Assembly: GCF_014635185.1 (NCBI RefSeq)
Contig: NZ_BMCM01000002.1
Location: forward strand, 597,288 to 661,287
From: Microbacterium murale
GTDB taxonomy: Bacteria; Actinomycetota; Actinomycetes; Actinomycetales; Microbacteriaceae
DNA: 64,000 nt
Direction of reading: 5' to 3'
The translations under genes and the position numbers were made by a program. Positions within the stretch are counted from its first letter, which is position 1. Each line of letters opens with the position of its first letter. Shown here in pieces: positions 1 through 64,000 of the stretch. The notes beneath the pieces were generated by a model that had not been told where the DNA came from, did no database searches, and worked only from the letters and a program-made list of their open reading frames with translations.

Positions 1-1196
1 GAGAACCCGGTGACATCGTCGAAGACCGAGACGTAGGCCTCTGCTTGCGGCCGCCAATCCAGCTCGGTCGAGACGCGCTCACGCGCCCGGATGCCCAGCT
101 CTGTGCGCCGTGCGGGGTCATCGATGAGCGCTTCCACCTCATCGGCGAATGCCGCGATGTCGCCGGACGGCACGTACTGCACGGCGTCCGCACCCGAGAT
201 CCGGGTCTCGGCGAGGTCGAATGAGACCGCGGGCAGTCCGTACGACATGTACTCCATGGTCTTGTTCATCGTGGACAGGTCGTTGAGGGGCGTCTTGAGG
301 TCGGGCGACAATCCGATGTCGGCTCGACTCAGGTGCTCGGCGATCTCCACACGATCGACACGTCCGGTGAATGTGACGTGATCGTCGAGTCCGAGACTCG
401 TCGACTGTCGCTTGAGATCCTCGAGGCAGTCGCCGAAGCCCAGTAGCGTCGCTGTGACGTTGCTGCGCCCGCGCTTGTGCACCAGTTCGTCCATGACCAG
501 GAGCGCCTGGTCGACCCCGTCCTGCGGCCCCATGATGCCGAGGTAGACGAGAGCGATCTCGTCAGGGCGTCGTGGATTCGACGGGTAGATCGGCCTCATC
601 TGCTGCGTGTCGGGCCCGCTGCGCACGACCGTGACGTGTCCGGGACGGCGATCACCGCGGCGGACCGCCACTGCCTTGTACGACTCATTCGTCGACATGA
701 TGCGATCCGCGCTGCGGAACGTGCGGCGCTCCAACCACCGCAGCCCGCCGTACTCCAGCCGCTTGAGGATTCCGCTCGGCTTCCCGAACCGGGAGATGAA
801 GAGCTCCGGATTGAGATCGTGGTGGTCGAAGATGAAGCGCACCCCGCGGATGCGCCACAACTTCGCGAGGAGCCAGTAGGTGTCCGGCGGATTGCACGCC
901 TGGATGACCTCGAAGGGCCGACGCCGCCACACCTTCAACGAGAGCCACGCCGTGCGCACCCAGCTGTAGGCGAACTCCCACACGAACCCGAGAAGACCCT
1001 CCGCCTCCGGCGCCGGCGTGTATTTGAAGATCTCGACGCCGTCGATCGTCTGCCGTGCAGGGTCGCCGGGCCCCTTCGGACAGATGACGCTGACGCGGTA
1101 TCCACGCTGGATGAGCGCCTGGCACTCGAGCCACACCCGTCGATCCAGCGGAACCGGGAGGTTCTGGACGATGATCAGTACATGCGGGGATCTCAT
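1..1196 (-). CDS. Glycosyltransferase family 4 (WbuB-like), C-terminus cut by the window edge
   Basis: The frame is open from an ATG at 1196 leftward past base 1, so about 398 residues are visible and the C-terminus is missing. The N-terminus reads MRSPHVLIIVQNLPVPLDRR, the opening of WbuB/WcaI-type GT4 enzymes. A DHHDLNPELF segment follows, and a late NDLSTMNKTMEYMSYGLP block is the nucleotide-sugar binding region. The family transfers a sugar from a nucleotide donor onto a lipid-linked glycan at the cytoplasmic membrane face. The ATG overlaps the TGA of the upstream glycosyltransferase by 4 bp, which fits translational coupling in the polysaccharide operon. Donor and acceptor cannot be told from sequence. 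Confidence 0.9.
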   Translation of the reverse strand, partial: MRSPHVLIIVQNLPVPLDRRVWLECQALIQRGYRVSVICPKGPGDPARQTIDGVEIFKYTPAPEAEGLLGFVWEFAYSWVRTAWLSLKVWRRRPFEVIQACNPPDTYWLLAKLWRIRGVRFIFDHHDLNPELFISRFGKPSGILKRLEYGGLRWLERRTFRSADRIMSTNESYKAVAVRRGDRRPGHVTVVRSGPDTQQMRPIYPSNPRRPDEIALVYLGIMGPQDGVDQALLVMDELVHKRGRSNVTATLLGFGDCLEDLKRQSTSLGLDDHVTFTGRVDRVEIAEHLSRADIGLSPDLKTPLNDLSTMNKTMEYMSYGLPAVSFDLAETRISGADAVQYVPSGDIAAFADEVEALIDDPARRTELGIRARERVSTELDWRPQAEAYVSVFDDVTGF

Positions 1197-2404
1197 GAGC
1201 CGTAGACCTCTTCCTCGATGATGCGTAAGACGGCGTCTTTCGTCGGTTCCCAGGAGCGTCCCACGACTGATGAAGCCGCCGCGTGCGCGCGTTCGTCAAG
1301 ATCAGGCGCAGACACTGCCTGGCTGAGAGCCTCGGCGAGCGCCGCGGCCGTCGGATCGGCCCAGCGGACCGATGGGCTCGGCAGTACGCGGCGCGCGAGG
1401 TCGATGTCGTTGATGATGGGGATGTTCCCCGCGACGAGCATCTCCTCCGCGACGAGCGTGATGTTCGTGAACGACATCGCCAGGCCCGCGATCGTGCGTC
1501 CGTAGAGGTCGTTCAGCTCAGTCGCGGTGAGACGTCCGTGGAACGTGATCGGGAAGTCCAGATCGCGCGGCGCATCGCCGTACACATGGATCTCCTGCTC
1601 GGGGTGACGCTCATGGAACAGCCGGAGAGCGATGATGGCCAGTGGATAGCCACGGCGCGGGTGACCTGGGTGACAGTAGAAGACGATTCCGCTGCGCACG
1701 GTGCCAGCCGGCGGCAGGGCATAGGCGACCGAATCGCACCCGAACGGCACGACATCGTTCGTCAGCCCGGTCTCCTCCTGGATCATGCCGTCAAGCATCT
1801 CGCCGAGGACCACCCGACGAAACGGCAGCCGGTACGTCATCGCGGCGAACTCGTGCTCAGCGCCGTGACCGTAGAAGAACGGCTCGTAGTCCTGGATGAA
1901 GTAGAGGCGTCGCACCGCCTGCGTGCAGTAGCGGACGATCAGATGAGCAGACTCCCATCCGGATGCCACGATCGCGTCGATGCCATCCGCACCCTTGGTG
2001 ATGTCACGGACCTCGGCACGGATGTGCGGCCAATGACGACGGATGACGGCGGTCGTGGCGGCGACGTCGAGCCCGTGCTTGTCATAGAGGAACAGCACGC
2101 ATCTGTGCCCTCGGCTCTCCAGGGCCTGCACCATGCGAAACAGCGTGGTGTGACCACCGGAACCGGGCGCGGGTGGCGTCGACACCCAGCCGACGGTGAT
2201 CGGCACTTCCCGCGCGGGCCTCGAGCTCGGCACCGGCAGCGCGGAGGGGACGTCGACGAGAAGGTCCTCGAATGCCAGGTTGAAGAGGAGCTCCGCCGCG
2301 CCGGTCCTGAAGTACGCGCGCTGGGCGATGCGCTGCGCGATGCCCGCGACACCGACATCGCGTGCGCGTCTCGCTTTCGCGAGGACCCCATTCATCCGAC
2401 TCAT
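1193..2404 (-). CDS. WsaF-like glycosyltransferase
   Basis: 403-residue protein. About 70 residues in lies GWVSTPPAPGSGGHTTLFRM, the characteristic opening of WsaF-type rhamnosyltransferases, and the middle contains YFIQDYEPFFYGHG, also typical. These enzymes are two-Rossmann (GT-B) transferases; WsaF builds rhamnan chains of S-layer glycans. The donor here is therefore possibly dTDP-rhamnose, but no rhamnose synthesis genes are in the window, so that is inference. The start overlaps the stop of the upstream GT4 gene (ATGA), and its own stop overlaps the next start. It belongs to the polysaccharide operon. Confidence 0.85.
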   Translation of the reverse strand: MSRMNGVLAKARRARDVGVAGIAQRIAQRAYFRTGAAELLFNLAFEDLLVDVPSALPVPSSRPAREVPITVGWVSTPPAPGSGGHTTLFRMVQALESRGHRCVLFLYDKHGLDVAATTAVIRRHWPHIRAEVRDITKGADGIDAIVASGWESAHLIVRYCTQAVRRLYFIQDYEPFFYGHGAEHEFAAMTYRLPFRRVVLGEMLDGMIQEETGLTNDVVPFGCDSVAYALPPAGTVRSGIVFYCHPGHPRRGYPLAIIALRLFHERHPEQEIHVYGDAPRDLDFPITFHGRLTATELNDLYGRTIAGLAMSFTNITLVAEEMLVAGNIPIINDIDLARRVLPSPSVRWADPTAAALAEALSQAVSAPDLDERAHAAASSVVGRSWEPTKDAVLRIIEEEVYGS

Positions 2405-3828
2405 GCTCGATCCCCCTCGACTCGATCAGCCCCGACAGCCGCGTGATCGCGTACCGACGCTGCCGCATGCCGAAGAATATCGGCGTGCCCTGCAATCATG
2501 GCGTCCATCAGCGCCCGCGTGGGCGCGGGTGACGGACGGATGCCGGCGCGCACCCGGTCGGCCACCTCGTCGATCGCCGCGCCGAGCTCGGCTGCGTTCG
2601 GCTGGCGCTGACTACGCCGGCGCGCACTGGCTACTGCCGCATCCGATACGCCGCCCGCAGAACCACTCGGATTCGCGACCAGCACGGACCCCGCCTCTGC
2701 ACCCACCAGCTCCCTCGCTCCGCCGAAATCGGCGAGGACGAGCGGAAGTCCCACGGCTGCGGCTTCCGTGGCCGCGACCGGCCAGCCTTCGAAGAACGAG
2801 TCGAGGACGAACGCGTCTGCGGCCGCCAGGAGCGTGCGCGCATCGGATGAGGACAACAGGGTGACCCGCGATGCGGATGCGCTGCTTCGACGGATGGCGT
2901 CCGCTCGACGAACCTCGGACCAGTCCGATGGGTCACCGGCGACGACGAGACGAACCCGGGGGTCTTTCACATGCGAGAGGAACGACGATACGAGACCGGC
3001 CACGTTCTTCTGCGAATCGTAGCGGGCAAGACAGACGAAGACGATGTCGTCCTCGAGGTCTGCCCGGAGCACTTCGCCCAGTGCGTGTCGCGCCGCACGG
3101 CGTTCTTCCTGCGGCGGAGCCTCTTCTGGTGGCGCGGCATTGGCGACTACGTGGATACGTCCGGCCAATGCCGGCGATACGTGCCGCACGTGGAATTCTC
3201 GGACGAGCTCGCTGACGGAGACTGCGGCGGCGGCGGCGCTCAGGATCCGAGCGAATCGGTTCCATCGGGCGCGTGAATAGTGGATCTCGGTGTTGTGCAG
3301 GACCGGCACCAGGGGAATCCTCGAGGCCACCGCTGCACTCTCCAGATACTCGGGCGCGCCGTGCAACGCGACCACGTCGGGTGCGATCGTCTGCAGAGTC
3401 GGCGCCGCCGTGGACATGTCGACCACGACGACCTCGATTCCGAGGGAACGAAGACGAGCGGCGCGGACACCGTCATCGGTGCACAGCACCACGACGCGGA
3501 TGCCGGACGAAGGAAGCGCGCCGGCCAGCGTTTCGACGACGGATCCGATTCCGCCGATGTCCATCGCTCCGGTGAGCAGCGCGCACGTCAGTGCCTCACC
3601 GCCTGCCGGCATCGTCGAGGGCAGCGTCCCCACCGGTCGGCTCACCGCGGCCGGGAGCTTGGGCAGCGTCCGCTGGAACATCCTCCTGGTGAGCCGATGA
3701 ACGTATCCGTAACGGAAATGCGGGGGGATCAGATCGGTGAGCGTCACCACGAGCCCGAAGACGAGCGCTTCGCAGCGCGCCGATGTCCGCCCAGTGCCAC
3801 CCGTGCGCCCCGGGACTCGCGGACTCAT
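2401..3828 (-). CDS. Glycosyltransferase family 4
   Basis: 475 residues from the ATG at 3828, which overlaps the flippase stop by 4 bp; the frame stays open further upstream, but that part lies inside the flippase gene and is not coding. The donor/acceptor loop is GAMDIGGIGSVVETLAGAL near residue 75. The C-terminal block FEGWPVAATEAAAVGLPLVL carries the E-x7-E pair of GT4 retaining enzymes. The N-terminal 60 residues are low in motif content. Role: addition of one sugar during repeat-unit assembly on the cytoplasmic side of the membrane. Substrate unknown. Confidence 0.87.
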   Translation of the reverse strand: MSPRVPGRTGGTGRTSARCEALVFGLVVTLTDLIPPHFRYGYVHRLTRRMFQRTLPKLPAAVSRPVGTLPSTMPAGGEALTCALLTGAMDIGGIGSVVETLAGALPSSGIRVVVLCTDDGVRAARLRSLGIEVVVVDMSTAAPTLQTIAPDVVALHGAPEYLESAAVASRIPLVPVLHNTEIHYSRARWNRFARILSAAAAAVSVSELVREFHVRHVSPALAGRIHVVANAAPPEEAPPQEERRAARHALGEVLRADLEDDIVFVCLARYDSQKNVAGLVSSFLSHVKDPRVRLVVAGDPSDWSEVRRADAIRRSSASASRVTLLSSSDARTLLAAADAFVLDSFFEGWPVAATEAAAVGLPLVLADFGGARELVGAEAGSVLVANPSGSAGGVSDAAVASARRRSQRQPNAAELGAAIDEVADRVRAGIRPSPAPTRALMDAMIAGHADILRHAAASVRDHAAVGADRVEGDRA

Positions 3829-5351
3829 CGTGCAGCTCCGAGCCGTGCGAGCAGCGGTACTCGAGCGCCGAACCGCGTGCCGGCAAGCAGCGACGCGGCA
3901 TCCGAGATGGCGCGACGCGCAAACAAGAAGCTGAGCCCGAGATGGACGACGCCGATGATCGTCGCCACGATGACGAGCGCCAGGATCCCGGGCAGCTGCG
4001 CCGTGAGGACCATACCGCCCCAGCCCGCGGCACCCGCCCCCACGACGATGATCACGAGCGACAGGAACGGACGTGTCACCGCGCTCACCCGCATCTTCAG
4101 TGCGCGTGCGACGAGGAACCACCGGACGACGGTCGCCACCACTGCGACGGCAAGGAACCCCCAGGCGATCGCGACGAGTCCGCCGCGCGCGACCAGCAGA
4201 GTCGTGCCGAATGTCACCGCGTCGGTGATGAAGGCATACACGAACCACGTCCCCGGTCTGCCCAGCCCGTAGAAGAGACCATGATCGAGCCACGCCGCGA
4301 CAGACAGCGTGCCCGCGATCGCGAGCACCTGCGCGACGGGCACGCTTTTCCCCCACCCGTCACCGAAGACGATCGGCACCATCAGTGGAGCGGTGATCGC
4401 CACCACCGTCAATGGCAACGACAGCAGCAGGTAGACGAGCCGCAGCGAACGCAGATAGGCGTTCTGCAGACGGGTCACCTCTTCGCGGATCCGCGCGAAC
4501 GCCACGTTCGTGACGGGAACGATCGCACTTCCGGTGAGGTCCTGAACGATCTGCACGAGTCGCTGGGCGATGTTCATGAATCCGAGTGCGGCCGCGCCGA
4601 GCATCGCTGATGTGACGGCGGCCTCGCCCCACGCCCGGAGCATCGCGATGAACTCGACGCCGAGCACCTGCCCGCCGAACTTCGACATGCGCGTGAAGTC
4701 CGCGCGTACGAACGTCCACCGCGGCCTCCACCTGGCCGTGACCCAGATGAGGATCGCGGACACGACGGCCGCGGTCAGCGTCTGGGCGACGAGCGCCCAG
4801 ACCCCGAAACCGGTGAAGGCCAGTACGAGGGCGGCGGCCTGTGCGATCACTGCCGCGGTAGCGCCCTGCGCCGCGATCGCGGCGAACCGCATCTCGCGTC
4901 GCATGATGGCGGTGGGGACCGATCCGATCGCGGTGACGATCACCCAGAGGGAGAGCGCCTGCAAGACCGGCACGACCGTATCGTTCCCGAAGATCGGCCC
5001 CATGATCGGCGCGATCGCCCAGAGCAGCCCGCACAGCAGGATCCCCGCGCCCATCGAGAACCAGAACGCCGTGCTCAGCATCCGCTCGGTCGTCTTTTCC
5101 ACCTGCACGATGTACGCCGCGAATCCGAGGTCAGCGAGCAGATAGAAGAAGGGCAGCACTGTGGATGCCGCGGCGAGTGTGCCGAAGTCCTCCGGCGAAA
5201 GCAGCCGCGTCAGAATCGCGATCGTCACGAAGCTGAAGATGCGGATGACCCACTTCTGCGCGGTGAGCCAGATCACGCCCCCTGCGGCGCGACGCCCGAC
5301 CTCGGCCGTGGGCTCGACGGTGTTCGGATTCGGATCCACGGATGCGCTCAC
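3825..5351 (-). CDS. Wzx-type lipid-linked oligosaccharide flippase
   Basis: 508 residues, almost entirely hydrophobic segments (about 12-14 predicted membrane helices). The opening pattern GGVIWLTAQKWVIRIFSFV followed by TRLLSPEDFGTLAAAS is typical of the MOP/Wzx (WzxC, polysaccharide transporter) superfamily. It should move undecaprenyl-linked repeat units across the cytoplasmic membrane before polymerisation. A Wzy-like polymerase is not visible in the window and may lie to the left. The gene sits between glycosyltransferases with 4-bp overlaps on both sides, which supports its assignment to polysaccharide export rather than to drug export (MATE) or peptidoglycan precursor transport (MurJ). 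Confidence 0.9.
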   Translation of the reverse strand: MSASVDPNPNTVEPTAEVGRRAAGGVIWLTAQKWVIRIFSFVTIAILTRLLSPEDFGTLAAASTVLPFFYLLADLGFAAYIVQVEKTTERMLSTAFWFSMGAGILLCGLLWAIAPIMGPIFGNDTVVPVLQALSLWVIVTAIGSVPTAIMRREMRFAAIAAQGATAAVIAQAAALVLAFTGFGVWALVAQTLTAAVVSAILIWVTARWRPRWTFVRADFTRMSKFGGQVLGVEFIAMLRAWGEAAVTSAMLGAAALGFMNIAQRLVQIVQDLTGSAIVPVTNVAFARIREEVTRLQNAYLRSLRLVYLLLSLPLTVVAITAPLMVPIVFGDGWGKSVPVAQVLAIAGTLSVAAWLDHGLFYGLGRPGTWFVYAFITDAVTFGTTLLVARGGLVAIAWGFLAVAVVATVVRWFLVARALKMRVSAVTRPFLSLVIIVVGAGAAGWGGMVLTAQLPGILALVIVATIIGVVHLGLSFLFARRAISDAASLLAGTRFGARVPLLARLGAAR

Positions 5352-6577
5352 GGGGATACCTCATCTGCGGCACGAGCACCCACGCCGACCTTGCGGGCGA
5401 TCTTCTGGGACAGCATGGAGACTTCCGACGGGAGGTCTCCGATCCACCCGCGGAGCCCGTACGAGATGGCGGCCTCACGATAGAAGTCGGCCAGCTCGCT
5501 CGCCATCTTCGCCAGCCCGAAGCGCTCGATCGCGAATCTGCGGCCGAACTCGCCCAGCTCCTCGCGCCTGCGCTGATCGCTGAGGAGGTCGTCGATGAAG
5601 CCGGACAGGAGTTCCACGGGATGCTCGACCTCGTCGTCACTCCAATAGCTGTACCGTGCCAGGGCTTCAGCCGTCGACTCGTCGAAGAGCTCTGCTCTGC
5701 CTCCCTCACCGTGAGCGATGAGCGGCGTACCGAAGGCGAGCGTTCGTGCTGCCGACCCTCCCATGCCGATCATGATGTCAGCGGCGGCGTAGGCCGGGCG
5801 CGGATTCGCCATCGGGCCGACGAATCGCACCGCCGCGCGCCCCACCGCATCGTTCACTCTTTCACCGGCGGCGTGAAGCTGGCGGGCGTTGTCGCCGGTG
5901 CCGACGATGACGAGAGTGGCCTTGGTGGCGAGCCCGCGCATCGCCTCGATCGCGATGCCGATGGGCACTGATTTCATGCTCAGGTCGAGCCGACTGACGA
6001 TCACCAGGAGCGGACCATCGAGTTCATGCTCCACGCGGAATGCCGCACCGGCTTCCGGATCCGGTCGGTCGAGCTCCGTGTCGACGGGCGGGCTGATCAA
6101 TCGAGTCAGACCCGGCCGGTCATGCAGGTCATCCAGCTGATAGCCGGTGCCGACGATCATCGGCATACGACGCTTGATCTTCGGGGAGACCTCCATCTCC
6201 CACACCGTCTGCGCCCACGGGCGGCGGCCGAAGCGCGAGAAGTTCCAGTACGTCGGCCGTGCTCCCCCGCCCCAGGAGCCGTACACGTGAACGAGTTCGG
6301 CGTCGTGCGCCTTTGCCAGAGCGGCGAGTTGACGCCCTCGCGCGAGCATCGACGATGCCGGGTCGTAGACCACGACCTCGATTCCACGCTCCTCGGCGAT
6401 GTCGAGAAGCGACGGTCCCTTCGGAAGCGCATCCGCGGAGCCGACCAGGATCGAGTGGATGCCGTGCTGCTCGACCTCGACGGCGAGGTCGACGGCATTG
6501 ATCTGCGTGCCGCCGAGCTCCAGGCTGTTCAGATGGACGAGGACCCGGGCCGCGTCTCGCCTGCGGTTCGTGCTCAT
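5348..6577 (-). CDS. Glycosyltransferase family 4
   Basis: 409 residues. The N-terminal LVHLNSLELGGTQINAVDLA is the GT-B acceptor-domain opening (GGTQ loop). The middle VIVSRLDLSMKSVPIGIAI corresponds to the linker-beta strand before the donor domain, and GTPLIAHGEGGRAELF is the donor loop. The first residues (MSTNRRRDAARV) are basic and likely sit at the membrane surface. ATG overlaps the stop of the upstream aminotransferase, stop overlaps the flippase start. The acceptor is probably the growing lipid-linked unit made by this locus; the sugar transferred is not predictable. Confidence 0.86.
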   Translation of the reverse strand: MSTNRRRDAARVLVHLNSLELGGTQINAVDLAVEVEQHGIHSILVGSADALPKGPSLLDIAEERGIEVVVYDPASSMLARGRQLAALAKAHDAELVHVYGSWGGGARPTYWNFSRFGRRPWAQTVWEMEVSPKIKRRMPMIVGTGYQLDDLHDRPGLTRLISPPVDTELDRPDPEAGAAFRVEHELDGPLLVIVSRLDLSMKSVPIGIAIEAMRGLATKATLVIVGTGDNARQLHAAGERVNDAVGRAAVRFVGPMANPRPAYAAADIMIGMGGSAARTLAFGTPLIAHGEGGRAELFDESTAEALARYSYWSDDEVEHPVELLSGFIDDLLSDQRRREELGEFGRRFAIERFGLAKMASELADFYREAAISYGLRGWIGDLPSEVSMLSQKIARKVGVGARAADEVSP

Positions 6578-7683
6578 CTCGGTTCGACGCTTTCACGCAA
6601 CGCACCGGACACGGCGGCCTGCTGGTCGGCGGTCAGGTGCGGGAACATCGGCAGCGACAGGATGCTGTCGGCCGCCGCCTCTGCCACCGGGAACTGACCC
6701 CGGCGGTATCCGAGGCCCTGGTAGGCCGCGGTCAGGTGCACCGGTGTCGGATAGTGGATGCCGACGCCGATGCCCGCTTCGCCGAGTTCCGCCATCACGC
6801 GGTCGCGCTCTTCGACACGGACGACGTACAGGTGCCACACGTCGTCGTTCCCCGGCCGAACAGCCGGGGTGCGGATGCCGTCGACGCCGTCGAACAGCTC
6901 TGCGTATCGTGCGGCGGCCGCGCGACGCGCGGCGTTCCAGGCGTCCAGCCGGCGCAGCTTCGCACGCAGCACGGTGGCCTGCACAGCATCCAGTCGTGCG
7001 TTCATGCCGATCCGGTCATGCACGTATTTGACGCTGCTGCCGTGCCCGCCGAGGTTCCTGACGATGTCGGCGATCGCCGGGTCATCCGTCATCACCGCGC
7101 CGGCGTCGCCGGCGGCACCCAGATTCTTGCCCGGGTAGAAGCTCGTCGCGGCGACGCGGCCCAGCGCGCCGGCACGCCCGGCCGGGCCGGAAGCGCCCTG
7201 CGACTGCGCGGCATCCTCGATGATGACGAGGTCGTGCTTCTGCGCGATCGGCGTGATGTGCTCCATCGGCGCCATCTGACCGAACAGGTGAACGGGCGCG
7301 ATCGCGCGGGTCCGCTCGGTGATGGCGGCCTCGATCGCGCTCGGGTCGATCAGGAGGTGATCGTCGTCCACGTCGACGAACACCGGCACCGCGCCGAGCC
7401 GCGATGCCGCCTCGGCGGTCGCGATGAATGTGTTGGCGGGCATGATGATCTCGTCGCCCGGCTGCACACCGACCGCGCGGTAGGCGAGCTCAAGGGCATC
7501 TGTGCCGTTGGAGACTCCGATGACATGCTCGACGCCGATGTACGCGGCGTACTCGCGTTCGAATGCCGCGACCTCAGGGCCGCCCACGAACGCAGCCGCC
7601 TCCAGTTGCGACTTCCACCCCTGAAGGATCTCGTCGGCGACCTCCGCCTGCTGTGCCGCAAGGTCGAGGAATGGCACGTTCAT
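6574..7683 (-). CDS. DegT/DnrJ/EryC1/StrS sugar aminotransferase (WbpE/WlbC-like)
   Basis: 369 residues, the normal size of PLP-dependent nucleotide-sugar aminotransferases. The PLP lysine is K186 in SFYPGKNLGAAGDAG; the cofactor-ring aspartate is D157 in IIEDAAQSQGA. The start VPFLDLAAQQAEV and the SFYPGKNLG motif are those of enzymes aminating a 3-keto sugar (WbpE, WlbC, FdtB types). With the Gfo/Idh/MocA dehydrogenase at 10443, the 6-dehydrogenase at 17496 and the acetyltransferase at 18803, it fits the third step of UDP-2,3-diacetamido-uronic acid synthesis. This pathway is inferred from gene content; substrate was not tested. Confidence 0.88.
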   Translation of the reverse strand: MNVPFLDLAAQQAEVADEILQGWKSQLEAAAFVGGPEVAAFEREYAAYIGVEHVIGVSNGTDALELAYRAVGVQPGDEIIMPANTFIATAEAASRLGAVPVFVDVDDDHLLIDPSAIEAAITERTRAIAPVHLFGQMAPMEHITPIAQKHDLVIIEDAAQSQGASGPAGRAGALGRVAATSFYPGKNLGAAGDAGAVMTDDPAIADIVRNLGGHGSSVKYVHDRIGMNARLDAVQATVLRAKLRRLDAWNAARRAAAARYAELFDGVDGIRTPAVRPGNDDVWHLYVVRVEERDRVMAELGEAGIGVGIHYPTPVHLTAAYQGLGYRRGQFPVAEAAADSILSLPMFPHLTADQQAAVSGALRESVEPR

Positions 7684-8312
7684 GAATCCGCTCCCAGCTG
7701 TCGTGCCGGCACGCCGGCCCAGATCTCTTGATCAGGCACGTCCACCAGCACAACGCTGCCCATCCCGACCGTGGCGCCTGCGCCGACGGCCACGCCCTGC
7801 TTCACAGAGGCGTTCATTCCGACGTAGGCGGCTTCGCCGATCCGTGCGGAACCGCCGATGGCCGCTCCTGCCGCGAGAGTCGCGAAGTCGTCGATCACGT
7901 CGTCGTGCGTGATCGTGCAGTTCGGCATGACGACGACATGACTGCCGAGCGTGGCGTCCGCCGTGATGACGGTGCCGTCCAGCACGATGCTTCCGGCGCC
8001 GATGTCGCTCGTCGAGCCGATCCGAGCGGTGCGCGCGGCGAAGATCGCGAACCGGTCTGCGCCGACACCGAGCCGGCGAAGCCGCTGGACCACCTGGCGA
8101 CGAATCGTGCTCGGCCCGATGCAGACGAGCAGCTGCTCGTCGCGATCGACAGCCGAGTCGATGCTTCCGCGCACGGGCACTCCACTGATCTCCGTGCCGT
8201 GCAGCGCGGTGTCGTCGTCCAGAATGCCCGTGACCCCGACCATTCCCGCAGCCAGCACTTCCCTGGCCAGTCCACTCGCCCCGATCAGCAGAACCCCCTC
8301 CGCCTCGGTCAT
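7680..8312 (-). CDS. NeuD/PglD-like sugar O/N-acetyltransferase
   Basis: 210 residues. The N-terminal part (residues 6-75, GVLLIGASGLAREVL) is the PglD-N nucleotide-sugar binding fold. The C-terminal part is a left-handed beta-helix of hexapeptide repeats (IGAGSIVLDGTVITADATLG, then MPNCTITHDDVIDDFATLAA). The HDDV histidine corresponds to the catalytic base of PglD. Family members acetylate a 4-amino or hydroxyl group using acetyl-CoA. It lies exactly between two aminotransferase genes with 4-bp overlaps. The most likely substrate is the 4-amino sugar made by the enzyme at 8309, in the manner of bacillosamine synthesis; this is inference. Confidence 0.85.
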   Translation of the reverse strand: MTEAEGVLLIGASGLAREVLAAGMVGVTGILDDDTALHGTEISGVPVRGSIDSAVDRDEQLLVCIGPSTIRRQVVQRLRRLGVGADRFAIFAARTARIGSTSDIGAGSIVLDGTVITADATLGSHVVVMPNCTITHDDVIDDFATLAAGAAIGGSARIGEAAYVGMNASVKQGVAVGAGATVGMGSVVLVDVPDQEIWAGVPARQLGADS

Positions 8313-9454
8313 GCGGATGCACCGCCTGGCTGTTTCAGCACCGCGATGACCCGTTCCTGGTCTTCCTCAGTCAGGCTGTGGAACACCGGCAGGATCAGTG
8401 TGCGATCGGTGAGCCGTTCAGTGACGGGCAACCCGGCCGTCGGAGCGATCTCCCGATAGGGCGCCTGCCGGTGCGCGGCCATGATGCCGCGCCGCGCAGA
8501 GATGTCGGAGTTCGCCAGAGCCACCAACAGCCCGTCGCGGTCGGTCGGATACTCCTCGAGCACCTCGACCCAGAACGACTGGAAGTTGCTCGTGCCGTAC
8601 ACCGGATCCGTGACTGCACGCAGCCCGGGGATCCCCGTGATCGCCTCCTGGTATCGCGCCGCGATCTCGCGGCGACGCGCGACGATCGCCGGAAGCCGCG
8701 TGAGCTGGACGAGACCGACGGCGGCCTGCAGGTCGGTCATGCGGTAGTTGAACCCGATCTCGCTGTACTCCTCGGCCGGGGGCAGCACCGACGCATGTCG
8801 ATCTGCCGCGGAGACGCTCATGGCGTGCTCGCGCAGATGCTTGGCGCGCACCGCCCAGTCCTCACGTGCCGTCGTGATCATGCCGCCCTCACCGGTGGTG
8901 AGGAGCTTGCGCGGATGGAATGACCACGTCGCGATGTCCGCCCCGGCGCCGACCGGACGGCCCTTGTAGGTCGAGCCGGCGCCGCATGCGGCATCCTCCA
9001 CCACGATGATGCCGAGAGGATCGGTGACGAGGCGGATGTCGTCGATGTCGACCGGCACGCCGCCCTGATCGACCACGATCACGGCCTTGGTGGCGAGTGT
9101 CAACGCGGCGGCGATGGTGTCGCCCGTGACGTTTCCGGTGACGGCATCCACTTCCGCGAAGTGGGGTGTCGCCCCGACGTACCGCACAGCATTGGTCGTC
9201 GCGATGAACGAGAACGACGGGATCACGACGTCATCGCCCGGACCTATCCCCGCCACGACGAGGGCGAGGTGCAACGCCGTCGTGCAGCTCGTGGTGGCCA
9301 CGCCGTACGGCGCTCCCATCGCGCTCGCGAACTCCTGCTCGAAGCGCGCGACGCGCGGCCCCTGCGCCACCCAGCCGCTCGCGATGGCTTCGGCGACAGC
9401 ATCCGCTTCCTCCTGGCCCAGCCAGGGCACCATGACGTTGATGCGGTCGCTCAT
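8309..9454 (-). CDS. DegT/DnrJ/EryC1/StrS sugar aminotransferase
   Basis: 381 residues. PLP lysine K183 in WSFHPRKLLTTGEGGM; D154 in VVEDAACGAGS is the cofactor aspartate. The SFHPRK(L/N) signature and the opening INVMVPWLGQEEADAV place it with ArnB/PglE-like 4-aminotransferases, a different subgroup from the neighbour at 6574. It would convert a 4-keto-6-deoxy nucleotide sugar to the 4-amino sugar, which the adjacent NeuD/PglD-like protein could acetylate. The dehydratase making the 4-keto sugar is not obvious: the SDR gene just upstream looks more like an epimerase. Stop and start overlap neighbours by 4 bp. Confidence 0.87.
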   Translation of the reverse strand: MSDRINVMVPWLGQEEADAVAEAIASGWVAQGPRVARFEQEFASAMGAPYGVATTSCTTALHLALVVAGIGPGDDVVIPSFSFIATTNAVRYVGATPHFAEVDAVTGNVTGDTIAAALTLATKAVIVVDQGGVPVDIDDIRLVTDPLGIIVVEDAACGAGSTYKGRPVGAGADIATWSFHPRKLLTTGEGGMITTAREDWAVRAKHLREHAMSVSAADRHASVLPPAEEYSEIGFNYRMTDLQAAVGLVQLTRLPAIVARRREIAARYQEAITGIPGLRAVTDPVYGTSNFQSFWVEVLEEYPTDRDGLLVALANSDISARRGIMAAHRQAPYREIAPTAGLPVTERLTDRTLILPVFHSLTEEDQERVIAVLKQPGGASA

Positions 9455-10446
9455 CGCGCGTCCACTGCCCGACCCGCGGCGATCTCGTCACGCAGCGGCG
9501 TCCACCATTCGACGAGCTGCGCGAGTCCGTCTTCCAGGTCGATCGTCGGCTCCCATCCGAGATCTCGCTTCGCTGCCGTGATGTCGGCCAGACGACGTGC
9601 CACGCCGTTCACGGCGCGCTCCGGGCCGTGCTCGACATCGAGGTCGGAGCCCATGACGCGCAGAAGCGATTCGGCGAGTTCGAGCAGGCTCGACTCCGCG
9701 CCGCTGGCGATGTTGTAGGTGCCTTCGACGATGTCGCTCTGCGCGGCGAGCACGTTGGCACGGGCGATATCGGGCACGCAGACGAAGTCCATGGTCTGCT
9801 GTCCGTCACCGAAGATCAGCGGCGGCTTGCCGTCGACGATGCGCTCCATCCAGCGCACCAGCACCTCGGTGTACGCGCCGTGTGCATCCATGCGCGGGCC
9901 GTACACGTTGAAGTAGCGAAGCAGCACGTAGTCCAGTCCCTGCATAGCGCGGAAGCTGCGGATGAGTCCCTCGTTGAAGGTCTTGGCGGCACCGTAGATC
10001 GTGTCGTTGTTCTCGTGGTGATGACGTTCGGTGGTCGGGAACTCCTCGGCCATGCCGTACACCGATGCGCTGGACGCCGCGACGAGCTTCTTCACCCGAT
10101 GCTTCGCGGCTGCCTCGACGACATTGAACGTGCCGTCGACCAGCACCTCGAGTGCGAGGCGCGGCTCCTCGGCGCACTGCGTGATGCGGATCGCCGCCTG
10201 GTGGAACACGATGTCCTTGTCGGCGACGAGCTCGTCGACGAGCTTGGCATCGCGGATGTCGCCGTCGACGAGTTCGACGCGGCCGGTCGCGAGGGCATCG
10301 TCGAGGTTCGCACGACGTCCGCGCACCAGGTTGTCGATCACGTCGACGTGTGCGGCGCCGGCGTCGAGGAGCTGGTCGACGATGGTCGAGCCGATCGTGC
10401 CTGCGCCCCCTGTGACGAGAATGCGGGAACCTTCGATCGCAGTCAT
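9451..10446 (-). CDS. SDR-family NAD-dependent sugar epimerase/dehydratase
   Basis: 331 residues, extended short-chain dehydrogenase. The NAD-binding GGAGTIG lies at residues 13-19 and the catalytic pair Y151-x3-K155 is in TIYGAAK. A helix with FNVYGPRM and DFVCVPDIARA follows, as in UDP-glucose/UDP-GlcNAc 4-epimerases (GalE/WbpP subfamily). The enzyme should oxidise C4 of a UDP-sugar transiently and either invert or pass on a 4-keto intermediate; a dehydratase role would need an Asp/Glu pair that I do not see clearly. 4-bp overlaps with both neighbours put it in the polysaccharide operon. Confidence 0.87.
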   Translation of the reverse strand: MTAIEGSRILVTGGAGTIGSTIVDQLLDAGAAHVDVIDNLVRGRRANLDDALATGRVELVDGDIRDAKLVDELVADKDIVFHQAAIRITQCAEEPRLALEVLVDGTFNVVEAAAKHRVKKLVAASSASVYGMAEEFPTTERHHHENNDTIYGAAKTFNEGLIRSFRAMQGLDYVLLRYFNVYGPRMDAHGAYTEVLVRWMERIVDGKPPLIFGDGQQTMDFVCVPDIARANVLAAQSDIVEGTYNIASGAESSLLELAESLLRVMGSDLDVEHGPERAVNGVARRLADITAAKRDLGWEPTIDLEDGLAQLVEWWTPLRDEIAAGRAVDAR

Positions 10447-11507
10447 GCTGCGCTCCTTACCGGGATGTCGAGAATCATGGGTGCCGGAGCGCCGCCGGCG
10501 GCAAGGCTGCGACGAGCTGCGTCGAGCACGGAGAGCACCCGCAGGCCGGCCTCTCCGTCTGTGCGAGCCGGACGCTGCTCCCTGATCGCCGCAGCGAACT
10601 CGGAGACCACGTTGCCGAGAGCTTCGCGCTCCGGCAGGGCGGGAGACCAGGTGTCACCGAGGCGGTATGAGATGTTGGCGTCACGCGAGACGGTCGATGC
10701 CGACTTCGTGACGGAGGCGAGGTCGACTCCACGGTCGTAGACGCTGATCCGCTGCTGCGGGTTGAGGTCGTCCCAGACCAGGGTGCGCTTCGTGCCGCCG
10801 ATCACCATCTGACGGATCTTCGTCGGACTCAGCCAATTCACGTGGATGTGCGCCATCGCTCCACCGGCCAGCGGCATCGCGAGGTAACCCACGCAGGCCT
10901 TGCCCGTGCGCAGCGGGTCGGCGCCGTGCGCGGACACCGACGTCGTGTCGAGCCCGTCGGGCAGAACGAAGTCGATGATCGACAGGTCGTGCGGGGCCAG
11001 ATCCCAGAACACATCGACATCGGGCTGGATCAGGCCGAGGTTGATGCGCACGCTGTCGACGAAGAGGATGTCGCCGAGCGCCCCCTCGGCGATCAGTTCG
11101 CGGATCTTGAGCACTGCCGGTGTGTAGCAGTACGTGTGATCTGCCATGAGGACGAGCCCCTGCTCGTCCGCACGCGCGACCATGTCCTCGCCGCGATGCC
11201 GCTCATCGGCGAGGGGCTTCTCGACCATCACGTGCTTGCCGGCCTCGAGCGCGGCGAGCGTGATCGGGTGGTGCGTGCGGGCCGGCGTGGCGATGGCGAT
11301 GGCGTCGATCGATGGATCGGCGAGAACCTCGTCGAGGCTCGACGTCACGGGCACACCCCCGACGCCGTCCGCGACCCCCTGTGCGCGCTCGATATCGAGA
11401 TCGCAGATCGTGGCCAGATTCCACTCGGCGCTCGCGCGGAAGTTCCGTGCGAGATTGGGTCCCCAGTACCCTGCGCCGATCACGGCGACATTCAGTCGTT
11501 CCGTCAT
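10443..11507 (-). CDS. Gfo/Idh/MocA oxidoreductase (WbpB/WlbA-like)
   Basis: 354 residues from the ATG at 11507. A GTGAGGGGAATC Shine-Dalgarno stretch stands just before this ATG, so I prefer it to an in-frame start 14 codons upstream. The Rossmann motif VIGAGYWGPNLARNF is at the N-terminus, the conserved EKPLA (catalytic lysine) near residue 95. WlbA/WbpB enzymes oxidise C3 of UDP-GlcNAcA to a 3-keto sugar; WDLAPHDLSIIDF is typical of that branch. This is the first gene of the ten-gene overlapping run. Alternative: another sugar dehydrogenase of the same fold. Confidence 0.86.
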   Translation of the reverse strand: MTERLNVAVIGAGYWGPNLARNFRASAEWNLATICDLDIERAQGVADGVGGVPVTSSLDEVLADPSIDAIAIATPARTHHPITLAALEAGKHVMVEKPLADERHRGEDMVARADEQGLVLMADHTYCYTPAVLKIRELIAEGALGDILFVDSVRINLGLIQPDVDVFWDLAPHDLSIIDFVLPDGLDTTSVSAHGADPLRTGKACVGYLAMPLAGGAMAHIHVNWLSPTKIRQMVIGGTKRTLVWDDLNPQQRISVYDRGVDLASVTKSASTVSRDANISYRLGDTWSPALPEREALGNVVSEFAAAIREQRPARTDGEAGLRVLSVLDAARRSLAAGGAPAPMILDIPVRSAA

Positions 11508-11553
11508 GATTCCCCTCACTTCTCCCCAGATACGTGACATCACGGTCAATGCG

Positions 11554-11577
11554 TCATTCGGTCATTCGGTCATTCGG

Positions 11578-11584
<7 letters not shown>
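11554..11584. repeat. 8-bp short tandem repeat (TCATTCGG) spanning a stop codon
   Basis: The unit TCATTCGG occurs three full times (11554-11561, 11562-11569, 11570-11577) and continues with TCATTCG at 11578. Each unit contains TCA, a stop codon TGA on the minus strand, and the large secreted protein ends in the rightmost of them. The remaining units lie just past the gene. A slippage-prone tract; loss or gain of units would not change the protein. Confidence 0.8.
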
Positions 11585-17244
<5,660 letters not shown>

Positions 17245-17495
17245 TCCCCAGTTTCCCCAGTCAGGACGCGTCGTCGACCCCTACCGACGAACGTGCCCAG
17301 CTTCAAGACCCATACTTCTCACCGAATGCGTGCACCGGCTGAACAGTCGAGTCTCCCCGCTCGGGAGTATAGCCCCGAAAGCATGCGCACGTCACTACCT
17401 GATTTGTGCGGACTTGCATCCGCACCCGCTGTTGATGCGCGCGCCACTCAGATGCGCCATGATGGGCCTATCTTCACTGGGGGAGGAACTAACCG

Positions 17496-18806
17496 ATGAG
17501 AATCTCTGTTATCGGCTGTGGGTATCTGGGTGCCGTCCACGCCGCCGCGATGGCATCGATCGGCCACGAGGTGGTCGGAATCGACGTCGATCCGCGAAAG
17601 ATCGAAGCGCTGGGGCGGGGTGAGGCGCCGATCTACGAACCCGGATTGCCCGAGCTTCTGCGCAGCGGAGTGGAATCCGGCGCGCTGCGCTTCTCGACCG
17701 ACATCGCCGAATCCGCCGGCAGCGCCGTGCACTTCGTCACCGTCGGCACCCCGCAGCTGCCTGGCTCGGATGCCGCAGACATGCGGTTCGTGCGCGCGGC
17801 GTTCACAGAGCTTGCGCCGCACCTGCGCGAAGGCGACGTCGTCGCCGGCAAATCGACCGTTCCCGTCGGCACCGCCACGGAGCTCGAGGAGATCGTGCAG
17901 ACGGCGGGCGCGACGCTCGCATGGAACCCGGAGTTCCTCCGAGAGGGATGGGCTGTGCAGGACACCCTCGACCCTGACCGCATCGTGGTCGGCGTGCGGA
18001 GCGGTCCTGAAGGCGAGCGGGCAGCGGGAGTGCTGCGCGAGGCGTACTGGAAGGCTCTCGAGAAGGACACGCCCTTCATCATCACCGACTTCGCCACGGC
18101 GGAACTCGTGAAGGTCTCCGCGAACGCCTTCCTCGCGACGAAGATCTCTTTCATCAACGCCATGGCCGAGATCGCCGAGGCGACCGGCGCCGACGTCACA
18201 CAACTGGCCGATGCACTCGGCCACGATGTGCGCATCGGCCGACGGTTCCTCGGCGCCGGCATCGGGTTCGGTGGTGGCTGCCTGCCGAAGGACATCCGCG
18301 CGTTCGCCGCACGCGCCGAGGAACTCGGACTGCGGGACTCGGTCGGGTTCCTCCGCGAGGTCGACGCGATCAATCTCCGCAGGAGAGAGCGCGCGGTGCA
18401 ACTCGTGCTCGAAGAGACACGCGGAGCGATTGTCGGCACGCGAGTGGCGGTGCTCGGAGCCGCCTTCAAACCGCACAGCGACGACGTCCGCGACTCGCCG
18501 GCACTCGATGTCGCTGTCCGACTGCACGGACTCGGTGCACGTGTCGTCGTCACAGACCCTCAGGCGGTCCCCAACGCGCGTGCGCTGCATCCGCAGCTCA
18601 CCTACGCGACGTCGCGGGATGAGGCCCTCCGTGACGCCGACGTGATAGTGATCGTCACCGAATGGGATGAGTACCGCAGGCAGATGTCTCCCGACGATGT
18701 CGCCGCACTCACCGATGGCCGCATCATCGTCGACGGGCGCAATTGTCTCGACGCGGAGCTGTGGCGCGCCGCCGGATGGCGGTATCGCGGAATGGGAAGA
18801 CCGTGA
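17496..18806 (+). CDS. UDP-sugar 6-dehydrogenase (UDP-glucose/UDP-GlcNAc dehydrogenase family)
   Basis: 436 residues. NAD-binding VIGCGYLGAVHAA at residues 5-17; catalytic cysteine C262 in GVGFGGGCLPKD-like GIGFGGGCLPKD; K206 and N210 of the TAELVKVSAN motif. The enzyme oxidises C6 of a UDP-hexose to the uronic acid with two NAD+. With the Gfo/Idh/MocA enzyme, aminotransferase and acetyltransferase of this locus it could supply UDP-GlcNAcA (WbpA role), although UDP-glucose is equally possible from sequence alone. GGGGGAGGAACTAACC gives a strong ribosome site. It is transcribed divergently from the large secreted protein; the 251-bp gap between them shows no clear hairpin. Confidence 0.92.
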   Translation: MRISVIGCGYLGAVHAAAMASIGHEVVGIDVDPRKIEALGRGEAPIYEPGLPELLRSGVESGALRFSTDIAESAGSAVHFVTVGTPQLPGSDAADMRFVRAAFTELAPHLREGDVVAGKSTVPVGTATELEEIVQTAGATLAWNPEFLREGWAVQDTLDPDRIVVGVRSGPEGERAAGVLREAYWKALEKDTPFIITDFATAELVKVSANAFLATKISFINAMAEIAEATGADVTQLADALGHDVRIGRRFLGAGIGFGGGCLPKDIRAFAARAEELGLRDSVGFLREVDAINLRRRERAVQLVLEETRGAIVGTRVAVLGAAFKPHSDDVRDSPALDVAVRLHGLGARVVVTDPQAVPNARALHPQLTYATSRDEALRDADVIVIVTEWDEYRRQMSPDDVAALTDGRIIVDGRNCLDAELWRAAGWRYRGMGRP

Positions 18807-19399
18807 GCGCGGACGTCTTCGTCGCCGCCACCGCTGACGTCGATGCGGGCGCCGTCATCGGCGATGACACCCGCGTCTGGCATCTCGCGCAGGTGCGGGA
18901 GGGCGCGCGGATCGGCACGGGATGCAACATCGGTCGTGGCGCATACATCGGGCCGGATGTCGTCCTCGGCGACAACTGCAAGATCCAGAACTACGCGCTC
19001 GTCTACGAGCCCGCACGCCTCGCCGATGGGGTGTTCATCGGGCCGGCGGCCGTGCTCACCAATGATGAGTTCCCGCGAGCGGTGAATCCGGACGGAACGG
19101 CGAAGTCGGCAGATGACTGGCATGCGGTCGGGGTGACCATCGAAGAAGGGGCATCCATCGGCGGCCGCGCCGTGTGCATCGCGCCAGTGACGATCGGCGC
19201 ATGGGCGCTCGTGGCTGCCGGGGCCGTCGTCACGAAGGACGTGCCAGCGCACGCCCTCGTCGTCGGCGTTCCGGCGCGCCGCGTCGGCTGGGTCGGCCGC
19301 GCCGGAAGACCGCTCGTTCGCGACGGCGAAGCGTGGGTGTGCCCCGAGACGGGCGAACGCTACCGCGAGGAGGACGGGGCGCTGCGCACGGTGGCCTGA
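18803..19399 (+). CDS. Hexapeptide-repeat sugar N-acetyltransferase (WbpD/WlbB-like)
   Basis: 198 residues from the GTG at 18803, which overlaps the TGA of the dehydrogenase (GTGA); a longer in-frame start would lie inside that gene. The whole protein is a left-handed beta-helix of hexapeptide repeats (AVIGDDTRVWHLAQV, IGTGCNIGRGAYIGPDV, GDNCKIQNYALVY). The NxxLTNDExPRA-like stretch VLTNDEFPRAVN is diagnostic of WbpD/WlbB enzymes that acetylate the 3-amino group of UDP-2-acetamido-3-amino-2,3-dideoxy-glucuronate. A C-terminal CPETGERY segment follows. Together with the upstream gene this forms a two-gene unit of the polysaccharide precursor pathway. Confidence 0.9.
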   Translation: MSADVFVAATADVDAGAVIGDDTRVWHLAQVREGARIGTGCNIGRGAYIGPDVVLGDNCKIQNYALVYEPARLADGVFIGPAAVLTNDEFPRAVNPDGTAKSADDWHAVGVTIEEGASIGGRAVCIAPVTIGAWALVAAGAVVTKDVPAHALVVGVPARRVGWVGRAGRPLVRDGEAWVCPETGERYREEDGALRTVA

Positions 19400-19430
19400 T
19401 GCCGCACTGAGACGCGCCCATCGCAACGGG

Positions 19431-19483
19431 AGGTGGCCCGAACGGCCGCATCGACCGCGCTGAAGCGACACGACGCGACACCC
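19431..19483. repeat. 53-bp dispersed palindrome, degenerate copy
   Basis: Aligned without gaps to the copy at 27002-27054 it matches at 36 of 53 positions by my count, including the AGGTG start, GCCGCATC and AAGCG cores. It is the most diverged member of the family and lies between the converging acetyltransferase and glmM genes. It could instead be chance similarity in GC-rich DNA, but length and alignment register agree exactly with the other copies. Confidence 0.5.
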
Positions 19484-19517
19484 GCGGGAGTGAGGCGCGA
19501 CACCCGCGGCGCGACGC

Positions 19518-19538
19518 GGGCGGCGACCGAAGCCGCCC
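19518..19538 (-). terminator. Possible hairpin terminator downstream of glmM
   Basis: GGGCGGC (19518-19524) pairs with GCCGCCC (19532-19538) around a 7-nt loop, 14 bases past the glmM stop. There is no T-tract, so intrinsic termination is uncertain. Confidence 0.35.
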
Positions 19539-19551
19539 CCATCGCCGGGCG

Positions 19552-20910
19552 TCAGAGCGCGAGGCGCTCCTTCACCACATCCGCAAGGCGCTGTGCGTAG
19601 GACTGTGCGGATTCAGCATCCGCCGCCTCGACCATCACGCGAACGAGCTGCTCCGTGCCGGACTTGCGCAGCAGCACGCGTCCGGTGTCACCGAGTTCCG
19701 CCTCGACAGCGGCGACAGCATCCTGCACGCCCTCGTCGTCGGCGCAGCGATCCTTGTCGACGTCGCGCACGTTGATGAGCACCTGCGGGAAGACCGTCAT
19801 GACCGACGCGAGCTCCGCGAGCGTCTTCTTCTGGCGCGCCATCTCGGCGACCAGGTGCAGGCCCGACAGCACGCCGTCGCCGGTCGTCGCGAACTCACTC
19901 ATGATCACGTGGCCGGACTGCTCGCCTCCCAGGGCGTAGCCGCCGGCGTTCATGTCTTCGAGCACGTAGCGGTCGCCGACAGCGGTCTGGCGCACGGTGA
20001 TGCCGTTGTCCTTCATCGCCTTGTGCAGTCCGAGGTTGCTCATGACCGTCGCGACGAGCGTGTTGTCGGTGAGGTGTCCGCGGTCCTTCATCGCCACCGC
20101 GAGGATGGCCATGATCTGGTCGCCATCGACGATGTTGCCGTCGGCGTCCACTGCGAGGCAGCGGTCCGCATCGCCGTCGTGGGCGATACCGACGTCGGCG
20201 CCGAGACGCACGACGGCCTCAGCGAGCTTGTCGAGATGCGTCGAGCCCACGCCGTCGTTGATGTTGGTGCCGTCGGGCTCTGCCCCCATGACGGTCACGT
20301 TCGCGCCGGCGTCGTTGAACGTCTCGGGCGAGACACCGGATGCTGCGCCATGCGCGCAGTCGAGAACGACGTGGATGCCGTCGAGCCGGTGCGGCAGCGA
20401 ACCCAGCAGGTGCAGTGCGTAGCGGTCCTCCGCATCGGAGAACCGCTCGATGCGTCCGACGGACCCGCCGGTGGGCAGAAGCTTCTCCCCCGCCATCGCG
20501 GCTTCGATGCGCTGCTCGACCTCATCGGGGAGCTTCACACCGCCGCGGGCGAAGATCTTGATCCCGTTGTCTGGTGCCGGGTTGTGCGACGCGGACACCA
20601 TGACGCCGAAGTCGGCATCGTGGTCGGCGACGAGGAACGCCAGGGCCGGAGTGGGGATAACGCCGGCGTCGAGGACGTCGACACCGGATGCTGCGAGGCC
20701 GGCAGACACTGCGGCCACGAGGAATTCACCGGAGATGCGCGGGTCGCGGGCGACGACTGCTGACAGTCGCTTGCCCTCGGCCTTGCGCGCCTCAGCGGTG
20801 CGGCCCTGGCCCAGGACGACAGCTGTCGCCTGGGCCAGGGTGAGCGCGAGGTCGGCGGTGAGGATGCCGTTGGCAAGTCCTCGCACGCCGTCCGTGCCGA
20901 AAAGCGGCAT
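19552..20910 (-). CDS. glmM: Phosphoglucosamine mutase
   Basis: 452 residues, normal family length. It interconverts glucosamine-6-phosphate and glucosamine-1-phosphate, feeding UDP-GlcNAc for peptidoglycan and for the neighbouring polysaccharide locus. The start [11 protein letters not shown], the phosphoserine loop [14 protein letters not shown] (S108), the metal loop [13 protein letters not shown] and the late sugar-phosphate loop [12 protein letters not shown] are all present. It lies 14 bp downstream of rpsI on the same strand, the order rplM-rpsI-glmM usual in Actinobacteria, so it is probably co-transcribed with the ribosomal protein genes. Confidence 0.97.
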
Positions 20911-20924
20911 CGGGGCTCTCGTGC

Positions 20925-21422
20925 TTAACGCTTCGAGTACTGAGGCGCCTTGCGGGCCTTCTTGAGACCAGCCTTCTTGCGCTCGATGACGCGAGCGTCA
21001 CGACGGAGGAAGCCGGCCTTCTTGAGGATCGCGCGGTTGTTCTCCTCATCGATGCCGTTCAGCGAACGGGCGATGCCGAGACGCAGTGCGCCGGCCTGAC
21101 CGGAGTCGCCGCCACCGGAGATGCGCGCGATGACGTCGTACGCACCCGTGAGGTTCAGCACCGTGAACGGGTCGGTGATCAGCTGCTGGTGCAGCTTGTT
21201 CGGGAAGTAGTCCTCGAGCGTACGGCCGTTGACCGTGATGACACCCGAGCCGGGAACCAGACGCACGCGGGCGATGGCCTGCTTGCGACGGCCGACGGCT
21301 GCGCCGGGAACGTTGAGAACGGGGCGGGGAGCCGCAGCCTCGGTCTCGACGGTCTCCGGGCTGGAGGTCGAGTAGCTCTGAGGGGTTTCGGCGGTTTCGG
21401 TGGTGTCCTGAGTATCAGCCAC
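20925..21422 (-). CDS. rpsI: 30S ribosomal protein S9
   Basis: S9 core begins about 36 residues in ([18 protein letters not shown]) and ends in the invariant C-terminal SKR, which reaches the ribosomal P site. Two GTG starts are possible. One at 21455 overlaps the rplM stop; the other, at 21422, has AAGGAC six bases upstream, so I choose 21422 (VADTQDTTE..., 165 codons). The acidic, Thr/Glu-rich N-terminal extension before the core is common in actinobacterial S9. It follows rplM directly, as in most bacteria. Confidence 0.96.
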
Positions 21423-21451
21423 GAGATTGTCCTTAGTAGTCTTAGCGGCGC

Positions 21452-21898
21452 TCACTGGGCGACCTGGTCGAGGGTGTACGTCGTGGGCTGCTGAGCGGCG
21501 TGCGGGTGCTCGGCACCGACGTACACCTTGAGCTTGGTCAGCTGCTGACGACCGAGGCTGTTCTTGGGGAGCATGCCGCGGACGGCCTTCTCGACAGCGC
21601 GGATCGGGTTCTTCGCCAGGAGCTCCTCGTAGGAGACCTTGGTGAGACCGCCCGGGTAGCCCGAGTGGCGGTAGGCCATCTTCTTCTGGAGCTTCTGACC
21701 CGTCATCGCGACCTTGTCGGCGTTGATGATGATGACGAAGTCACCCGAGTCGAGGTGGTTGGCGAAGGTGGCCTTGTGCTTGCCGCGCAGGAGCGCTGCG
21801 GCGTGCGAGGCGAGGCGACCGAGAACGACGTCGTTGGCGTCGATGACGACCCAGTCACGCTGGATCTGCCCGGCCTTCGGGGTGTATGTGCGCGTCAC
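21452..21898 (-). CDS. rplM: 50S ribosomal protein L13
   Basis: 148 residues with a GTG start at 21898. The start [20 protein letters not shown], the central [18 protein letters not shown] and the AVRGMLPKN motif are those of L13, an early-assembly 50S protein. It heads the rplM-rpsI-glmM run. The upstream 469 bp to the next gene hold the probable promoter and two 53-bp palindromes. Confidence 0.98.
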
Positions 21899-22092
21899 AA
21901 TAGTGCTGCTTTCTTGTTCGAACGGAGGAGTTCGTGAATCCCACTCCGGGGTGGTTCTTCGCTATTGCTCGGAACACGCCAGTGGAGGGCTCACGTTCGC
22001 GGCACTCTGCAGTCGAGTACCAAAGGGATAGCCTACGGCAATTTCCCCGGAAGTGGGAATCGGGGCGGGGTGGCGGGAGGGGCTGCAGCGGC

Positions 22093-22145
22093 AGGTGTCG
22101 CTTCGTGCCGCACGGCCCCCGGCGAAGCGACACATACGACCACCT
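22093..22145. repeat. 53-bp dispersed palindrome, copy A
   Basis: Starts AGGTGTCGCTTCGTGCCGC and ends CGACACATACGACCACCT; the arms pair imperfectly around a GC-rich centre. Copy B lies 84 bp to the right and matches at 50 of 53 positions by eye. Confidence 0.8.
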
Positions 22146-22176
22146 CCCCGTCGGATGCCGTTCCCACACCCCGCGC

Positions 22177-22229
22177 AGGTGTCGCTTCGTGCCGCACGGC
22201 ACCCTGCGAAGCGACACATGCGACCACCT
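22177..22229. repeat. 53-bp dispersed palindrome, copy B
   Basis: Same start AGGTGTCGCTTCGTGCCGC and end GCGACCACCT as copy A. The A-B pair has the same orientation and a 31-bp spacer. Confidence 0.8.
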
Positions 22230-22367
22230 CCCCCGCCGGCGAGACTCGGCTGGACGAGTCTCGTCGAACGCTGCTCTCGTCCTGCACATCCGCTGCGGCA
22301 TCCGCCTTGTCCACGAGACGTGGGTTTCAGCATCCGCGGTGTCGTCGCTCTGGGGCAACCTGTGCGC

Positions 22368-23366
22368 ATGCCTCCCACGCCGAACCCGCTTCCCGACTCG
22401 CTCGGCGGTCAGTTCTCGGTCCGCGACGCGGAGCGCCAGGGCGCGACCCGGCGTCGCATGCGGGCGAAAGACCTGACCATCCCGTTCCGGGGCACGCGCC
22501 GCACGGCGGAGTTCATCACGCAGCGTTCCATCGAGGCATCCCGCGACGATGCGGCGTACGCACACTTCCGGCGGGCACGGAAGGAACACGCGGACGACGC
22601 TCGCGTGTACAGCGAGATCATGCCACCAGGCAGCTTCTACTGCGCGGCCACTGCGGCGATCGTCGGGTATGCCCTTCCCTTGAAGACTCCCACTGCATTG
22701 GCTGTCGCGGTCTTCGCACCGCAGCGTGCTCCGCGCGCGAAAGGTGTCAAAGGTCGCAAGGTCGCTCCCCACCTCGTCACCATCACCGAAATCGACGGGC
22801 TTCGTATGACGACGCCGACGAGCACCTGGGCGATGCTCGCACGCGACTTGACGTTGCGCGAACTCGTTGAGATCGGAGATGCCATCGTGCAGGTGCCTCG
22901 TGATGACTTCGGCCGACAGCATCCGGAGCTCTCCCACGGCACGATCGCGGATCTCGCCGCTGAGGTGTCCTGCGGACCGCGACCGCCGTCGACGGGCAAA
23001 CTGCGCGAAGCGCTGGAACTGATCTGCGTCGGCAGCTCCTCCGTGCTTGAGACCGACTTCCGATTGGACGCCGCCTCGGCAGGGCTTCCCGAACCGGTGC
23101 TCGACATGGAGATTCGCGACGACCGACGACGATTGCTGGGAATATCGGAACTCGTCTACCCGCAGTATCGGATCGTCGTCGAGATCGAGGGCGACCACCA
23201 CCGAACTTCGCGTAAGCAATGGAACCGCGACCTCGACAAGTACAACGACTATGCCGAGGCCGGGTGGGAAGTCGTTCGACTGACGTCGCTGCACGTCAAC
23301 GGAAGCCGCCGAGATGGGGTCGGTCGAGTGGCCGCCGCACTCCGCCGCCGAGGCTGGAACGGTTGA
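22368..23366 (+). CDS. DUF559-like endonuclease-fold protein of unknown role
   Basis: 332 residues from the ATG at 22368; the frame stays open upstream through the palindromes, but that sequence is not protein-like. Residues 55-200 resemble AbiEi-type antitoxin/regulator proteins (PGSFYCAATAAIVGYALPL, then TSTWAMLARDL). The last 100 residues form a DUF559/Vsr-like PD-(D/E)XK fold: a metal-binding core in VVEIEGDHHR, preceded by LETDFRLD and followed by WNRDLDKYNDYAEAGWEVVR. Such stand-alone genes are frequent in Microbacteriaceae; their target is unknown. No cognate partner gene is adjacent. Confidence 0.75.
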   Translation: MPPTPNPLPDSLGGQFSVRDAERQGATRRRMRAKDLTIPFRGTRRTAEFITQRSIEASRDDAAYAHFRRARKEHADDARVYSEIMPPGSFYCAATAAIVGYALPLKTPTALAVAVFAPQRAPRAKGVKGRKVAPHLVTITEIDGLRMTTPTSTWAMLARDLTLRELVEIGDAIVQVPRDDFGRQHPELSHGTIADLAAEVSCGPRPPSTGKLREALELICVGSSSVLETDFRLDAASAGLPEPVLDMEIRDDRRRLLGISELVYPQYRIVVEIEGDHHRTSRKQWNRDLDKYNDYAEAGWEVVRLTSLHVNGSRRDGVGRVAAALRRRGWNG

Positions 23367-23385
23367 AACATGGCATGGTCGCAGC

Positions 23386-23438
23386 AGGTGGTCGCTTGTG
23401 CCGCGTCGCGCGTGCCAGAGCGGCATGTAGCGCCACCT
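23386..23438. repeat. 53-bp dispersed palindrome, copy C
   Basis: Begins AGGTGGTCGCTTGTGCCGC and ends GCGCCACCT. A single copy in the gap between the converging endonuclease and acyltransferase genes; the only one of the seven clear copies that is not paired. Confidence 0.75.
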
Positions 23439-23465
23439 GCCGCGCCGGCTCGGACGGGTGCGGGC

Positions 23466-25343
23466 CTACTCGGGGAACGGCACCCGCGGGGCGCGGCCGG
23501 TTGGCGCGCGCTCGAAGTCCTTCTCGGCCCGGACGCGGTCCTTCTCCACGCGCTCCAGCGCGGTCTCCACAGAATCGGCGAACACGTCTCCCCCGGCCTC
23601 GCCCGGGTGGATGTCGTCGCCTGCGAGCAGCTCGGTGTGGGGCGCGATGGCGCCCGACCAGTCCGCGACCCACACCGAGCGGTGACTGTCGGCGAAGGCG
23701 TCGAGATCGGCATTGACACCGGGGATCCAGTCGCGCGGTGCGTGCGCGTTGACGAGGATCAGGTTGCGGTCCTTCCCCGCCGCCTGCGACATCTGCTCGA
23801 GCACGCCCCAATCCACCGGACCGTTGGTGCCGAGCGCCACGACCACGTTCTCGCGCAGTTCGCCCTTCGAAGCCAGGTCGTTGAGGATGTCGGGCCCAGC
23901 CCAGATCGAGCGCGAGACCGCGGCATCGACCGTGATCCCGGGGAACTGCTCATACAGCGACGGCGCGGATGCGAGCATCACCGAGTCTCCGACGGCCGTG
24001 ATCTCGGTGCCAGCAGGGATGTCGATCTGCTCCGGATCGTCATCGGATGCCTCGGGCGCCGCCTTCGCAGCATCCTTCATGGCCTGCTCCCCCGCTGCGA
24101 CCGCCGCCTCGGCCGACGTCGCCTCTGGGGCGGTCACGATCGCCGCCGCCGTTCCGCCCACGGCGACGGCTCCGACCACCAGCGCAGTCACACCGGCCAG
24201 GCGCGCCGTCGGACGACCCGCGACACGCGACCACAGTGCGCGTCCCGCGCGCCGGAACCCGTACCGACGCAGCGGCTGCTCCACGAACCTGTACGACAGC
24301 GCCGCAGCCCCGACCGAGACGACGAGCGCCACCGCACCGATCGCCGCGGGAACCCCGGCCTCCGGCCCTGTCCCCTGCGTGCCGACCAGAGCCAGCACGA
24401 GCACCGGCCAATGCCACAGGTAGATGCCGTACGACCGCTCACCGATCCAGCGCAGCGGCGCGACATCGAGACCGCGTCCGAGCCACGAGCCGGGCCAGGT
24501 TCCGGCGAAGATCGTGAGCGCCGTCCCGAGAGACGCGAGCACGAGCACACCGGTGATGGAAGCATCCTCCGGCGACAGTGCGGCGACCAGTACAGCACCC
24601 AGTCCGACGAGTCCGGCGAGCAGCGATCCGACCTGCGCACCGCGCCGCAGCATCCATGCCCTTTCCGGCATGTTCACGGTGGCGAGCGCGAGAGCGATCC
24701 CGAGCAGCAGCCCGAACGCGTGCGAATCGGTGCCGAAGTACGCCCGCGTGACGTCGCCTTCGGCGACCAGCATCGCCATCCACCACACCGACCCACCCGC
24801 AGCGACGAACATGAGCGCCGCGCGCGTCCACCGCCCCGGAACAAGCAGCACGAGAGGAAGCAACAGTGGCCACAGCACGTAGAACTGCTCTTCGACGGCC
24901 AGCGACCAGACGTTGCGGAACAGCTCGGGCGCCGTCGCCGTGAAGTAGTCGCTGCCTCCGGCGACTGCGAGCCAGTTGTAACTGAAGGTGGCAGCACCGA
25001 GCACCTGCCTTCCGATGCCGACGAGCACGTCGCCACCCAGCATCCACGCCGCCGTCGCACACACCGTGATCACCACGGCCAACGCCGGCAGCAGCCGGCG
25101 CGCGCGCCGCCGCCAGAAATCGATCAGCCGACGCGGCGATCCGAGCCGTCCGAGGCGCGATGGACGCAGCAGGAGCGACGTGATCAGGAAACCGCTGATC
25201 ACGAAGAAGACATCGACGCCGACGAACCCCGACCGCACCGGCGATGACGGAAAGAGGTGATACGCCAGCACGAGGATGACCGCCACCGCACGCAGACCGT
25301 CCAGTCCCGCGAAACGTCGAGGAGCAGAGTGAAGGAGCGTCAT
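23466..25343 (-). CDS. OafA/YrhL-type membrane acyltransferase with SGNH domain
   Basis: 625 residues. Residues 1-370 are the acyltransferase-3 membrane domain (about 10 helices; FAGLDGLRAVAVILVLAYHL with the conserved histidine, and GVDVFFVISGFLIT). A Glu/Asp-rich linker follows, then a periplasmic-side SGNH hydrolase-like domain from about 470: the GDSVML serine block and the DDIHPGEAG aspartate/histidine block. This architecture O-acetylates peptidoglycan or surface polysaccharides, moving acetyl groups across the membrane. It may act on the polysaccharide made by the locus to the left; that link is inference. Confidence 0.93.
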   Translation of the reverse strand: MTLLHSAPRRFAGLDGLRAVAVILVLAYHLFPSSPVRSGFVGVDVFFVISGFLITSLLLRPSRLGRLGSPRRLIDFWRRRARRLLPALAVVITVCATAAWMLGGDVLVGIGRQVLGAATFSYNWLAVAGGSDYFTATAPELFRNVWSLAVEEQFYVLWPLLLPLVLLVPGRWTRAALMFVAAGGSVWWMAMLVAEGDVTRAYFGTDSHAFGLLLGIALALATVNMPERAWMLRRGAQVGSLLAGLVGLGAVLVAALSPEDASITGVLVLASLGTALTIFAGTWPGSWLGRGLDVAPLRWIGERSYGIYLWHWPVLVLALVGTQGTGPEAGVPAAIGAVALVVSVGAAALSYRFVEQPLRRYGFRRAGRALWSRVAGRPTARLAGVTALVVGAVAVGGTAAAIVTAPEATSAEAAVAAGEQAMKDAAKAAPEASDDDPEQIDIPAGTEITAVGDSVMLASAPSLYEQFPGITVDAAVSRSIWAGPDILNDLASKGELRENVVVALGTNGPVDWGVLEQMSQAAGKDRNLILVNAHAPRDWIPGVNADLDAFADSHRSVWVADWSGAIAPHTELLAGDDIHPGEAGGDVFADSVETALERVEKDRVRAEKDFERAPTGRAPRVPFPE

Positions 25344-25396
25344 GATGAGGAGGCGTTTCGGCTCGCGGCCGAAGGTTCCAGTCTAAGCTGGCCATC

Positions 25397-26248
25397 GTGC
25401 GAATACGGCTTGACATCGCCTATGACGGCACCCAGTTCCGCGGGTGGGCGAAGCAACCCCGGTTGCGCACGGTGCAGGGCACGCTCGAGGCGGCACTCGC
25501 ACGCATCATCGGCTCCGAGGTGCAGTTCGTCGTCGCGGGGCGAACGGATGCCGGCGTGCATGCCGCCGACCAGGTCGCACACGTCGACCTCGATGACGAG
25601 CAATGGTCGCGCATCCTCACCCGGCACGGACGCAGTTCGCACGACCCCGCCGGCTCGATCGCCGGACGCATCCGCGGAGTGCTCGGCGCCTACTCGGACG
25701 TCACCGTGCGTCGCTCGTCGATCGCGCCAGAGGGGTTCGACGCCCGCTTCTCCGCCGTCTGGCGTCGGTACCGCTACCGGCTCGCCGATGAGGTCGCCGG
25801 CTACGATCCGGCCAGGCGCCTCGACACCACCAGCATCCGCGGTGAGCTCGACGTTCGGGCGATGGATACTGCCGCACAGACCCTGATCGGCCTGCATGAC
25901 TTCGCCGCCTACTGCAAACCCCGCGAGGGGGCGACGACGATCCGCACGCTCCTCGATTACCGGTGGCATCGCGACGCCGACGGGGTGCTGATCGCCGAGG
26001 TGAAGGCCGACGCGTTCTGCCACAGCATGGTGCGCGCGCTGGTCGGAGCGTGCGTGGCCGTCGGAGAGCAGCGCCTCGACGTCAGCGACCTCGTCGTGCT
26101 GCGCGATGCGCTCGAGCGCACGAGCGAGTTCAAGGTGCTCGCGGCACGCGGTCTCACGCTGACCGAGGTCGGCTACCCCGCCGACGACCTGCTCGCCGTG
26201 CGGGCCGAGCAGACTCGGGCACGGCGAGACAGCGAGAACTCAGGCTGA
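25397..26248 (+). CDS. truA: tRNA pseudouridine synthase A
   Basis: 283 residues, GTG start at 25397. It isomerises uridines at positions 38-40 in the anticodon arm of many tRNAs. The N-terminal LDIAYDGTQFRGWAKQP and the catalytic aspartate D51 in AGRTDAGVHA identify the family; the RVRYR-type segment is WRRYRYRLAD and the C-terminal FCHSMVRALVGACV is conserved. A 30-residue insertion between 70 and 100 (SRILTRHGRSSHDPAGSIAG) is longer than in E. coli TruA, as often in Actinobacteria. It sits alone between an acyltransferase and an exonuclease-like gene. Confidence 0.96.
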   Translation: MRIRLDIAYDGTQFRGWAKQPRLRTVQGTLEAALARIIGSEVQFVVAGRTDAGVHAADQVAHVDLDDEQWSRILTRHGRSSHDPAGSIAGRIRGVLGAYSDVTVRRSSIAPEGFDARFSAVWRRYRYRLADEVAGYDPARRLDTTSIRGELDVRAMDTAAQTLIGLHDFAAYCKPREGATTIRTLLDYRWHRDADGVLIAEVKADAFCHSMVRALVGACVAVGEQRLDVSDLVVLRDALERTSEFKVLAARGLTLTEVGYPADDLLAVRAEQTRARRDSENSG

Positions 26249-26291
26249 TTCGACACCTCGATCACAGGCGAACGCAGTAGCGTTGGCAGAG

Positions 26292-26960
26292 ATGAAGGTG
26301 ATCTCTTATAACCTGCGCAAGCATCGTGCTGCCACCGAGCTCAAGGAGCTCGTCACAGAGCACGACCCCGATGTCCTGTGCCTGCAGGAGTGCGACGTCG
26401 AAGCGCTTCCCGACGAGATCGCGGGACTCGCGCTGGCGGATGCCACGCAGGGCAATCGCCTCGGACTGGCGCTCTATTACCGGATGAACACCTTCCGCCT
26501 GCTGGAGATGCGCACGTTCGGGCTGAAGAAGTCGCTGCACGATCGAGTGCTGAAGCCCGCCCATGAACGCGTCCTGGGCGCTCGGTTGCAGGACATCGAC
26601 ATCGGTCGTGAGCTGATCGTGGCATCCTTCCACGCCGCGCCGCTCACCGCGCTGAACTCTCTGCGACGCAACCAGATCCGCGCGGCGCTCACCGAGCTCG
26701 AGTCGATGGGACGCGGAGTTCCTGTGCTCATGGTCGGCGACTACAACTACCCCGTGTTCAAGGAGAACCTCGGCCAGACCGTCCGCGACCACGGCTACAC
26801 CCTGACGCTCAGCGATGACCGCACGTACACCCGCTACCGCGTGTTCAAGGGGCACTACGACTTCGCGACGTCGAACGGGTTCACGATCGACAGCATCCAG
26901 ACCCTGCCGCAGCGTTCGAGCGATCATCGCCCGATCCTGATCACGGCCGCCGTCGACTGA
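26292..26960 (+). CDS. Endonuclease/exonuclease/phosphatase (EEP) family protein
   Basis: 222 residues from ATG 26292 (MKVISYNLRKHR); a TTG three codons upstream is an alternative. EEP-fold motifs in order: SYNLRKH, the metal glutamate in LCLQECD, MVGDYNYP with the catalytic Asp-Asn, and the C-terminal SDHRPILI with the conserved Asp-His. Known members hydrolyse DNA, RNA, phosphoinositides or nucleotides, so the substrate is open. No signal peptide, so it acts in the cytoplasm. Confidence 0.88.
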   Translation: MKVISYNLRKHRAATELKELVTEHDPDVLCLQECDVEALPDEIAGLALADATQGNRLGLALYYRMNTFRLLEMRTFGLKKSLHDRVLKPAHERVLGARLQDIDIGRELIVASFHAAPLTALNSLRRNQIRAALTELESMGRGVPVLMVGDYNYPVFKENLGQTVRDHGYTLTLSDDRTYTRYRVFKGHYDFATSNGFTIDSIQTLPQRSSDHRPILITAAVD

Positions 26961-27001
26961 CGCCGGGGTGGCACGCCGCCGCATACCGTGCGCCTCGCGC
27001 G

Positions 27002-27054
27002 AGGTGTCACTAAGTGCCGCATCCAACGCCACCAAGCGGCACAAAGCGCCACCT
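27002..27054. repeat. 53-bp dispersed palindrome, copy D
   Basis: Begins AGGTGTCACTAAGTGCCGC and ends AAAGCGCCACCT. The following copy E starts 73 bp further right and matches at 50 of 53 positions by eye. Confidence 0.8.
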
Positions 27055-27074
27055 CCGGCAAGGCTCCCCGCGCG

Positions 27075-27127
27075 AGGTGTCACTAAGTGCCGCATCCAAC
27101 GCCACGAAGCGACACAAGGCGCCACCT
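27075..27127. repeat. 53-bp dispersed palindrome, copy E
   Basis: Same start AGGTGTCACTAAGTGCCGC as copy D, with the end GGCGCCACCT. The D-E pair fills the gap between the converging exonuclease-like gene and metI, 20 bp before the metI stop. Confidence 0.8.
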
Positions 27128-27147
27128 CGCACCCCAGGACGACCCGC

Positions 27148-27825
27148 CTACCGCCGCAGCACCCGCTGCGCGAGCCAGTTGCCGAAGATCTGACCCACCT
27201 GCACGATCACGATGATGATCGCGACCGTGACCCAGGTCGCCTGCTGATCGAACTGGTTGTAGCCGTAGATGATCGCGAAGTTTCCGAGTCCGCCGCCGCC
27301 GATGTAGCCGGCCATGGCCGACATGTCGACCACCGCGATGAACATGAACGTGTAGCCGAGGATCAGCGGCGCCAGCGCCTCGGGGATCACCACGCCGAAC
27401 AGGATCGACAGCCGCTTCGCACCGATCGCGAGCGCAGCCTCGACGACTCCAGGGTCGACCGCGACGAGGTTCTGCTCGACCACGCGCCCGATCACGACCG
27501 CGGCCATGATCGTCATCGGCACGATCGCCGCCTCGGTGCCGAGCGTGGTGCCTGCGACGAGCTTGGTCACGGGCCCGACCGCGGTGAGGAAGATGATGAA
27601 CGGAATCGGTCGGATGACGTTGATCACCAGGTTCATCACGTTGAAGACGATCCGGTTGCCGAACAGGTTCCCCGGCCGTGTGGCATAGAGCACCGCACCG
27701 ATCAGCAGTCCGGCGATGCCGCCGATCACGAGCGTGACGGCGACCATGTAGATGGTCTCCTGGATCGACTGCAGCAGCACCGGCGTCAGCGAATCCCAGT
27801 TGGCGAGCGGATGGATGCCGGTCAT
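27148..27825 (-). CDS. metI: Methionine ABC transporter permease MetI
   Basis: 225 residues, five or six membrane helices, normal MetI size. The EAA loop is EAALAIGAKRLSILFGVVIPEA and the GGGGLGNFAIIYGYNQF stretch near the C-terminus is typical of MetI. It forms the channel of the MetNIQ importer for D/L-methionine. The ATG overlaps the metN stop by 4 bp; the order metQ-metN-metI on the minus strand is a complete system. Confidence 0.95.
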   Translation of the reverse strand: MTGIHPLANWDSLTPVLLQSIQETIYMVAVTLVIGGIAGLLIGAVLYATRPGNLFGNRIVFNVMNLVINVIRPIPFIIFLTAVGPVTKLVAGTTLGTEAAIVPMTIMAAVVIGRVVEQNLVAVDPGVVEAALAIGAKRLSILFGVVIPEALAPLILGYTFMFIAVVDMSAMAGYIGGGGLGNFAIIYGYNQFDQQATWVTVAIIIVIVQVGQIFGNWLAQRVLRR

Positions 27826-28886
27826 GAGACGCCCTCCGATCCGGATGCCTGAACCGTGGCGCTCGAACCGCGCAGCACCGACACCTTCGTGCGCACCGCC
27901 AATTCCCCGACCGCTTCGGCGACAGCATCCGCCCCCGCCTGCAGACGGTACGTGAGGGTGCCGAGCTGGCGACCGCGGATGTCGGTGACCCCGCCGAAGA
28001 CGACCGCGCGACGCACGCCGTGCTTCTCGAACACCTCGTCGATGTCCTCGCTGGTGAACTCGTTGACGTCGACGCTCACGAGCGTCCCGCCGCCGACGAG
28101 CAGAGAATCCAGTGTGTCGCCCGCCGGCACGCCCTGCGTGACGGCGGCGACGAAGCGCTCGGTGAGCGCCGCACGCGGATGCGCGAACACGCGGTACGTG
28201 TCGCCGCTGTCGACCACGCGGCCGCCGTCCATCACGACGACCTGATCGCACAGCTCGTGCACGACCGAGATCTGGTGGGTGATGACGACGATCGTGATGC
28301 CGAGGCGGCGGTTGATCTCCTTCAGCAACGCGAGCACCTCGCCGGTGGTCTGCGGGTCGAGCGCGCTGGTGGCCTCATCCGCGAGCAGCAGCTCCGGGTT
28401 CGCGGCGATCGCGCGGGCGATGCCGACGCGCTGCTTCTGTCCGCCCGAGAGTGCGCGCGGATACCGGCCGGCCTTGTCGCCGATCCCGACGAAATCGAGC
28501 AGTTCCGCGACGCGAGGCGCGATGTCCGCACGCTTCCAGCCGGCAACCTTCAACGGGTACGCGACGTTGCCGCGGACCGTGCGCGAATTGAAGAGGTTGA
28601 ACTGCTGGAAGATCATGCCGATGCGTGCGCGCAGGCCCCGCAGCTCGGTCTCCGACGCTTTTCCGACGTCGACGCCGAGTACGTTCACGCTGCCGCCAGT
28701 GGGCTTCTCCAGCCCGTTGATCAGCCGGACGAGCGTGGACTTTCCCGCCCCGGAGTAGCCGATGACACCGACGATCGAGCCGCGCTCGACCTCGAGGTCG
28801 ACCTCTTCCAGAGCATCGACGACGGGCCCCCGCCGCGTTCCGGGGAACGCTTTGGAGACCCGATCGAACGAGATGATTCCGGTCAC
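27822..28886 (-). CDS. metN: Methionine ABC transporter ATP-binding protein MetN
   Basis: 354 residues. Walker A GYSGAGKST at 43-51, signature LSGGQ at 146-150, Walker B LLLADE at 167-171, H-loop VITHQ. Residues from about 265 form the C-terminal NIL (ACT-like) domain, which in E. coli MetN binds methionine and inhibits transport from inside. It dimerises and drives MetI. It lies 3 bp from metQ and overlaps metI. Confidence 0.96.
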   Translation of the reverse strand: MTGIISFDRVSKAFPGTRRGPVVDALEEVDLEVERGSIVGVIGYSGAGKSTLVRLINGLEKPTGGSVNVLGVDVGKASETELRGLRARIGMIFQQFNLFNSRTVRGNVAYPLKVAGWKRADIAPRVAELLDFVGIGDKAGRYPRALSGGQKQRVGIARAIAANPELLLADEATSALDPQTTGEVLALLKEINRRLGITIVVITHQISVVHELCDQVVVMDGGRVVDSGDTYRVFAHPRAALTERFVAAVTQGVPAGDTLDSLLVGGGTLVSVDVNEFTSEDIDEVFEKHGVRRAVVFGGVTDIRGRQLGTLTYRLQAGADAVAEAVGELAVRTKVSVLRGSSATVQASGSEGVS

Positions 28887-28889
28887 TGC

Positions 28890-29810
28890 TTACTTCGCGG
28901 CCTTGAGCTTGTCTTCGAGGCCGGTGAGCTCCTTCTGCAGGTCAGCGGCGGTCCAGTCGGCCTTGAACTGCAGGTTGCCCTGGTTCAGCTCGGTGACGGC
29001 CTCTTCGACCTCGGGCGAGTGGTACGCCTCGATGAGCTTCTCCCAGCGCGGGTCGTCCTTGTTCTCGTCCTTCACGACGAAGGCGTTGATGTACGGCGCG
29101 AGCTCGGGGTTGTCGAGGTCTTCCTTGAAGATGATCAGGTCGTCGCCGAGCCCGCCCTTCTGGGCCTGGGTGTTGTTGACGATCGCTGCCTGCGCGCTGC
29201 CGTCCTTGAGCGCGGTGACCGTCTGGTTCGTGTCGACCGGAAGGAGCTCGACCTTGCTGGAGGTGATGTCGGCCTCGGTCGAGAAGGCGTTGCCGCCGTC
29301 CTCGAGCTCGAGCAGCCCGGCACGCTGCAGGTTCAGCAGGGCGCGGGCGAGGTTCGTCGGGTTGTTCGGCAGCGCGACGGTCGCACCATCCGGGAGGTCG
29401 GCGACGTCGGTGTACTCCTCGGAGTACAGCGCCAGGGGGTACACGGCGGTCGCGCCGACCGGAACGAGCGTGCCGCCGCTGTTGACGTTGAAGTCGGAGA
29501 GGAAGATGAGGTGCTGGAACAGGTTCACGTCGAGTTCGCCGTCCTGCACACCCTGGTTCAGCTGCACACCATCGGTGATGGTGCGCACCTCGAGCTCGAT
29601 GCCCTCATCGGCCAGCTTGTCCTTGAGGATCGTCCAGTGCGCTTCGGTGCCGTCGTCCGCCCCGAGCACGATCTTCGTCTCGTCGGCGGCGGCGTCACCA
29701 CCGGCGGTGTCTGTGCCACCCGCGCACGCTGCCATCGACAGGGTCAGCGCGCCGGCTGCCAGCACGCCGAGGGCGGAAAGGATCTTGTTCTTCGCACGGG
29801 AGTTGTTCAC
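28890..29810 (-). CDS. metQ: Methionine-binding lipoprotein MetQ
   Basis: 306 residues from the GTG at 29810. The signal peptide (NNSRAKNKILSALGVLAAGA) ends in a lipobox LSMAAC, so the mature protein is a lipoprotein anchored outside the membrane. The NlpA domain follows, with DDGTEAHW, DVNLFQHL and LPNNPTNLARAL motifs binding methionine. A longer in-frame start 21 codons upstream would place charged residues before the signal peptide and is less likely. I see no SAM riboswitch in the 87-bp upstream gap. Confidence 0.95.
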   Translation of the reverse strand: MNNSRAKNKILSALGVLAAGALTLSMAACAGGTDTAGGDAAADETKIVLGADDGTEAHWTILKDKLADEGIELEVRTITDGVQLNQGVQDGELDVNLFQHLIFLSDFNVNSGGTLVPVGATAVYPLALYSEEYTDVADLPDGATVALPNNPTNLARALLNLQRAGLLELEDGGNAFSTEADITSSKVELLPVDTNQTVTALKDGSAQAAIVNNTQAQKGGLGDDLIIFKEDLDNPELAPYINAFVVKDENKDDPRWEKLIEAYHSPEVEEAVTELNQGNLQFKADWTAADLQKELTGLEDKLKAAK

Positions 29811-29897
29811 GAGAATGAGTGAATCACGCACCTGGCGCATCACCGATTCGGACGGTAACGGCGCGTAACGCACGCGGGCGCCCCATACGCTGGGCGA

Positions 29898-31211
29898 GTG
29901 ACCCTCAGCCTGCTGGAAGAAGAAGCCCTCGGCTTCGTCCGCGACCTCATCCGCATCGACAGCGTCAACACGGGCGACCTCAAAACGATCGGCGACGGCG
30001 AGACGCGGGCGGCACGGTTCGTGCAGTCGCTGCTGGAGGAGGTGGGCATCGAGACGTCATTCGTCGAGCCCGTTGCGGGGCGCGGGAGCGTGATCGCCCG
30101 CCTTCGCGGGACGGATCCGGATGCCGGCGCGCTGATCGTGCACGCGCACCTCGATGTGGTGCCGGTGGATGCTGCGGACTGGACTCACCCGCCCTTCGGC
30201 GCCGAAATCGCAGACGGCCTGCTCTACGGCCGCGGCGCCGTCGACATGAAGAACTACGCGGGGGTGATCCTGGCAGTGGCGCGGCACTTCGCGCGTTCCG
30301 GCATCCGTCCTCGGCGCGATCTGATCTTCGCCTTCCTCGCCGACGAGGAGAGCGGCGGGGTGTGGGGTGCGTCGTGGCTGGTCGACAACCGGCCGGAGCT
30401 GTTCGCCGGCGCGACCGAGGCGATCAGCGAGGTCGGCGGATTCTCGGTGCCGCTCGTCGAAGGACGTCGCGCGTATCTGCTCGCGACGGCCGAGAAGGGC
30501 GTCGGCGGGCTGAGGCTCACTGCGCGCGGCGAGGCGGGGCATGCGTCCAGGCCGCTGCCGAGTGACCCTGTGCCGCAGCTCGCCGGGGCGGTCGCTCGGA
30601 TCGGCGCGCACCGGTTCCCGGTCGTGCGCACTCCGGCGCTGGCACGATTTCTCGAGGTGTTCGGGGCGGCACGAGGCGTCACGTTCACAGACGAGAACCT
30701 GGATGCTGAGCTGGAGGATCTCGGATTCGTCGGGCGAGTGATCGCCGCCGCGGCGCGGAACACCGCGGCGCCGACCGTGCTGCGCGCGGGAGACAAGAGC
30801 AACATCATCCCCGGGAGCGCAGAGGCGATCGTCGACTATCGGGCGCTGCCCGACGGTGAGGACGACCTGCTCGCCGAGGTCGCTCGCCTGGCCGGAGAGA
30901 CCGTCGAGGTCGAGAGCCTGCGGTCGATGCATCCGATCGCCTCTCCCATCGACGGCCCGTTCATCGACGCCATCTCCGCGGCGTTGACGGCCGAAGACCC
31001 GGACGGCGTCGTGGTGCCTTACCTGCTTCCGGCATCCACCGACAACAAGCACTTCGCACGTCTCGGCGTGCACGGATACGGGTTCGTGCCGCTGCGCGTG
31101 CCAGACGACTTCGACGTCTACGGACAGTTCCACTCGGCGGACGAGTGCGTGCCGGTGGAGAGCCTGTACTTCAGCGCTCGCGTGACCGCGGGGATCTTCA
31201 CGACGGCGTAG
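29898..31211 (+). CDS. M20-family metallopeptidase/deacylase
   Basis: 437 residues with a GTG start. Zinc-binding motifs of the M20 clan appear in order: VHAHLDVVPV, GRGAVDMKN, the catalytic LADEESGG, and a C-terminal histidine in FGVHGY/GQFHSADE. An inserted dimerisation domain spans about 195-310 (RGEAGHASRPLP). Members include dipeptidases, acetylornithine deacetylase and succinyl-DAP desuccinylase; this sequence fits the general ArgE/DapE/CPG2 group without a diagnostic residue set. It diverges from metQ, but no operon partner is visible. Confidence 0.9.
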   Translation: MTLSLLEEEALGFVRDLIRIDSVNTGDLKTIGDGETRAARFVQSLLEEVGIETSFVEPVAGRGSVIARLRGTDPDAGALIVHAHLDVVPVDAADWTHPPFGAEIADGLLYGRGAVDMKNYAGVILAVARHFARSGIRPRRDLIFAFLADEESGGVWGASWLVDNRPELFAGATEAISEVGGFSVPLVEGRRAYLLATAEKGVGGLRLTARGEAGHASRPLPSDPVPQLAGAVARIGAHRFPVVRTPALARFLEVFGAARGVTFTDENLDAELEDLGFVGRVIAAAARNTAAPTVLRAGDKSNIIPGSAEAIVDYRALPDGEDDLLAEVARLAGETVEVESLRSMHPIASPIDGPFIDAISAALTAEDPDGVVVPYLLPASTDNKHFARLGVHGYGFVPLRVPDDFDVYGQFHSADECVPVESLYFSARVTAGIFTTA

Positions 31212-31255
31212 CTCGCCCCCGCCGGCCCGTGCGCGCCCGGCCGGTCCCGCCCGCG

Positions 31256-31308
31256 AGGTGTCGCAATGTGCCGCATCCCACGCCGCCACACGACACAAAG
31301 AACCACCT
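31256..31308. repeat. 53-bp dispersed palindrome, copy F
   Basis: Begins AGGTGTCGCAATGTGCCGC and ends AAAGAACCACCT. It lies 44 bp past the M20 peptidase stop. Confidence 0.75.
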
Positions 31309-31339
31309 CCCGAATCGGCCCGCCACCGAGCCGACCCGC

Positions 31340-31392
31340 AGGTGTCGCGATGTGCCGCTTCTCGAGGCCTCACACGGCAACAGGCGCCACCT
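31340..31392. repeat. 53-bp dispersed palindrome, copy G
   Basis: Begins AGGTGTCGCGATGTGCCGC and ends CAGGCGCCACCT. It starts 84 bp after the start of copy F, the same spacing as copies A-B, and lies upstream of the membrane protein gene at 31449. Confidence 0.75.
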
Positions 31393-31448
31393 CTCGGAAA
31401 CGCAGCACACCATTGCCCCGCACCTTGGCACGTCGATACGTTGAGGGC

Positions 31449-33545
31449 ATGAGCAGCGCCGAGGCAACGGAATCGACTCACTCGAGAACCCCCGCGATCC
31501 TCGGCTTCGCCCGCCGGATTCCGGCGACGCTCATCTTCATCGCGGTGATCATCATCGCCGGCATCGCGGGGCAAGGGCTCTGGCGGCCTCTCGCCGGTAC
31601 TCCCCTGTTCGACGTCGTCGCGTACGGGCTGCCCGCGCTCGAGCAGGGCCGGTGGTGGACGCCGATCAGCGGCACGTTCTTCGTCATTCAGCCGTGGGTG
31701 TACATCCCGACAATCCTCGGCTTCTGGGGCATGGCGTACCTCGAGTACCGTCGGGGCTGGCGGGTCGCGCTGCTGTATTACTGGTTCGGGCAGCTGTTCG
31801 CGGTCTTGGCATCCGCACTGCTGCTCATCGGCGGGCGCGCCCTGCCGTGGCCGTGGGCGCAGCAGCTGGCGCAGACGCTCGACGTCGGCGCCTCGGGCGG
31901 CACCATGGCGTGCATCGCCGCGGCGATCGGACTCTTCGCCGCACCGTGGCGGCAGCGGGCGTGGTTCGTGGTGCTCGGCTTCGCGGCGATCAGTCTGCTG
32001 TACCTCGGCACCCTCGCCGACGTGGAGCATGCGCTCGCCATCCTGCTCGTGCTGTCGGTCGACCGGTCCCTCCGCGTGCAGCGCACGACCGTGCACGAGC
32101 AGCGGATGCTCGCGGTGAGCATCGTCGTCGCCCTCGGGGTGATCCAGCTGATCGTGATGCTCATTCCGACGAACGGCCCCTTCGGAGCGACCGACCTCTG
32201 GCTCGAGACCGCGCTGCCGGACGTGCTGTTCGACACCGCCGTCATCCTCGTGATCGCGATGGGGTTGTGGCGCGGGCGCCGCTGGGCCTGGATCATCGCG
32301 ATCGTCCTCGCGGCGATCAACATCGTCATCGGAGCGCTCGCCGTCCTCGTGCGCGTCGCGATCGTGCTGTCGATCGAGGAGGATGCCGCGGGCTCCGTGC
32401 AGGGAGACCTCGACGTCACGGCATCCGCCGGGATCCTGTGGCTCGCGTACCTGATCTTCCTCATCGTCACCCGTGCGGCCTTCCGCGTATGGCGGCGCGC
32501 CCGCAGCCTCGGCGGGACTCCGGTGAGCGTCGACGAGGTGAAGCAGATGATCAAGAAGGACGGCGGCGGGACGCTGTCGTGGATGACCACGTGGGACAAC
32601 ATGGAGTACCTGCGCACGTCGTCGGGCGGGATCGTGCCGTTCCAATTGCGCTCGGGCGCGGCGATCGCACTCGCCGATCCGCTCGGACCAGCGGAGGGGC
32701 ACGCCGATTCGGTGCTGGAGTTCATCCAGGCCGCCGAGGAGCACGCCGTCACACCGTGCTTCTTCAGCGCATCCGCACGCACGCGCGATCAGCTTCCTGA
32801 AGGATGGCAGGCGCTCACCGTCGCGGATGACACGATCATCGACCTCGCAGGACTCACCTTCCAGGGCAAGGCGTGGGCGCGGGTGCGCCAGTCGTTCAGC
32901 CGCGCCGAACGCGAGGGGATGACGTTCCGCCTGACCACCCTCGCCGACGTCAGCTGGGGCACCCGCCAGCAGCTGAAGGCGATCTCGGAATCGTGGGTCG
33001 GTGACAAGGGCCTGCCCGAGATGCGCTTCACCCTCGGAACACTGCACGAGGCTGAAGACCCCGAGGTGCGCCTGGCCCTCGCGATCTCTCCGGAGGGCGA
33101 CGTCGACGGACTGCTCAGCTGGCTTCCGGTCTACGGCGCCGGCGGACGGATCGTGGGATGGACGCTCGACCTGATGCGACGTCGAGACGGAGGCTTCGGT
33201 GCGGTGATGGAGTTCCTGATCGGCTCGTCCGCGAAGGCGTTCTCCGAGGAGGGCGCCGAGATCCTGTCGCTGTCGGGCGCACCGCTCGCGCACGAATCTG
33301 ACGTGGACGAGGGCGGGATCGCGTCGCTGCTGTCGAGGATGGGCGGGATGCTGGAGCCGGTCTACGGATTCCGCTCGCTGCACCAGTTCAAGAAGAAGTT
33401 CAACCCCCGCTACGAGCCGATCTACTTGCTCTACCGCGACGAGGGCGACCTCGCCCGCATCGGCGGCGGTCTGACCAGGGCGTTCCTGCCGGATGCGACG
33501 CTGCGTCAGTTCACGGCCGCGGGGGTCGACCTGATCCGCAGCTGA
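31449..33545 (+). CDS. Membrane protein: rhomboid-like N-terminal domain fused to DUF2156 (phosphatidylglycerol lysyltransferase C-terminal domain)
   Basis: 698 residues from ATG 31449. Residues 20-340 hold about nine membrane helices. The C-terminal 330 residues are a DUF2156/LPG-synthase domain (MEYLRTSSGGIVPFQLRSG, FSRAEREGMTFRL, HQFKKKFNPRYEPIYLLY), as in MprF, which adds an aminoacyl group to phosphatidylglycerol and lowers surface charge. The N-terminal part has rhomboid-like features: EQGRWWTPISGTFF, a YWFGQ helix, GASGG (GxSG serine motif) and a later histidine in DVEHALAILL. No lysyl-tRNA synthetase domain is present. The proteolytic activity of the first half is unproven. Confidence 0.85.
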   Translation: MSSAEATESTHSRTPAILGFARRIPATLIFIAVIIIAGIAGQGLWRPLAGTPLFDVVAYGLPALEQGRWWTPISGTFFVIQPWVYIPTILGFWGMAYLEYRRGWRVALLYYWFGQLFAVLASALLLIGGRALPWPWAQQLAQTLDVGASGGTMACIAAAIGLFAAPWRQRAWFVVLGFAAISLLYLGTLADVEHALAILLVLSVDRSLRVQRTTVHEQRMLAVSIVVALGVIQLIVMLIPTNGPFGATDLWLETALPDVLFDTAVILVIAMGLWRGRRWAWIIAIVLAAINIVIGALAVLVRVAIVLSIEEDAAGSVQGDLDVTASAGILWLAYLIFLIVTRAAFRVWRRARSLGGTPVSVDEVKQMIKKDGGGTLSWMTTWDNMEYLRTSSGGIVPFQLRSGAAIALADPLGPAEGHADSVLEFIQAAEEHAVTPCFFSASARTRDQLPEGWQALTVADDTIIDLAGLTFQGKAWARVRQSFSRAEREGMTFRLTTLADVSWGTRQQLKAISESWVGDKGLPEMRFTLGTLHEAEDPEVRLALAISPEGDVDGLLSWLPVYGAGGRIVGWTLDLMRRRDGGFGAVMEFLIGSSAKAFSEEGAEILSLSGAPLAHESDVDEGGIASLLSRMGGMLEPVYGFRSLHQFKKKFNPRYEPIYLLYRDEGDLARIGGGLTRAFLPDATLRQFTAAGVDLIRS

Positions 33546-33553
33546 TCCCGGGC

Positions 33554-33922
33554 TCAGTCCTCGCGCCCCAGCATCCCGTCGGCGTTGTCGGCGACCCATG
33601 CGACCAGCGGCAGCATCCGCTCCATGAGGTCTCTGCCGAGCGGCGTCAGGCTGTACTCGACGTGCGGAGGAACCGCCGGGAACGACTCCCGATGCACGAG
33701 CCCGTCGCTCGCGAGGGTGCGCAGGGTCGAGGCGAGCATCTTCTCGCTGATGCCATCGACCTCGCGGCGGAGCTCTCCCCAGCGATGCGTGCCGTCGGAC
33801 AGGCTCGACAGCACGAGCACTCCCCACTTGCTCATCACGTGATCGAGGACGACGCGCGTGCTGCAGCCGTCTTCGAAGACGTTGGGGATGGTCTCCTTTA
33901 TCTGCGCAAAACTAACCGTCAT
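33554..33922 (-). CDS. HxlR-family winged-helix regulator
   Basis: 122 residues. The HxlR signature is complete: conserved cysteine C20 in FEDGCSTRVVLDHVMSKWG, the winged helix DGTHRWGELRREVDGISEKMLASTLRTL and the wing VEYSLTPLG. YodB/QorR-type members sense quinones or electrophiles through the N-terminal cysteine and repress a divergent quinone reductase. The divergent gene at 34016 is of that kind, and a 21-bp palindrome lies between the two, so this protein is the likely repressor. Its 3' end converges on the membrane protein gene with an 8-bp gap. Confidence 0.92.
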   Translation of the reverse strand: MTVSFAQIKETIPNVFEDGCSTRVVLDHVMSKWGVLVLSSLSDGTHRWGELRREVDGISEKMLASTLRTLASDGLVHRESFPAVPPHVEYSLTPLGRDLMERMLPLVAWVADNADGMLGRED

Positions 33923-33927
33923 GTGGG

Positions 33928-33948
33928 TACCTTACTTCAAAGTGGGTA
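33928..33948. promoter_or_regulatory. Probable HxlR operator
   Basis: A 21-bp inverted repeat runs from TACC (33928-33931) through TTACTT and AAGTG to GGTA (33945-33948). It is embedded in a direct repeat of GTGGGTACC at 33923 and 33942 (19 bp apart, two helical turns). It starts 6 bp upstream of the HxlR start codon and lies 68 bp upstream of the divergent gene. Confidence 0.65.
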
Positions 33949-34015
33949 CCTCCGGATCGGAATGTCTATGCCCCTGACCGGTTGTCATCGAGGACCGCTC
34001 CTCGAAAGGATCCTC

Positions 34016-34870
34016 ATGACCATTCTCATCACCGGCGCGACCGGACAACTCGGCCACCTCGTCATCGACAGCCTGCTCGCCCGCGGCGCCGACCCAGAGG
34101 CGATCGTCGCCGGCGCCCGCGACCTCTCGAAGGCCGCCGACCTCGCCGATCGCGGCATCCGTGTCGTGGCGTTGGACTACGACGACGCAGCATCCGTCAG
34201 CGCCGCGCTCGACGGCGTCGATTCGGTGCTGCTCATCTCGGGCTCTGAGGTCGGAAGGCGCACGCCGCAGCACAAGGCGGTCATCGACGCGGCCAAGGCC
34301 GCCGGAGTCCGCAAGCTCGTCTACACGAGCGCGCCCAAGGCCACCACGAGCGACCTCGTCCTGGCTCCCGAGCACAAGGCGACGGAGGAGCTGATCGCGG
34401 CATCGGGCATCCCCGCCGTCATTCTGCGGAACAACTGGTACACGGAGAACTATGTCGGCAGCATGTCACAGGCTGCCGAGTCGGGCGTGCTCGCCGCGAG
34501 CGTCGGAGACGGCAAGGTCGCGTCTGCGAGTCGGCAGGACTTCGCGGATGCTGCAGCCGTGGTGCTGCTCGAAGACGGCCACATCGGCGAGGTGTACGAG
34601 CTTGCCGGCGACATCGCCTGGGACTTCTCCGAGCTCGCCGCCGCGATCGCCGAGATCGTAGGACGCCCGGTCGAGTACACGGCGCTGTCAACCGAGGAGC
34701 ACGCGGCACAGCTGGCGGGAGCCGGCCTTGACGAGGGCACGATCGGATTCGTGACGGCGCTGGATACCGGCATCCGGAGCGGAACACTCGCGGAGACCGA
34801 CGGCACTCTCGCGCGTCTCATCGGGCGCCCGACCACGCCGCTCGCCGAGGGGCTGCGCGCGGCGGCCTGA
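34016..34870 (+). CDS. NAD(P)H:quinone oxidoreductase-like NmrA/SDR protein (QorB-like)
   Basis: 284 residues. GAAAGGATCCTC precedes the ATG at 34016, giving a clear start. The NADPH loop is ITGATGQLGHLVIDSLLARG, followed by AGARDLSKAADLADRG that sets cofactor preference, and NNWYTENYVGS typical of the QorB/NmrA group, which lacks the usual YxxxK pair. The family reduces quinones with NADPH. Divergent pairing with an HxlR regulator suggests induction by quinones or other electrophiles. Confidence 0.9.
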   Translation: MTILITGATGQLGHLVIDSLLARGADPEAIVAGARDLSKAADLADRGIRVVALDYDDAASVSAALDGVDSVLLISGSEVGRRTPQHKAVIDAAKAAGVRKLVYTSAPKATTSDLVLAPEHKATEELIAASGIPAVILRNNWYTENYVGSMSQAAESGVLAASVGDGKVASASRQDFADAAAVVLLEDGHIGEVYELAGDIAWDFSELAAAIAEIVGRPVEYTALSTEEHAAQLAGAGLDEGTIGFVTALDTGIRSGTLAETDGTLARLIGRPTTPLAEGLRAAA

Positions 34871-34894
34871 ACCGCGGCCAGCCATACTCACCCG

Positions 34895-34953
34895 TTCAGG
34901 TCGCACTTTCTGTCGTTATACGCACGCTATTCCGGCAGATATTGCGACCTGAA
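34895..34953. repeat. 59-bp inverted repeat between convergent genes
   Basis: TTCAGGTCGCA (34895-34905) is perfectly complementary to TGCGACCTGAA (34943-34953). The inner arms (TCTGTCG against CGGCAGA) continue the pairing with mismatches, giving arms of about 29 bp. It lies between the ends of the quinone-reductase-like gene and rraA. It may act as a two-way terminator, or be a short mobile-repeat relic. Confidence 0.55.
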
Positions 34954-34970
34954 TGCTTGGCCGGCGCGGC

Positions 34971-35438
34971 TCAGCGCTCGACGAGGATGCCGTCCTCGTC
35001 GCTGTAGAGGTGCGCGCCCACCCGGAAGATCACTCCCCCGAACGACACGTCGACGTCGACCTCGCCTGCGCCGAGCTTCGCGCTCTTGCGCGGGTTGGTG
35101 CCGAGCGCCTTCACTCCGAGATCCAGGCCGTTGATCGCGACGCTGTCGCGGATCGCGCCGTGGATGACGACGCCGGCCCAGCCGTTCTCCACCGCGGATG
35201 CTGCGATCAGGTCGCCCATCAGCGCGGTGTTCAGCGATCCGAGGCCATTGACCACGAGCACCGCCCCGTCGCCGGGCGTCGCGAGCATCGTCTTCACGAG
35301 TGCGTTGTCCTCACGGCAGCGGATCGTCCGGATCGGACCATCGAATGCGGCTCTGCCGCCGAAGCTGAGCAGCTGCAGCGGGAGCGACTGGATTTCTTCT
35401 CCGAACTCGTCGTACAGGTCGGCAGTGGCTTTGGTCAT
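34971..35438 (-). CDS. rraA: RraA-family protein
   Basis: 155 residues from the ATG at 35438; the frame is open 31 codons further, but that part overlaps the copper operator region and has no conserved residues. [19 protein letters not shown], then [20 protein letters not shown] and the loop AIRDS match RraA. In E. coli it inhibits RNase E; related folds are 4-hydroxy-4-methyl-2-oxoglutarate aldolases, which share the G-x20-R-D metal motif. Actinobacterial RraA genes are usually stand-alone, as here. Enzymatic versus RNase-control role is not settled by sequence. Confidence 0.85.
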
Positions 35439-35482
35439 GGCGCCATTGTGACATGACGACAATTCCCGAACATCGGATGGAA

Positions 35483-35497
35483 TACCCCCCTGGGGTA
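35483..35497. promoter_or_regulatory. CsoR-type copper operator
   Basis: TACCCCCCTGGGGTA, an inverted repeat with one mismatch, matches the CsoR box consensus (A/T)TACCC-(n)-GGGTA(A/T). It lies 55 bp upstream of the copper chaperone start codon, overlapping the expected promoter. No csoR gene is visible nearby, so the repressor must be elsewhere. Confidence 0.75.
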
Positions 35498-35551
35498 CTC
35501 TGTTATGGTTGTGGAACGCCGGCGACGGCATCCGATCGAAGGGAAGCGAAC

Positions 35552-35761
35552 ATGAGCACCACCGAGTACACCGTGACCGGGATGACCTGCGGCCACTGCG
35601 AGATGTCCGTGCGCGAAGAGGTCGGCCAGATCGCGGGAGTCGAAGACATCCAGGTGAGCGCGCAGTCCGGAACGCTCATCGTCACCGCCACCGACGCTGT
35701 CAGCGACGCCGACGTGCTCGGCGCCGTCGACGAAGCGGGCTACTCAGCCGTCCGCGCCTGA
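35552..35761 (+). CDS. copZ: Copper chaperone (HMA domain, CopZ-like)
   Basis: 69 residues, a single heavy-metal-associated domain. The metal-binding [11 protein letters not shown] is near residues 10-20, with a ferredoxin-like fold afterwards ([28 protein letters not shown]). It binds Cu(I) and hands it to the transporter encoded 46 bp downstream. GAAGGGAAGCGAAC is its ribosome site. Both are probably co-transcribed from the promoter carrying the CsoR-type box. Confidence 0.94.
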
Positions 35762-35784
35762 GCACTGAGCACTGAGCACTGAGC
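35759..35784. repeat. 7-bp tandem repeat (TGAGCAC) at the copZ stop
   Basis: TGAGCAC occurs three times (35759-35779) and a partial TGAGCA follows. The first TGA is the copZ stop codon. Confidence 0.8.
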
Positions 35785-35807
35785 ATCCGGCACGAGAGGA
35801 ATCTGCG

Positions 35808-38042
35808 ATGAATGCGTCCGCGTCGAGCGTCGAGTTGGAGATCGGGGGCATGACCTGCGCCTCCTGTGCGATGCGCATCGAGAAGAAGCTCAACAAGCTC
35901 GAAGGCGTCGCCGCGACCGTCAACTACGCCACCGAGAAGGCGAAGGTGACCGTGCCCGCCGGATACGAGGCCGCACAGCTCATCGCCGAGGTCGAGAAGG
36001 CCGGATACACCGCGGCGCTGCCGTCGCCACGAGAAGTGAAGGCGACGCCGGATGAAGATCCGGAACTCTCCTCGCTGCGCCAGCGCCTGATCATCTCGAT
36101 CATCCTCACAGTGCCTGTGATCGCGATGGCGATGATCCCTGCGCTGCAGTTCACCTACTGGCAGTGGGCCTCGCTGGCGCTCGCCGCGCCGGTGATCGTG
36201 TGGGGTGCGTGGCCGTTCCACAAGGCCGCGTGGACGAATCTGCGCCACGGCGCCGCGACCATGGACACGCTCATCTCGATGGGCACACTGGCCGCATTCC
36301 TCTGGTCGCTGTACGCACTGTTCCTCGGCACGGCGGGCATGCCAGGCATGACGCATCCGTTCGAGTTCACGCTGTCGCGCTCGGACGGCGCCGCCAACAT
36401 CTACCTCGAGGTCGGCGCCGGCGTGACGATGTTCATCCTCGCCGGACGCTACTTCGAGAAGCGCGCGAAACGTCAGGCCGGTGCGGCCATGCGTGCGCTG
36501 CTCGAACTCGGGGCGAAGGACGTCTCGGTGCTGCGCGACGGCGTCGAGACCCTCATCCCGGTGGACGAGCTGCGCGTCGGCGACGAATTCATCGTGCGGC
36601 CCGGCGAGAAGATCGCCACCGACGGCGTCGTGATCTCCGGCACGTCAGCGGTCGACGCATCCATGCTCACCGGCGAATCGGTGCCGGTCGAGGTCGGGCC
36701 GACGGATGCCGTCACAGGAGCCACCGTCAACGCCGGAGGGCGCCTGGTGGTGCGCGCCTCCCGCGTCGGCGCCGACACCCAGCTCGCGCAGATGGCGCGG
36801 CTCGTGGAGGACGCGCAGACCGGCAAGGCCGAGGTGCAGCGTCTCGCCGACCGCATCTCCGGCGTCTTCGTGCCGATCGTCATCGGCATCGCCGTGATCA
36901 CACTGGCCGGCTGGCTGATCGCCGGCTTCCCGGCGGCTGCCGCGTTCACCGCAGCGGTTGCCGTGCTGGTCATCGCGTGCCCGTGCGCGCTCGGCCTCGC
37001 GACCCCGACCGCGTTGCTGGTCGGCACGGGTCGCGGGGCGCAGATGGGCATCCTCATCAAGGGTCCGGAGGTGCTCGAGTCGACGCGCAAGGTCGACACG
37101 GTCGTGCTCGACAAGACCGGCACCGTCACCACGGGACGGATGGCCCTCGTCGGCGTGACGGCAGAGTCCGGGACGGATGCTGGTGAGCTGCTGCACCTGG
37201 CCGGAGCACTGGAGGATGCATCCGAGCATCCGATCGCCCAGGCCATCGCGAAGGCCGCGACTGCCCGAATCGGCGCCGCGCAAGACGGCGCGCTCCCTCC
37301 TGTCGAGGACTTCACGAACATCGAGGGCAAGGGCGTGCAGGGCGTCGTCGACGGTCACAGCGTGATCGTCGGACGCGAATCGCTCCTCGCCGACTGGGGC
37401 CTCGCGCTCTCACCGGCCGTCGCCGAGGCGAAGGCCAGGGCCGAGCACGACGGGCAGACCGTGGTTGCTGTCGCCTGGGACGGCGCAGCCCGCGGCATCC
37501 TGATCGTCGCCGACACGGTCAAGCCGACGAGCGCCGAGGCGGTCGCACAGCTGAAGAAGCTGGGCCTGCACCCCATCCTGCTCACCGGTGACAACGAGGC
37601 GGTCGCCCGTCGGATCGCGGCCGAGGTCGGCATCGACGAGGTCATCGCCGAGGTGCTGCCGAAGGACAAGGTCGACGTGGTCACGCGTCTTCAGCACGAG
37701 GGCAAGGTCGTCGCGATGGTCGGCGACGGTGTCAACGATGCGCCAGCGCTCGTGCAGGCCGATCTGGGGCTCGCGATGGGCACCGGCACGGACGTGGCGA
37801 TCGAAGCATCCGACATCGCGCTCGTCCGCGGCGACCTGCGCAGCGCCGCCGACGCGATCCGCCTGTCGCGCAAGACGCTCGGCACGATCAAGTCGAACCT
37901 GTTCTGGGCGTTCGCCTACAACGTCGCCGCGATCCCGATCGCCGCACTGGGGATGCTGAATCCGATGCTCGCGGGCGCGGCCATGGCGCTGTCGAGCGTG
38001 TTCGTCGTCGGCAACAGCCTGCGGCTGCGGGCATTCCGGTAG
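35808..38042 (+). CDS. copA: Copper-exporting P1B-type ATPase
   Basis: 744 residues. One N-terminal HMA domain with C17 and C20 in GGMTCASC; then eight membrane helices. TGES (288-291) is the phosphatase loop, CPC (391-393) the intramembrane Cu(I) site of the P1B-1 subgroup, DKTGT with phosphorylated D435, then the GDGVNDAP hinge late in the protein. It exports Cu(I) using ATP. It follows copZ by 46 bp and ends before a strong two-way hairpin terminator. Confidence 0.96.
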
Positions 38043-38091
38043 CGCAGGCCCGCACCGCCCATCCGCGACGATCCACCCATCCGCGACGAGG

Positions 38092-38143
38092 GAAGAAGAC
38101 TTTCCGGGGTTCCGCGGCATCCGAACCCCGGAACTTCTTCTTC
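38092..38143. terminator. Two-way hairpin terminator between copA and the ThuA gene
   Basis: GAAGAAG at 38092 plus TTCCGGGGTTC pairs with GAACCCCGGAA and TTCTTC at 38123-38143: 19 of 21 positions pair around a 10-nt loop. It is 49 bp after copA and 5 bp before the end of the convergent ThuA gene. The A-rich and T-rich flanks give U-rich 3' ends in both directions. Confidence 0.8.
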
Positions 38144-38148
38144 GCTGG

Positions 38149-38850
38149 TCAACGCAGGCGTGCCGCCCAGAGCATTCCGCGCTCGACGATCGTGCGGACG
38201 TTGGGGTCCTCGAGCACGTCGACGCTGTGACCAGGCGTCGCCACGAAGATGCGTCCTGCGCCCCACTGCCGCGTCCACACCGCGGGTGACGTGACCGGAC
38301 GATGCCACGGGTGATACGGCTGGACGGGGTGGGTCGTGGTCGCGAGCACATCGATGAGGTCGTCGTGCAGTACCCAGTACTGCTCGGTCGTCAGCGGGAA
38401 GTCTGGGATGCCCTCGGTGATCTCGTGCGTGCGCCCGAGCTCGGTCATGTCGACCGTGTACGACAGGTAGTTGTCGGTCTCGTCGCCGGGGCGCTCTGCC
38501 GGTGGCCGTCCCGGGTGGGTGGCGAATTGCCCGCCGATGAGGTGCAGATAGTCGGAGTTCGCGCGGTACGAGTCGGCGATGCCGCCGTGCCAGCCGGCCA
38601 GGCCCGTCCCCGCTTCGACGGCGGAACGCAGCCCGGCGAACGCCTCTTTCGAGATCTCCGACATCGTCACGGACTGCACGATGAGATCGGTCGCGGCCAT
38701 GACCGCGGCATCCGCGTAGATCTCGTTGGACTCCTCGACACGCACCTCGAATCCCGACTTCTCCAGGAACGGGATGAACAGCTCCGTCGTCTCGACGGGG
38801 TGGTGTCCCTCCCATCCGCCACGGACGACAAGTGCACGTCGATCGGTCAT
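38149..38850 (-). CDS. ThuA-domain protein
   Basis: 233 residues, a single class-I glutamine-amidotransferase-like ThuA fold: RALVVRGGWEGHHPVETTELF, GLAGWHGGIADSYRANSDYLHLIGGQFATHP, and EYxVLHD as EQYWVLHDD. ThuA proteins are found with sugar dehydrogenases in trehalose and other disaccharide catabolic pathways; the chemistry remains poorly defined. It lies 34 bp downstream of a Gfo/Idh/MocA oxidoreductase on the same strand, the usual partnership, so the two probably form an operon. Confidence 0.9.
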   Translation of the reverse strand: MTDRRALVVRGGWEGHHPVETTELFIPFLEKSGFEVRVEESNEIYADAAVMAATDLIVQSVTMSEISKEAFAGLRSAVEAGTGLAGWHGGIADSYRANSDYLHLIGGQFATHPGRPPAERPGDETDNYLSYTVDMTELGRTHEITEGIPDFPLTTEQYWVLHDDLIDVLATTTHPVQPYHPWHRPVTSPAVWTRQWGAGRIFVATPGHSVDVLEDPNVRTIVERGMLWAARLR

Positions 38851-38884
38851 GAGGTCATTCCTTTCATTGCCCAGGCCACAGGAT

Positions 38885-39982
38885 CTACCACTGATCGGGC
38901 CGGGAACCCGCCGGAACGGATTCCGGCCGCTCTGTCGTACTCACGAGCTCGACCACCCGGCGCTCGCGCCCGGCGATGATCACGGCCTCCATGATCTCGA
39001 GCACGTGGAAGGCGAGGTCGCCCGAGGCTCGATGCGGGCGCCCGGTCTCGATCCCACGGGCCATGTCGGAAAGGCCCACCCCGCGTCCGGCGTCGGCGTA
39101 GCCTCCGGACTGCGGGACGACCCTCCACTCGGGATGATCCGTCGTCCAGACCTCGGTCGGGTCGTCGAATCTGTTCGGGTCTGCCACCGAGATCGTTCCC
39201 GCGGTTCCGTAGATCTCGATCATCGGGGCGCGCGACTGCCAGATGTCGAAGCTCATCGTGACGGTCGAGCTCACGCCGCTCTCGTGGAAGAGGATCGCGG
39301 AGATATGGGTATCGATCGACACGTCGAGCGGAGTCCCCTGCAGCGGGCCACTGCCGATCGAGCGGCTGCGATCCGATGTGCTCACCGAGCCGGCGACGGA
39401 GACCACAGGCCCGAACATCGTGATGAGCGTCGTCAGGTAGTACGGCCCCATGTCGAAGAGCGGGCCCCCGCCGGGCTGGTAGTAGAACTGGGGCGACGGA
39501 TGCCATGACTCGTGCCCTGGCGATGACCAGTGCGCCGCGGCGCCCACGGGCGCGCCGATCGCTCCATGATCCAGCAGGTTCCGTGCGGTCTGCACTCCGG
39601 TTCCGAGCACCGTGTCGGGTGCCGATCCGACTCGGAGACCGGCGGCATCCGCCGCTCGCAGCAGTTCCGCCGACTCCGCGACGTTCAGACCGAGCGGCTT
39701 CTCGGCGAACACATGCTTTCCCGCAGCGATCGCGCGGAGTCCGATCTCCACGTGCGCGGCGGGGATCGTGAGGTTCAGCACCGCGTCGATCCGCGCGTCC
39801 GCGAGGAGGGCATCGACGCTCAGCGCCTCGACATGCTGTTCGCGCGCGACTTCGTCCGCGCGCTCGGCGTTGACATCCGCGACCGCGACGAGCTCCAGGT
39901 TCGACAGCTTCGGAATCTGAGCGAAATACTGCTCTGCGATCTTGCCGACGCCGATGACGCCGATCCTCATCGGAGTTGTCAT
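38885..39982 (-). CDS. Gfo/Idh/MocA-family oxidoreductase
   Basis: 365 residues from ATG 39982, which has GAAGGAACACGC upstream. The N-terminal Rossmann motif is VIGVGKIAEQYFAQI; EKPLGLNVAES carries the conserved lysine. The GGGPLFDMGPYYLTTLITMFGP block belongs to the C-terminal substrate domain. Such enzymes oxidise sugars or sugar derivatives with NAD(P). The partner ThuA gene lies downstream and a perfect palindrome (40105-40120) lies in its promoter region. It is a clear paralogue of the enzyme at 40549. Confidence 0.9.
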   Translation of the reverse strand: MTTPMRIGVIGVGKIAEQYFAQIPKLSNLELVAVADVNAERADEVAREQHVEALSVDALLADARIDAVLNLTIPAAHVEIGLRAIAAGKHVFAEKPLGLNVAESAELLRAADAAGLRVGSAPDTVLGTGVQTARNLLDHGAIGAPVGAAAHWSSPGHESWHPSPQFYYQPGGGPLFDMGPYYLTTLITMFGPVVSVAGSVSTSDRSRSIGSGPLQGTPLDVSIDTHISAILFHESGVSSTVTMSFDIWQSRAPMIEIYGTAGTISVADPNRFDDPTEVWTTDHPEWRVVPQSGGYADAGRGVGLSDMARGIETGRPHRASGDLAFHVLEIMEAVIIAGRERRVVELVSTTERPESVPAGSRPDQW

Positions 39983-40104
39983 GCGTGTTCCTTCAGTTCG
40001 GCGCACGACCGCCGTCCTTCATCTCGCGGCGGCTGTGCCCGCGACGACGAGCGACGTCGTGAGGTTCATATGGACGCCATGCAGGTCGCCGATGAACCGA
40101 TTTG

Positions 40105-40120
40105 TTGTCGGCTCCGACAA
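40105..40120. promoter_or_regulatory. Perfect 16-bp palindrome, putative operator
   Basis: TTGTCGGCTCCGACAA is a perfect inverted repeat of 7-bp arms with CT between. It lies 123 bp upstream of the oxidoreductase at 39982 and 64 bp downstream of the small acidic-protein gene. Dyads of this kind are typical of LacI/GntR/TetR-type regulators; no matching regulator gene is adjacent. Confidence 0.5.
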
Positions 40121-40183
40121 TGCATGACGAGACCAACTTACCGAACTTCGAACCGTGGGGTCCGATTCATCCGGACTGTCCGA

Positions 40184-40351
40184 TCACGGCAGATCAGCCA
40201 GATCCACGTCCTCGTCGTCTTCGTCAGCGTCATCCTCCGAGTCATCGGACGTCCCGGTGCTCGGTCCGAGGTCGGGATCGACGTCCTGACCGGGCAGCAC
40301 GCCGTCCTCGTCGGGCATGGCGCCTTCTTCATCGGGCAGCGAATCGGACAT
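40184..40351 (-). CDS. Small, highly acidic protein of unknown function
   Basis: 55 residues. ACGGAGGACACC precedes the ATG at 40351, a near-ideal ribosome site, which argues that the gene is real. The sequence opens MSDSLPDEEGAMPDEDG and ends in runs of Asp/Glu (DSEDDADEDDEDVDLADLP) with no aromatic core and only one basic-poor stretch, so it is probably intrinsically disordered. I do not recognise a family. It lies alone between two sugar-oxidoreductase units. Confidence 0.7.
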   Translation of the reverse strand: MSDSLPDEEGAMPDEDGVLPGQDVDPDLGPSTGTSDDSEDDADEDDEDVDLADLP

Positions 40352-40476
40352 GGTGTCCTCCGTTCTGGTCGGAATCAATTCCGCACCAGACTCGCAACGC
40401 CGGCAGATTTCGGCAGCCCCATTGACATGCGCCCGCGAGCGTGAGCGCCCACATCCCTCCTCATGTTGATAGCAGA

Positions 40477-40512
40477 AAAGTGTCGGTCATCGTGTTGTCT
40501 GACCGACACTTT
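40477..40512 (-). terminator. Intrinsic terminator of the sugar isomerase operon
   Basis: AAAGTGTCGGTCA (40477-40489) pairs perfectly with TGACCGACACTTT (40500-40512) around a 10-nt loop, 37 bp past the oxidoreductase stop. On the minus-strand transcript the stem is followed by TTTTCT, a short U-tract. Confidence 0.85.
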
Positions 40513-40548
40513 CCTCCTTTCAACGCCCGCAGAAGGACGCCCGAAGCC

Positions 40549-41679
40549 CTAGCCCAGCGTCGCGGCGAACGGATCGAAGTCGGCCGGCACCACCGGCACC
40601 TCACCGACAGTGCTCTCGATCTCGAGATACTGACCCGTCGCCGCAGAGTCCTGCGCCGACAGCAGCACGTCGAGCACGTGGTAGCCGAGTTCACCCGTAG
40701 CGATGTGCGGGCGATCCGCAGCGATGGCGCGCGCCATGTCGAGCACGCCGAGGCCGCGCCCGACGACGGTGCCCTGCTGCTCGATGTCGACCCACTCCTG
40801 CACCGTCGACATGCCGTCGCGCAGCACTCCGAGTGGCTTGACGTAGGCGGTCCGACCGGAGAACGTGTTCGGATCGGGCATCACCAGGGTGCCCTCGCTG
40901 CCGTGGATCTCGATGACGCCGTGACGCTCGAGCGCAGAGTCGAAACTCAGCAGATGCGTGCCCTGCTGGCCGGCTTCGAACGTCGAGAGCACCTGCACGG
41001 TGGACGGCACCTCGACCGAGAAGCTCTCCCCCGCGCGCGGCCCGGTGTGGATCTGCCGCTCGGTGCGCCAGCGCGAACCACGCGCAGAGACGCCGGCGAT
41101 CGGTCCGAGCAGGCTGACGAGTGCGGAGAAGTAGTAGGGCCCCATGTCGAGCAGAGGGCCGGCTCCGGCCGCGAACAGAAACGCGGGCTCCGGATGCCAC
41201 AGGTCGGGGCCCTGTGTCTGGAACGCAGTGTGCACGAACTGCGGAGTCCCGATGATGCCTTCGGCGATCGCGCGCTTGGCGGTCTGGAAGCCCGGTCCGA
41301 GGATCGTGTCGGGTGCAGACCCGATGCGCACACCCGCAGCATCCGCTTCGCGAAGCAGCGCACGCGTGCTCTCGCGATCCATCCCGATCGGCTTCTCGGT
41401 CCACACATGCTTGCCGGCGGCGACGGCACGCGAGGAGATCTCGATGTGCGTGGCCGGGATCGTGAGATTGACGACGAGGTCGACGTCGGGGTTCGACAGC
41501 ACAGCATCCGCGTCTCCCCATGCCGGCACGCCATGCTCCTCCGCCTTCGCGTGGGCGCGCTCGGGAATCAGATCGCCGACGGCGACGACGCGCACGTCGG
41601 GGAACGAGGTGAGGTTCTCGAGATAGGTCTGGCTGATGACGCCCGTGCCGATGATGCCGACGCCCAGGGGCGCGCTCAT
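40549..41679 (-). CDS. Gfo/Idh/MocA-family oxidoreductase
   Basis: 376 residues. GVGIIGTGVISQTYLENL is the NAD(P) loop, VWTEKPIGMDRES has the conserved lysine, and AGAGPLLDMGPYYFSALVSLLGP closes the substrate domain. It is closely related in motif order to the gene at 38885, so the two arose by duplication. It overlaps the isomerase stop by 4 bp, so oxidation of a sugar and its isomerisation are presumably sequential steps. Substrate unknown. Confidence 0.9.
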   Translation of the reverse strand: MSAPLGVGIIGTGVISQTYLENLTSFPDVRVVAVGDLIPERAHAKAEEHGVPAWGDADAVLSNPDVDLVVNLTIPATHIEISSRAVAAGKHVWTEKPIGMDRESTRALLREADAAGVRIGSAPDTILGPGFQTAKRAIAEGIIGTPQFVHTAFQTQGPDLWHPEPAFLFAAGAGPLLDMGPYYFSALVSLLGPIAGVSARGSRWRTERQIHTGPRAGESFSVEVPSTVQVLSTFEAGQQGTHLLSFDSALERHGVIEIHGSEGTLVMPDPNTFSGRTAYVKPLGVLRDGMSTVQEWVDIEQQGTVVGRGLGVLDMARAIAADRPHIATGELGYHVLDVLLSAQDSAATGQYLEIESTVGEVPVVPADFDPFAATLG

Positions 41680-42500
41680 GCGACGAACCCGCCGTCACGC
41701 AGGAATGTGAAGCCGGCCGCGATGTCGTCGAAGACGTCGCCGGGCGCGTGGTCGTACTCGATGACGGCGTACTGGATGCTATCGTTCGCGCGCAGCGCCT
41801 CGGCGAGGGGAACGTCGCCTGTTCCCGGATGCCGCTGGTCGAGGCTGTCCGACGAGAACGACGCACCTTCGGGGCCCCACGGGTTCACCGCGGGGATGAT
41901 GCCGTCCTTGACGTGGACGGCGGTGAGGCGGCTGCCGAGGCGTTCGGTCAGCGCCGTGACGTCCTGCCCGCCGGTCTGCGCCCAGAACAGGTCGAGCTCG
42001 ATCTGCACGCGCTCGTCGGTGAGTTCGATGAAGCGCTCATACGCGGTCTGGTCGCCGAATGACGCGACGAACTCCTGGGCGTGATTGTGGTACCCGACCG
42101 ACAGTCCGAAAGTCGCGGCGACGTCGGCCGCACGGTTGAGCCGCTCCGCGATGTCGGCAACCCCGCCTTCGGTGAGCCACCGCTCAGGTGCGACGAAGGG
42201 ATCGAAGACGGTCGTCATGCCGATGGCGGCGGCCGCCTCGAACACGACCTCAGGCTTGGGTGTGGGGATGGCGCCGTCCGGCGTCCAGAGCTCATCCGAG
42301 AGCAGCGGCGCGTGGCCGGTGGATGCGACGATGCCCGTCGCGTCGAACGCGGCCCGGATCTCTGCCGGACGTCCGACGAAGTCGAACGCCTCCACCGTCG
42401 TGAACCCGATCGCGGCGAGGCGTTCGAGTGAGCCGTGCATGTCGGCCGAGAACTCGCTCGCAAGCGAATACAGCTGCACTGAGGCGAGGGGCAGAGCCAT
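41676..42500 (-). CDS. Sugar phosphate isomerase/epimerase (TIM barrel, xylose-isomerase-like)
   Basis: 274 residues from ATG 42500, preceded by CGAAGGAAGAATC. AP-endonuclease-2/xylose-isomerase fold with the metal ligands in order: FDPFVAPE region, YHNHAQEF, ELDLFWAQ, VHVKDGIIP and VIEYDHAP. Members isomerise or epimerise keto-sugars, inosose or hydroxypyruvate. It is the first gene of a two-gene operon with the oxidoreductase at 40549 and is transcribed divergently from a TetR regulator across a perfect palindrome. It is therefore likely induced by its sugar substrate. Confidence 0.9.
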   Translation of the reverse strand: MALPLASVQLYSLASEFSADMHGSLERLAAIGFTTVEAFDFVGRPAEIRAAFDATGIVASTGHAPLLSDELWTPDGAIPTPKPEVVFEAAAAIGMTTVFDPFVAPERWLTEGGVADIAERLNRAADVAATFGLSVGYHNHAQEFVASFGDQTAYERFIELTDERVQIELDLFWAQTGGQDVTALTERLGSRLTAVHVKDGIIPAVNPWGPEGASFSSDSLDQRHPGTGDVPLAEALRANDSIQYAVIEYDHAPGDVFDDIAAGFTFLRDGGFVA

Positions 42501-42555
42501 GATTCTTCCTTCGTACGTCGTTGTGGAGGGGTGCGCGAGGCGCGGATGCGACGAG

Positions 42556-42585
42556 ATTATCACGAAACCTCCAGTTGGAGGTTAA
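42556..42585 (-). promoter_or_regulatory. Promoter with embedded TetR operator
   Basis: On the minus strand TTAACC (-35, 42585-42580) and GATAAT (-10, 42561-42556) are 18 bp apart. Between and over them lies AACCTCCAGTTGGAGGTT at 42566-42583, two perfect 8-bp arms separated by GT. A repressor bound there would block both the isomerase operon and, on the other side, the tetR gene. Confidence 0.75.
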
Positions 42586-42615
42586 TTGCCGATGGCTTCG
42601 GATATGTTGTGTCGT

Positions 42616-43215
42616 ATGGAGTCAGAGCCGGTGATCGGGCGTCGCGGGGCGCATGCCAAGGGCGTCGCCCGACGGCAGGAGATCCTCGATCGCGCGATCG
42701 AGGTGTTCCGCGAGCGCGGCGCGGACGGCACCTCGCTGCGGCGCATCGCCGAGGCGATCGGGATCTCGCACGCGGCGCTTCTGCACTACTTCGATTCGCG
42801 GGAACAGCTACTGGTCGCCGTGTATGCGCACGCGGAGGCGACGCGGTCGGCGCGCAGCGCTCCCCCACCCACTCCGCCCGGCGTCGAGATGATGGTCAAC
42901 GCCGCCATCGCGAATGTCGAGGTTCCGGGGCTCGTGCAGTTGTACTCGACGCTCGTCGCCGCGGCACTCGAGAGTGGGAGCGAGGTCAGCCGCGACTACT
43001 TCTCGGCGCGGTTCGAGCGTCTGCGCACCTCTCTGACTGCGAGCTTCCACGCGCAGCAGGAGGACGGTCGCATCCGTGATGATGTGCCGGCCGAACATCT
43101 CGCCGCGCTCGTCGTCGCGGCATCCGACGGCCTGCAGATCCAGTGGCTGCTGGAACCGTCCGTGGAATTGGAAGGCACGCTGAGGTCGATCGCGACGCTG
43201 TTGCGGCCGACGTGA
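42616..43215 (+). CDS. TetR-family transcriptional regulator
   Basis: 199 residues from ATG 42616 (in-frame TTG ten codons earlier is possible but has no better ribosome site). The N-terminal helix-turn-helix reads EILDRAIEVFRERGADGTSLRRIAEAIGISHAALLHYFDSREQL, a textbook TetR DNA-binding domain. The C-terminal ligand domain (residues 75-199) is not specific. It faces the sugar isomerase operon across the 18-bp palindrome, so autoregulation plus control of that operon is the simplest model. Confidence 0.93.
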   Translation: MESEPVIGRRGAHAKGVARRQEILDRAIEVFRERGADGTSLRRIAEAIGISHAALLHYFDSREQLLVAVYAHAEATRSARSAPPPTPPGVEMMVNAAIANVEVPGLVQLYSTLVAAALESGSEVSRDYFSARFERLRTSLTASFHAQQEDGRIRDDVPAEHLAALVVAASDGLQIQWLLEPSVELEGTLRSIATLLRPT

Positions 43216-43229
43216 CGTTCCGCTGAGCG

Positions 43230-43667
43230 TCAGGGCGCCACGGGAAAGTGGCTGCGCACCGCGATGCGATTCCACACGCCCATCACGATCGCAAGCCAGC
43301 TGATTGCGGATACCTGCTCGGGCGTGAGCGATCCGTCATCCCACTCCGTGCCCTCCGGCACGGCCATCTTCGTGACCTCTTCCGCGAGGCCGAGCGCAGC
43401 GCGCTCCTGGGCGGTGAAGTACTGCGACTCCCACCACGCGGCGACGACCGCGAGCCGGTCAGTCGTCTCGCCCTTCTTCAGCGCATCGCGCGTGTGCATG
43501 CGCAGACAGAACGCGCACCCGTTCAACTGCGAGACGCGCAGCTTCACCAACTCGACGAGCTTCTCATCGACACCAGCGGATGCGAGCGCCTCCGCCACCT
43601 GCCCATCCAGTTCGAGCACCTGACGGTATGCGGCCGAGTTCGTCTTACTGAGATTCACCGTTGTCAT
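43230..43667 (-). CDS. Carboxymuconolactone decarboxylase/AhpD-like peroxidase
   Basis: 145 residues. The redox pair C51 and C54 with the downstream H58 in GCAFCLRMHTRDALKKG is the AhpD-type active site; LTPEQVSAISWLAIVMGVWNR is the trimer-interface helix. Such proteins reduce peroxides using a disulfide exchange partner, or more generally act in oxidative defence. It stands alone, converging on tetR with a 14-bp gap. Confidence 0.9.
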   Translation of the reverse strand: MTTVNLSKTNSAAYRQVLELDGQVAEALASAGVDEKLVELVKLRVSQLNGCAFCLRMHTRDALKKGETTDRLAVVAAWWESQYFTAQERAALGLAEEVTKMAVPEGTEWDDGSLTPEQVSAISWLAIVMGVWNRIAVRSHFPVAP

Positions 43668-43853
43668 GTACGTTGCCTTCTTCCGTGTTGTACGCAGTCC
43701 ACACGATCGTCACTTCAGTCTCTACTGATCCGACGACGTAGCGCGAAGGAATGTCACTGGTTTCAGCCGAGCCACTGCGACTGACGCCTCGTCATCCGGA
43801 ACAGACCACCCATCCGGCTGTACGGGCGAGTATCGTGCCACGTGGAGGACACG

Positions 43854-44594
43854 ATGGACAGTGTTCGCAATCTCGTCGCTCACGCGGAGACTCGCTCCGA
43901 GTTCGCGCCCGGCACTACCGAACGGTTCGCCGGGTATGCGCTCATGGGCCTGCCGTTCAGCTCCGGCTACGTGCTGGGTCTCCGCCGGTTCCCGGTCACG
44001 TCGATCGGTCCGGGGTATACATCCGTCTGGTTGCGCACGCCCGCAGAAGCCTGGACCATCTACACCACCGTCGATGCGACCGTCTCGTGTCCCCGCTACT
44101 TCGGGCGAGCGTTGGAGTCCACCTCCGTCCACCGAATCGATGTCGAGTGGGTCAACGAGCGCACCTTTGCCGTGACCGTCGGGGATGAGGTCGACCTGCA
44201 TTGGTCGGTCACGCTCGCCACGACGCCGATGACCCGGATGATGTCGCGTGTCGCCAGTTCGCTACCCGCTCGCTTCTGGCAGAGCGAACGATTCCTCTCC
44301 GCACTCGGCACTGTGGCCGGCCCCTCTCTTCGGGCCGGTCGGATCGGAATGACGGGGAAGACCCCGAACGACCAGCTGTTCAAAGCGAGCCCCCAGCGGA
44401 TGTGGATCGTCGAGTCGTCGCAGGCGTCCATCCGCGGCGAGGATCTCGGCGTGATCGAGCCACTGCCACGGCAGACCAGACTCGGCGATTTCTGGATGCC
44501 GCAGCGCGGGGTCTTCATGATCGGAGGCGCGGAGTTCGACCCAGCGGATGCAGGGGTCGATCCGCCGACCGTCAGAGCCGCTTCCTCCGGCTGA
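43854..44594 (+). CDS. Conserved-looking protein of unknown function
   Basis: 246 residues from ATG 43854, chosen because GGAGG lies five bases upstream; a GTG four codons earlier is possible. No signal peptide or membrane helix. The body mixes beta-rich stretches (GYTSVWLRTPAEAWTIYTTV, FAVTVGDEVDLHWSVTL) and an alpha-helical middle (MTRMMSRVASSLPARFW), which resembles a lipocalin-like or DUF2867-like layout, but I recognise no family. It is the last gene of the core region before the tRNA repeat that starts the mobile zone. Confidence 0.7.
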   Translation: MDSVRNLVAHAETRSEFAPGTTERFAGYALMGLPFSSGYVLGLRRFPVTSIGPGYTSVWLRTPAEAWTIYTTVDATVSCPRYFGRALESTSVHRIDVEWVNERTFAVTVGDEVDLHWSVTLATTPMTRMMSRVASSLPARFWQSERFLSALGTVAGPSLRAGRIGMTGKTPNDQLFKASPQRMWIVESSQASIRGEDLGVIEPLPRQTRLGDFWMPQRGVFMIGGAEFDPADAGVDPPTVRAASSG

Positions 44595-44895
44595 TGAACG
44601 CGGTCGGGAGCCGATGATTGCGGGTCGGGATCGACAGCGTGCGGAGACGCAAAAACCCCCGATTTCCCGGGGGTTTTCATCTGTAGCAGGAGCGGGGCTT
44701 GAACCCGCGACCTCACGATTATGATTTGGATTCGATGACCGGACGCACCGCAGTGCGGCACGCCTTCTCTCCTAGCCGGCCGTCAGGCCGGCCTTGAAAG
44801 AGTAAAGAAAGTTCTCACAACTCACCCGTCCTGCGGGCCCGCCCGACTCAGACAGCCGCCGTCGCTACGTCAGACTCGCAGTCTACGGTTGAACT
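44595..44895. other. Intergenic region carrying the first tRNA-derived repeat
   Basis: 301 bp with no gene. It holds the first 78-bp repeat (44647-44724) and, at 44775-44792, a hairpin GCCGGCC-GTCA-GGCCGGC with a perfect 7-bp stem and tetraloop. Nothing else recognisable. Confidence 0.6.
44647..44724 (-). repeat. 78-bp direct repeat, copy 1: 3' part of a CAU tRNA gene plus terminator
   Basis: On the minus strand it reads ...ATAATCGTG (anticodon-stem 3' strand), GCGGGTTCAAGCCCCGC (complete T arm), TCCTGCT (acceptor 3' strand) and A (discriminator), then AACCCCCGGGAAATCGGGGG plus TTTTT, an intrinsic terminator. The sequence upstream of the anticodon is not tRNA-like, so no intact tRNA is present. 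A second copy (45629-45662 joined to 48862-48905) matches at 77 of 78 bases. This is the pattern left by an element integrating at a tRNA 3' end. Confidence 0.8.
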
Positions 44896-45433
44896 GTGAC
44901 CTTCCGCCCTGCCGACCGCGTCTACGTCGACGAGTCGAAGGCGCGAGGCTACTACGTCGTCGCGACTGCCTGTGCGATCGGAGACGTACGTGCATCCGAA
45001 CGAGCTTTTGCGCGACCTCCTCAAGCCCGGTCAGCGGCGCATCCACTTCAAGAGCGAGAGCGACAGCCGACGCCGTCAGATCCTCTCGAGCATGTGCGCT
45101 CTCGACGTGCGTGTGTCCGTATGGGTCGTCAAGCAGCGGCCAGACAAGGAGGCGCGGCTACTGTCCCTCGGCGCACTCGCTGAGGAAGCCGTCCGCGCTG
45201 GTGCGGCGCAGCTAATCATCGAACGCGACGAATCCCTCGAACGTGCCGACCGGCGCCTGATCGCCGATGCAATCCGTCGCTTTGGATCATCGGAGATGCA
45301 GTACCGACATGTCGCGCCGCACGAGCATCCGCTGCTCTGGGTGAGCGACGCCGTTGCCTGGTGCTACTCGAACGGCGGCGACTGGATCCGTCGCGCCGAT
45401 GCGATCGTCGAGTCCCGGGTCACCCGGCTGTAG
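44896..45433 (+). pseudogene. DUF3800-family gene broken by a 4-bp duplication
   Basis: From GTG 44896 the frame reads MTFRPADRVYVDESKARGYYVVATACAIGD, the opening of DUF3800 proteins, then goes astray. The frame starting about 44989 continues the same protein: VHPNELLRDLLKPGQRRIHFKSESD and on to a stop at 45433. The two frames join exactly at GACGTACGTGCATCC, where ACGTACGT (44984-44991) looks like a tandem duplication of ACGT. Removing four bases restores GD-VHPN in one frame, about 178 residues. DUF3800 proteins occur in phage and mobile elements; the function is unknown. Confidence 0.75.
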
Positions 45434-45628
45434 AAACACGTGAGCCTGGCTCGTCATACCGTCCGGAAGACTGCCAGGCTCCGAGGGCTATTGCCCGCCG
45501 TGCCTCAAGTCTACCTCGGCGGCTCCATGACCGGCCAGTGCGATCTATCCTCGATGTCTCAACCGGCATAAAACCGGCACAGGGACACACCTCGGGACAC
45601 ACCCGCCGATCTAGGCAGCCTCCCGGAT
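45434..45628. other. Short non-coding stretch between pseudogene and repeat
   Basis: About 195 bp with no gene. It sits between the DUF3800 pseudogene and the second 78-bp repeat, and is the part of the element closest to its attachment end. Confidence 0.5.
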
Positions 45629-45662
45629 ACGCAAAAACCCCCGATTTCCCGCGGGTTTTCAT
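45629..45662 (-). repeat. 78-bp direct repeat, copy 2, first part (terminator side)
   Basis: The 34 bases 45629-45662 repeat 44647-44680 with one G-to-C change. The remaining 44 bases are found at 48862-48905, because a 3.19-kb ISL3-type unit has inserted after GTTTTCAT. Confidence 0.85.
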
Positions 45663-45699
45663 GGCTCTTCCCAGATGACGGTGTAGGTCGGCCGGGCGC

Positions 45700-45828
45700 G
45701 TCGGTCCGCAGATAGACGTCGAGGTCTCCCGACGATGGAGGTTCCTACGCCATCCATCCGAAAGACCTCGACGTGCCCGACGCTACCCCGCCGGCCGGCT
45801 TCGGCCGCCCTGACCTAACCGCCTTCGC
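45700..45828 (+). repeat. Left-end remnant of the ISL3 element
   Basis: 129 bp nearly identical (three differences) to 47452-47580, including the transposase start codon and its first 20 codons. The frame runs into TGA soon after the fragment ends at the C of CCTTCGC. Confidence 0.85.
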
Positions 45829-45844
45829 GGCTCATCCCAATCGG
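45829..45844. repeat. Inverted copy of the ISL3 right terminus
   Basis: GGCTCATCCCAATCGG is the reverse complement of the right terminus at 48838-48853, here pointing inward. After these 16 bases the similarity stops. Probably the junction left by an internal deletion or by a second insertion. Confidence 0.6.
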
Positions 45845-46056
45845 CTCTGATCGGGTCTGCTGACCCTCTCGACGAGAACGCAGCGACATCACAGCCACCC
45901 AACCCCGACCGTCCGGGAAGCCGGGGCACGTCACATGGGCTGTGCTGCGGGCGTGTCGAGTGGGTAGTCCAGGGGCGACGCAGGAGCGTCGACGCGACGT
46001 GCTGAGAGGTGGTTCCAACCGAGCGCTAGGACACAAGCTACAGGCATGGCGATAGG

Positions 46057-46998
46057 TCAGGAACGGCGTCGCTCCCTGCGCAGGAGGGAGCGCAGAGTCT
46101 CGGCGTTTGCGTAGCCGACCCGTAGCGCGATCTCGGCGGAGGTGAGGTCCGTGGTTGCTGAGAGGTGTCGAGCTCGTTCGGTGCGAAGCCGTTGGACGAA
46201 GCCGAGCGGAGTGAGGTTGAGCGCCGCACGGACTCGTCGTTCGAGGGTGCGCCGGCTGGTGCCGAGCGACTGCGCGACGAAGGCGACGTTGAACGGTTCG
46301 TCCAGGCGGGCGCGCACGAAGCGTTCGAACTCGACGACGATCGGGTCCTCGTGCCGGAGATGTTCGTAGGCGACGAAAGCCGCCTGCGACGGGCGCTCGT
46401 CGATGATGAGGAGCTTGGCGACATGTTGGGCCAGGTCGGGGCTGATCGATCGCACGAGTGAGAGCGCGAGGTCGATGTGGGCGAAGGCGGCGCCGGCGGT
46501 GACGAGGTTCCCGTCGACCACGACCATGGTGTCGAGATCGAGGGCGACGGTCGGATAGCGCTTCCGGAACTCCGGCCCCAGGAACCAGCTGGTCGTCGCC
46601 CGCCGATGATGCATCCGTCCTGTCTCGGCGACGGCGAACACGCCGGTGCACGCCGCGGCGATCCGGGTGGTCGCGTCGTCGAGGCGCCCGAGTGAGGCGA
46701 TGACCGAACGAGCATCTCGACTCTGGAGGGCGTCGTGGGTCGCGGCGGCCGTGAGGGTTCCAAGCGCAGGGACGACGACCACGTCGAACTCTCCGGACTC
46801 CGGCAGCGGGTGGTCCACCGACAGGGTCATCGATGCCGTCGTGGTCACTCGCCGTTTCGGTCCGAGGATGGCGAGTTCGATCGGGTCGATCCGCGGGTCG
46901 ACATCGCCGCGGGCTCCGTCGGCCACCCGCACGATGTCGATGATCGACGCGATAGCCGAACCGAAGCAGCCGTCGATCGCGATCAGTCCGATACGCAT
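46057..46998 (-). CDS. GlxA-family transcriptional regulator (DJ-1/PfpI domain plus AraC HTH)
   Basis: 313 residues from ATG 46998. Residues 1-170 are a DJ-1/PfpI-like sensor domain (IGLIAIDGCFGSAIASIIDIVRVA, then the nucleophile-elbow AAACTGVFAVAETG with a cysteine). Residues 215-313 form the AraC DNA-binding domain with two helix-turn-helix units (FNVAFVAQSLGTSRRTLERRV and ALNLTPLGFVQRLRTERA). Such proteins sense small metabolites. It is transcribed divergently from the monooxygenase gene at 47106, 107 bp away, so it likely controls it. Cargo of the ISL3 unit. Confidence 0.9.
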   Translation of the reverse strand: MRIGLIAIDGCFGSAIASIIDIVRVADGARGDVDPRIDPIELAILGPKRRVTTTASMTLSVDHPLPESGEFDVVVVPALGTLTAAATHDALQSRDARSVIASLGRLDDATTRIAAACTGVFAVAETGRMHHRRATTSWFLGPEFRKRYPTVALDLDTMVVVDGNLVTAGAAFAHIDLALSLVRSISPDLAQHVAKLLIIDERPSQAAFVAYEHLRHEDPIVVEFERFVRARLDEPFNVAFVAQSLGTSRRTLERRVRAALNLTPLGFVQRLRTERARHLSATTDLTSAEIALRVGYANAETLRSLLRRERRRS

Positions 46999-47105
46999 GA
47001 CGTAAACAATAGCAATACTGCCGTATACGCCACTCCCCACCGGCCCTCGCTCGTCATACGCTGAACTCGTCCCACGAAGAACCCCGACGTCAAGGAGAGT
47101 CCCTC

Positions 47106-47417
47106 ATGTCCACACCCGCATCACTTCCGTATGCCTTCGTCGCCAAGATCGTCGCGGCCGATGGACAGCACGACGCGGTCGCCGATCTGCTCGCCGGCGC
47201 TGTCGCACTCGCCAACGAAGAAGTAGGAACGATTGTCTGGTTCGCGGTCAGGACCCACGCCGACACCTTCTGGATCTTCGATGCATTCCCCGACGAAGCC
47301 GCTCGCGACGCCCACGCCAACGGCGCCATCGTCGCAGCCCTGATGGCCAACCAGCACCTCCTCGGCGCAGCACCCGAGATCCTGGCGGCCGACGTCCTCG
47401 CGTCCAAGCTCCCGTAG
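47106..47417 (+). CDS. Antibiotic-biosynthesis-monooxygenase-like (ABM) domain protein
   Basis: 103 residues. AAGGAGAG lies just upstream of the ATG. The ferredoxin-like ABM fold is recognised by YAFVAKIVAADGQHDAVADLLAG, WFAVRTHADTFWIFDAFPDEAARDAHANG and a C-terminal dimer strand. Related proteins are putative quinol monooxygenases (YgiN type) using no cofactor. It is likely regulated by the divergent GlxA-like protein. Second cargo gene of the ISL3 unit. Confidence 0.85.
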   Translation: MSTPASLPYAFVAKIVAADGQHDAVADLLAGAVALANEEVGTIVWFAVRTHADTFWIFDAFPDEAARDAHANGAIVAALMANQHLLGAAPEILAADVLASKLP

Positions 47418-47524
47418 TCCGCCAACGCACGAGACGATCGCGCCCCGCCGAGTCGGTCCGCAGATAGACGTCGAGGTCTCCCGACGATGGAGGTTCCTAC
47501 GCCATCCATCGGAAAGACCTCGAC

Positions 47525-48850
47525 GTGCCCGACGCTACCCCGCCGCCCGGCTTCGGCCGCCCTGACCTGACCGCCTTCGCTCGACTCGACGGCCTCGGTC
47601 TGAGCGTGATCGGGCAACGACTTGAACCGGATCGTGCGGTCCTCGCGTGCCGCGTGGTGGAACCAGATCAGTGGTGCCGACGGTGCGGCAGCGAAGGCGC
47701 CGCTCGTGACACCGTGATCCGGCGGTTGGCCCACGAGCCGCTGGGCTGGCGACCGACCGTGCTGGAAGTTGTAGTGCGCCGCTACCGCTGTGCAGACTGC
47801 GGACACGTTTGGCGCCAAGACACCAGCGCCGCGGCGGAGCCACGCGCGAAGCTCTCGCGCACCGGGCTGCGGTGGGCGCTGGAAGGGATCGTGGTCGCAC
47901 ACCTCACCGTCGCCCGTGTCGCCGAGGGACTCGGGGTCGCGTGGGACACCGCCAACAACGCGGTCCTGGCCGAAGGCAAGCGGCTGCTGATCAACGACCC
48001 CACGCGGTTCGAGGGCGTGAAGGTGATTGGCGTCGATGAGCACGTCTGGCGCCACACCAGGCGTGGCGACAAGTACGTCACCGTGATCATCGACCTCACC
48101 CCGGTCCGCGATGGCGCCGGCCCAGCAAGGCTGCTGGACATGGTCGAGGGCCGGTCGAAGGCGGCGTTCAAGACCTGGCTCGCCGACCGCGACGACGCCT
48201 TCCGCGACGCGGTCGAGGTGGTCGCGATGGACGGCTTCACCGGGTTCAAGACCGCCGCCGCGGAGGAGATCCCGGACGCGGTCACGGTGATGGATCCCTT
48301 CCACGTCGTGCGCCTGGCCGGTGACGCCCTCGACAGGTGCCGGCGCCGGGTCCAACTCGCGATCCACGGGCACCGTGGGTTCAGGGACGATCCGCTCTAC
48401 AAGTCGCGGCGCACGCTGCACACCGGCTCGGACCTGCTCACCGACAAGCAGAGCGACAGGCTACGCGCGCTGTTCGTTGATGACGCTCACGTCGAGGTCG
48501 AGGCGACCTGGGGTGTCTACCAGCGGATGATCGCCGCCTATCGCCACGAGGACCGGCAACGTGTCCGCGAGCTCATGGAGAAGCTGATCACCGACCTCAG
48601 CGCCGGCGTCCCCAAGGTGCTCACCGAGCTCACCACCCTGGGCCGGACCCTGAAGAAGCGAGCCGCCGACGTGCTCGCCTACTTCGAACGACCCGGCACC
48701 AGCAACGGGCCGACCGAGGCACTCAACGGACGGCTCGAACACCTGCGCGGCTCCGCACTCGGGTTCCGCAACCTGACCAACTACATCGCCCGAAGCCTGC
48801 TCGAGACCGGCGGCTTCGGACCCCAACTCCTACACCCCCGATTGGGATGA
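47525..48850 (+). CDS. ISL3-family transposase
   Basis: 441 residues from a GTG. An N-terminal zinc-binding region (CRRCGSEGAARD, then YRCADCGHVW) is followed by a helix-turn-helix and a DDE domain: GVDEHVWRHTRRGDKYVTVIIDLTP, then MDPFHVVRLAGDALDRCRRRVQ and FERPGTSNGPTEALNGRLEHLRG with the late glutamate. This order is specific to ISL3 transposases. The gene ends 3 bp before the element's right terminus, as usual. It appears intact, so the unit may still be mobile. Confidence 0.94.
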   Translation: MPDATPPPGFGRPDLTAFARLDGLGLSVIGQRLEPDRAVLACRVVEPDQWCRRCGSEGAARDTVIRRLAHEPLGWRPTVLEVVVRRYRCADCGHVWRQDTSAAAEPRAKLSRTGLRWALEGIVVAHLTVARVAEGLGVAWDTANNAVLAEGKRLLINDPTRFEGVKVIGVDEHVWRHTRRGDKYVTVIIDLTPVRDGAGPARLLDMVEGRSKAAFKTWLADRDDAFRDAVEVVAMDGFTGFKTAAAEEIPDAVTVMDPFHVVRLAGDALDRCRRRVQLAIHGHRGFRDDPLYKSRRTLHTGSDLLTDKQSDRLRALFVDDAHVEVEATWGVYQRMIAAYRHEDRQRVRELMEKLITDLSAGVPKVLTELTTLGRTLKKRAADVLAYFERPGTSNGPTEALNGRLEHLRGSALGFRNLTNYIARSLLETGGFGPQLLHPRLG

Positions 48851-48861
48851 GCCGTTTTCAT

Positions 48862-48905
48862 CTGTAGCAGGAGCGGGGCTTGAACCCGCGACCTCACGAT
48901 TATGA
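48862..48905 (-). repeat. 78-bp direct repeat, copy 2, second part (tRNA side)
   Basis: Identical to 44681-44724: acceptor 3' strand, T arm and anticodon-stem 3' strand. Beyond the repeat the minus-strand sequence upstream is CACGACTCATAATCGTG, a complete 5-bp anticodon stem with loop CTCATAA (anticodon CAU). This copy therefore keeps more of the tRNA than copy 1; no D arm or 5' acceptor strand is seen. Confidence 0.8.
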
Positions 48906-48909
48906 GTCG

Positions 48910-49662
48910 TGCGAGGGCTACATCTGGTGTTCTGGTCTCGTTCCTGTTTGTCCCGGAATCTGCGGAATCATGCGGGTCCGGGGATACGCCGACGCCTGCT
49001 CATGCGGACCAATCAAGCCTGATTGCGCTTGGCTCGTGGGCAAAATGTGGGCAGGCGGGACTGGGCCAAGCGTGGGAAGTTCGTCGTAGCCCGGAGCGTT
49101 GAGGCGCACCACCTTAGCAGGATGGTGTGCGCCCTCACGCTGCCCTTGGACCGTGCGCAGATAGTGCGCTTGGAACCGCTGAGAAGCCTGAGTTTCTGTG
49201 GGTTCTCGGCTTCGTGAGCTCTCGCACCTTGCACACGAGAGACACTCGAATACTCGTCAGAATCGCTTCACTCGGGACGCTCCGGACACTTTTCGGACAC
49301 CTGACCGCTCACAACTAACGGTCTGGATTTTGAATCCATCGCCACTCAGTCTCGGCGGGCCGAAGCTCTGAAGATCCCGGAAACTCGCAAAGCCTCTGTC
49401 CGATCTCACGAGAGTTGTCGATCGGTGAGACAGCTCGTCCACGAAAAGACGGGTGAGTGGTGCGCTGCCGAGACTGCCGGTTAGTCTCACGAAAAAAGTC
49501 GGCAATCGCGTTTCGCCCTCACGCTGCCTAAAAGGTCGGGTGGACAGTTTCGGCGCAGCAGGTTCCGGCAGGGGGTTTCGGCAGGTGCGCAACCGGCGTG
49601 CCGTGCGGTCGGCCTGTGGAGTTGATCGCTCGGTGGCGGTGTTCTGTGATCGCTTGGCGGCG
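48910..49662. other. Gene-free stretch between the tRNA fragment and the Tn402-like module
   Basis: 753 bp without a convincing coding region on either strand. It includes the GAGAC/GTCTC motif cluster at 49347-49490, which probably marks the left end of the transposition module. The earlier 400 bp look like debris of an integrated element; the original integrase is not recognisable. Confidence 0.5.
49347..49490. repeat. Clustered GAGAC/GTCTC motifs, probable transposon left end
   Basis: CAGTCTCGGC at 49347-49356 and GCCGAGACTG at 49467-49476 form an inverted pair; GGTGAGAC lies at 49424-49431 and GTCTCAC at 49484-49490. The same GTGAGAC core recurs beyond the other side of the tniBA-resolvase genes (52505-52538). 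Repeated short transposase-binding motifs at both ends are a known feature of Tn402/Tn5053-type transposons. Confidence 0.5.
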
Positions 49663-50472
49663 TTAGTTGCCGATGACGAGGATGCTAGCTGCGGCTTCGA
49701 TGACGTCGTCGGTGATGGTCTCAAGCCCGTTGATCTTCAGCACTCGGGCGATCTGAGGGAAGAGCCGTTCAAGGAGACGAAAGTTGCCACGGGTGATGCG
49801 TTCGATCGCAGCTATCGCCTGCGCGTCGGTGAAGTCCTCTGGGTCGAGTTGCTGTCCTAGGTGTTTCCAGTGGCGGTCGAGGACGAAGAGGAGTTCTTCT
49901 CGGCCGAGGGTTCGGTAGTGGTGGGAGAAGCCGAGTCGGCTGTAGAGCTGTGGGTAGTGGCGGAACCGTTGGTCGATGCCGGGCATGCCAATGAGGATCA
50001 TAGAGAGGTGTTCACGGTCGTGGCGGTCGCGGAGCAGCTCGAGCGCAGTCGGTGTGAGCCTTTCGGCTTCGTCGATGATGAGCAGATCCACGAGGTGAGA
50101 CATGCCGATCGGCGTGGTGGTCGGTTCGGTCTCACGCGAGCGGAGGTGTTCGTCGGCGCAGATCTCGACCTTTGCCTGCCAGCGGTCGATGTCGTGCATG
50201 AGATCTTTGGGTCTGCAGAGGACCTCGGGTGTGTAGAAGACAGTCCGGGATCGGTTGGCGAGGGCGTAGTGCTTGGCGTCGTGCTCGCCGCGAGGTCCCC
50301 ACTTGTTGATGTAGGGCTCCAGAGCGTCCCAGTTTGCGTCGCGGCGGGCGGAGTTGGTCTTGCCGACGCCGGCGTCGCCGTGGCAGATGCCGATGGTTTT
50401 CTCTTTGCGGACGGCGTTCGCGAATTCGGTGAAGCGTCGGTGCTCTTTGGTGACGATGAATGGCTGGTTCAT
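49663..50472 (-). CDS. tniB: TniB-like AAA ATPase of a Tn402-type transposon
   Basis: 269 residues from the ATG at 50472, which overlaps the tniA stop (ATGA). Walker A GDAGVGKTNSARRD near residue 30; Walker B LLIIDEAERLTP near residue 140; an arginine-finger-like region around QRFRHYPQLYSRLGF. It fits the MuB/TniB/IstB-like transposition ATPase group, which selects the target and activates the DDE transposase. It is the third gene of a resolvase-tniA-tniB set. A TniQ homologue, normally next, is not visible. Confidence 0.88.
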   Translation of the reverse strand: MNQPFIVTKEHRRFTEFANAVRKEKTIGICHGDAGVGKTNSARRDANWDALEPYINKWGPRGEHDAKHYALANRSRTVFYTPEVLCRPKDLMHDIDRWQAKVEICADEHLRSRETEPTTTPIGMSHLVDLLIIDEAERLTPTALELLRDRHDREHLSMILIGMPGIDQRFRHYPQLYSRLGFSHHYRTLGREELLFVLDRHWKHLGQQLDPEDFTDAQAIAAIERITRGNFRLLERLFPQIARVLKINGLETITDDVIEAAASILVIGN

Positions 50473-51860
50473 CACTCGTCCTCTTCGTAGGTGCGTAGCC
50501 GGCGGCGATGCGGAGGTGCCGCGACGTCGCGTGGCTCGTCGCGGGTGACGGCGGTGAGGATGCGGTCGTTGATGGTGTGTCGGAGTGCGCGGCGGCGGGC
50601 TCGGCGGGCGGTTTCGATGTCGCGGAGGCTGAGGCGGAGATTGGGGTGGGCTTCGTCGACGGCGATGCAGACGAATGTGTCGCGGTCGTACACGCGGATC
50701 TCGGAGATGTCGCGCGGGTCGTAGCGGATTGTGATCGTGTGCCCGACGAAGGGGGCGAGTGTCGGAGCGAGGTAGCGCTGGCCCTGGAAGTGAATGCCGT
50801 CGCGCTGCACGACCCGGTTCTTGGGGACCGTGAGCAGGAGGCCGTCGAGTTGTTCCAGACTGTCGGGCATTCGCGGAAGCCAGCCGTTCGCGACCCACGC
50901 GTCCCGAGGCGATACTCCGAGCTCCCGGTGCGGGCGTGCGTTGTACATCCCGATGAACCCGCCGATCGCCTGGTCGAGGGCGGCCAGATCTAGAGCGGGG
51001 TGAGGATTCCTGTCGCCTGGTCTGAGGTGCCCGGGGAGAGTGGAGAGAAGCTCTGTGTTGATGGTGCGGAAGAAGCGTTCGATCTTGCCGCGGCCTTGGG
51101 GCCGAGCCACGGTGGAGTGGATGATCCGGATGCGCAGCTCGATGGCGGTGCGTTCGAGGTGATGGCTGGTAAAGTCGGAGCCGTGGTCGACGTGGAGCAC
51201 GTCGGGTATTCCACACATGGCCCACGCGGGGTCGGTCTTGCGCCAGATCGCCTGCCTGAGCGCGAGGGCCGTGTTCATCGCTGATGGTGCACCGGTGAAG
51301 ACGGTGTATCCGCAGATCGCGCGTGAGTGGTCGTCGATCACGATCGTGAGCCAGGGTCGATCAGATTTGCCGCCTACGGCACTGGTGATGAGGATGTCGA
51401 GTTCGGTGTGATCGGCCTGCCAGATCTGGTTGGGCCCGTCGGCTCGGCGCCGGTATACGAGCTCGTATCGATCGCGATACGCAATGGGTCCATCCAACGC
51501 GAGCGTTACCAGTGCCGGGTCGAGGGACTGCACGATATCTCTGACAGTGGCGTAGCTGGGCACCACCAGGCCTTGCCGCTCCGCTTCGGTACTCGCAAGG
51601 CGGTGCAGCGTCGCGATCGCTGGCCTCGGCCTGGTCAACGCGAGGTGCTCGATGAATCTGACCAATTCGCCCCCCGTGCGACGAATGCCGGCGTCGGCTC
51701 TCGGTTGAGGGTCGAGTGCAGTGATGCCGTGGTCTCGGTAGAGCTGGTGCCAGCGTTGGAGCGTGCGCAGGCCAATCCCGGTTTCTCGGGAGAGAGCGGT
51801 GAGAGGTATCTGGTCCTCGACGTGTAGTCGAAGAATTCGCCACCGCTCCCCGCCGCTCAT
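50472..51860 (-). CDS. tniA: TniA-like DDE transposase
   Basis: 462 residues from ATG 51860. N-terminal helix-turn-helix (LTALSRETGIGLRTLQRWHQLY), then a retroviral-integrase-like catalytic core with D150 (WQADHTELD), D225 (HVDHGSDF) and E261 (GRGKIERFF). D225 and E261 are 36 residues apart, a classic DD-35-E. The C-terminal third is a Mu-transposase-C barrel (GIHFQGQRYLAPTLAPF). It cuts and joins the transposon ends with the tniB ATPase. Eight bases separate it from the resolvase stop, so the genes are co-transcribed. Confidence 0.9.
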   Translation of the reverse strand: MSGGERWRILRLHVEDQIPLTALSRETGIGLRTLQRWHQLYRDHGITALDPQPRADAGIRRTGGELVRFIEHLALTRPRPAIATLHRLASTEAERQGLVVPSYATVRDIVQSLDPALVTLALDGPIAYRDRYELVYRRRADGPNQIWQADHTELDILITSAVGGKSDRPWLTIVIDDHSRAICGYTVFTGAPSAMNTALALRQAIWRKTDPAWAMCGIPDVLHVDHGSDFTSHHLERTAIELRIRIIHSTVARPQGRGKIERFFRTINTELLSTLPGHLRPGDRNPHPALDLAALDQAIGGFIGMYNARPHRELGVSPRDAWVANGWLPRMPDSLEQLDGLLLTVPKNRVVQRDGIHFQGQRYLAPTLAPFVGHTITIRYDPRDISEIRVYDRDTFVCIAVDEAHPNLRLSLRDIETARRARRRALRHTINDRILTAVTRDEPRDVAAPPHRRRLRTYEEDE

Positions 51861-51867
51861 CACATCG

Positions 51868-52464
51868 CTAGATGGTGATGCTCTCGCGGCTGGCGAGGGC
51901 TTGCTGGTGGCGGTAGAGCGTGGCGCGACTCCACCCGACGAGCCGTGCTGCATCTTCGGCGGTGCGACCTTTCGCTCGGGCGTCGGCGGCGATCGCGAGC
52001 TTGTCGGCGATTACCGCTGGGTCCGAGAGTGGACGACCGAAGCGAGTGCCGCTCTGCCTGGCGGCGGCGATCCCAGCATTTACCCGCTCGACAATCAGTT
52101 CACGCTCGTACTCCGCGAGCGTGGCGAGCATGTTCAGCATCAACCGGCCCGTCGATGTCGCTGGATCTATCCCATCCGAGACAGAACGCACATGGATGCC
52201 CCGCTCGCGCAGCAGGTTTACGGTGTTCAGCACGTCGATGAGGGAGCGGCCGAGGCGGTCCACGCGCCAGACGACGACGGTGTCACCGGCTTCTGCGTGC
52301 TCGAGGAGTTTTTTCATCCCACGACGCTCGATCGCGGTCTTGCTCCCGGAGGTGACATCGGCGAACACGTCGCGCTTCTGAACACCAGCGGCGACGAGTG
52401 CGTCGAGCTGCAGCTGCGCATCCTGGCTCGATGTGCTCACGCGGGTGTATCCAAGAAGTCTCAC
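51868..52464 (-). CDS. tniR: Serine recombinase (resolvase) of the Tn402-like module
   Basis: 198 residues from the GTG at 52464 (VRLLGYTRVSTSSQDAQ). The catalytic serine S10 is in GYTRVS; VVVWRVDRLGRSL is the conserved resolvase helix with the arginines; LATLAEYERELIVERVNAG follows. A C-terminal helix-turn-helix (AARLVGWSRATLYRHQQA) binds the resolution site. Its job would be to resolve cointegrates after replicative transposition. It precedes tniA by 7 bp and is bordered on its upstream side by GAGAC repeats. A longer in-frame ATG at 52512 is possible. Confidence 0.85.
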   Translation of the reverse strand: MRLLGYTRVSTSSQDAQLQLDALVAAGVQKRDVFADVTSGSKTAIERRGMKKLLEHAEAGDTVVVWRVDRLGRSLIDVLNTVNLLRERGIHVRSVSDGIDPATSTGRLMLNMLATLAEYERELIVERVNAGIAAARQSGTRFGRPLSDPAVIADKLAIAADARAKGRTAEDAARLVGWSRATLYRHQQALASRESITI

Positions 52465-52504
52465 TCGGCCATTGTGCCTCACAAACCCCGCCGCGTCATC
52501 GCGC

Positions 52505-52538
52505 TGAGACACTTTCCGGTGAGACGCATTGTTGAGAC
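52505..52538. repeat. Triple TGAGAC repeats at the other end of the module
   Basis: TGAGAC occurs at 52505, 52520 and 52533 (spacings 15 and 13 bp), each preceded by C, G or T. The middle one reads GTGAGAC, as at 49424. They lie upstream of the resolvase and would be the right-end transposase sites or the resolution site. Confidence 0.5.
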
Positions 52539-52649
52539 AGACGCTGACCGAGGATCACACGGATCAGCGATCACACAGCCGGGATCCGGCCGATGTCTCG
52601 AAAAGCTGTAGCTTTTCGAGATGCCCTGCTGGTGCGTACAACGACGGGT

Positions 52650-53054
52650 TTACGGTAGCGGCCGCGGGATGACGTTGCAGATGCTGCGCTCCGAGCACGT
52701 CGCTGGGTCGACGGCCGAACTGGTGGTGAGCATGTCGACGAGTTCTGTTTCGAGACGGGCGAGTTCTTGTTGACGGACCCTGACTTCATTGAGTTTGCCA
52801 TCGAGCAGCGAGTGCACGTGCGAGCAGGGCGCCTGCCCGTCTTCCCGGAGAGTGAGGACTCCGGCGATGTCGGCCAGCGTCAATCCGGCAGATTGAGCGG
52901 CGCGAATGAATCCGACGCGGGAAGCGACCTCATCGTCATAGACCCGGTATCCATTGCTTTGTCGACTCGGTGCAGAAAGTAGCCCTTCGCGTTCGTAGAA
53001 ACGAAGGGTCTGGGTGCTGACTCCCGTGGTGGCGGCGAGGTCTCCAATGCGCAT
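52650..53054 (-). CDS. MerR-family metal-responsive regulator
   Basis: 134 residues. The N-terminal winged helix-turn-helix (RIGDLAATTGVSTQTLRFYEREGLLS, then NGYRVYDDEV) is MerR-type. The dimerisation helix follows. Candidate metal ligands are C77 (with H79, H81), C120 and C126, positions close to those of MerR/ZntR-type sensors, so it likely binds a soft metal or thiol-reactive ligand. It is divergent to the redox operon at 53109; their shared 54-bp gap holds a MerR-style promoter. Confidence 0.9.
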   Translation of the reverse strand: MRIGDLAATTGVSTQTLRFYEREGLLSAPSRQSNGYRVYDDEVASRVGFIRAAQSAGLTLADIAGVLTLREDGQAPCSHVHSLLDGKLNEVRVRQQELARLETELVDMLTTSSAVDPATCSERSICNVIPRPLP

Positions 53055-53070
53055 ACCCCCATTTCACCAC

Positions 53071-53101
53071 TTGACCTTGTACCGGGCTGCAACGTTTACG
53101 G
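53071..53101 (+). promoter_or_regulatory. MerR-type promoter for the redox operon
   Basis: TTGACC at 53071-53076 serves as -35; TTTACG/TTACGG at 53095-53101 is the best -10. The spacer is 18-19 bp, the over-long spacing that MerR-family activators correct by twisting DNA. Transcription would start about 53107, next to the ATG at 53109, so the message is probably leaderless. Confidence 0.6.
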
Positions 53102-53108
53102 TCGATGC

Positions 53109-53423
53109 ATGCAGATCACGTTGCAGTACTTCGATGGGTGCCCGAACTGGGAGACGGCCGCGGATCGCCTCACGGTGATCGCCGCGGAACGATCCGACGT
53201 CACGGTGAGCCGGCAGCTCATCGAGACGCAGGAGGAAGCGGAAGCTCTCGACTTCCGCGGGTCCCCGACTCTCCTGGCCGACGGTGTGCCGCTGTTTCCC
53301 GCGCCAGAAGCTCCGCCCGGCCTGTCGTGCCGGGTGTATTTGACACCGGCAGGTCTTGCCGGGTCGCCCACGACAGAGCAGATCCGGGACGCCATCAGGA
53401 CCGTCGAAGCGGGTATCCGGTGA
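53109..53423 (+). CDS. Small thioredoxin-fold protein (DF-family redox partner)
   Basis: 104 residues. Beta-alpha-beta start MQITLQYFDGCPNWETAADR with C11 and W14, then FRGSPTLLADG and C74 in SCRVYLTPAGLAGSPT. Database entries of this type are often labelled alkylmercury-lyase-like or thioredoxin-family. C11 and C74 may form a disulfide used in electron transfer. No ribosome site is present ahead of the ATG, which fits a leaderless transcript. The stop overlaps the start of the flavoprotein gene (GTGA), so both are translated together. A paralogue lies at 61820. Confidence 0.8.
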   Translation: MQITLQYFDGCPNWETAADRLTVIAAERSDVTVSRQLIETQEEAEALDFRGSPTLLADGVPLFPAPEAPPGLSCRVYLTPAGLAGSPTTEQIRDAIRTVEAGIR

Positions 53424-54769
53424 GTGACGCGTTCGATCTGCTGGTCATCGGTGCAGGCATGGCGGGCACGTCCGCTGCGAACAAGTGTGCGGCGCAGGGC
53501 TGGCGGGTCGGGATTGTCGACGCGTTGCCCTACGGCGGTACCTGCGCGCTCCGGGGATGCGACCCGAAAAAGATCCTCCGCCGCGGCGCCGAAATCGTCG
53601 ATGCCGCCCGGCTGATGAACGACACCGGCATTACAGAAGGCGGCCTCCGTGTCGACTGGCCGGCCCTGATGCGGCGCAAGCGCGGCTTCACCGACGGTGT
53701 CCCGAAAGGCATGGAAGACGAACTCACCGGCAACGGTGCCACCACTTTTCACGGCCACGCCGAGTTCACTGGCCCGAACACCCTCACCATCGATGGCACT
53801 ACCCACCACGCCGACCGCTTCCTCATCGCCACCGGGGCCACCCCGAGGCCGTTGACGTTCCCCGGTGCGGCACACCTCATCGACAGCACCCAATTCCTCG
53901 ACCTCGATGCTCTACCGCAGCGGATCGTGTTCATCGGCGGCGGCTTCATCTCGTTCGAGTTCGCGCACATCGCCGCCCGCGCCGGCGCGCAGTGCACGAT
54001 CATCGACCACGGCCCGCGACCCCTGCGCGAGTTCGACCCCGACCTGGTGGAGTTGCTGACCTCCCGCACCGAGCAAGCCGGCATCCACGTCTACCGAAAC
54101 ACCAACGTCACCGCCATCGAGGCCGCCCCCGCCGGGTTCCAGATCAGCATCAACACCCACGGCACGACCACCCGTCTTGACGCGGACCTCGTCGTTCATG
54201 GAGCAGGTCGCGTCCCCGCCCTCGATGGCCTCCATTTGGACGCTGCCGGTATTGCCGGCAGCCTACGTGGAGTCACCGTCGCCGGGCACCTGCAAAGCAC
54301 CACCAACCCCGCCGTCTATGCCGCAGGAGACGCCGCCGACACCGCGGGACGTCCCCTGACTCCGGTGGCCGTGTTTGAGGGGAAAGTCGCCGCGTCGAAC
54401 ATGCTCAAAGGAACCACCACAGCACCCGACTACACCGGGGTCCCCACGACCGTGTTCACCATCCCGGAGCTGAACCGGGTCGGCCTCCTCGAAGAAGAAG
54501 CCGCCACAAGCCACAACACCGCCGTTCGCTTCACTGACACCAGCAACTGGTACTCCACCTACCGGGTCGCCGAAACCACCGCCGCCGCGAAGATCATCAT
54601 CGATACCGACACCGATCAGATCCTTGGCGCGCACCTGCTCGGCCCCGGCTACTCCGAACTGATCAACACCTTCGGCATCGCCATCAAACTGGGTCTCACC
54701 ACCCGGCAACTCAAATCCACCACCGCCACCTACCCCTCCCTCGGCTCCGACCTCGGCTCCCTACTCTGA
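53420..54769 (+). CDS. Pyridine nucleotide-disulfide oxidoreductase (flavoprotein), not a canonical mercuric reductase
   Basis: 449 residues from a GTG that overlaps the previous stop. FAD loop VIGAGMAGTSAA (11-16), active-site disulfide C42-x4-C47 in GGTCALRGCDPKK, second NAD(P) loop FIGGGFISFEF, and VYAAGDAADTAG near residue 300. The group includes glutathione, dihydrolipoyl and mercuric reductases. It lacks MerA's N-terminal heavy-metal domain and C-terminal cysteine pair, and its C-terminus ends SLGSDLGSLL without the HPTxxE catalytic block. It should reduce the partner protein encoded just upstream, or a small disulfide. Confidence 0.85.
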   Translation: MSDAFDLLVIGAGMAGTSAANKCAAQGWRVGIVDALPYGGTCALRGCDPKKILRRGAEIVDAARLMNDTGITEGGLRVDWPALMRRKRGFTDGVPKGMEDELTGNGATTFHGHAEFTGPNTLTIDGTTHHADRFLIATGATPRPLTFPGAAHLIDSTQFLDLDALPQRIVFIGGGFISFEFAHIAARAGAQCTIIDHGPRPLREFDPDLVELLTSRTEQAGIHVYRNTNVTAIEAAPAGFQISINTHGTTTRLDADLVVHGAGRVPALDGLHLDAAGIAGSLRGVTVAGHLQSTTNPAVYAAGDAADTAGRPLTPVAVFEGKVAASNMLKGTTTAPDYTGVPTTVFTIPELNRVGLLEEEAATSHNTAVRFTDTSNWYSTYRVAETTAAAKIIIDTDTDQILGAHLLGPGYSELINTFGIAIKLGLTTRQLKSTTATYPSLGSDLGSLL

Positions 54770-54899
54770 CCAACTAACACACAGAGCCGACTACCTCTGC
54801 TTTCCGTCAGTCGCCGGCCAGCCACACCCGTCACTAAGCGATCACAAAACACCGCCAAAAAGCGACAATGTCCACACCCGGTCGCCGACAGCGACGGGC

Positions 54900-54925
54900 C
54901 TGCCGGAAACGATCGTTTTCGGCAG
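54900..54925. repeat. 26-bp palindrome around AAACGATCGTTT, copy 1
   Basis: CTGCCGGAAACGA faces TCGTTTTCGGCAG: 12 of 13 positions pair. It lies 130 bp after the flavoprotein stop and 54 bp before the next gene's start. Three further copies are at 55724, 57840 and 61749. Confidence 0.8.
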
Positions 54926-54978
54926 AGTGCGCAAGCTCAAGCCGGTTGCGCCGCGATGGTGATCGATAGCCTGAAGCG

Positions 54979-55605
54979 ATGCAGCGACTCTCGAGAACTT
55001 GGACAGCCGGCGGCGTCGGGTTGATCGCGTGCGGAGTGATCGGTGTGCTCCGCAATAGCCTCCCTGGTGCTCCTTCTGTCGGATACCTCGATGTTGCGGC
55101 AGACGTCGTTTACGCCTCGGCTGTACTTCTCCTCGGGATCGGCCTATCGCGCGAAGCCAGCATCGTTGCACGACAGCCGCTCGGGGTCATCGCCGTGGGA
55201 CTTGTGGCGGTCTGGCCACTTATCGCCGATGTCGCGAACTGGTCGCTCGCAGCGCTGGCCCCTGAAGGCCCAGGCGCCGCCTGGACCGTCTTGGGCTATC
55301 TTTCGATCCTCGTTCCCGTGGGGGCCGGGTTGACGGCAGCCACGCGAATTGCGCGAGCTGGCGTAGTTCACGCGCCGTGGCGGTGGGCACCTCTCTGGGC
55401 ACTTGGGATCCACACGGTTGCGTGGGTCGTTCCACAACTTGTCCTCACGGCCGTCGGAGCAGCAGAAGCACAGCTCTATGCGAATCTGTTCTCGCTAATC
55501 AGTACAGCCGCCTTCCTTGCGGGCACGCTCGGCCTCGGCATCCTCGCAGTCGTGCTCGCAGTCGGACGCCGCTCCGCAAGCGTCGAGGTATTCCGTTCCT
55601 CCTGA
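54979..55605 (+). CDS. Membrane protein of unknown function
   Basis: 208 residues with about six predicted membrane helices (WTAGGVGLIACGVIGVLR, VVYASAVLLLGIGLS, VIAVGLVAVWPLIADVA, YLSILVPVGAGLTAA, WALGIHTVAWVVPQLVL, STAAFLAGTLGLGILAVV). No signal peptide cleavage site, no recognised motif. It starts 54 bp after palindrome copy 1 and is followed by copy 2, 118 bp past its stop. I do not recognise the family. Confidence 0.7.
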   Translation: MQRLSRTWTAGGVGLIACGVIGVLRNSLPGAPSVGYLDVAADVVYASAVLLLGIGLSREASIVARQPLGVIAVGLVAVWPLIADVANWSLAALAPEGPGAAWTVLGYLSILVPVGAGLTAATRIARAGVVHAPWRWAPLWALGIHTVAWVVPQLVLTAVGAAEAQLYANLFSLISTAAFLAGTLGLGILAVVLAVGRRSASVEVFRSS

Positions 55606-55896
55606 AGAACTGCGGGTGTCGCCGGGCTCAACGACGTTAACGTTGCTCATCAGCGACGCCAATACGGAGAGAGGTTGTTACCGCGGACGTTCTCGGTGGC
55701 GGGTCGGGTGACGACGGTTCGGTCGTTCGGAAACGATCGTTTCGGCGGGCACTACTGTTTCACAACTAACGATCACTGGGCATGGCCACTCCCTGTTGCC
55801 GCACGTCGACTTGCTCGGAAGCTGACAACGGAATACTGACCTGGAAAGTAGCCGGCAGTGAGAGGGCAGCTGGATGAATCTCCTGTGTCAGCGCGT
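55606..55896. other. Intergenic region with palindrome copy 2
   Basis: 291 bp between convergent genes. It holds palindrome copy 2 and a short ACGTTAACGT dyad near 55635. No gene is seen. Confidence 0.6.
55724..55749. repeat. 26-bp palindrome around AAACGATCGTTT, copy 2
   Basis: CGTTCGGAAACGA faces TCGTTTCGGCGGG; the outer arm is one base shorter on the right than in copy 1. The 12-bp core AAACGATCGTTT (55731-55742) is perfect. Confidence 0.75.
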
Positions 55897-56667
55897 TCAT
55901 GGCACGTCCGTTTCGAAGTCCAGCGCCGGCGGGTTCCCAAGCGTCGAGGGGTCGCCGATCGGGAACCAGCCGATTACGGTTTCGCCGTCCGACTTGTAGA
56001 CGCGCAGGTATCCCTCGCCTTCGAAGGCGAGCGACTCGGATTCCCGCGTGTAGCCGACCTCGCCGTTGGTCGCCTGCGCTGAGACGAGATCAGGGATGCC
56101 GTTCTCATTCGGCACTCCGTACGTCTCACCGTGGGCGTTCACGCCCCAGGGGGTAGTCGATGCTGAACCGTAGCGTGCGACGACTGTCCACGGCGTGCGG
56201 GGATCTGCGGTGATGGTGATCGTGGTTCCGCCGCCAGTGGGCAGAAGGCCGTTGTCGATGTGGACTGTGGGATTCTGACGGATCGGGTCGGAGCAATCCC
56301 AGTAGACGCTTCCGGAACTCGCCGTTGGTCCCGGATCCGTCGGGACTTCGATCTTCCCGGCCTCGGTGCAGGTGACGTCGAGGATCACCTGCTCGGCGCC
56401 GCCCGGTACCGGGCCGAGGTCGATGACGGCAGTGCCGGTGTACGAGCCACTCACAGGCTCCCCGAATGGAGTAACCGTCGTTTGTCCCGGCAGCCCGCTG
56501 ATGATCGCGGCCCCGGTCAGTGCTCCGACCAGCGCTAGCGATCCGCCAACGATAGATGCCGTACGCGTTCTGCGCTGGTGGCGCTGCAATTTACTTCGGC
56601 CAGTGCCGATGGCCTCCATCTCTCGCTCGATGCTCGCAGCAAAGACAGGATCCATTGTGGTGTTCAT
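55897..56667 (-). CDS. Membrane-anchored protein coupled to an ECF sigma factor (putative anti-sigma)
   Basis: 256 residues. A short cytoplasmic start (MDPVFAASIEREMEAIGTGRSK...), one membrane helix (IVGGSLALVGALTGAAIISG) and an extracytoplasmic part of about 190 residues with beta-rich text and a C-x-C-type pair (DVTCTEAGK, YWDCSDPIR). Its start overlaps the sigma stop at 56664 by 4 bp, the usual layout of an anti-sigma or signal-sensing partner. No ZAS (HxxxCxxC) motif, so release of sigma would use another mechanism. Resembles only loosely the partners at 58106 and 60689. Confidence 0.7.
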   Translation of the reverse strand: MNTTMDPVFAASIEREMEAIGTGRSKLQRHQRRTRTASIVGGSLALVGALTGAAIISGLPGQTTVTPFGEPVSGSYTGTAVIDLGPVPGGAEQVILDVTCTEAGKIEVPTDPGPTASSGSVYWDCSDPIRQNPTVHIDNGLLPTGGGTTITITADPRTPWTVVARYGSASTTPWGVNAHGETYGVPNENGIPDLVSAQATNGEVGYTRESESLAFEGEGYLRVYKSDGETVIGWFPIGDPSTLGNPPALDFETDVP

Positions 56668-57257
56668 GCGCGTTCTCCTTCCGCCAGAAACGGGATGACG
56701 TGTGGCGTGGCCGAGGAAAGGTCATGCTGGAGGCGACGGCGCGCACGCATCAGTCGCGTGCGCGCGGCTCCAGCCTTCAACCCGACAAGCGGGGCGGCAT
56801 CAGCGACAGTGAGCCCGTCGATAGCCGTGAGCGTGAGCAGTGCGGCATCCTTCGGGTCCAGCACCGAGAGCGCGTCACGTAACCGGATGCCAAGAGCTTT
56901 TGTGTCCACCGCAGTGATCGCCTCGTGCTCCGCGTCACGGGCCTCTGCACGCGGCAGCGCCGCCAGCAGTCGCCGGTATCGAATGCCCCCGCGACGCTGA
57001 TTCCTCGCCGTGTTAGCGACTGTCACCAGCAGCCACGGGAGAACGGTGCCGTCGACGAGCAGGACCGATTTCCTCTTTCGCCAAAGCTCGAAGAACGCAA
57101 CGGCCGTCGCATCCTCGGCATCCTGCGCCTGTTCGACCAGTGCCGTGGCGCGGCGGAACACGGCGTCACGATGCCGGCGGAACAGTTCGGCGTAAGCCTC
57201 GCCGCTCCCAGCGCGTGCTCTCTCCCACGTCGCGTTCTCGTCGTTCTTATCGCTCAT
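56664..57257 (-). CDS. ECF RNA polymerase sigma factor (pair 1)
   Basis: 197 residues. Region 2 (AYAELFRRHRDAVFRRATALVEQAQDAEDATAVAFFELW, core-binding and -10 recognition) and region 4 (LSVLDPKDAALLTLTAIDGLTVADAAPLVGLKAGAARTRLMRARR, -35 recognition helix-turn-helix). No region 1 or 3, so an extracytoplasmic-function type. It is co-transcribed with the membrane-anchored partner downstream. Its target promoters are unknown; autoregulation of the operon is likely. Confidence 0.9.
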   Translation of the reverse strand: MSDKNDENATWERARAGSGEAYAELFRRHRDAVFRRATALVEQAQDAEDATAVAFFELWRKRKSVLLVDGTVLPWLLVTVANTARNQRRGGIRYRRLLAALPRAEARDAEHEAITAVDTKALGIRLRDALSVLDPKDAALLTLTAIDGLTVADAAPLVGLKAGAARTRLMRARRRLQHDLSSATPHVIPFLAEGERA

Positions 57258-57382
57258 ACCATGTCATGTCCGGCAGTCGCGGAAGTGTCACAACCACCAG
57301 TGCGCTCCGGCCGGCACGCAGACTGAGCACGGGGCGCGACGGTGAAACTGATCACGCGATGATTCTCCTCTATGCTCGGGCT

Positions 57383-57748
57383 ATGACCACCGCGAGGTCC
57401 GACATGGTCCGGCCGGAACGCGCATCGATTTCCTGGGGGTTGATGCTTGCGGCGACGCTGCTCGCGGGCGTCACGGTCGCACTCGTCTGGTTCGCTGCGG
57501 TTCCCTGGGGGCCGCTCGTCTGCCCCGCGATCTACCCCGCGCCGAGGAACTGCTTCGCGTCCGATCGCGCTGGCACCGCACTCGTGGTCACGATTGTGTT
57601 GCTCGCGGTCTACCTGGCGACGATGGTGATGGCACTGATCGATCGTCGCGACCGTCGGCTGGCAACCGTGGGCGTCATTTTGCTCGCCATCGCACCTGTG
57701 ATCTCGTATGTGTCGGTCGCCTGGATCCCCGGATTCCCGCTCTCGTAG
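57383..57748 (+). CDS. Small membrane protein of unknown function
   Basis: 121 residues from ATG 57383. Three predicted membrane helices: SISWGLMLAATLLAGVTVALVW, GTALVVTIVLLAVYLATMVMA and ATVGVILLAIAPVISYVSVA. Two cysteines lie between the first two (VCPAIYPAPRNCFASDR) and could form a disulfide outside. It converges with the sigma gene of pair 2. No family recognised. Confidence 0.6.
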   Translation: MTTARSDMVRPERASISWGLMLAATLLAGVTVALVWFAAVPWGPLVCPAIYPAPRNCFASDRAGTALVVTIVLLAVYLATMVMALIDRRDRRLATVGVILLAIAPVISYVSVAWIPGFPLS

Positions 57749-58105
57749 AAGCCCGCGACCACAGCCAGCCGAAAACCCTTGCCGTTTGGTCGTTATGACA
57801 GCCGTTTGCGGCGGGCAGTCTGGGCCCTGCCTCTGGTATCCGCCGGAAACGATCGTTTCTGGCAGGAGCGCCGCTAGCAGCCTGGAACGCTTGCCGTTAA
57901 CGCTCTCCGGAATGCCCATTCGGCAGCCGTTTTCGGCGGAACTATCACAGCGGCCGCTGTTCGTGATGCTGCGGTTCCTTTATCTGGCTGCTGTCGCGAC
58001 TGCGGCGCTTCGGTGCGTCCGGGACGCGGCTCCTGGCCTTCATGATGTTGGTGATGTCTACGTGGAGCGTCGTGCCTAGCGAGATGTCCCCTGGTCCCGG
58101 CATGC
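57749..58105. other. Intergenic region with palindrome copy 3 and half-site-like matches
   Basis: 357 bp without a clear gene, between a plus-strand membrane protein gene and the minus-strand gene at 58106. Besides the full palindrome at 57840 it has partial matches GCCGTTTGCGGC near 57801 and CAGCCGTTTTCGGC at 57924. Confidence 0.6.
57840..57865. repeat. 26-bp palindrome around AAACGATCGTTT, copy 3
   Basis: CCGCCGGAAACGA faces TCGTTTCTGGCAG. The core AAACGATCGTTT spans 57847-57858 and is perfect; the outer arms pair at most positions. Confidence 0.75.
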
Positions 58106-59176
58106 TTAGTCCTCCGAATCGGGCGCGCTGTCAACGATGGTCGTGGTGACGGTGGTCTTTCCGTCCGGGATGGTGTCGGGAAGTAGGTCGCTGTTCCCCT
58201 CGCTCGATGTTTCGGCTACCGAGATGATGAGGCCCTGAGCGGTATCGATAGTGACTTCGGTCGTGCGGCTCGAGAACCAATCGCCGGATCGGTAGATAAG
58301 GGTCGTGAGGTTGCCGTCGACGTTCTCGACCTGGATACCCGGTATGAGGGCCATCGCTCTGAGCGTTGCTGCGCGTAGGTCGGCGGGCATCAAGTTGGCG
58401 GTCAGGACTCCCGTCATCGCTGCGATGACCCACTGATCAGAAACATCTGGGTCGCCGGAATCGTCCCTGAACCATTCGAGCAGCAGTTTCGGGTCGCGTG
58501 GCATGTCCTCGTACGAGCGACGGTAGCTGTCGAGCAGATACTCGTGATCGTCCCCGTCCGCTGCGAGGGCTTCGCCGCCAGGCAGCCTTTGGATATCCGG
58601 CCAGTAACCGCCGTCTGCCTGGCCGGTGTAGGTCGTCCAATCTGCGATGGCTTCCGCGCTCCGTTTGCCGAATGAGTCGACAACGGACTCGTTCGCCCTC
58701 CAGTCCCAGATCCAATCGGCTGACCGATCCGCGGGGACGTAGAGCACGCGGCTGTCGGTGACGATGAGCCCGGCTTCGGCGTCGGCACGGTTCGCGTTGT
58801 TGAAACGCGCATTGATGCTGTCGCCCATGTCAGCGTCCCATTTCCAGAGTGTCGCGCTGTCAGTCTGGATTCGCAGGTATTGGCCGGGCGCGAGCTGGGT
58901 GTCGACCGCATTGATCGTCACATCCGCAGCGTCCTCGAGAACAGCTGCAGCTGCGGGGTCGATGCGTGCTGGCGTGAGCACGCTGATCGCAATCGCGGCC
59001 GCGGCGACTCCACCTGCGAGGACGGATGCCCCAGCCCAACGCCGTCGACCACGCGAGGGTGTGCGCTCCTCACGCGCGATCTGGCGAAGCATCGCCTGCC
59101 TCGCGGTGTTGAGCTGCTGTTCGCTGACTGGCGTGTCATCTGTGCGAATGTCACGCACCTGCTCCAAGACGTCCAT
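58106..59176 (-). CDS. CU044_5270-family membrane protein coupled to an ECF sigma factor (pair 2)
   Basis: 356 residues. A short cytoplasmic region (MDVLEQVRDIRTDDTPVSEQQLNTARQAMLRQ), a membrane helix (WAGASVLAGGVAAAAIAISVL) and an outside part with SINARFNNANR, APGQYLRIQT and the C-terminal block WFSSRTTEVTIDTAQGLIISVAE. This matches the CU044_5270 family, which accompanies ECF sigma genes in Actinobacteria. It overlaps the 3' end of the sigma gene at 59151 by 26 bp. A counterpart with the same order of motifs is at 60689. Confidence 0.75.
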   Translation of the reverse strand: MDVLEQVRDIRTDDTPVSEQQLNTARQAMLRQIAREERTPSRGRRRWAGASVLAGGVAAAAIAISVLTPARIDPAAAAVLEDAADVTINAVDTQLAPGQYLRIQTDSATLWKWDADMGDSINARFNNANRADAEAGLIVTDSRVLYVPADRSADWIWDWRANESVVDSFGKRSAEAIADWTTYTGQADGGYWPDIQRLPGGEALAADGDDHEYLLDSYRRSYEDMPRDPKLLLEWFRDDSGDPDVSDQWVIAAMTGVLTANLMPADLRAATLRAMALIPGIQVENVDGNLTTLIYRSGDWFSSRTTEVTIDTAQGLIISVAETSSEGNSDLLPDTIPDGKTTVTTTIVDSAPDSED

Positions 59177-59756
59177 CAGCGTCCTCCTTTCCCATCCATT
59201 TCAACCGTGCAGCGGAATGCGAGCCCGGCGGTGAGAGTTTTCGACGGATCCGATTGAGCCTGGACCCCACCGTGCCGACGGGGATGCCGAGAGCGAGAGC
59301 GACCTCTTCCTGTGTCAAGTTCCCCCACGCGTACAGCAGGAGCGTCTCTCGGTCCCGGGACGATAACGCGGCGATCCGTGGCGCCAGGATCCGCACGGCC
59401 ACTTCGGCGTCCATCCGTTGAGCTGCGCCATCAATGCCACCCTCGTGAGAGAACTCCTCCCGACGGGCGAACGACGCAGCGGCACGCCATTGCCGGGCCT
59501 CATCAGCTCGATGCTTCTTCAGCACGCGCGATGCGATTCCCAACAACCAAGGTCGGGCGGATTCCCAAGATGTATCGAAATCCGCGCGCCGACGAAACGC
59601 CACGAGGAACGTCTCACTAAGAACGTCCTCCACAGCATCCACACCGATCCGGCGGCGAATGAAGGCACCCACAGCTGCCGCATGCCGCTCGAACAGCTCG
59701 GCAAACGCGGATGGCGAAGTGCGCGACCTGGAGAGGATCTCACTATCTGTGCTCAC
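59151..59756 (-). CDS. ECF RNA polymerase sigma factor (pair 2)
   Basis: 201 residues. Region 2: AFAELFERHAAAVGAFIRRRIGVDAVEDVLSETFLVAFRRR, with ARPWLLGIASRVL. Region 4: ALSSRDRETLLLYAWGNLTQEEVALALGIPVGTVGSRLNRIRRKL. The very similar stretches in the sigma gene at 60130 (SETFLVAFERR, ARPWLLGIATRL, DRDTLLLYAWGNL, PVGTVRSRLNRARR) show the two are close paralogues. A partner gene overlaps downstream. Confidence 0.92.
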   Translation of the reverse strand: MSTDSEILSRSRTSPSAFAELFERHAAAVGAFIRRRIGVDAVEDVLSETFLVAFRRRADFDTSWESARPWLLGIASRVLKKHRADEARQWRAAASFARREEFSHEGGIDGAAQRMDAEVAVRILAPRIAALSSRDRETLLLYAWGNLTQEEVALALGIPVGTVGSRLNRIRRKLSPPGSHSAARLKWMGKEDADGRLGAGA

Positions 59757-60129
59757 ACTACGTATTGCCCGAACCGGTAGATCACCTTCACGCTTTCTCT
59801 CAAAGGCACCTCGATGACATCTTCATCATCGCGGGCTGAGGCCCAGGACGCGAACGATTCGGGACCGTGTCAGGCACGAACCAGGTCGCAGACGCTCGCG
59901 TGAGGGCGTCAGCGGCTCGCGGAAGCTTCAAAGGTTCGAAGCGCTCAACAGCGTCGCCGGTCGAAAGTCGTCCAGACCGCGAGTCGGTGGGCCCAGTTCT
60001 CCAGCGGGACAGCATCGAGTATGTCGTCGCGCGGGCAAACCTCGCAGTAGATCAATCGATCAACTTGGCCGTTGTCCGCGTGAATAAAAATTGGTGTGAA
60101 CCCAATCATTGGAATCGAGCAATACGAGT
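59757..60129. other. Divergent promoter region between two ECF sigma genes
   Basis: 373 bp between the minus-strand sigma gene of pair 2 and the plus-strand sigma gene of pair 3. No palindrome of the AAACGATCGTTT type and no convincing gene. It should contain both sigma operon promoters; motifs such as AAC-GTC type ECF boxes were not securely identified. Confidence 0.5.
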
Positions 60130-60723
60130 ATGGGCCCCGATAACGAGGTAATTGAGCGATCGGCACGTCAGCCGGCCGTGTTCGCGACGCTGTATGACCG
60201 TCACGCGACTTCAGTCTTCCGGTATGCCGCACAGCGGCTGGGCGACCACGCTGCCGACGATGTGATGTCGGAGACATTCCTGGTGGCGTTCGAGCGGCGG
60301 ACGGCGTATGACCTGACGGTTATCGATGCGCGCCCGTGGCTGCTCGGAATCGCCACCCGGCTGATGCGAAAACACGCGCGTGTGGAGGCTGTGGCCTGGA
60401 GAGGGATGTCAGCGGAGCTTGCCGCTCAGATTGCCCCGGACTTCATCGAGCTCGCCAGCGCACGTATCGACGCTCAGCGCCTCACTTCGGGTCTAGCGAA
60501 GGCGCTGCGGCGATTGCCCGAGATCGACCGAGACACGCTGCTGCTCTATGCGTGGGGCAACTTGGATTACGCCTCTATCGCGACAGCGATGCAAGTACCG
60601 GTCGGAACGGTGCGCTCACGACTGAACCGAGCACGGCGCCGGCTGCGACGCGCCGCCGGAATCGAAACCCACGAACAGGAGACGGACCATGGACGAGCTG
60701 ACGCTGCTCCGCAACACGCGTGA
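60130..60723 (+). CDS. ECF RNA polymerase sigma factor (pair 3)
   Basis: 197 residues from ATG 60130; an in-frame TTG start seven codons earlier is possible. Region 2: VFATLYDRHATSVFRYAAQRLGDHAADDVMSETFLVAFERR; region 4: LRRLPEIDRDTLLLYAWGNLDYASIATAMQVPVGTVRSRLNRARRRL. It is a paralogue of the sigma at 59151. Its 3' end overlaps the next gene by 35 bp, so the two are coupled. Confidence 0.92.
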   Translation: MGPDNEVIERSARQPAVFATLYDRHATSVFRYAAQRLGDHAADDVMSETFLVAFERRTAYDLTVIDARPWLLGIATRLMRKHARVEAVAWRGMSAELAAQIAPDFIELASARIDAQRLTSGLAKALRRLPEIDRDTLLLYAWGNLDYASIATAMQVPVGTVRSRLNRARRRLRRAAGIETHEQETDHGRADAAPQHA

Positions 60724-61645
60724 CGACACGCGCGAACCGAGCTCGCAAGCCCTCGCTGCGGGGCGAGCGGCACTTCTTGGCCGGATCTCGGATGACGGTT
60801 CAACGCCCACGGCGATGCACCAGAGAAAGAACAGGCGCTGGATCCCGCGTGTGACCTGGGCTGCTGCTGGCGTGGCGGCCGCGTTGACGGGGGCGCTTGT
60901 CGTGGGCAACGTCACCCTGAGCACGCAGTCAGCGTACGCGAGCGACGTGCTGCGCACCGCGGCTGCTGAGACCATCCAGTATGCCGACTTGGTGGCTGGC
61001 TCGGATCAGTACCTCCGCTCGCGTACGCACGCTCGCTGGGGCGTGGTTGACGAGACCGGAGTTGAGCCGAACGAGCAGATTCTGGACGTGTACATGCCCG
61101 CCGACCCGGAAGCCGAATGGGTGCTCTATCGAGACTGGGGCAAAATGTCGAGTCCGCTCACGGGCGAGTCGATCGAAACAACCCGCGCGGTAGACGGGCG
61201 ATTCTATGGACCGGAGTCATCTTGGGTGTACGTCGACTATGCCGATATTCCGCTCGACGGGGCCGCCGCGTACGAATGGATCGACGGCCAGTACACCGGC
61301 GGATCGGCATCGCGCGACGAAGACAACTTCGTCCGCATCACTGACATCCTGCGGTCCGGTCTTGTGCCGGCGCCGCAGCGTGCAGCACTCCTCGACGCAT
61401 TGTCTCGAATCCCCGGAGTAACGGCCACAGACAACGTCGCAAACCTCGACGGCGTGTCCGGGGTCGCGATCGGCCGAAACGAGATGCTCAGGTCGGGAGA
61501 ACGGCAGGAAATCATCATCGATCCCGACACCGGACTCGTTATTGGGGAGCGAACCATGAGCGGCGCGACCATCTTCGGATGGGGACCCAACCAGGAGATG
61601 TCACTGACCGCCATCGAGACGACGGTTGTGGATAAAGCGCCATGA
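60689..61645 (+). CDS. CU044_5270-family membrane protein coupled to an ECF sigma factor (pair 3)
   Basis: 318 residues. N-terminal 45 residues cytoplasmic, one membrane helix (VTWAAAGVAAALTGALVVGNV), then SDQYLRSRTHARWG, DAAAYEWIDGQYTG-like GAAAYEWIDGQYTGG and the C-terminal ERQEIIIDPDTGLVIGERTMSG and TTVVDKAP. The same modules stand in the same order in the protein at 58106. Overlaps the upstream sigma gene. Probably a signal-transducing partner (anti-sigma or accessory), but no direct proof. Confidence 0.75.
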   Translation: MDELTLLRNTRDDTREPSSQALAAGRAALLGRISDDGSTPTAMHQRKNRRWIPRVTWAAAGVAAALTGALVVGNVTLSTQSAYASDVLRTAAAETIQYADLVAGSDQYLRSRTHARWGVVDETGVEPNEQILDVYMPADPEAEWVLYRDWGKMSSPLTGESIETTRAVDGRFYGPESSWVYVDYADIPLDGAAAYEWIDGQYTGGSASRDEDNFVRITDILRSGLVPAPQRAALLDALSRIPGVTATDNVANLDGVSGVAIGRNEMLRSGERQEIIIDPDTGLVIGERTMSGATIFGWGPNQEMSLTAIETTVVDKAP

Positions 61646-61748
61646 GCGATCCAAGCCACGAGGTGAACCCGGCCATGGTTCTTCTACCGCCGACGTTTTC
61701 TATCCCGATTCCAGTTCCATCGGCTCCCGCAGCTGACGGCTGAGTCCC

Positions 61749-61774
61749 CCGCCGTAAACGATCGTTTTCGGTGG
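61749..61774. repeat. 26-bp palindrome around AAACGATCGTTT, copy 4
   Basis: CCGCCGTAAACGA faces TCGTTTTCGGTGG; core 61756-61767. It lies 104 bp after the pair-3 partner stop and 46 bp upstream of the thioredoxin-fold gene at 61820. Confidence 0.75.
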
Positions 61775-61819
61775 TAGCCCGGGCACGACATCAACAGCGA
61801 AGTCGAGGATGATTGAGTC

Positions 61820-62131
61820 GTGGAGATTGAGCTGCTTTATATCGCCGGTTGCCCCAGCTGGGTTGAGGCTGGCCGTCGTGTTTCTGAGGCGCTACGAGAA
61901 ACAGGCCACGACGAATCGGAGGTTCACTACCGACTCATCCGGACGGAGGAGGACGCGGGCGCAGTCTCGTTCGCGGGCTCCCCCACGATCACCCTGGATG
62001 GCAACGATCTCTTTCCGGGGTCGGGGCGAAGCAATGACCTCGCCTGCCGTATTTACAGCACCCCTGCTGGGCTGGCCGGGATGCCAACGGTTGAACAGAT
62101 TCGAGAGGCGCTCTCCGCTCATGGCGACTGA
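61820..62131 (+). CDS. Small thioredoxin-fold protein, paralogue of 53109
   Basis: 103 residues, GTG start. Layout matches the protein at 53109: C11 in IAGCPSWVEAGRR, FAGSPTITLDG, and C76 in ACRIYSTPAGLAGMPT. The shared blocks CP(N/S)W, F-x-GSPT and TPAGLAG-x-PT suggest the same reaction. No flavoprotein gene follows here; instead a mini zinc-ribbon gene overlaps its 3' end by 11 bp. Confidence 0.8.
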   Translation: MEIELLYIAGCPSWVEAGRRVSEALRETGHDESEVHYRLIRTEEDAGAVSFAGSPTITLDGNDLFPGSGRSNDLACRIYSTPAGLAGMPTVEQIREALSAHGD

Positions 62132-62273
62132 CGAGGACGTTGCGTGCACGTGCTGCGGGCGACATCTGCCACGCAAGAAGCTGCACGCACTCGGAGACGA
62201 TCGCGCTTTCATCTGTCGACGATGCGGCTGGTGGGTGGCTCTGCGCCTACATCGCGACCGCCCGCCTGCCTAA
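62121..62273 (+). CDS. Mini zinc-ribbon protein
   Basis: 50 residues from the ATG at 62121, which lies inside the end of the preceding gene (11-bp overlap, +1 relative frame). Two CxxC knuckles, CTCCGRH near residue 9 and CRRCGWW near residue 32, would hold one zinc ion; the rest is basic (LPRKKLHALGDD). Too short to assign, but the paired knuckles and coupled start argue for a real gene. It might bind nucleic acid or a metal, or aid its redox neighbour. Confidence 0.6.
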   Translation: MATDEDVACTCCGRHLPRKKLHALGDDRAFICRRCGWWVALRLHRDRPPA

Positions 62274-62358
62274 GCGTGAACTCACTCAACGGCTGCCCAC
62301 GGCGATCGCGCCGATGTAGAGGGCGAGTTGATGGGTGTCCACCACCGCACAACGGATC

Positions 62359-62892
62359 TCACTCGGTGCTCTCATCCCCGGCGCGGATCATGAAAACTGC
62401 TCCGGTGATCGCTGCGGCGAAGATTACGATGTCGGCGATGTTGCCGATGAACCAGTTTCCGTAGGCGAGGAAGTCCACGACGTGACCACGGGCGAATCCG
62501 GGGTCCCGGAAAAGGCGGTCGCCTGCGTGTGAGGCGGAAGCGCCGCCGAGCGCGCCGATGACGATCGCCCATCTCACGCGTTGCACTCGGAACGCGAACA
62601 CGATCGCTGTGACCGTGGCGGCGACAGCGAGCAGCGCGAACACCCAGGTGAAGCCTTCCCCGAAGGAGAATGCCGCTCCGGGGTTATAGGCGAGCTGCAA
62701 ACCCAGCAGGTCACCGATCAGCGGGATGCGCTCACGGTCGGTGAGGGTCGCTTCGGCCCACACCTTGGTTCCCTGATCGATCAGCACGACGACCACGGCG
62801 ATCAAGAGCGCTCCACCAGTGAGCTGCCGCCGCCGGGTCGACGACAGCTTGCGCGCAGCGGGCGGATGAGCCTCTGACTGGGAGGAGGTCAT
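62359..62892 (-). CDS. lspA: Lipoprotein signal peptidase (LspA), metal-island copy
   Basis: 177 residues, four membrane helices. The catalytic aspartate pair is D140 (GHVVDFLAYGNW) and D154 (GNIADIVIF), with the conserved LIDQGTKVWAE and YNPGAAFSF before. LspA cuts signal peptides of lipoproteins. The genome should also carry a housekeeping lspA, so this is likely the accessory copy found in lead/cadmium islands, as PbrC in the pbr operon. Start ATG at 62892 overlaps the cadD stop; GGAGGAGGTC precedes it. Confidence 0.9.
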   Translation of the reverse strand: MTSSQSEAHPPAARKLSSTRRRQLTGGALLIAVVVVLIDQGTKVWAEATLTDRERIPLIGDLLGLQLAYNPGAAFSFGEGFTWVFALLAVAATVTAIVFAFRVQRVRWAIVIGALGGASASHAGDRLFRDPGFARGHVVDFLAYGNWFIGNIADIVIFAAAITGAVFMIRAGDESTE

Positions 62893-63497
62893 GCGAGCAC
62901 CTCGATCAGACGGACGATGACCCCAGATTCGATCAGGATGAACAGGCCCAGGCCGATGAACACGGCCGGTACGAGCCAGTGCTCGACGCGCTCCAGCCCC
63001 TCGGTAACAGCCTTGTTGGTGCCGATCAGCCGGCCGGCCGCGCACCAGACCGCGACGAGGATCAGGAATACGACGATCATGATCGCGACGTCGCTGGGGG
63101 CGCTGGTGCGGAAGATCGGCGTGTAGAGGGAGATGTTGTCGGCCCCGTTGGCGATCGTGATCCCTGCGACGCCCCATAGTCCGACCGCGGTGATCTTGGA
63201 GTCGTCATCATCGTCATCGCTGTTACGGCGCAGGCCGCGAATGAGCGTCCAGATGCCGATGCCGAGCGGGATCAGACCCAGGAAACCGACCCATTCGTCC
63301 GGAACGATGGTGAGACCGAGAGCGGCGATCACGCTGATCACGACGAGGGTGATGAACCCGAGATACTGGCCCGCGACGATCTGCCACGGCCGGGGCTTCC
63401 CTCGACTGGAAGCCAGGAACAGCACGGTGAGCACGACAATGTCGTCGATGTTGGTTGCCGCGAACAGGCCGATCGCTGAACCGATAGTTGCGAGCAT
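62889..63497 (-). CDS. CadD-type cadmium resistance transporter
   Basis: 202 residues, about six membrane helices. The start IGSAIGLFAATNIDDIVVLTVLFLA and the central GITIANGADNISLYTPIF are the CadD signature; an Asp-rich loop (RNSDDDDDDSK) may bind metal. CadD proteins confer cadmium resistance. ATG 63497 overlaps the P-type ATPase stop, and its stop overlaps lspA, giving a three-gene operon. Confidence 0.9.
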   Translation of the reverse strand: MLATIGSAIGLFAATNIDDIVVLTVLFLASSRGKPRPWQIVAGQYLGFITLVVISVIAALGLTIVPDEWVGFLGLIPLGIGIWTLIRGLRRNSDDDDDDSKITAVGLWGVAGITIANGADNISLYTPIFRTSAPSDVAIMIVVFLILVAVWCAAGRLIGTNKAVTEGLERVEHWLVPAVFIGLGLFILIESGVIVRLIEVLA

Positions 63498-64000
63498 CAG
63501 CTTTCCAGTCGTGGCGTGCGGGTGCGTGCGGCGCGCAGACCGTTGAGGATCACGATGACCTCCGCGACCTCGTGGACCAGGACGACGGCCGCGAGCCCCA
63601 GGACGCCGAAGAGCGCGAGCGGGAGCAGTGCAGTGATGATCAGCAGCGACAGGATGATGTTCTGGTTGATGATCCGTCGACCGCGGCGGGCGTGATCGAA
63701 CGCTCGCGGGATGAGGCGCAGATCATGGCCGGTGAAGGCCACGTCGGCGGATTCGATTGCCGTGTCGGAGCCGGTGGCGCCCATCGCGATACCGATGTCT
63801 GCGCCAGCGAGGGCCGGTGCGTCGTTGATTCCGTCGCCGATCATCGCGACCGGCCCCGCCTTTGACAGCTCGCCGATCGCGGTTGCCTTATCCTCGGGAC
63901 GCAGTTCCGCGCGCACGTTGCTGATCCCGGCCTGCGCGGCCAGTGCACGAGCGGTGCGGGCGTTGTCTCCGGTGAGCATCGTCACGCCGACGCCTTGGTT
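63497..64000 (-). CDS. Heavy-metal P1B-type ATPase, C-terminal part
   Basis: The frame is open to the right edge, so only about 168 C-terminal residues are visible. They include the MLTGDN hinge, GDGINDAPALAGADIGIAMG (the ATP-binding hinge motif) and the last membrane helices. TGSDTAIESADVAF is common in Zn/Cd/Pb exporters (P1B-2). Its N-terminal domain and CPC motif lie outside the window. Operon with cadD and lspA. Confidence 0.9.
   Translation of the reverse strand, partial: NQGVGVTMLTGDNARTARALAAQAGISNVRAELRPEDKATAIGELSKAGPVAMIGDGINDAPALAGADIGIAMGATGSDTAIESADVAFTGHDLRLIPRAFDHARRGRRIINQNIILSLLIITALLPLALFGVLGLAAVVLVHEVAEVIVILNGLRAARTRTPRLES

Follow-up and report, generated by a model that had tools for sequence, protein, structure and literature searches.

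Fixed-length palindromes around a Vsr-like nuclease gene in Microbacterium murale: a probable nuclease-site pair with resemblance to REP elements and their transposase

According to the excerpts of the literature used here, REP elements associated with TnpA-REP carry a conserved GTAG (or CGTC) at one end (PMC8266576, PMC3733652), and Escherichia coli K12 holds about six hundred copies of them (PMC8266576). The 53-bp palindromes found in a 64,000-nucleotide stretch of the Microbacterium murale genome (hereafter the window) share with such a REPtron the arrangement of a single enzyme gene ringed by apparently cognate palindromes, the joint diversification of enzyme and palindrome, and dispersed intergenic copies that are often paired. 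They differ in the enzyme, which carries a Vsr/PD-(D/E)XK-type domain and is not a HuH tyrosine transposase, in their boxes, which stand in helical register without arm covariation and without a visible GTAG tag, and in number, tens of copies against the figure just given for E. coli K12. The EDxHD homing enzyme I-Bth0305I binds a target of nearly 60 bp as a dimer (PMC3943268), which resembles the 53-bp two-fold site seen here, and the candidate EDxHD/Vsr positions E228, E/D261, H278 and D288 are kept in all 56 aligned homologs of our nuclease, the match of motif positions being a reading from sequence. Unlike a homing gene, however, the present one does not split its own target, most loci having similar whole segments on both flanks, and its sites have multiplied without it; intact cognate sites beside the gene would be an oddity for a classical homing endonuclease. 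Homologs of the nuclease match the DUF559 and REase_MTES_1575 families, and the excerpts of the literature on these do not mention bracketing palindromes. A gene between near-identical terminal sequences, with small non-coding copies elsewhere, also recalls ISs and MITEs, but both ends are here whole two-fold palindromes and no transposase domain was found in the gene.

Eight palindromes lie in the window, seven clear copies and one called degenerate in the initial annotation, and all fit a 53-bp frame where they had been placed. Copies A (22093..22145, + strand) and B (22177..22229, +) form a doublet with starts 84 bp apart upstream of the nuclease gene, C (23386..23438, - strand) begins about 20 bp past the stop codon of that gene, D (27002..27054, +) and E (27075..27127, +) form a doublet of 73 bp in a convergent gap, and F (31256..31308, +) and G (31340..31392, +) are again 84 bp apart; the eighth, w0, occupies 19431..19483 (-). 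The three doublet spacings and the identity of 50/53 within A-B and within D-E had been read correctly. The coordinates of w0 also held, and this degenerate copy is a real member: it reaches 44.3 bits in a symmetric matrix whose training set of 23 copies held the seven clear window copies but not w0, and has a profile E-value of 5.5e-11. The copies do not all share one orientation, as had been claimed, C and w0 being opposite to the others at the asymmetric T6/C48 position. A search for the palindrome ends that left the length between them free from 48 to 64 bp gave eight matches in the window (seven places, one of them counted on both strands), whereas 100 shuffles predict 0.23. In the symmetric matrix the eight copies score 44-59 bits, while the best score elsewhere in the window is 12.9 (at 34898), so that none is seen in 32-64 kb, in agreement with the first reading, and the best of five shuffles reaches 0.3.

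Further copies, for which a genome search had been suggested, do exist. A profile built from 27 copies recovers those and three more, which brings the total to at least 30 copies; they occupy 16 sites, of which 10 are doublets, 2 triplets and 4 singles. Scoring was limited to 150 of the 8109 candidates of the first look, so weak copies may be missing. Every family member found with free length measures 53 bp, which bears out the fixed length proposed from the window, and the 30 copies start with AGGTG (GGGTG in one) and end with CACCT. Members of the same site are more alike (46.4/53) than members of different sites (35.5/53). The conserved form consists of four short boxes, 10, 21 and 10 bp apart, with an outer and an inner box in each arm, and the outer box varies between species. 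The arms pair at 66.0% of positions against 69.2% for shuffled partners, with 500 of 500 shuffles equal to or above the observed value, and hence without covariation; the palindrome itself is real, because sliding the partner by 1-3 columns lowers the pairing from 66% to 30-45%. Of the close spacings (below 130 bp, from a non-exhaustive list of 24 sets in 23 genomes), 86/102 are 63, 73/74, 84 or 94/95 bp, that is, 6-9 helical turns. Longer spacings, left out of this tally, are out of phase at 143, 144, 154, 164, 235, 245 and 341 bp and in phase, or within 1 bp of it, at 146, 167, 168 and 210 bp; some of them may skip an undetected copy. Thus the boxes follow the pitch of the helix, and copies near one another are set a whole number of turns apart. 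Taken together, the lack of arm covariation, the box register and the whole-turn spacings make the palindrome look like a site for a protein on double-stranded DNA, and the first of these argues against selection for a single-strand hairpin of the kind that TnpA-REP recognises.

The 16 genome sites comprise 8 convergent, 7 tandem and 1 divergent gap, and many copies start 20-60 bp past a stop codon. The placement in mostly convergent or downstream gaps described for the window was therefore accurate except for the A/B doublet, which sits in a divergent gap, upstream of both rplM and the nuclease gene. A 168-kb region that surrounds the nuclease gene (C2:461301-628679), picked with the data already in view, contains 21/30 copies and 11/16 sites. 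Of the gaps that, as also suggested at the outset, were compared with those of relatives, the convergent one of D/E is too narrow to hold elements in Microbacterium sp. CH12i, possibly by loss there rather than gain here, and the F/G gap holds four copies in G302. Close species differ by multiplication and turnover of copies, and the family is patchy within the genus, 134 of 296 genomes giving no pattern match. No target-site duplication was identified in a gap comparison with L115 or in the rplM gap of 11 loci, where breakpoints were not resolved.

Between A/B and C lies a gene for a 332-aa Vsr-like nuclease (P0001, 22368..23366, + strand; start codon assigned by reference to homologs), with an MTES_1575/DUF559-type domain in its C-terminal third. 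Its dN/dS is 0.24, and E272 is kept, like the four positions named above, in 56/56 aligned homologs. At E <=0.01, PF18741 is matched by 47/56 homologs and PF04480 by 30/56; the window protein falls under both curated Pfam cut-offs (22.7 against 38.2 bits and 14 against 20.6 bits). The nuclease domain also gives a distant and weak profile match (E 0.011) to the mobile-intron nuclease 3r3p, which we take to be I-Bth0305I. Among 111 genes flanking the elements, one nuclease family adjoins them in four species, more than any other family. The link between nuclease and palindrome emerged from this comparison of flanking genes and not from a Pfam listing; the Pfam DUF559 list taken alone is misleading, because it lacks the window protein and the eight paralogs it does contain are not beside dispersed copies.

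Judged by their flanks, most examined relatives of the nuclease gene stand between palindromes that belong to their own locus alone. When flanks were compared motif-free, the scores of 46/54 loci lay above 22, the 95th percentile for mismatched pairs, which include related loci (largest score 121); four of 58 loci were set aside, two for short ORFs and two that failed the flank limit. Only 21/838 control genes exceeded 22. The control gene with the highest score looks like a DDE transposase flanked by repeats. Across the order, 24/28 loci exceeded their own 95th percentile (20), or 22/26 without L235 and L236, which also belong to the 54; another set of 28 loci was drawn from only 12 genomes. 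Own flanking repeats occur at 5/8 other DUF559 genes of the M. murale genome, and a box detector run on L173-L201 placed 2 of 41 hits inside the gene (L183, L197). Nuclease and palindrome co-diverge (Mantel r 0.486, reached in 0/2000 permutations). A strong homolog is present in 32/44 genomes with at least five copies against 47/252 others, for an E-value limit (about 1e-58) set after seeing the data and a Fisher test that ignores kinship.

Several observations count against the pairing. A strong homolog is missing in 12/44 high-copy genomes, and 47/79 genomes that have one give fewer than five pattern matches. In G034 the palindrome bracketing the homolog (L207) is unlike the dispersed one. 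Only 27/67 bracketing segments are palindromic beyond the 99th percentile of the control. Across the phylum, with 3/29 loci left out for short flanks, bracketing (score >22) was found for only 5/18 DUF559 proteins of 230-420 aa, one of them (L287) being the gene of L255 in the order-wide set, and for 0/8 short ones. Nor is spread general, because in the genus of G038 (two genomes, with 2 and 1 exact pattern matches) exact copies lie only beside the nuclease.

The pairing is nevertheless well supported by these sequence comparisons, and we consider it probable that the palindromes are the DNA sites cognate to the nuclease whose gene lies between A/B and C, the two forming a REPtron-like pair with an EDxHD/Vsr-type enzyme. 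Sequence comparison shows that, in Microbacterium, a palindrome of this kind has increased in number and come to occupy gaps between genes. We infer that the nuclease binds, cuts and moves its sites: a two-fold dimer would sit on the palindrome, in the manner of I-Bth0305I, and nick or cut there or close by, after which recombination repair could copy palindromes into other, mostly nearby gaps, singly or as phased doublets, and homogenise neighbouring copies. Such a process would be like that of TnpA-REP and REP, with an unrelated enzyme.

Other explanations must be weighed against this one. The protein could regulate its own gene by binding the flanking palindromes through its N-terminal part, perhaps with looping of the gene, and with the dispersed copies as a regulon or as roadblocks and the nuclease part hitting only foreign DNA. 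The upstream palindrome ends at a median of 102 bp before the start codon (67 loci), helical phasing suits a cooperative binding protein, and the short helices and strands at the start of a predicted model may be read as helix-turn-helix-like; the genus of G038, with exact copies only beside the gene, also fits. Autoregulation, however, needs no second copy just past the stop codon, and the position of dispersed copies mostly at 3' ends, together with their multiplication and turnover between close species, leads us to regard such an operator system as unlikely, though likelier than the other alternatives. Sites for a housekeeping protein of the nucleoid or of chromosome segregation would agree with whole-turn arrays and with the concentration of copies in one region, but hardly with a patchy distribution in one genus, an outer box that varies between species or a tie to an accessory nuclease gene, and appear very improbable.

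A function in RNA at the ends of genes, as bidirectional terminators or to stabilise mRNA, would account for the many starts shortly past stop codons, and the proposed folding check gave RNA z-scores of -1.6 to -5.5 in six copies, some of which look good; this candidate was rejected because the arms, whose pairing is below that of shuffled partners, do not covary. A terminator scan of 21800-31500 gave nothing at the copies, Rfam returned no family at gathering score and only four microRNA models, all sub-threshold, and neither whole-turn spacing nor the link with the nuclease gene would be explained, so that an RNA-level role seems highly improbable. The initial annotation was right about REP/BIME-like behaviour (dispersed, intergenic, mostly convergent or 3' gaps, doublets, patchy), and a TnpA-REP gene might be absent from, or have been missed in, an assembly split into 18 contigs. 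Yet Y1_Tnp (PF01797) gave no match in the M. murale genome, rated 100% complete and the only one searched as subject, while the same search rang in 5/14 control genomes; neither GTAG nor CGTC was seen in the 30 copies and 27 flanks read; and the palindromes, with arms that lack covariation, bracket another gene family. A classical REP/BIME moved by TnpA-REP is therefore largely refuted and the least probable of these readings, and the associated gene is instead the Vsr-like nuclease inside the window, which had not been linked to the palindromes.

If the palindromes are binding sites of the nuclease, they offer many natural nuclease-site pairs for learning DNA recognition. For a nuclease family of unknown function the pairing supplies a concrete and testable substrate, often readable from the flanks of the gene, it would provide REP-like repeats with a second, unrelated type of enzyme, and whole-turn spacing is a sign, rarely available from sequence, that a nucleoprotein complex assembles. 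More tentatively, and with the balance tipped slightly to doubt, there may be an Actinomycetales-wide selfish class of Vsr/EDxHD-type nuclease genes, several per genome and each with its own palindromic site pair, in which recognition would diversify with the palindrome and by which Microbacterium genomes would have been seeded with whole-turn site arrays through nuclease-provoked recombination. Exact peptide patterns had no match in viral contigs; searches of phages and plasmids returned one weak phage record and three Arthrobacter plasmid records.

Judged from sequence comparison, most genes of a nuclease family lie between segments that are private to each locus, co-diverge with the nuclease and are in many cases palindromic; one such palindrome has multiplied in Microbacterium, and its copies are spaced at whole helical turns. 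The initial annotation had placed eight 53-bp copies in the window (a degenerate one at 19431, and A to G at 22093, 22177, 23386, 27002, 27075, 31256 and 31340), and all eight were recovered there, with a 53-bp frame that fits and a count far above chance. The M. murale assembly comprises 3.9 Mb in 18 contigs, the window being the end of contig C2; by TruA, its closest named relatives belong to Microbacterium. A profile made from sequence alone on 27 copies added three more (150 of 8109 candidates scored), bringing the total to 30 copies at 16 sites, of which 10 are doublets, 2 triplets and 4 singles. Twenty-one copies in 11 sites lie within 168 kb of C2 (461301-628679) that include the nuclease gene, and the others are on contigs C1 (4), C6 (4) and C7 (1), as if copies spread mainly locally. 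Mean identity is 46.4/53 for copies sharing a site (16 pairs) versus 35.5/53 between sites (419 pairs). With genes predicted by a simple in-house script, 8 sites fall in convergent gaps, 7 in tandem gaps and 1 in a divergent gap, compared with 20, 41 and 22 among all gaps of at least 30 bp in the stretches read, these sites included.

In one orientation, the left arm carries two boxes of the TGTCGC/TGCCGC type whose starts are 10 bp apart, and the right arm two inverted boxes, likewise 10 bp apart, with 15 bp separating the inner boxes; position 6 is mismatched with 48 in 21 of 25 distinct copies. The palindrome is real, because standard pairs fill 66.0% of cells over 20 arm positions, a share that falls to 30-45% once the partner is shifted by 1-3 columns. 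Arm covariation was not detected: shuffling right arms among copies gave 69.2% pairs, and 500 of 500 shuffles reached the observed 66.0%. Outside the fixed columns, these alignments show nothing that keeps the two arms of one copy complementary, consistent with two half-sites recognised in double-stranded DNA rather than with a hairpin under selection.

The nuclease encoded at 22368-23366 (+ strand, 332 aa) is the only family found in four species among 111 element-flanking genes of the fetched loci; the next commonest proteins, about 30% alike, occur at three loci, followed by a few pairs in two. Its homologs in Microbacterium sp. SA39 (L095), G008 (L084) and G013 (L080) are 45-56% identical, the G013 gene having an array on one side only. 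The window protein matches REase_MTES_1575 below the cut-off (E 1.1e-4) and DUF559 weakly, and of 56 homologs, 47 match the former and 30 the latter at E up to 0.01. A Vsr fold is ascribed to the MTES_1575 REase in PMC3710099, and PMC12907096 describes VsrA, which has a DUF559 domain, as required for an SOS response in Caulobacter cells without a methyltransferase. AlphaFold2 models the window protein with high confidence (pLDDT 96.0, pTM 0.91), S225, E228, R232, E272, H278 and D288 are invariant in 56/56 homologs, position 261 is E or D, and dN/dS against the relative G302 is 0.24. The family profile reaches four solved sequences, including 3hrl (E 0.003), and gives E 0.011 with the 'mobile intron protein' 3r3p, which we take to be I-Bth0305I, and E 0.024 and 0.025 with two PvuRts1I sequences. 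A review (PMC3943268) describes I-Bth0305I as dimerising on a target nearly 60 bp long.

The homolog sample joined 30 loci from a genus search with every one of the 28 matches found in 12 genomes that have a high copy number but lack a strong homolog. A box-based detector gave 41 hits, two of them intragenic, in 17 of 29 nuclease loci (82 kb), and 48 hits in 1.56 Mb of control TruA loci. Because this detector presumes the motif, we also ran a motif-free comparison of the sequence before each gene with that behind it, using up to 400 bp on either side. Of 54 loci, 46 exceeded the 95th percentile of mismatched flanks (score 22) and 22 the 99th (35), and among 838 other genes 21 and 2 passed these scores, the highest belonging to an apparent DDE transposase between repeats (identified by eye). 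Across the order, a profile of the family finds homologs at E 1e-25 in 101 of 149 genomes, and 24 of 28 loci scored above a 95th percentile of their own (20), the segments differing from locus to locus; across the phylum, flanking repeats accompany 5 of 18 long DUF559 proteins and none of 8 short ones. Five of eight other DUF559 genes in the own genome have private flanking repeats (scores 38-55; 14-18 for the other three). These five paralogs (L045, L047, L048, L049, L050) carry other N-termini and each has its own repeats, pieces of which were not found in the other own-genome stretches examined. The palindrome score of bracketing segments averages 25.8 versus 13.0 for random ones, and 27 of 67 loci exceed the control's 99th percentile. 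At these 67 loci, a median of 102 bp separates the upstream segment from the start codon, and the downstream segment begins 14 bp past the stop. Palindrome similarity tracks protein identity (Mantel r 0.486, 0/2000 permutations), a trend visible only above 60% identity (40 pairs).

The chief competing explanation is an operator system, in which the protein would be an autoregulator binding the flanking palindromes. We favour a reading in which the nuclease would bind the palindrome duplex as a dimer and nick or cut DNA, and repair would then copy palindromes. The nuclease-palindrome pair would thus work like a REPtron, the pairing of a TnpA-REP enzyme with its cognate REP palindromes, but the copies failed as REP elements on both enzyme and tag, a search for TnpA-REP in the own genome finding none. 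The nuclease also resembles the EDxHD homing enzymes, although its site is not interrupted by the gene. No report linking DUF559/MTES_1575 nucleases with palindromic repeats was found in searches of open-access literature.

Homologs at about E 1e-58 or better occur in 32 of 44 genomes with at least five pattern matches and in 47 of 252 others (odds ratio 11.6, Fisher 3e-12, with a post hoc E limit and kinship ignored). The 12 exceptions have distant homologs; at 22 of 26 of these loci the flanks pass the test, but the segments differ in sequence from the dispersed copies, and this comparison found no nuclease cognate to those copies. G034 (L053-L061, L207) is rich in dispersed elements, yet another palindrome flanks its nearest homolog. 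In the two genomes of the G038 genus, an exact pattern for the G038 palindrome matches at 2 and 1 places, all of them next to the nuclease. Profile matches occurred in 13 of 58 genomes, the own included, all of the same genus, and in 0 of 23 from other genera. A general box pattern (up to 2 mismatches) is present in 162 of the 296 genomes of the genus. The number of matches is 0-2 in 230 of the 296, a reversed control gives 0-5 each, and G013, G074, G099, G101, G111, G144, G200, G211, G302, G309 and the own genome have 18 to 46. The inner box is common to species, and the outer box and ends vary between them; an outer-box variant, GGTCCC/GGGCCC, occurs in G059 and G099 (L180, L181), and in G099 eight detected copies surround the nuclease gene. 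A contig titled Planococcus sp. APC 4015 (L109, JASDDH010000020.1) probably comes from a mislabelled genome, its TruA, 72% identical to that of the window, falling among Microbacterium hits.

G302 (87-94% DNA identity over the main aligned stretches) has elements in the same gaps as M. murale, with four copies, alike among themselves, in the F/G gap. In Microbacterium sp. CH12i, the two genes on either side of the D/E doublet abut at their ends, with no elements between them, the distance from aligned protein end to next stop codon being about 30 bp versus 187 bp in M. murale. The SA39 nuclease locus sits in a 1756-bp rplM gap. The gap beside rplM (L092-L103, and window 21898-25400) varies strongly in Microbacterium: of 11 loci compared, it measures 181-220 bp in five and holds 1-2 kb of other sequence in five. 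It is about 1-2 kb in 6 of the 11, one with the nuclease, and looks like a gene-gain hotspot.

Neighbouring copies in M. murale start 84 bp apart in eleven cases and 73, 74 and 94 bp apart in one each, a constancy kept despite spacers that, by eye, are mostly unrelated between doublets. Arrays or pairs in relatives show 73 bp (G074), mostly 84 bp (G101, G013), 94/95 bp (G099) or 63 bp (G111, G208), and 86 of 102 spacings below 130 bp equal 63, 73, 74, 84, 94 or 95 bp. When each set contributes its distinct values (n=43; 24 sets from 23 genomes), the resultant at 10.5 bp is 0.82 with a mean phase of 0.05 bp, reached by 0/20000 random sets, in a test that omits longer gaps, about half of those noted being out of phase; counting each value once (n=18) gives p 3.6e-4. 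A tandem array of 84-bp period (28 codons) in G010 (L075:1871-2337) lies inside a predicted 833-aa frame (252-2753), and arrays can therefore sit in coding sequence.
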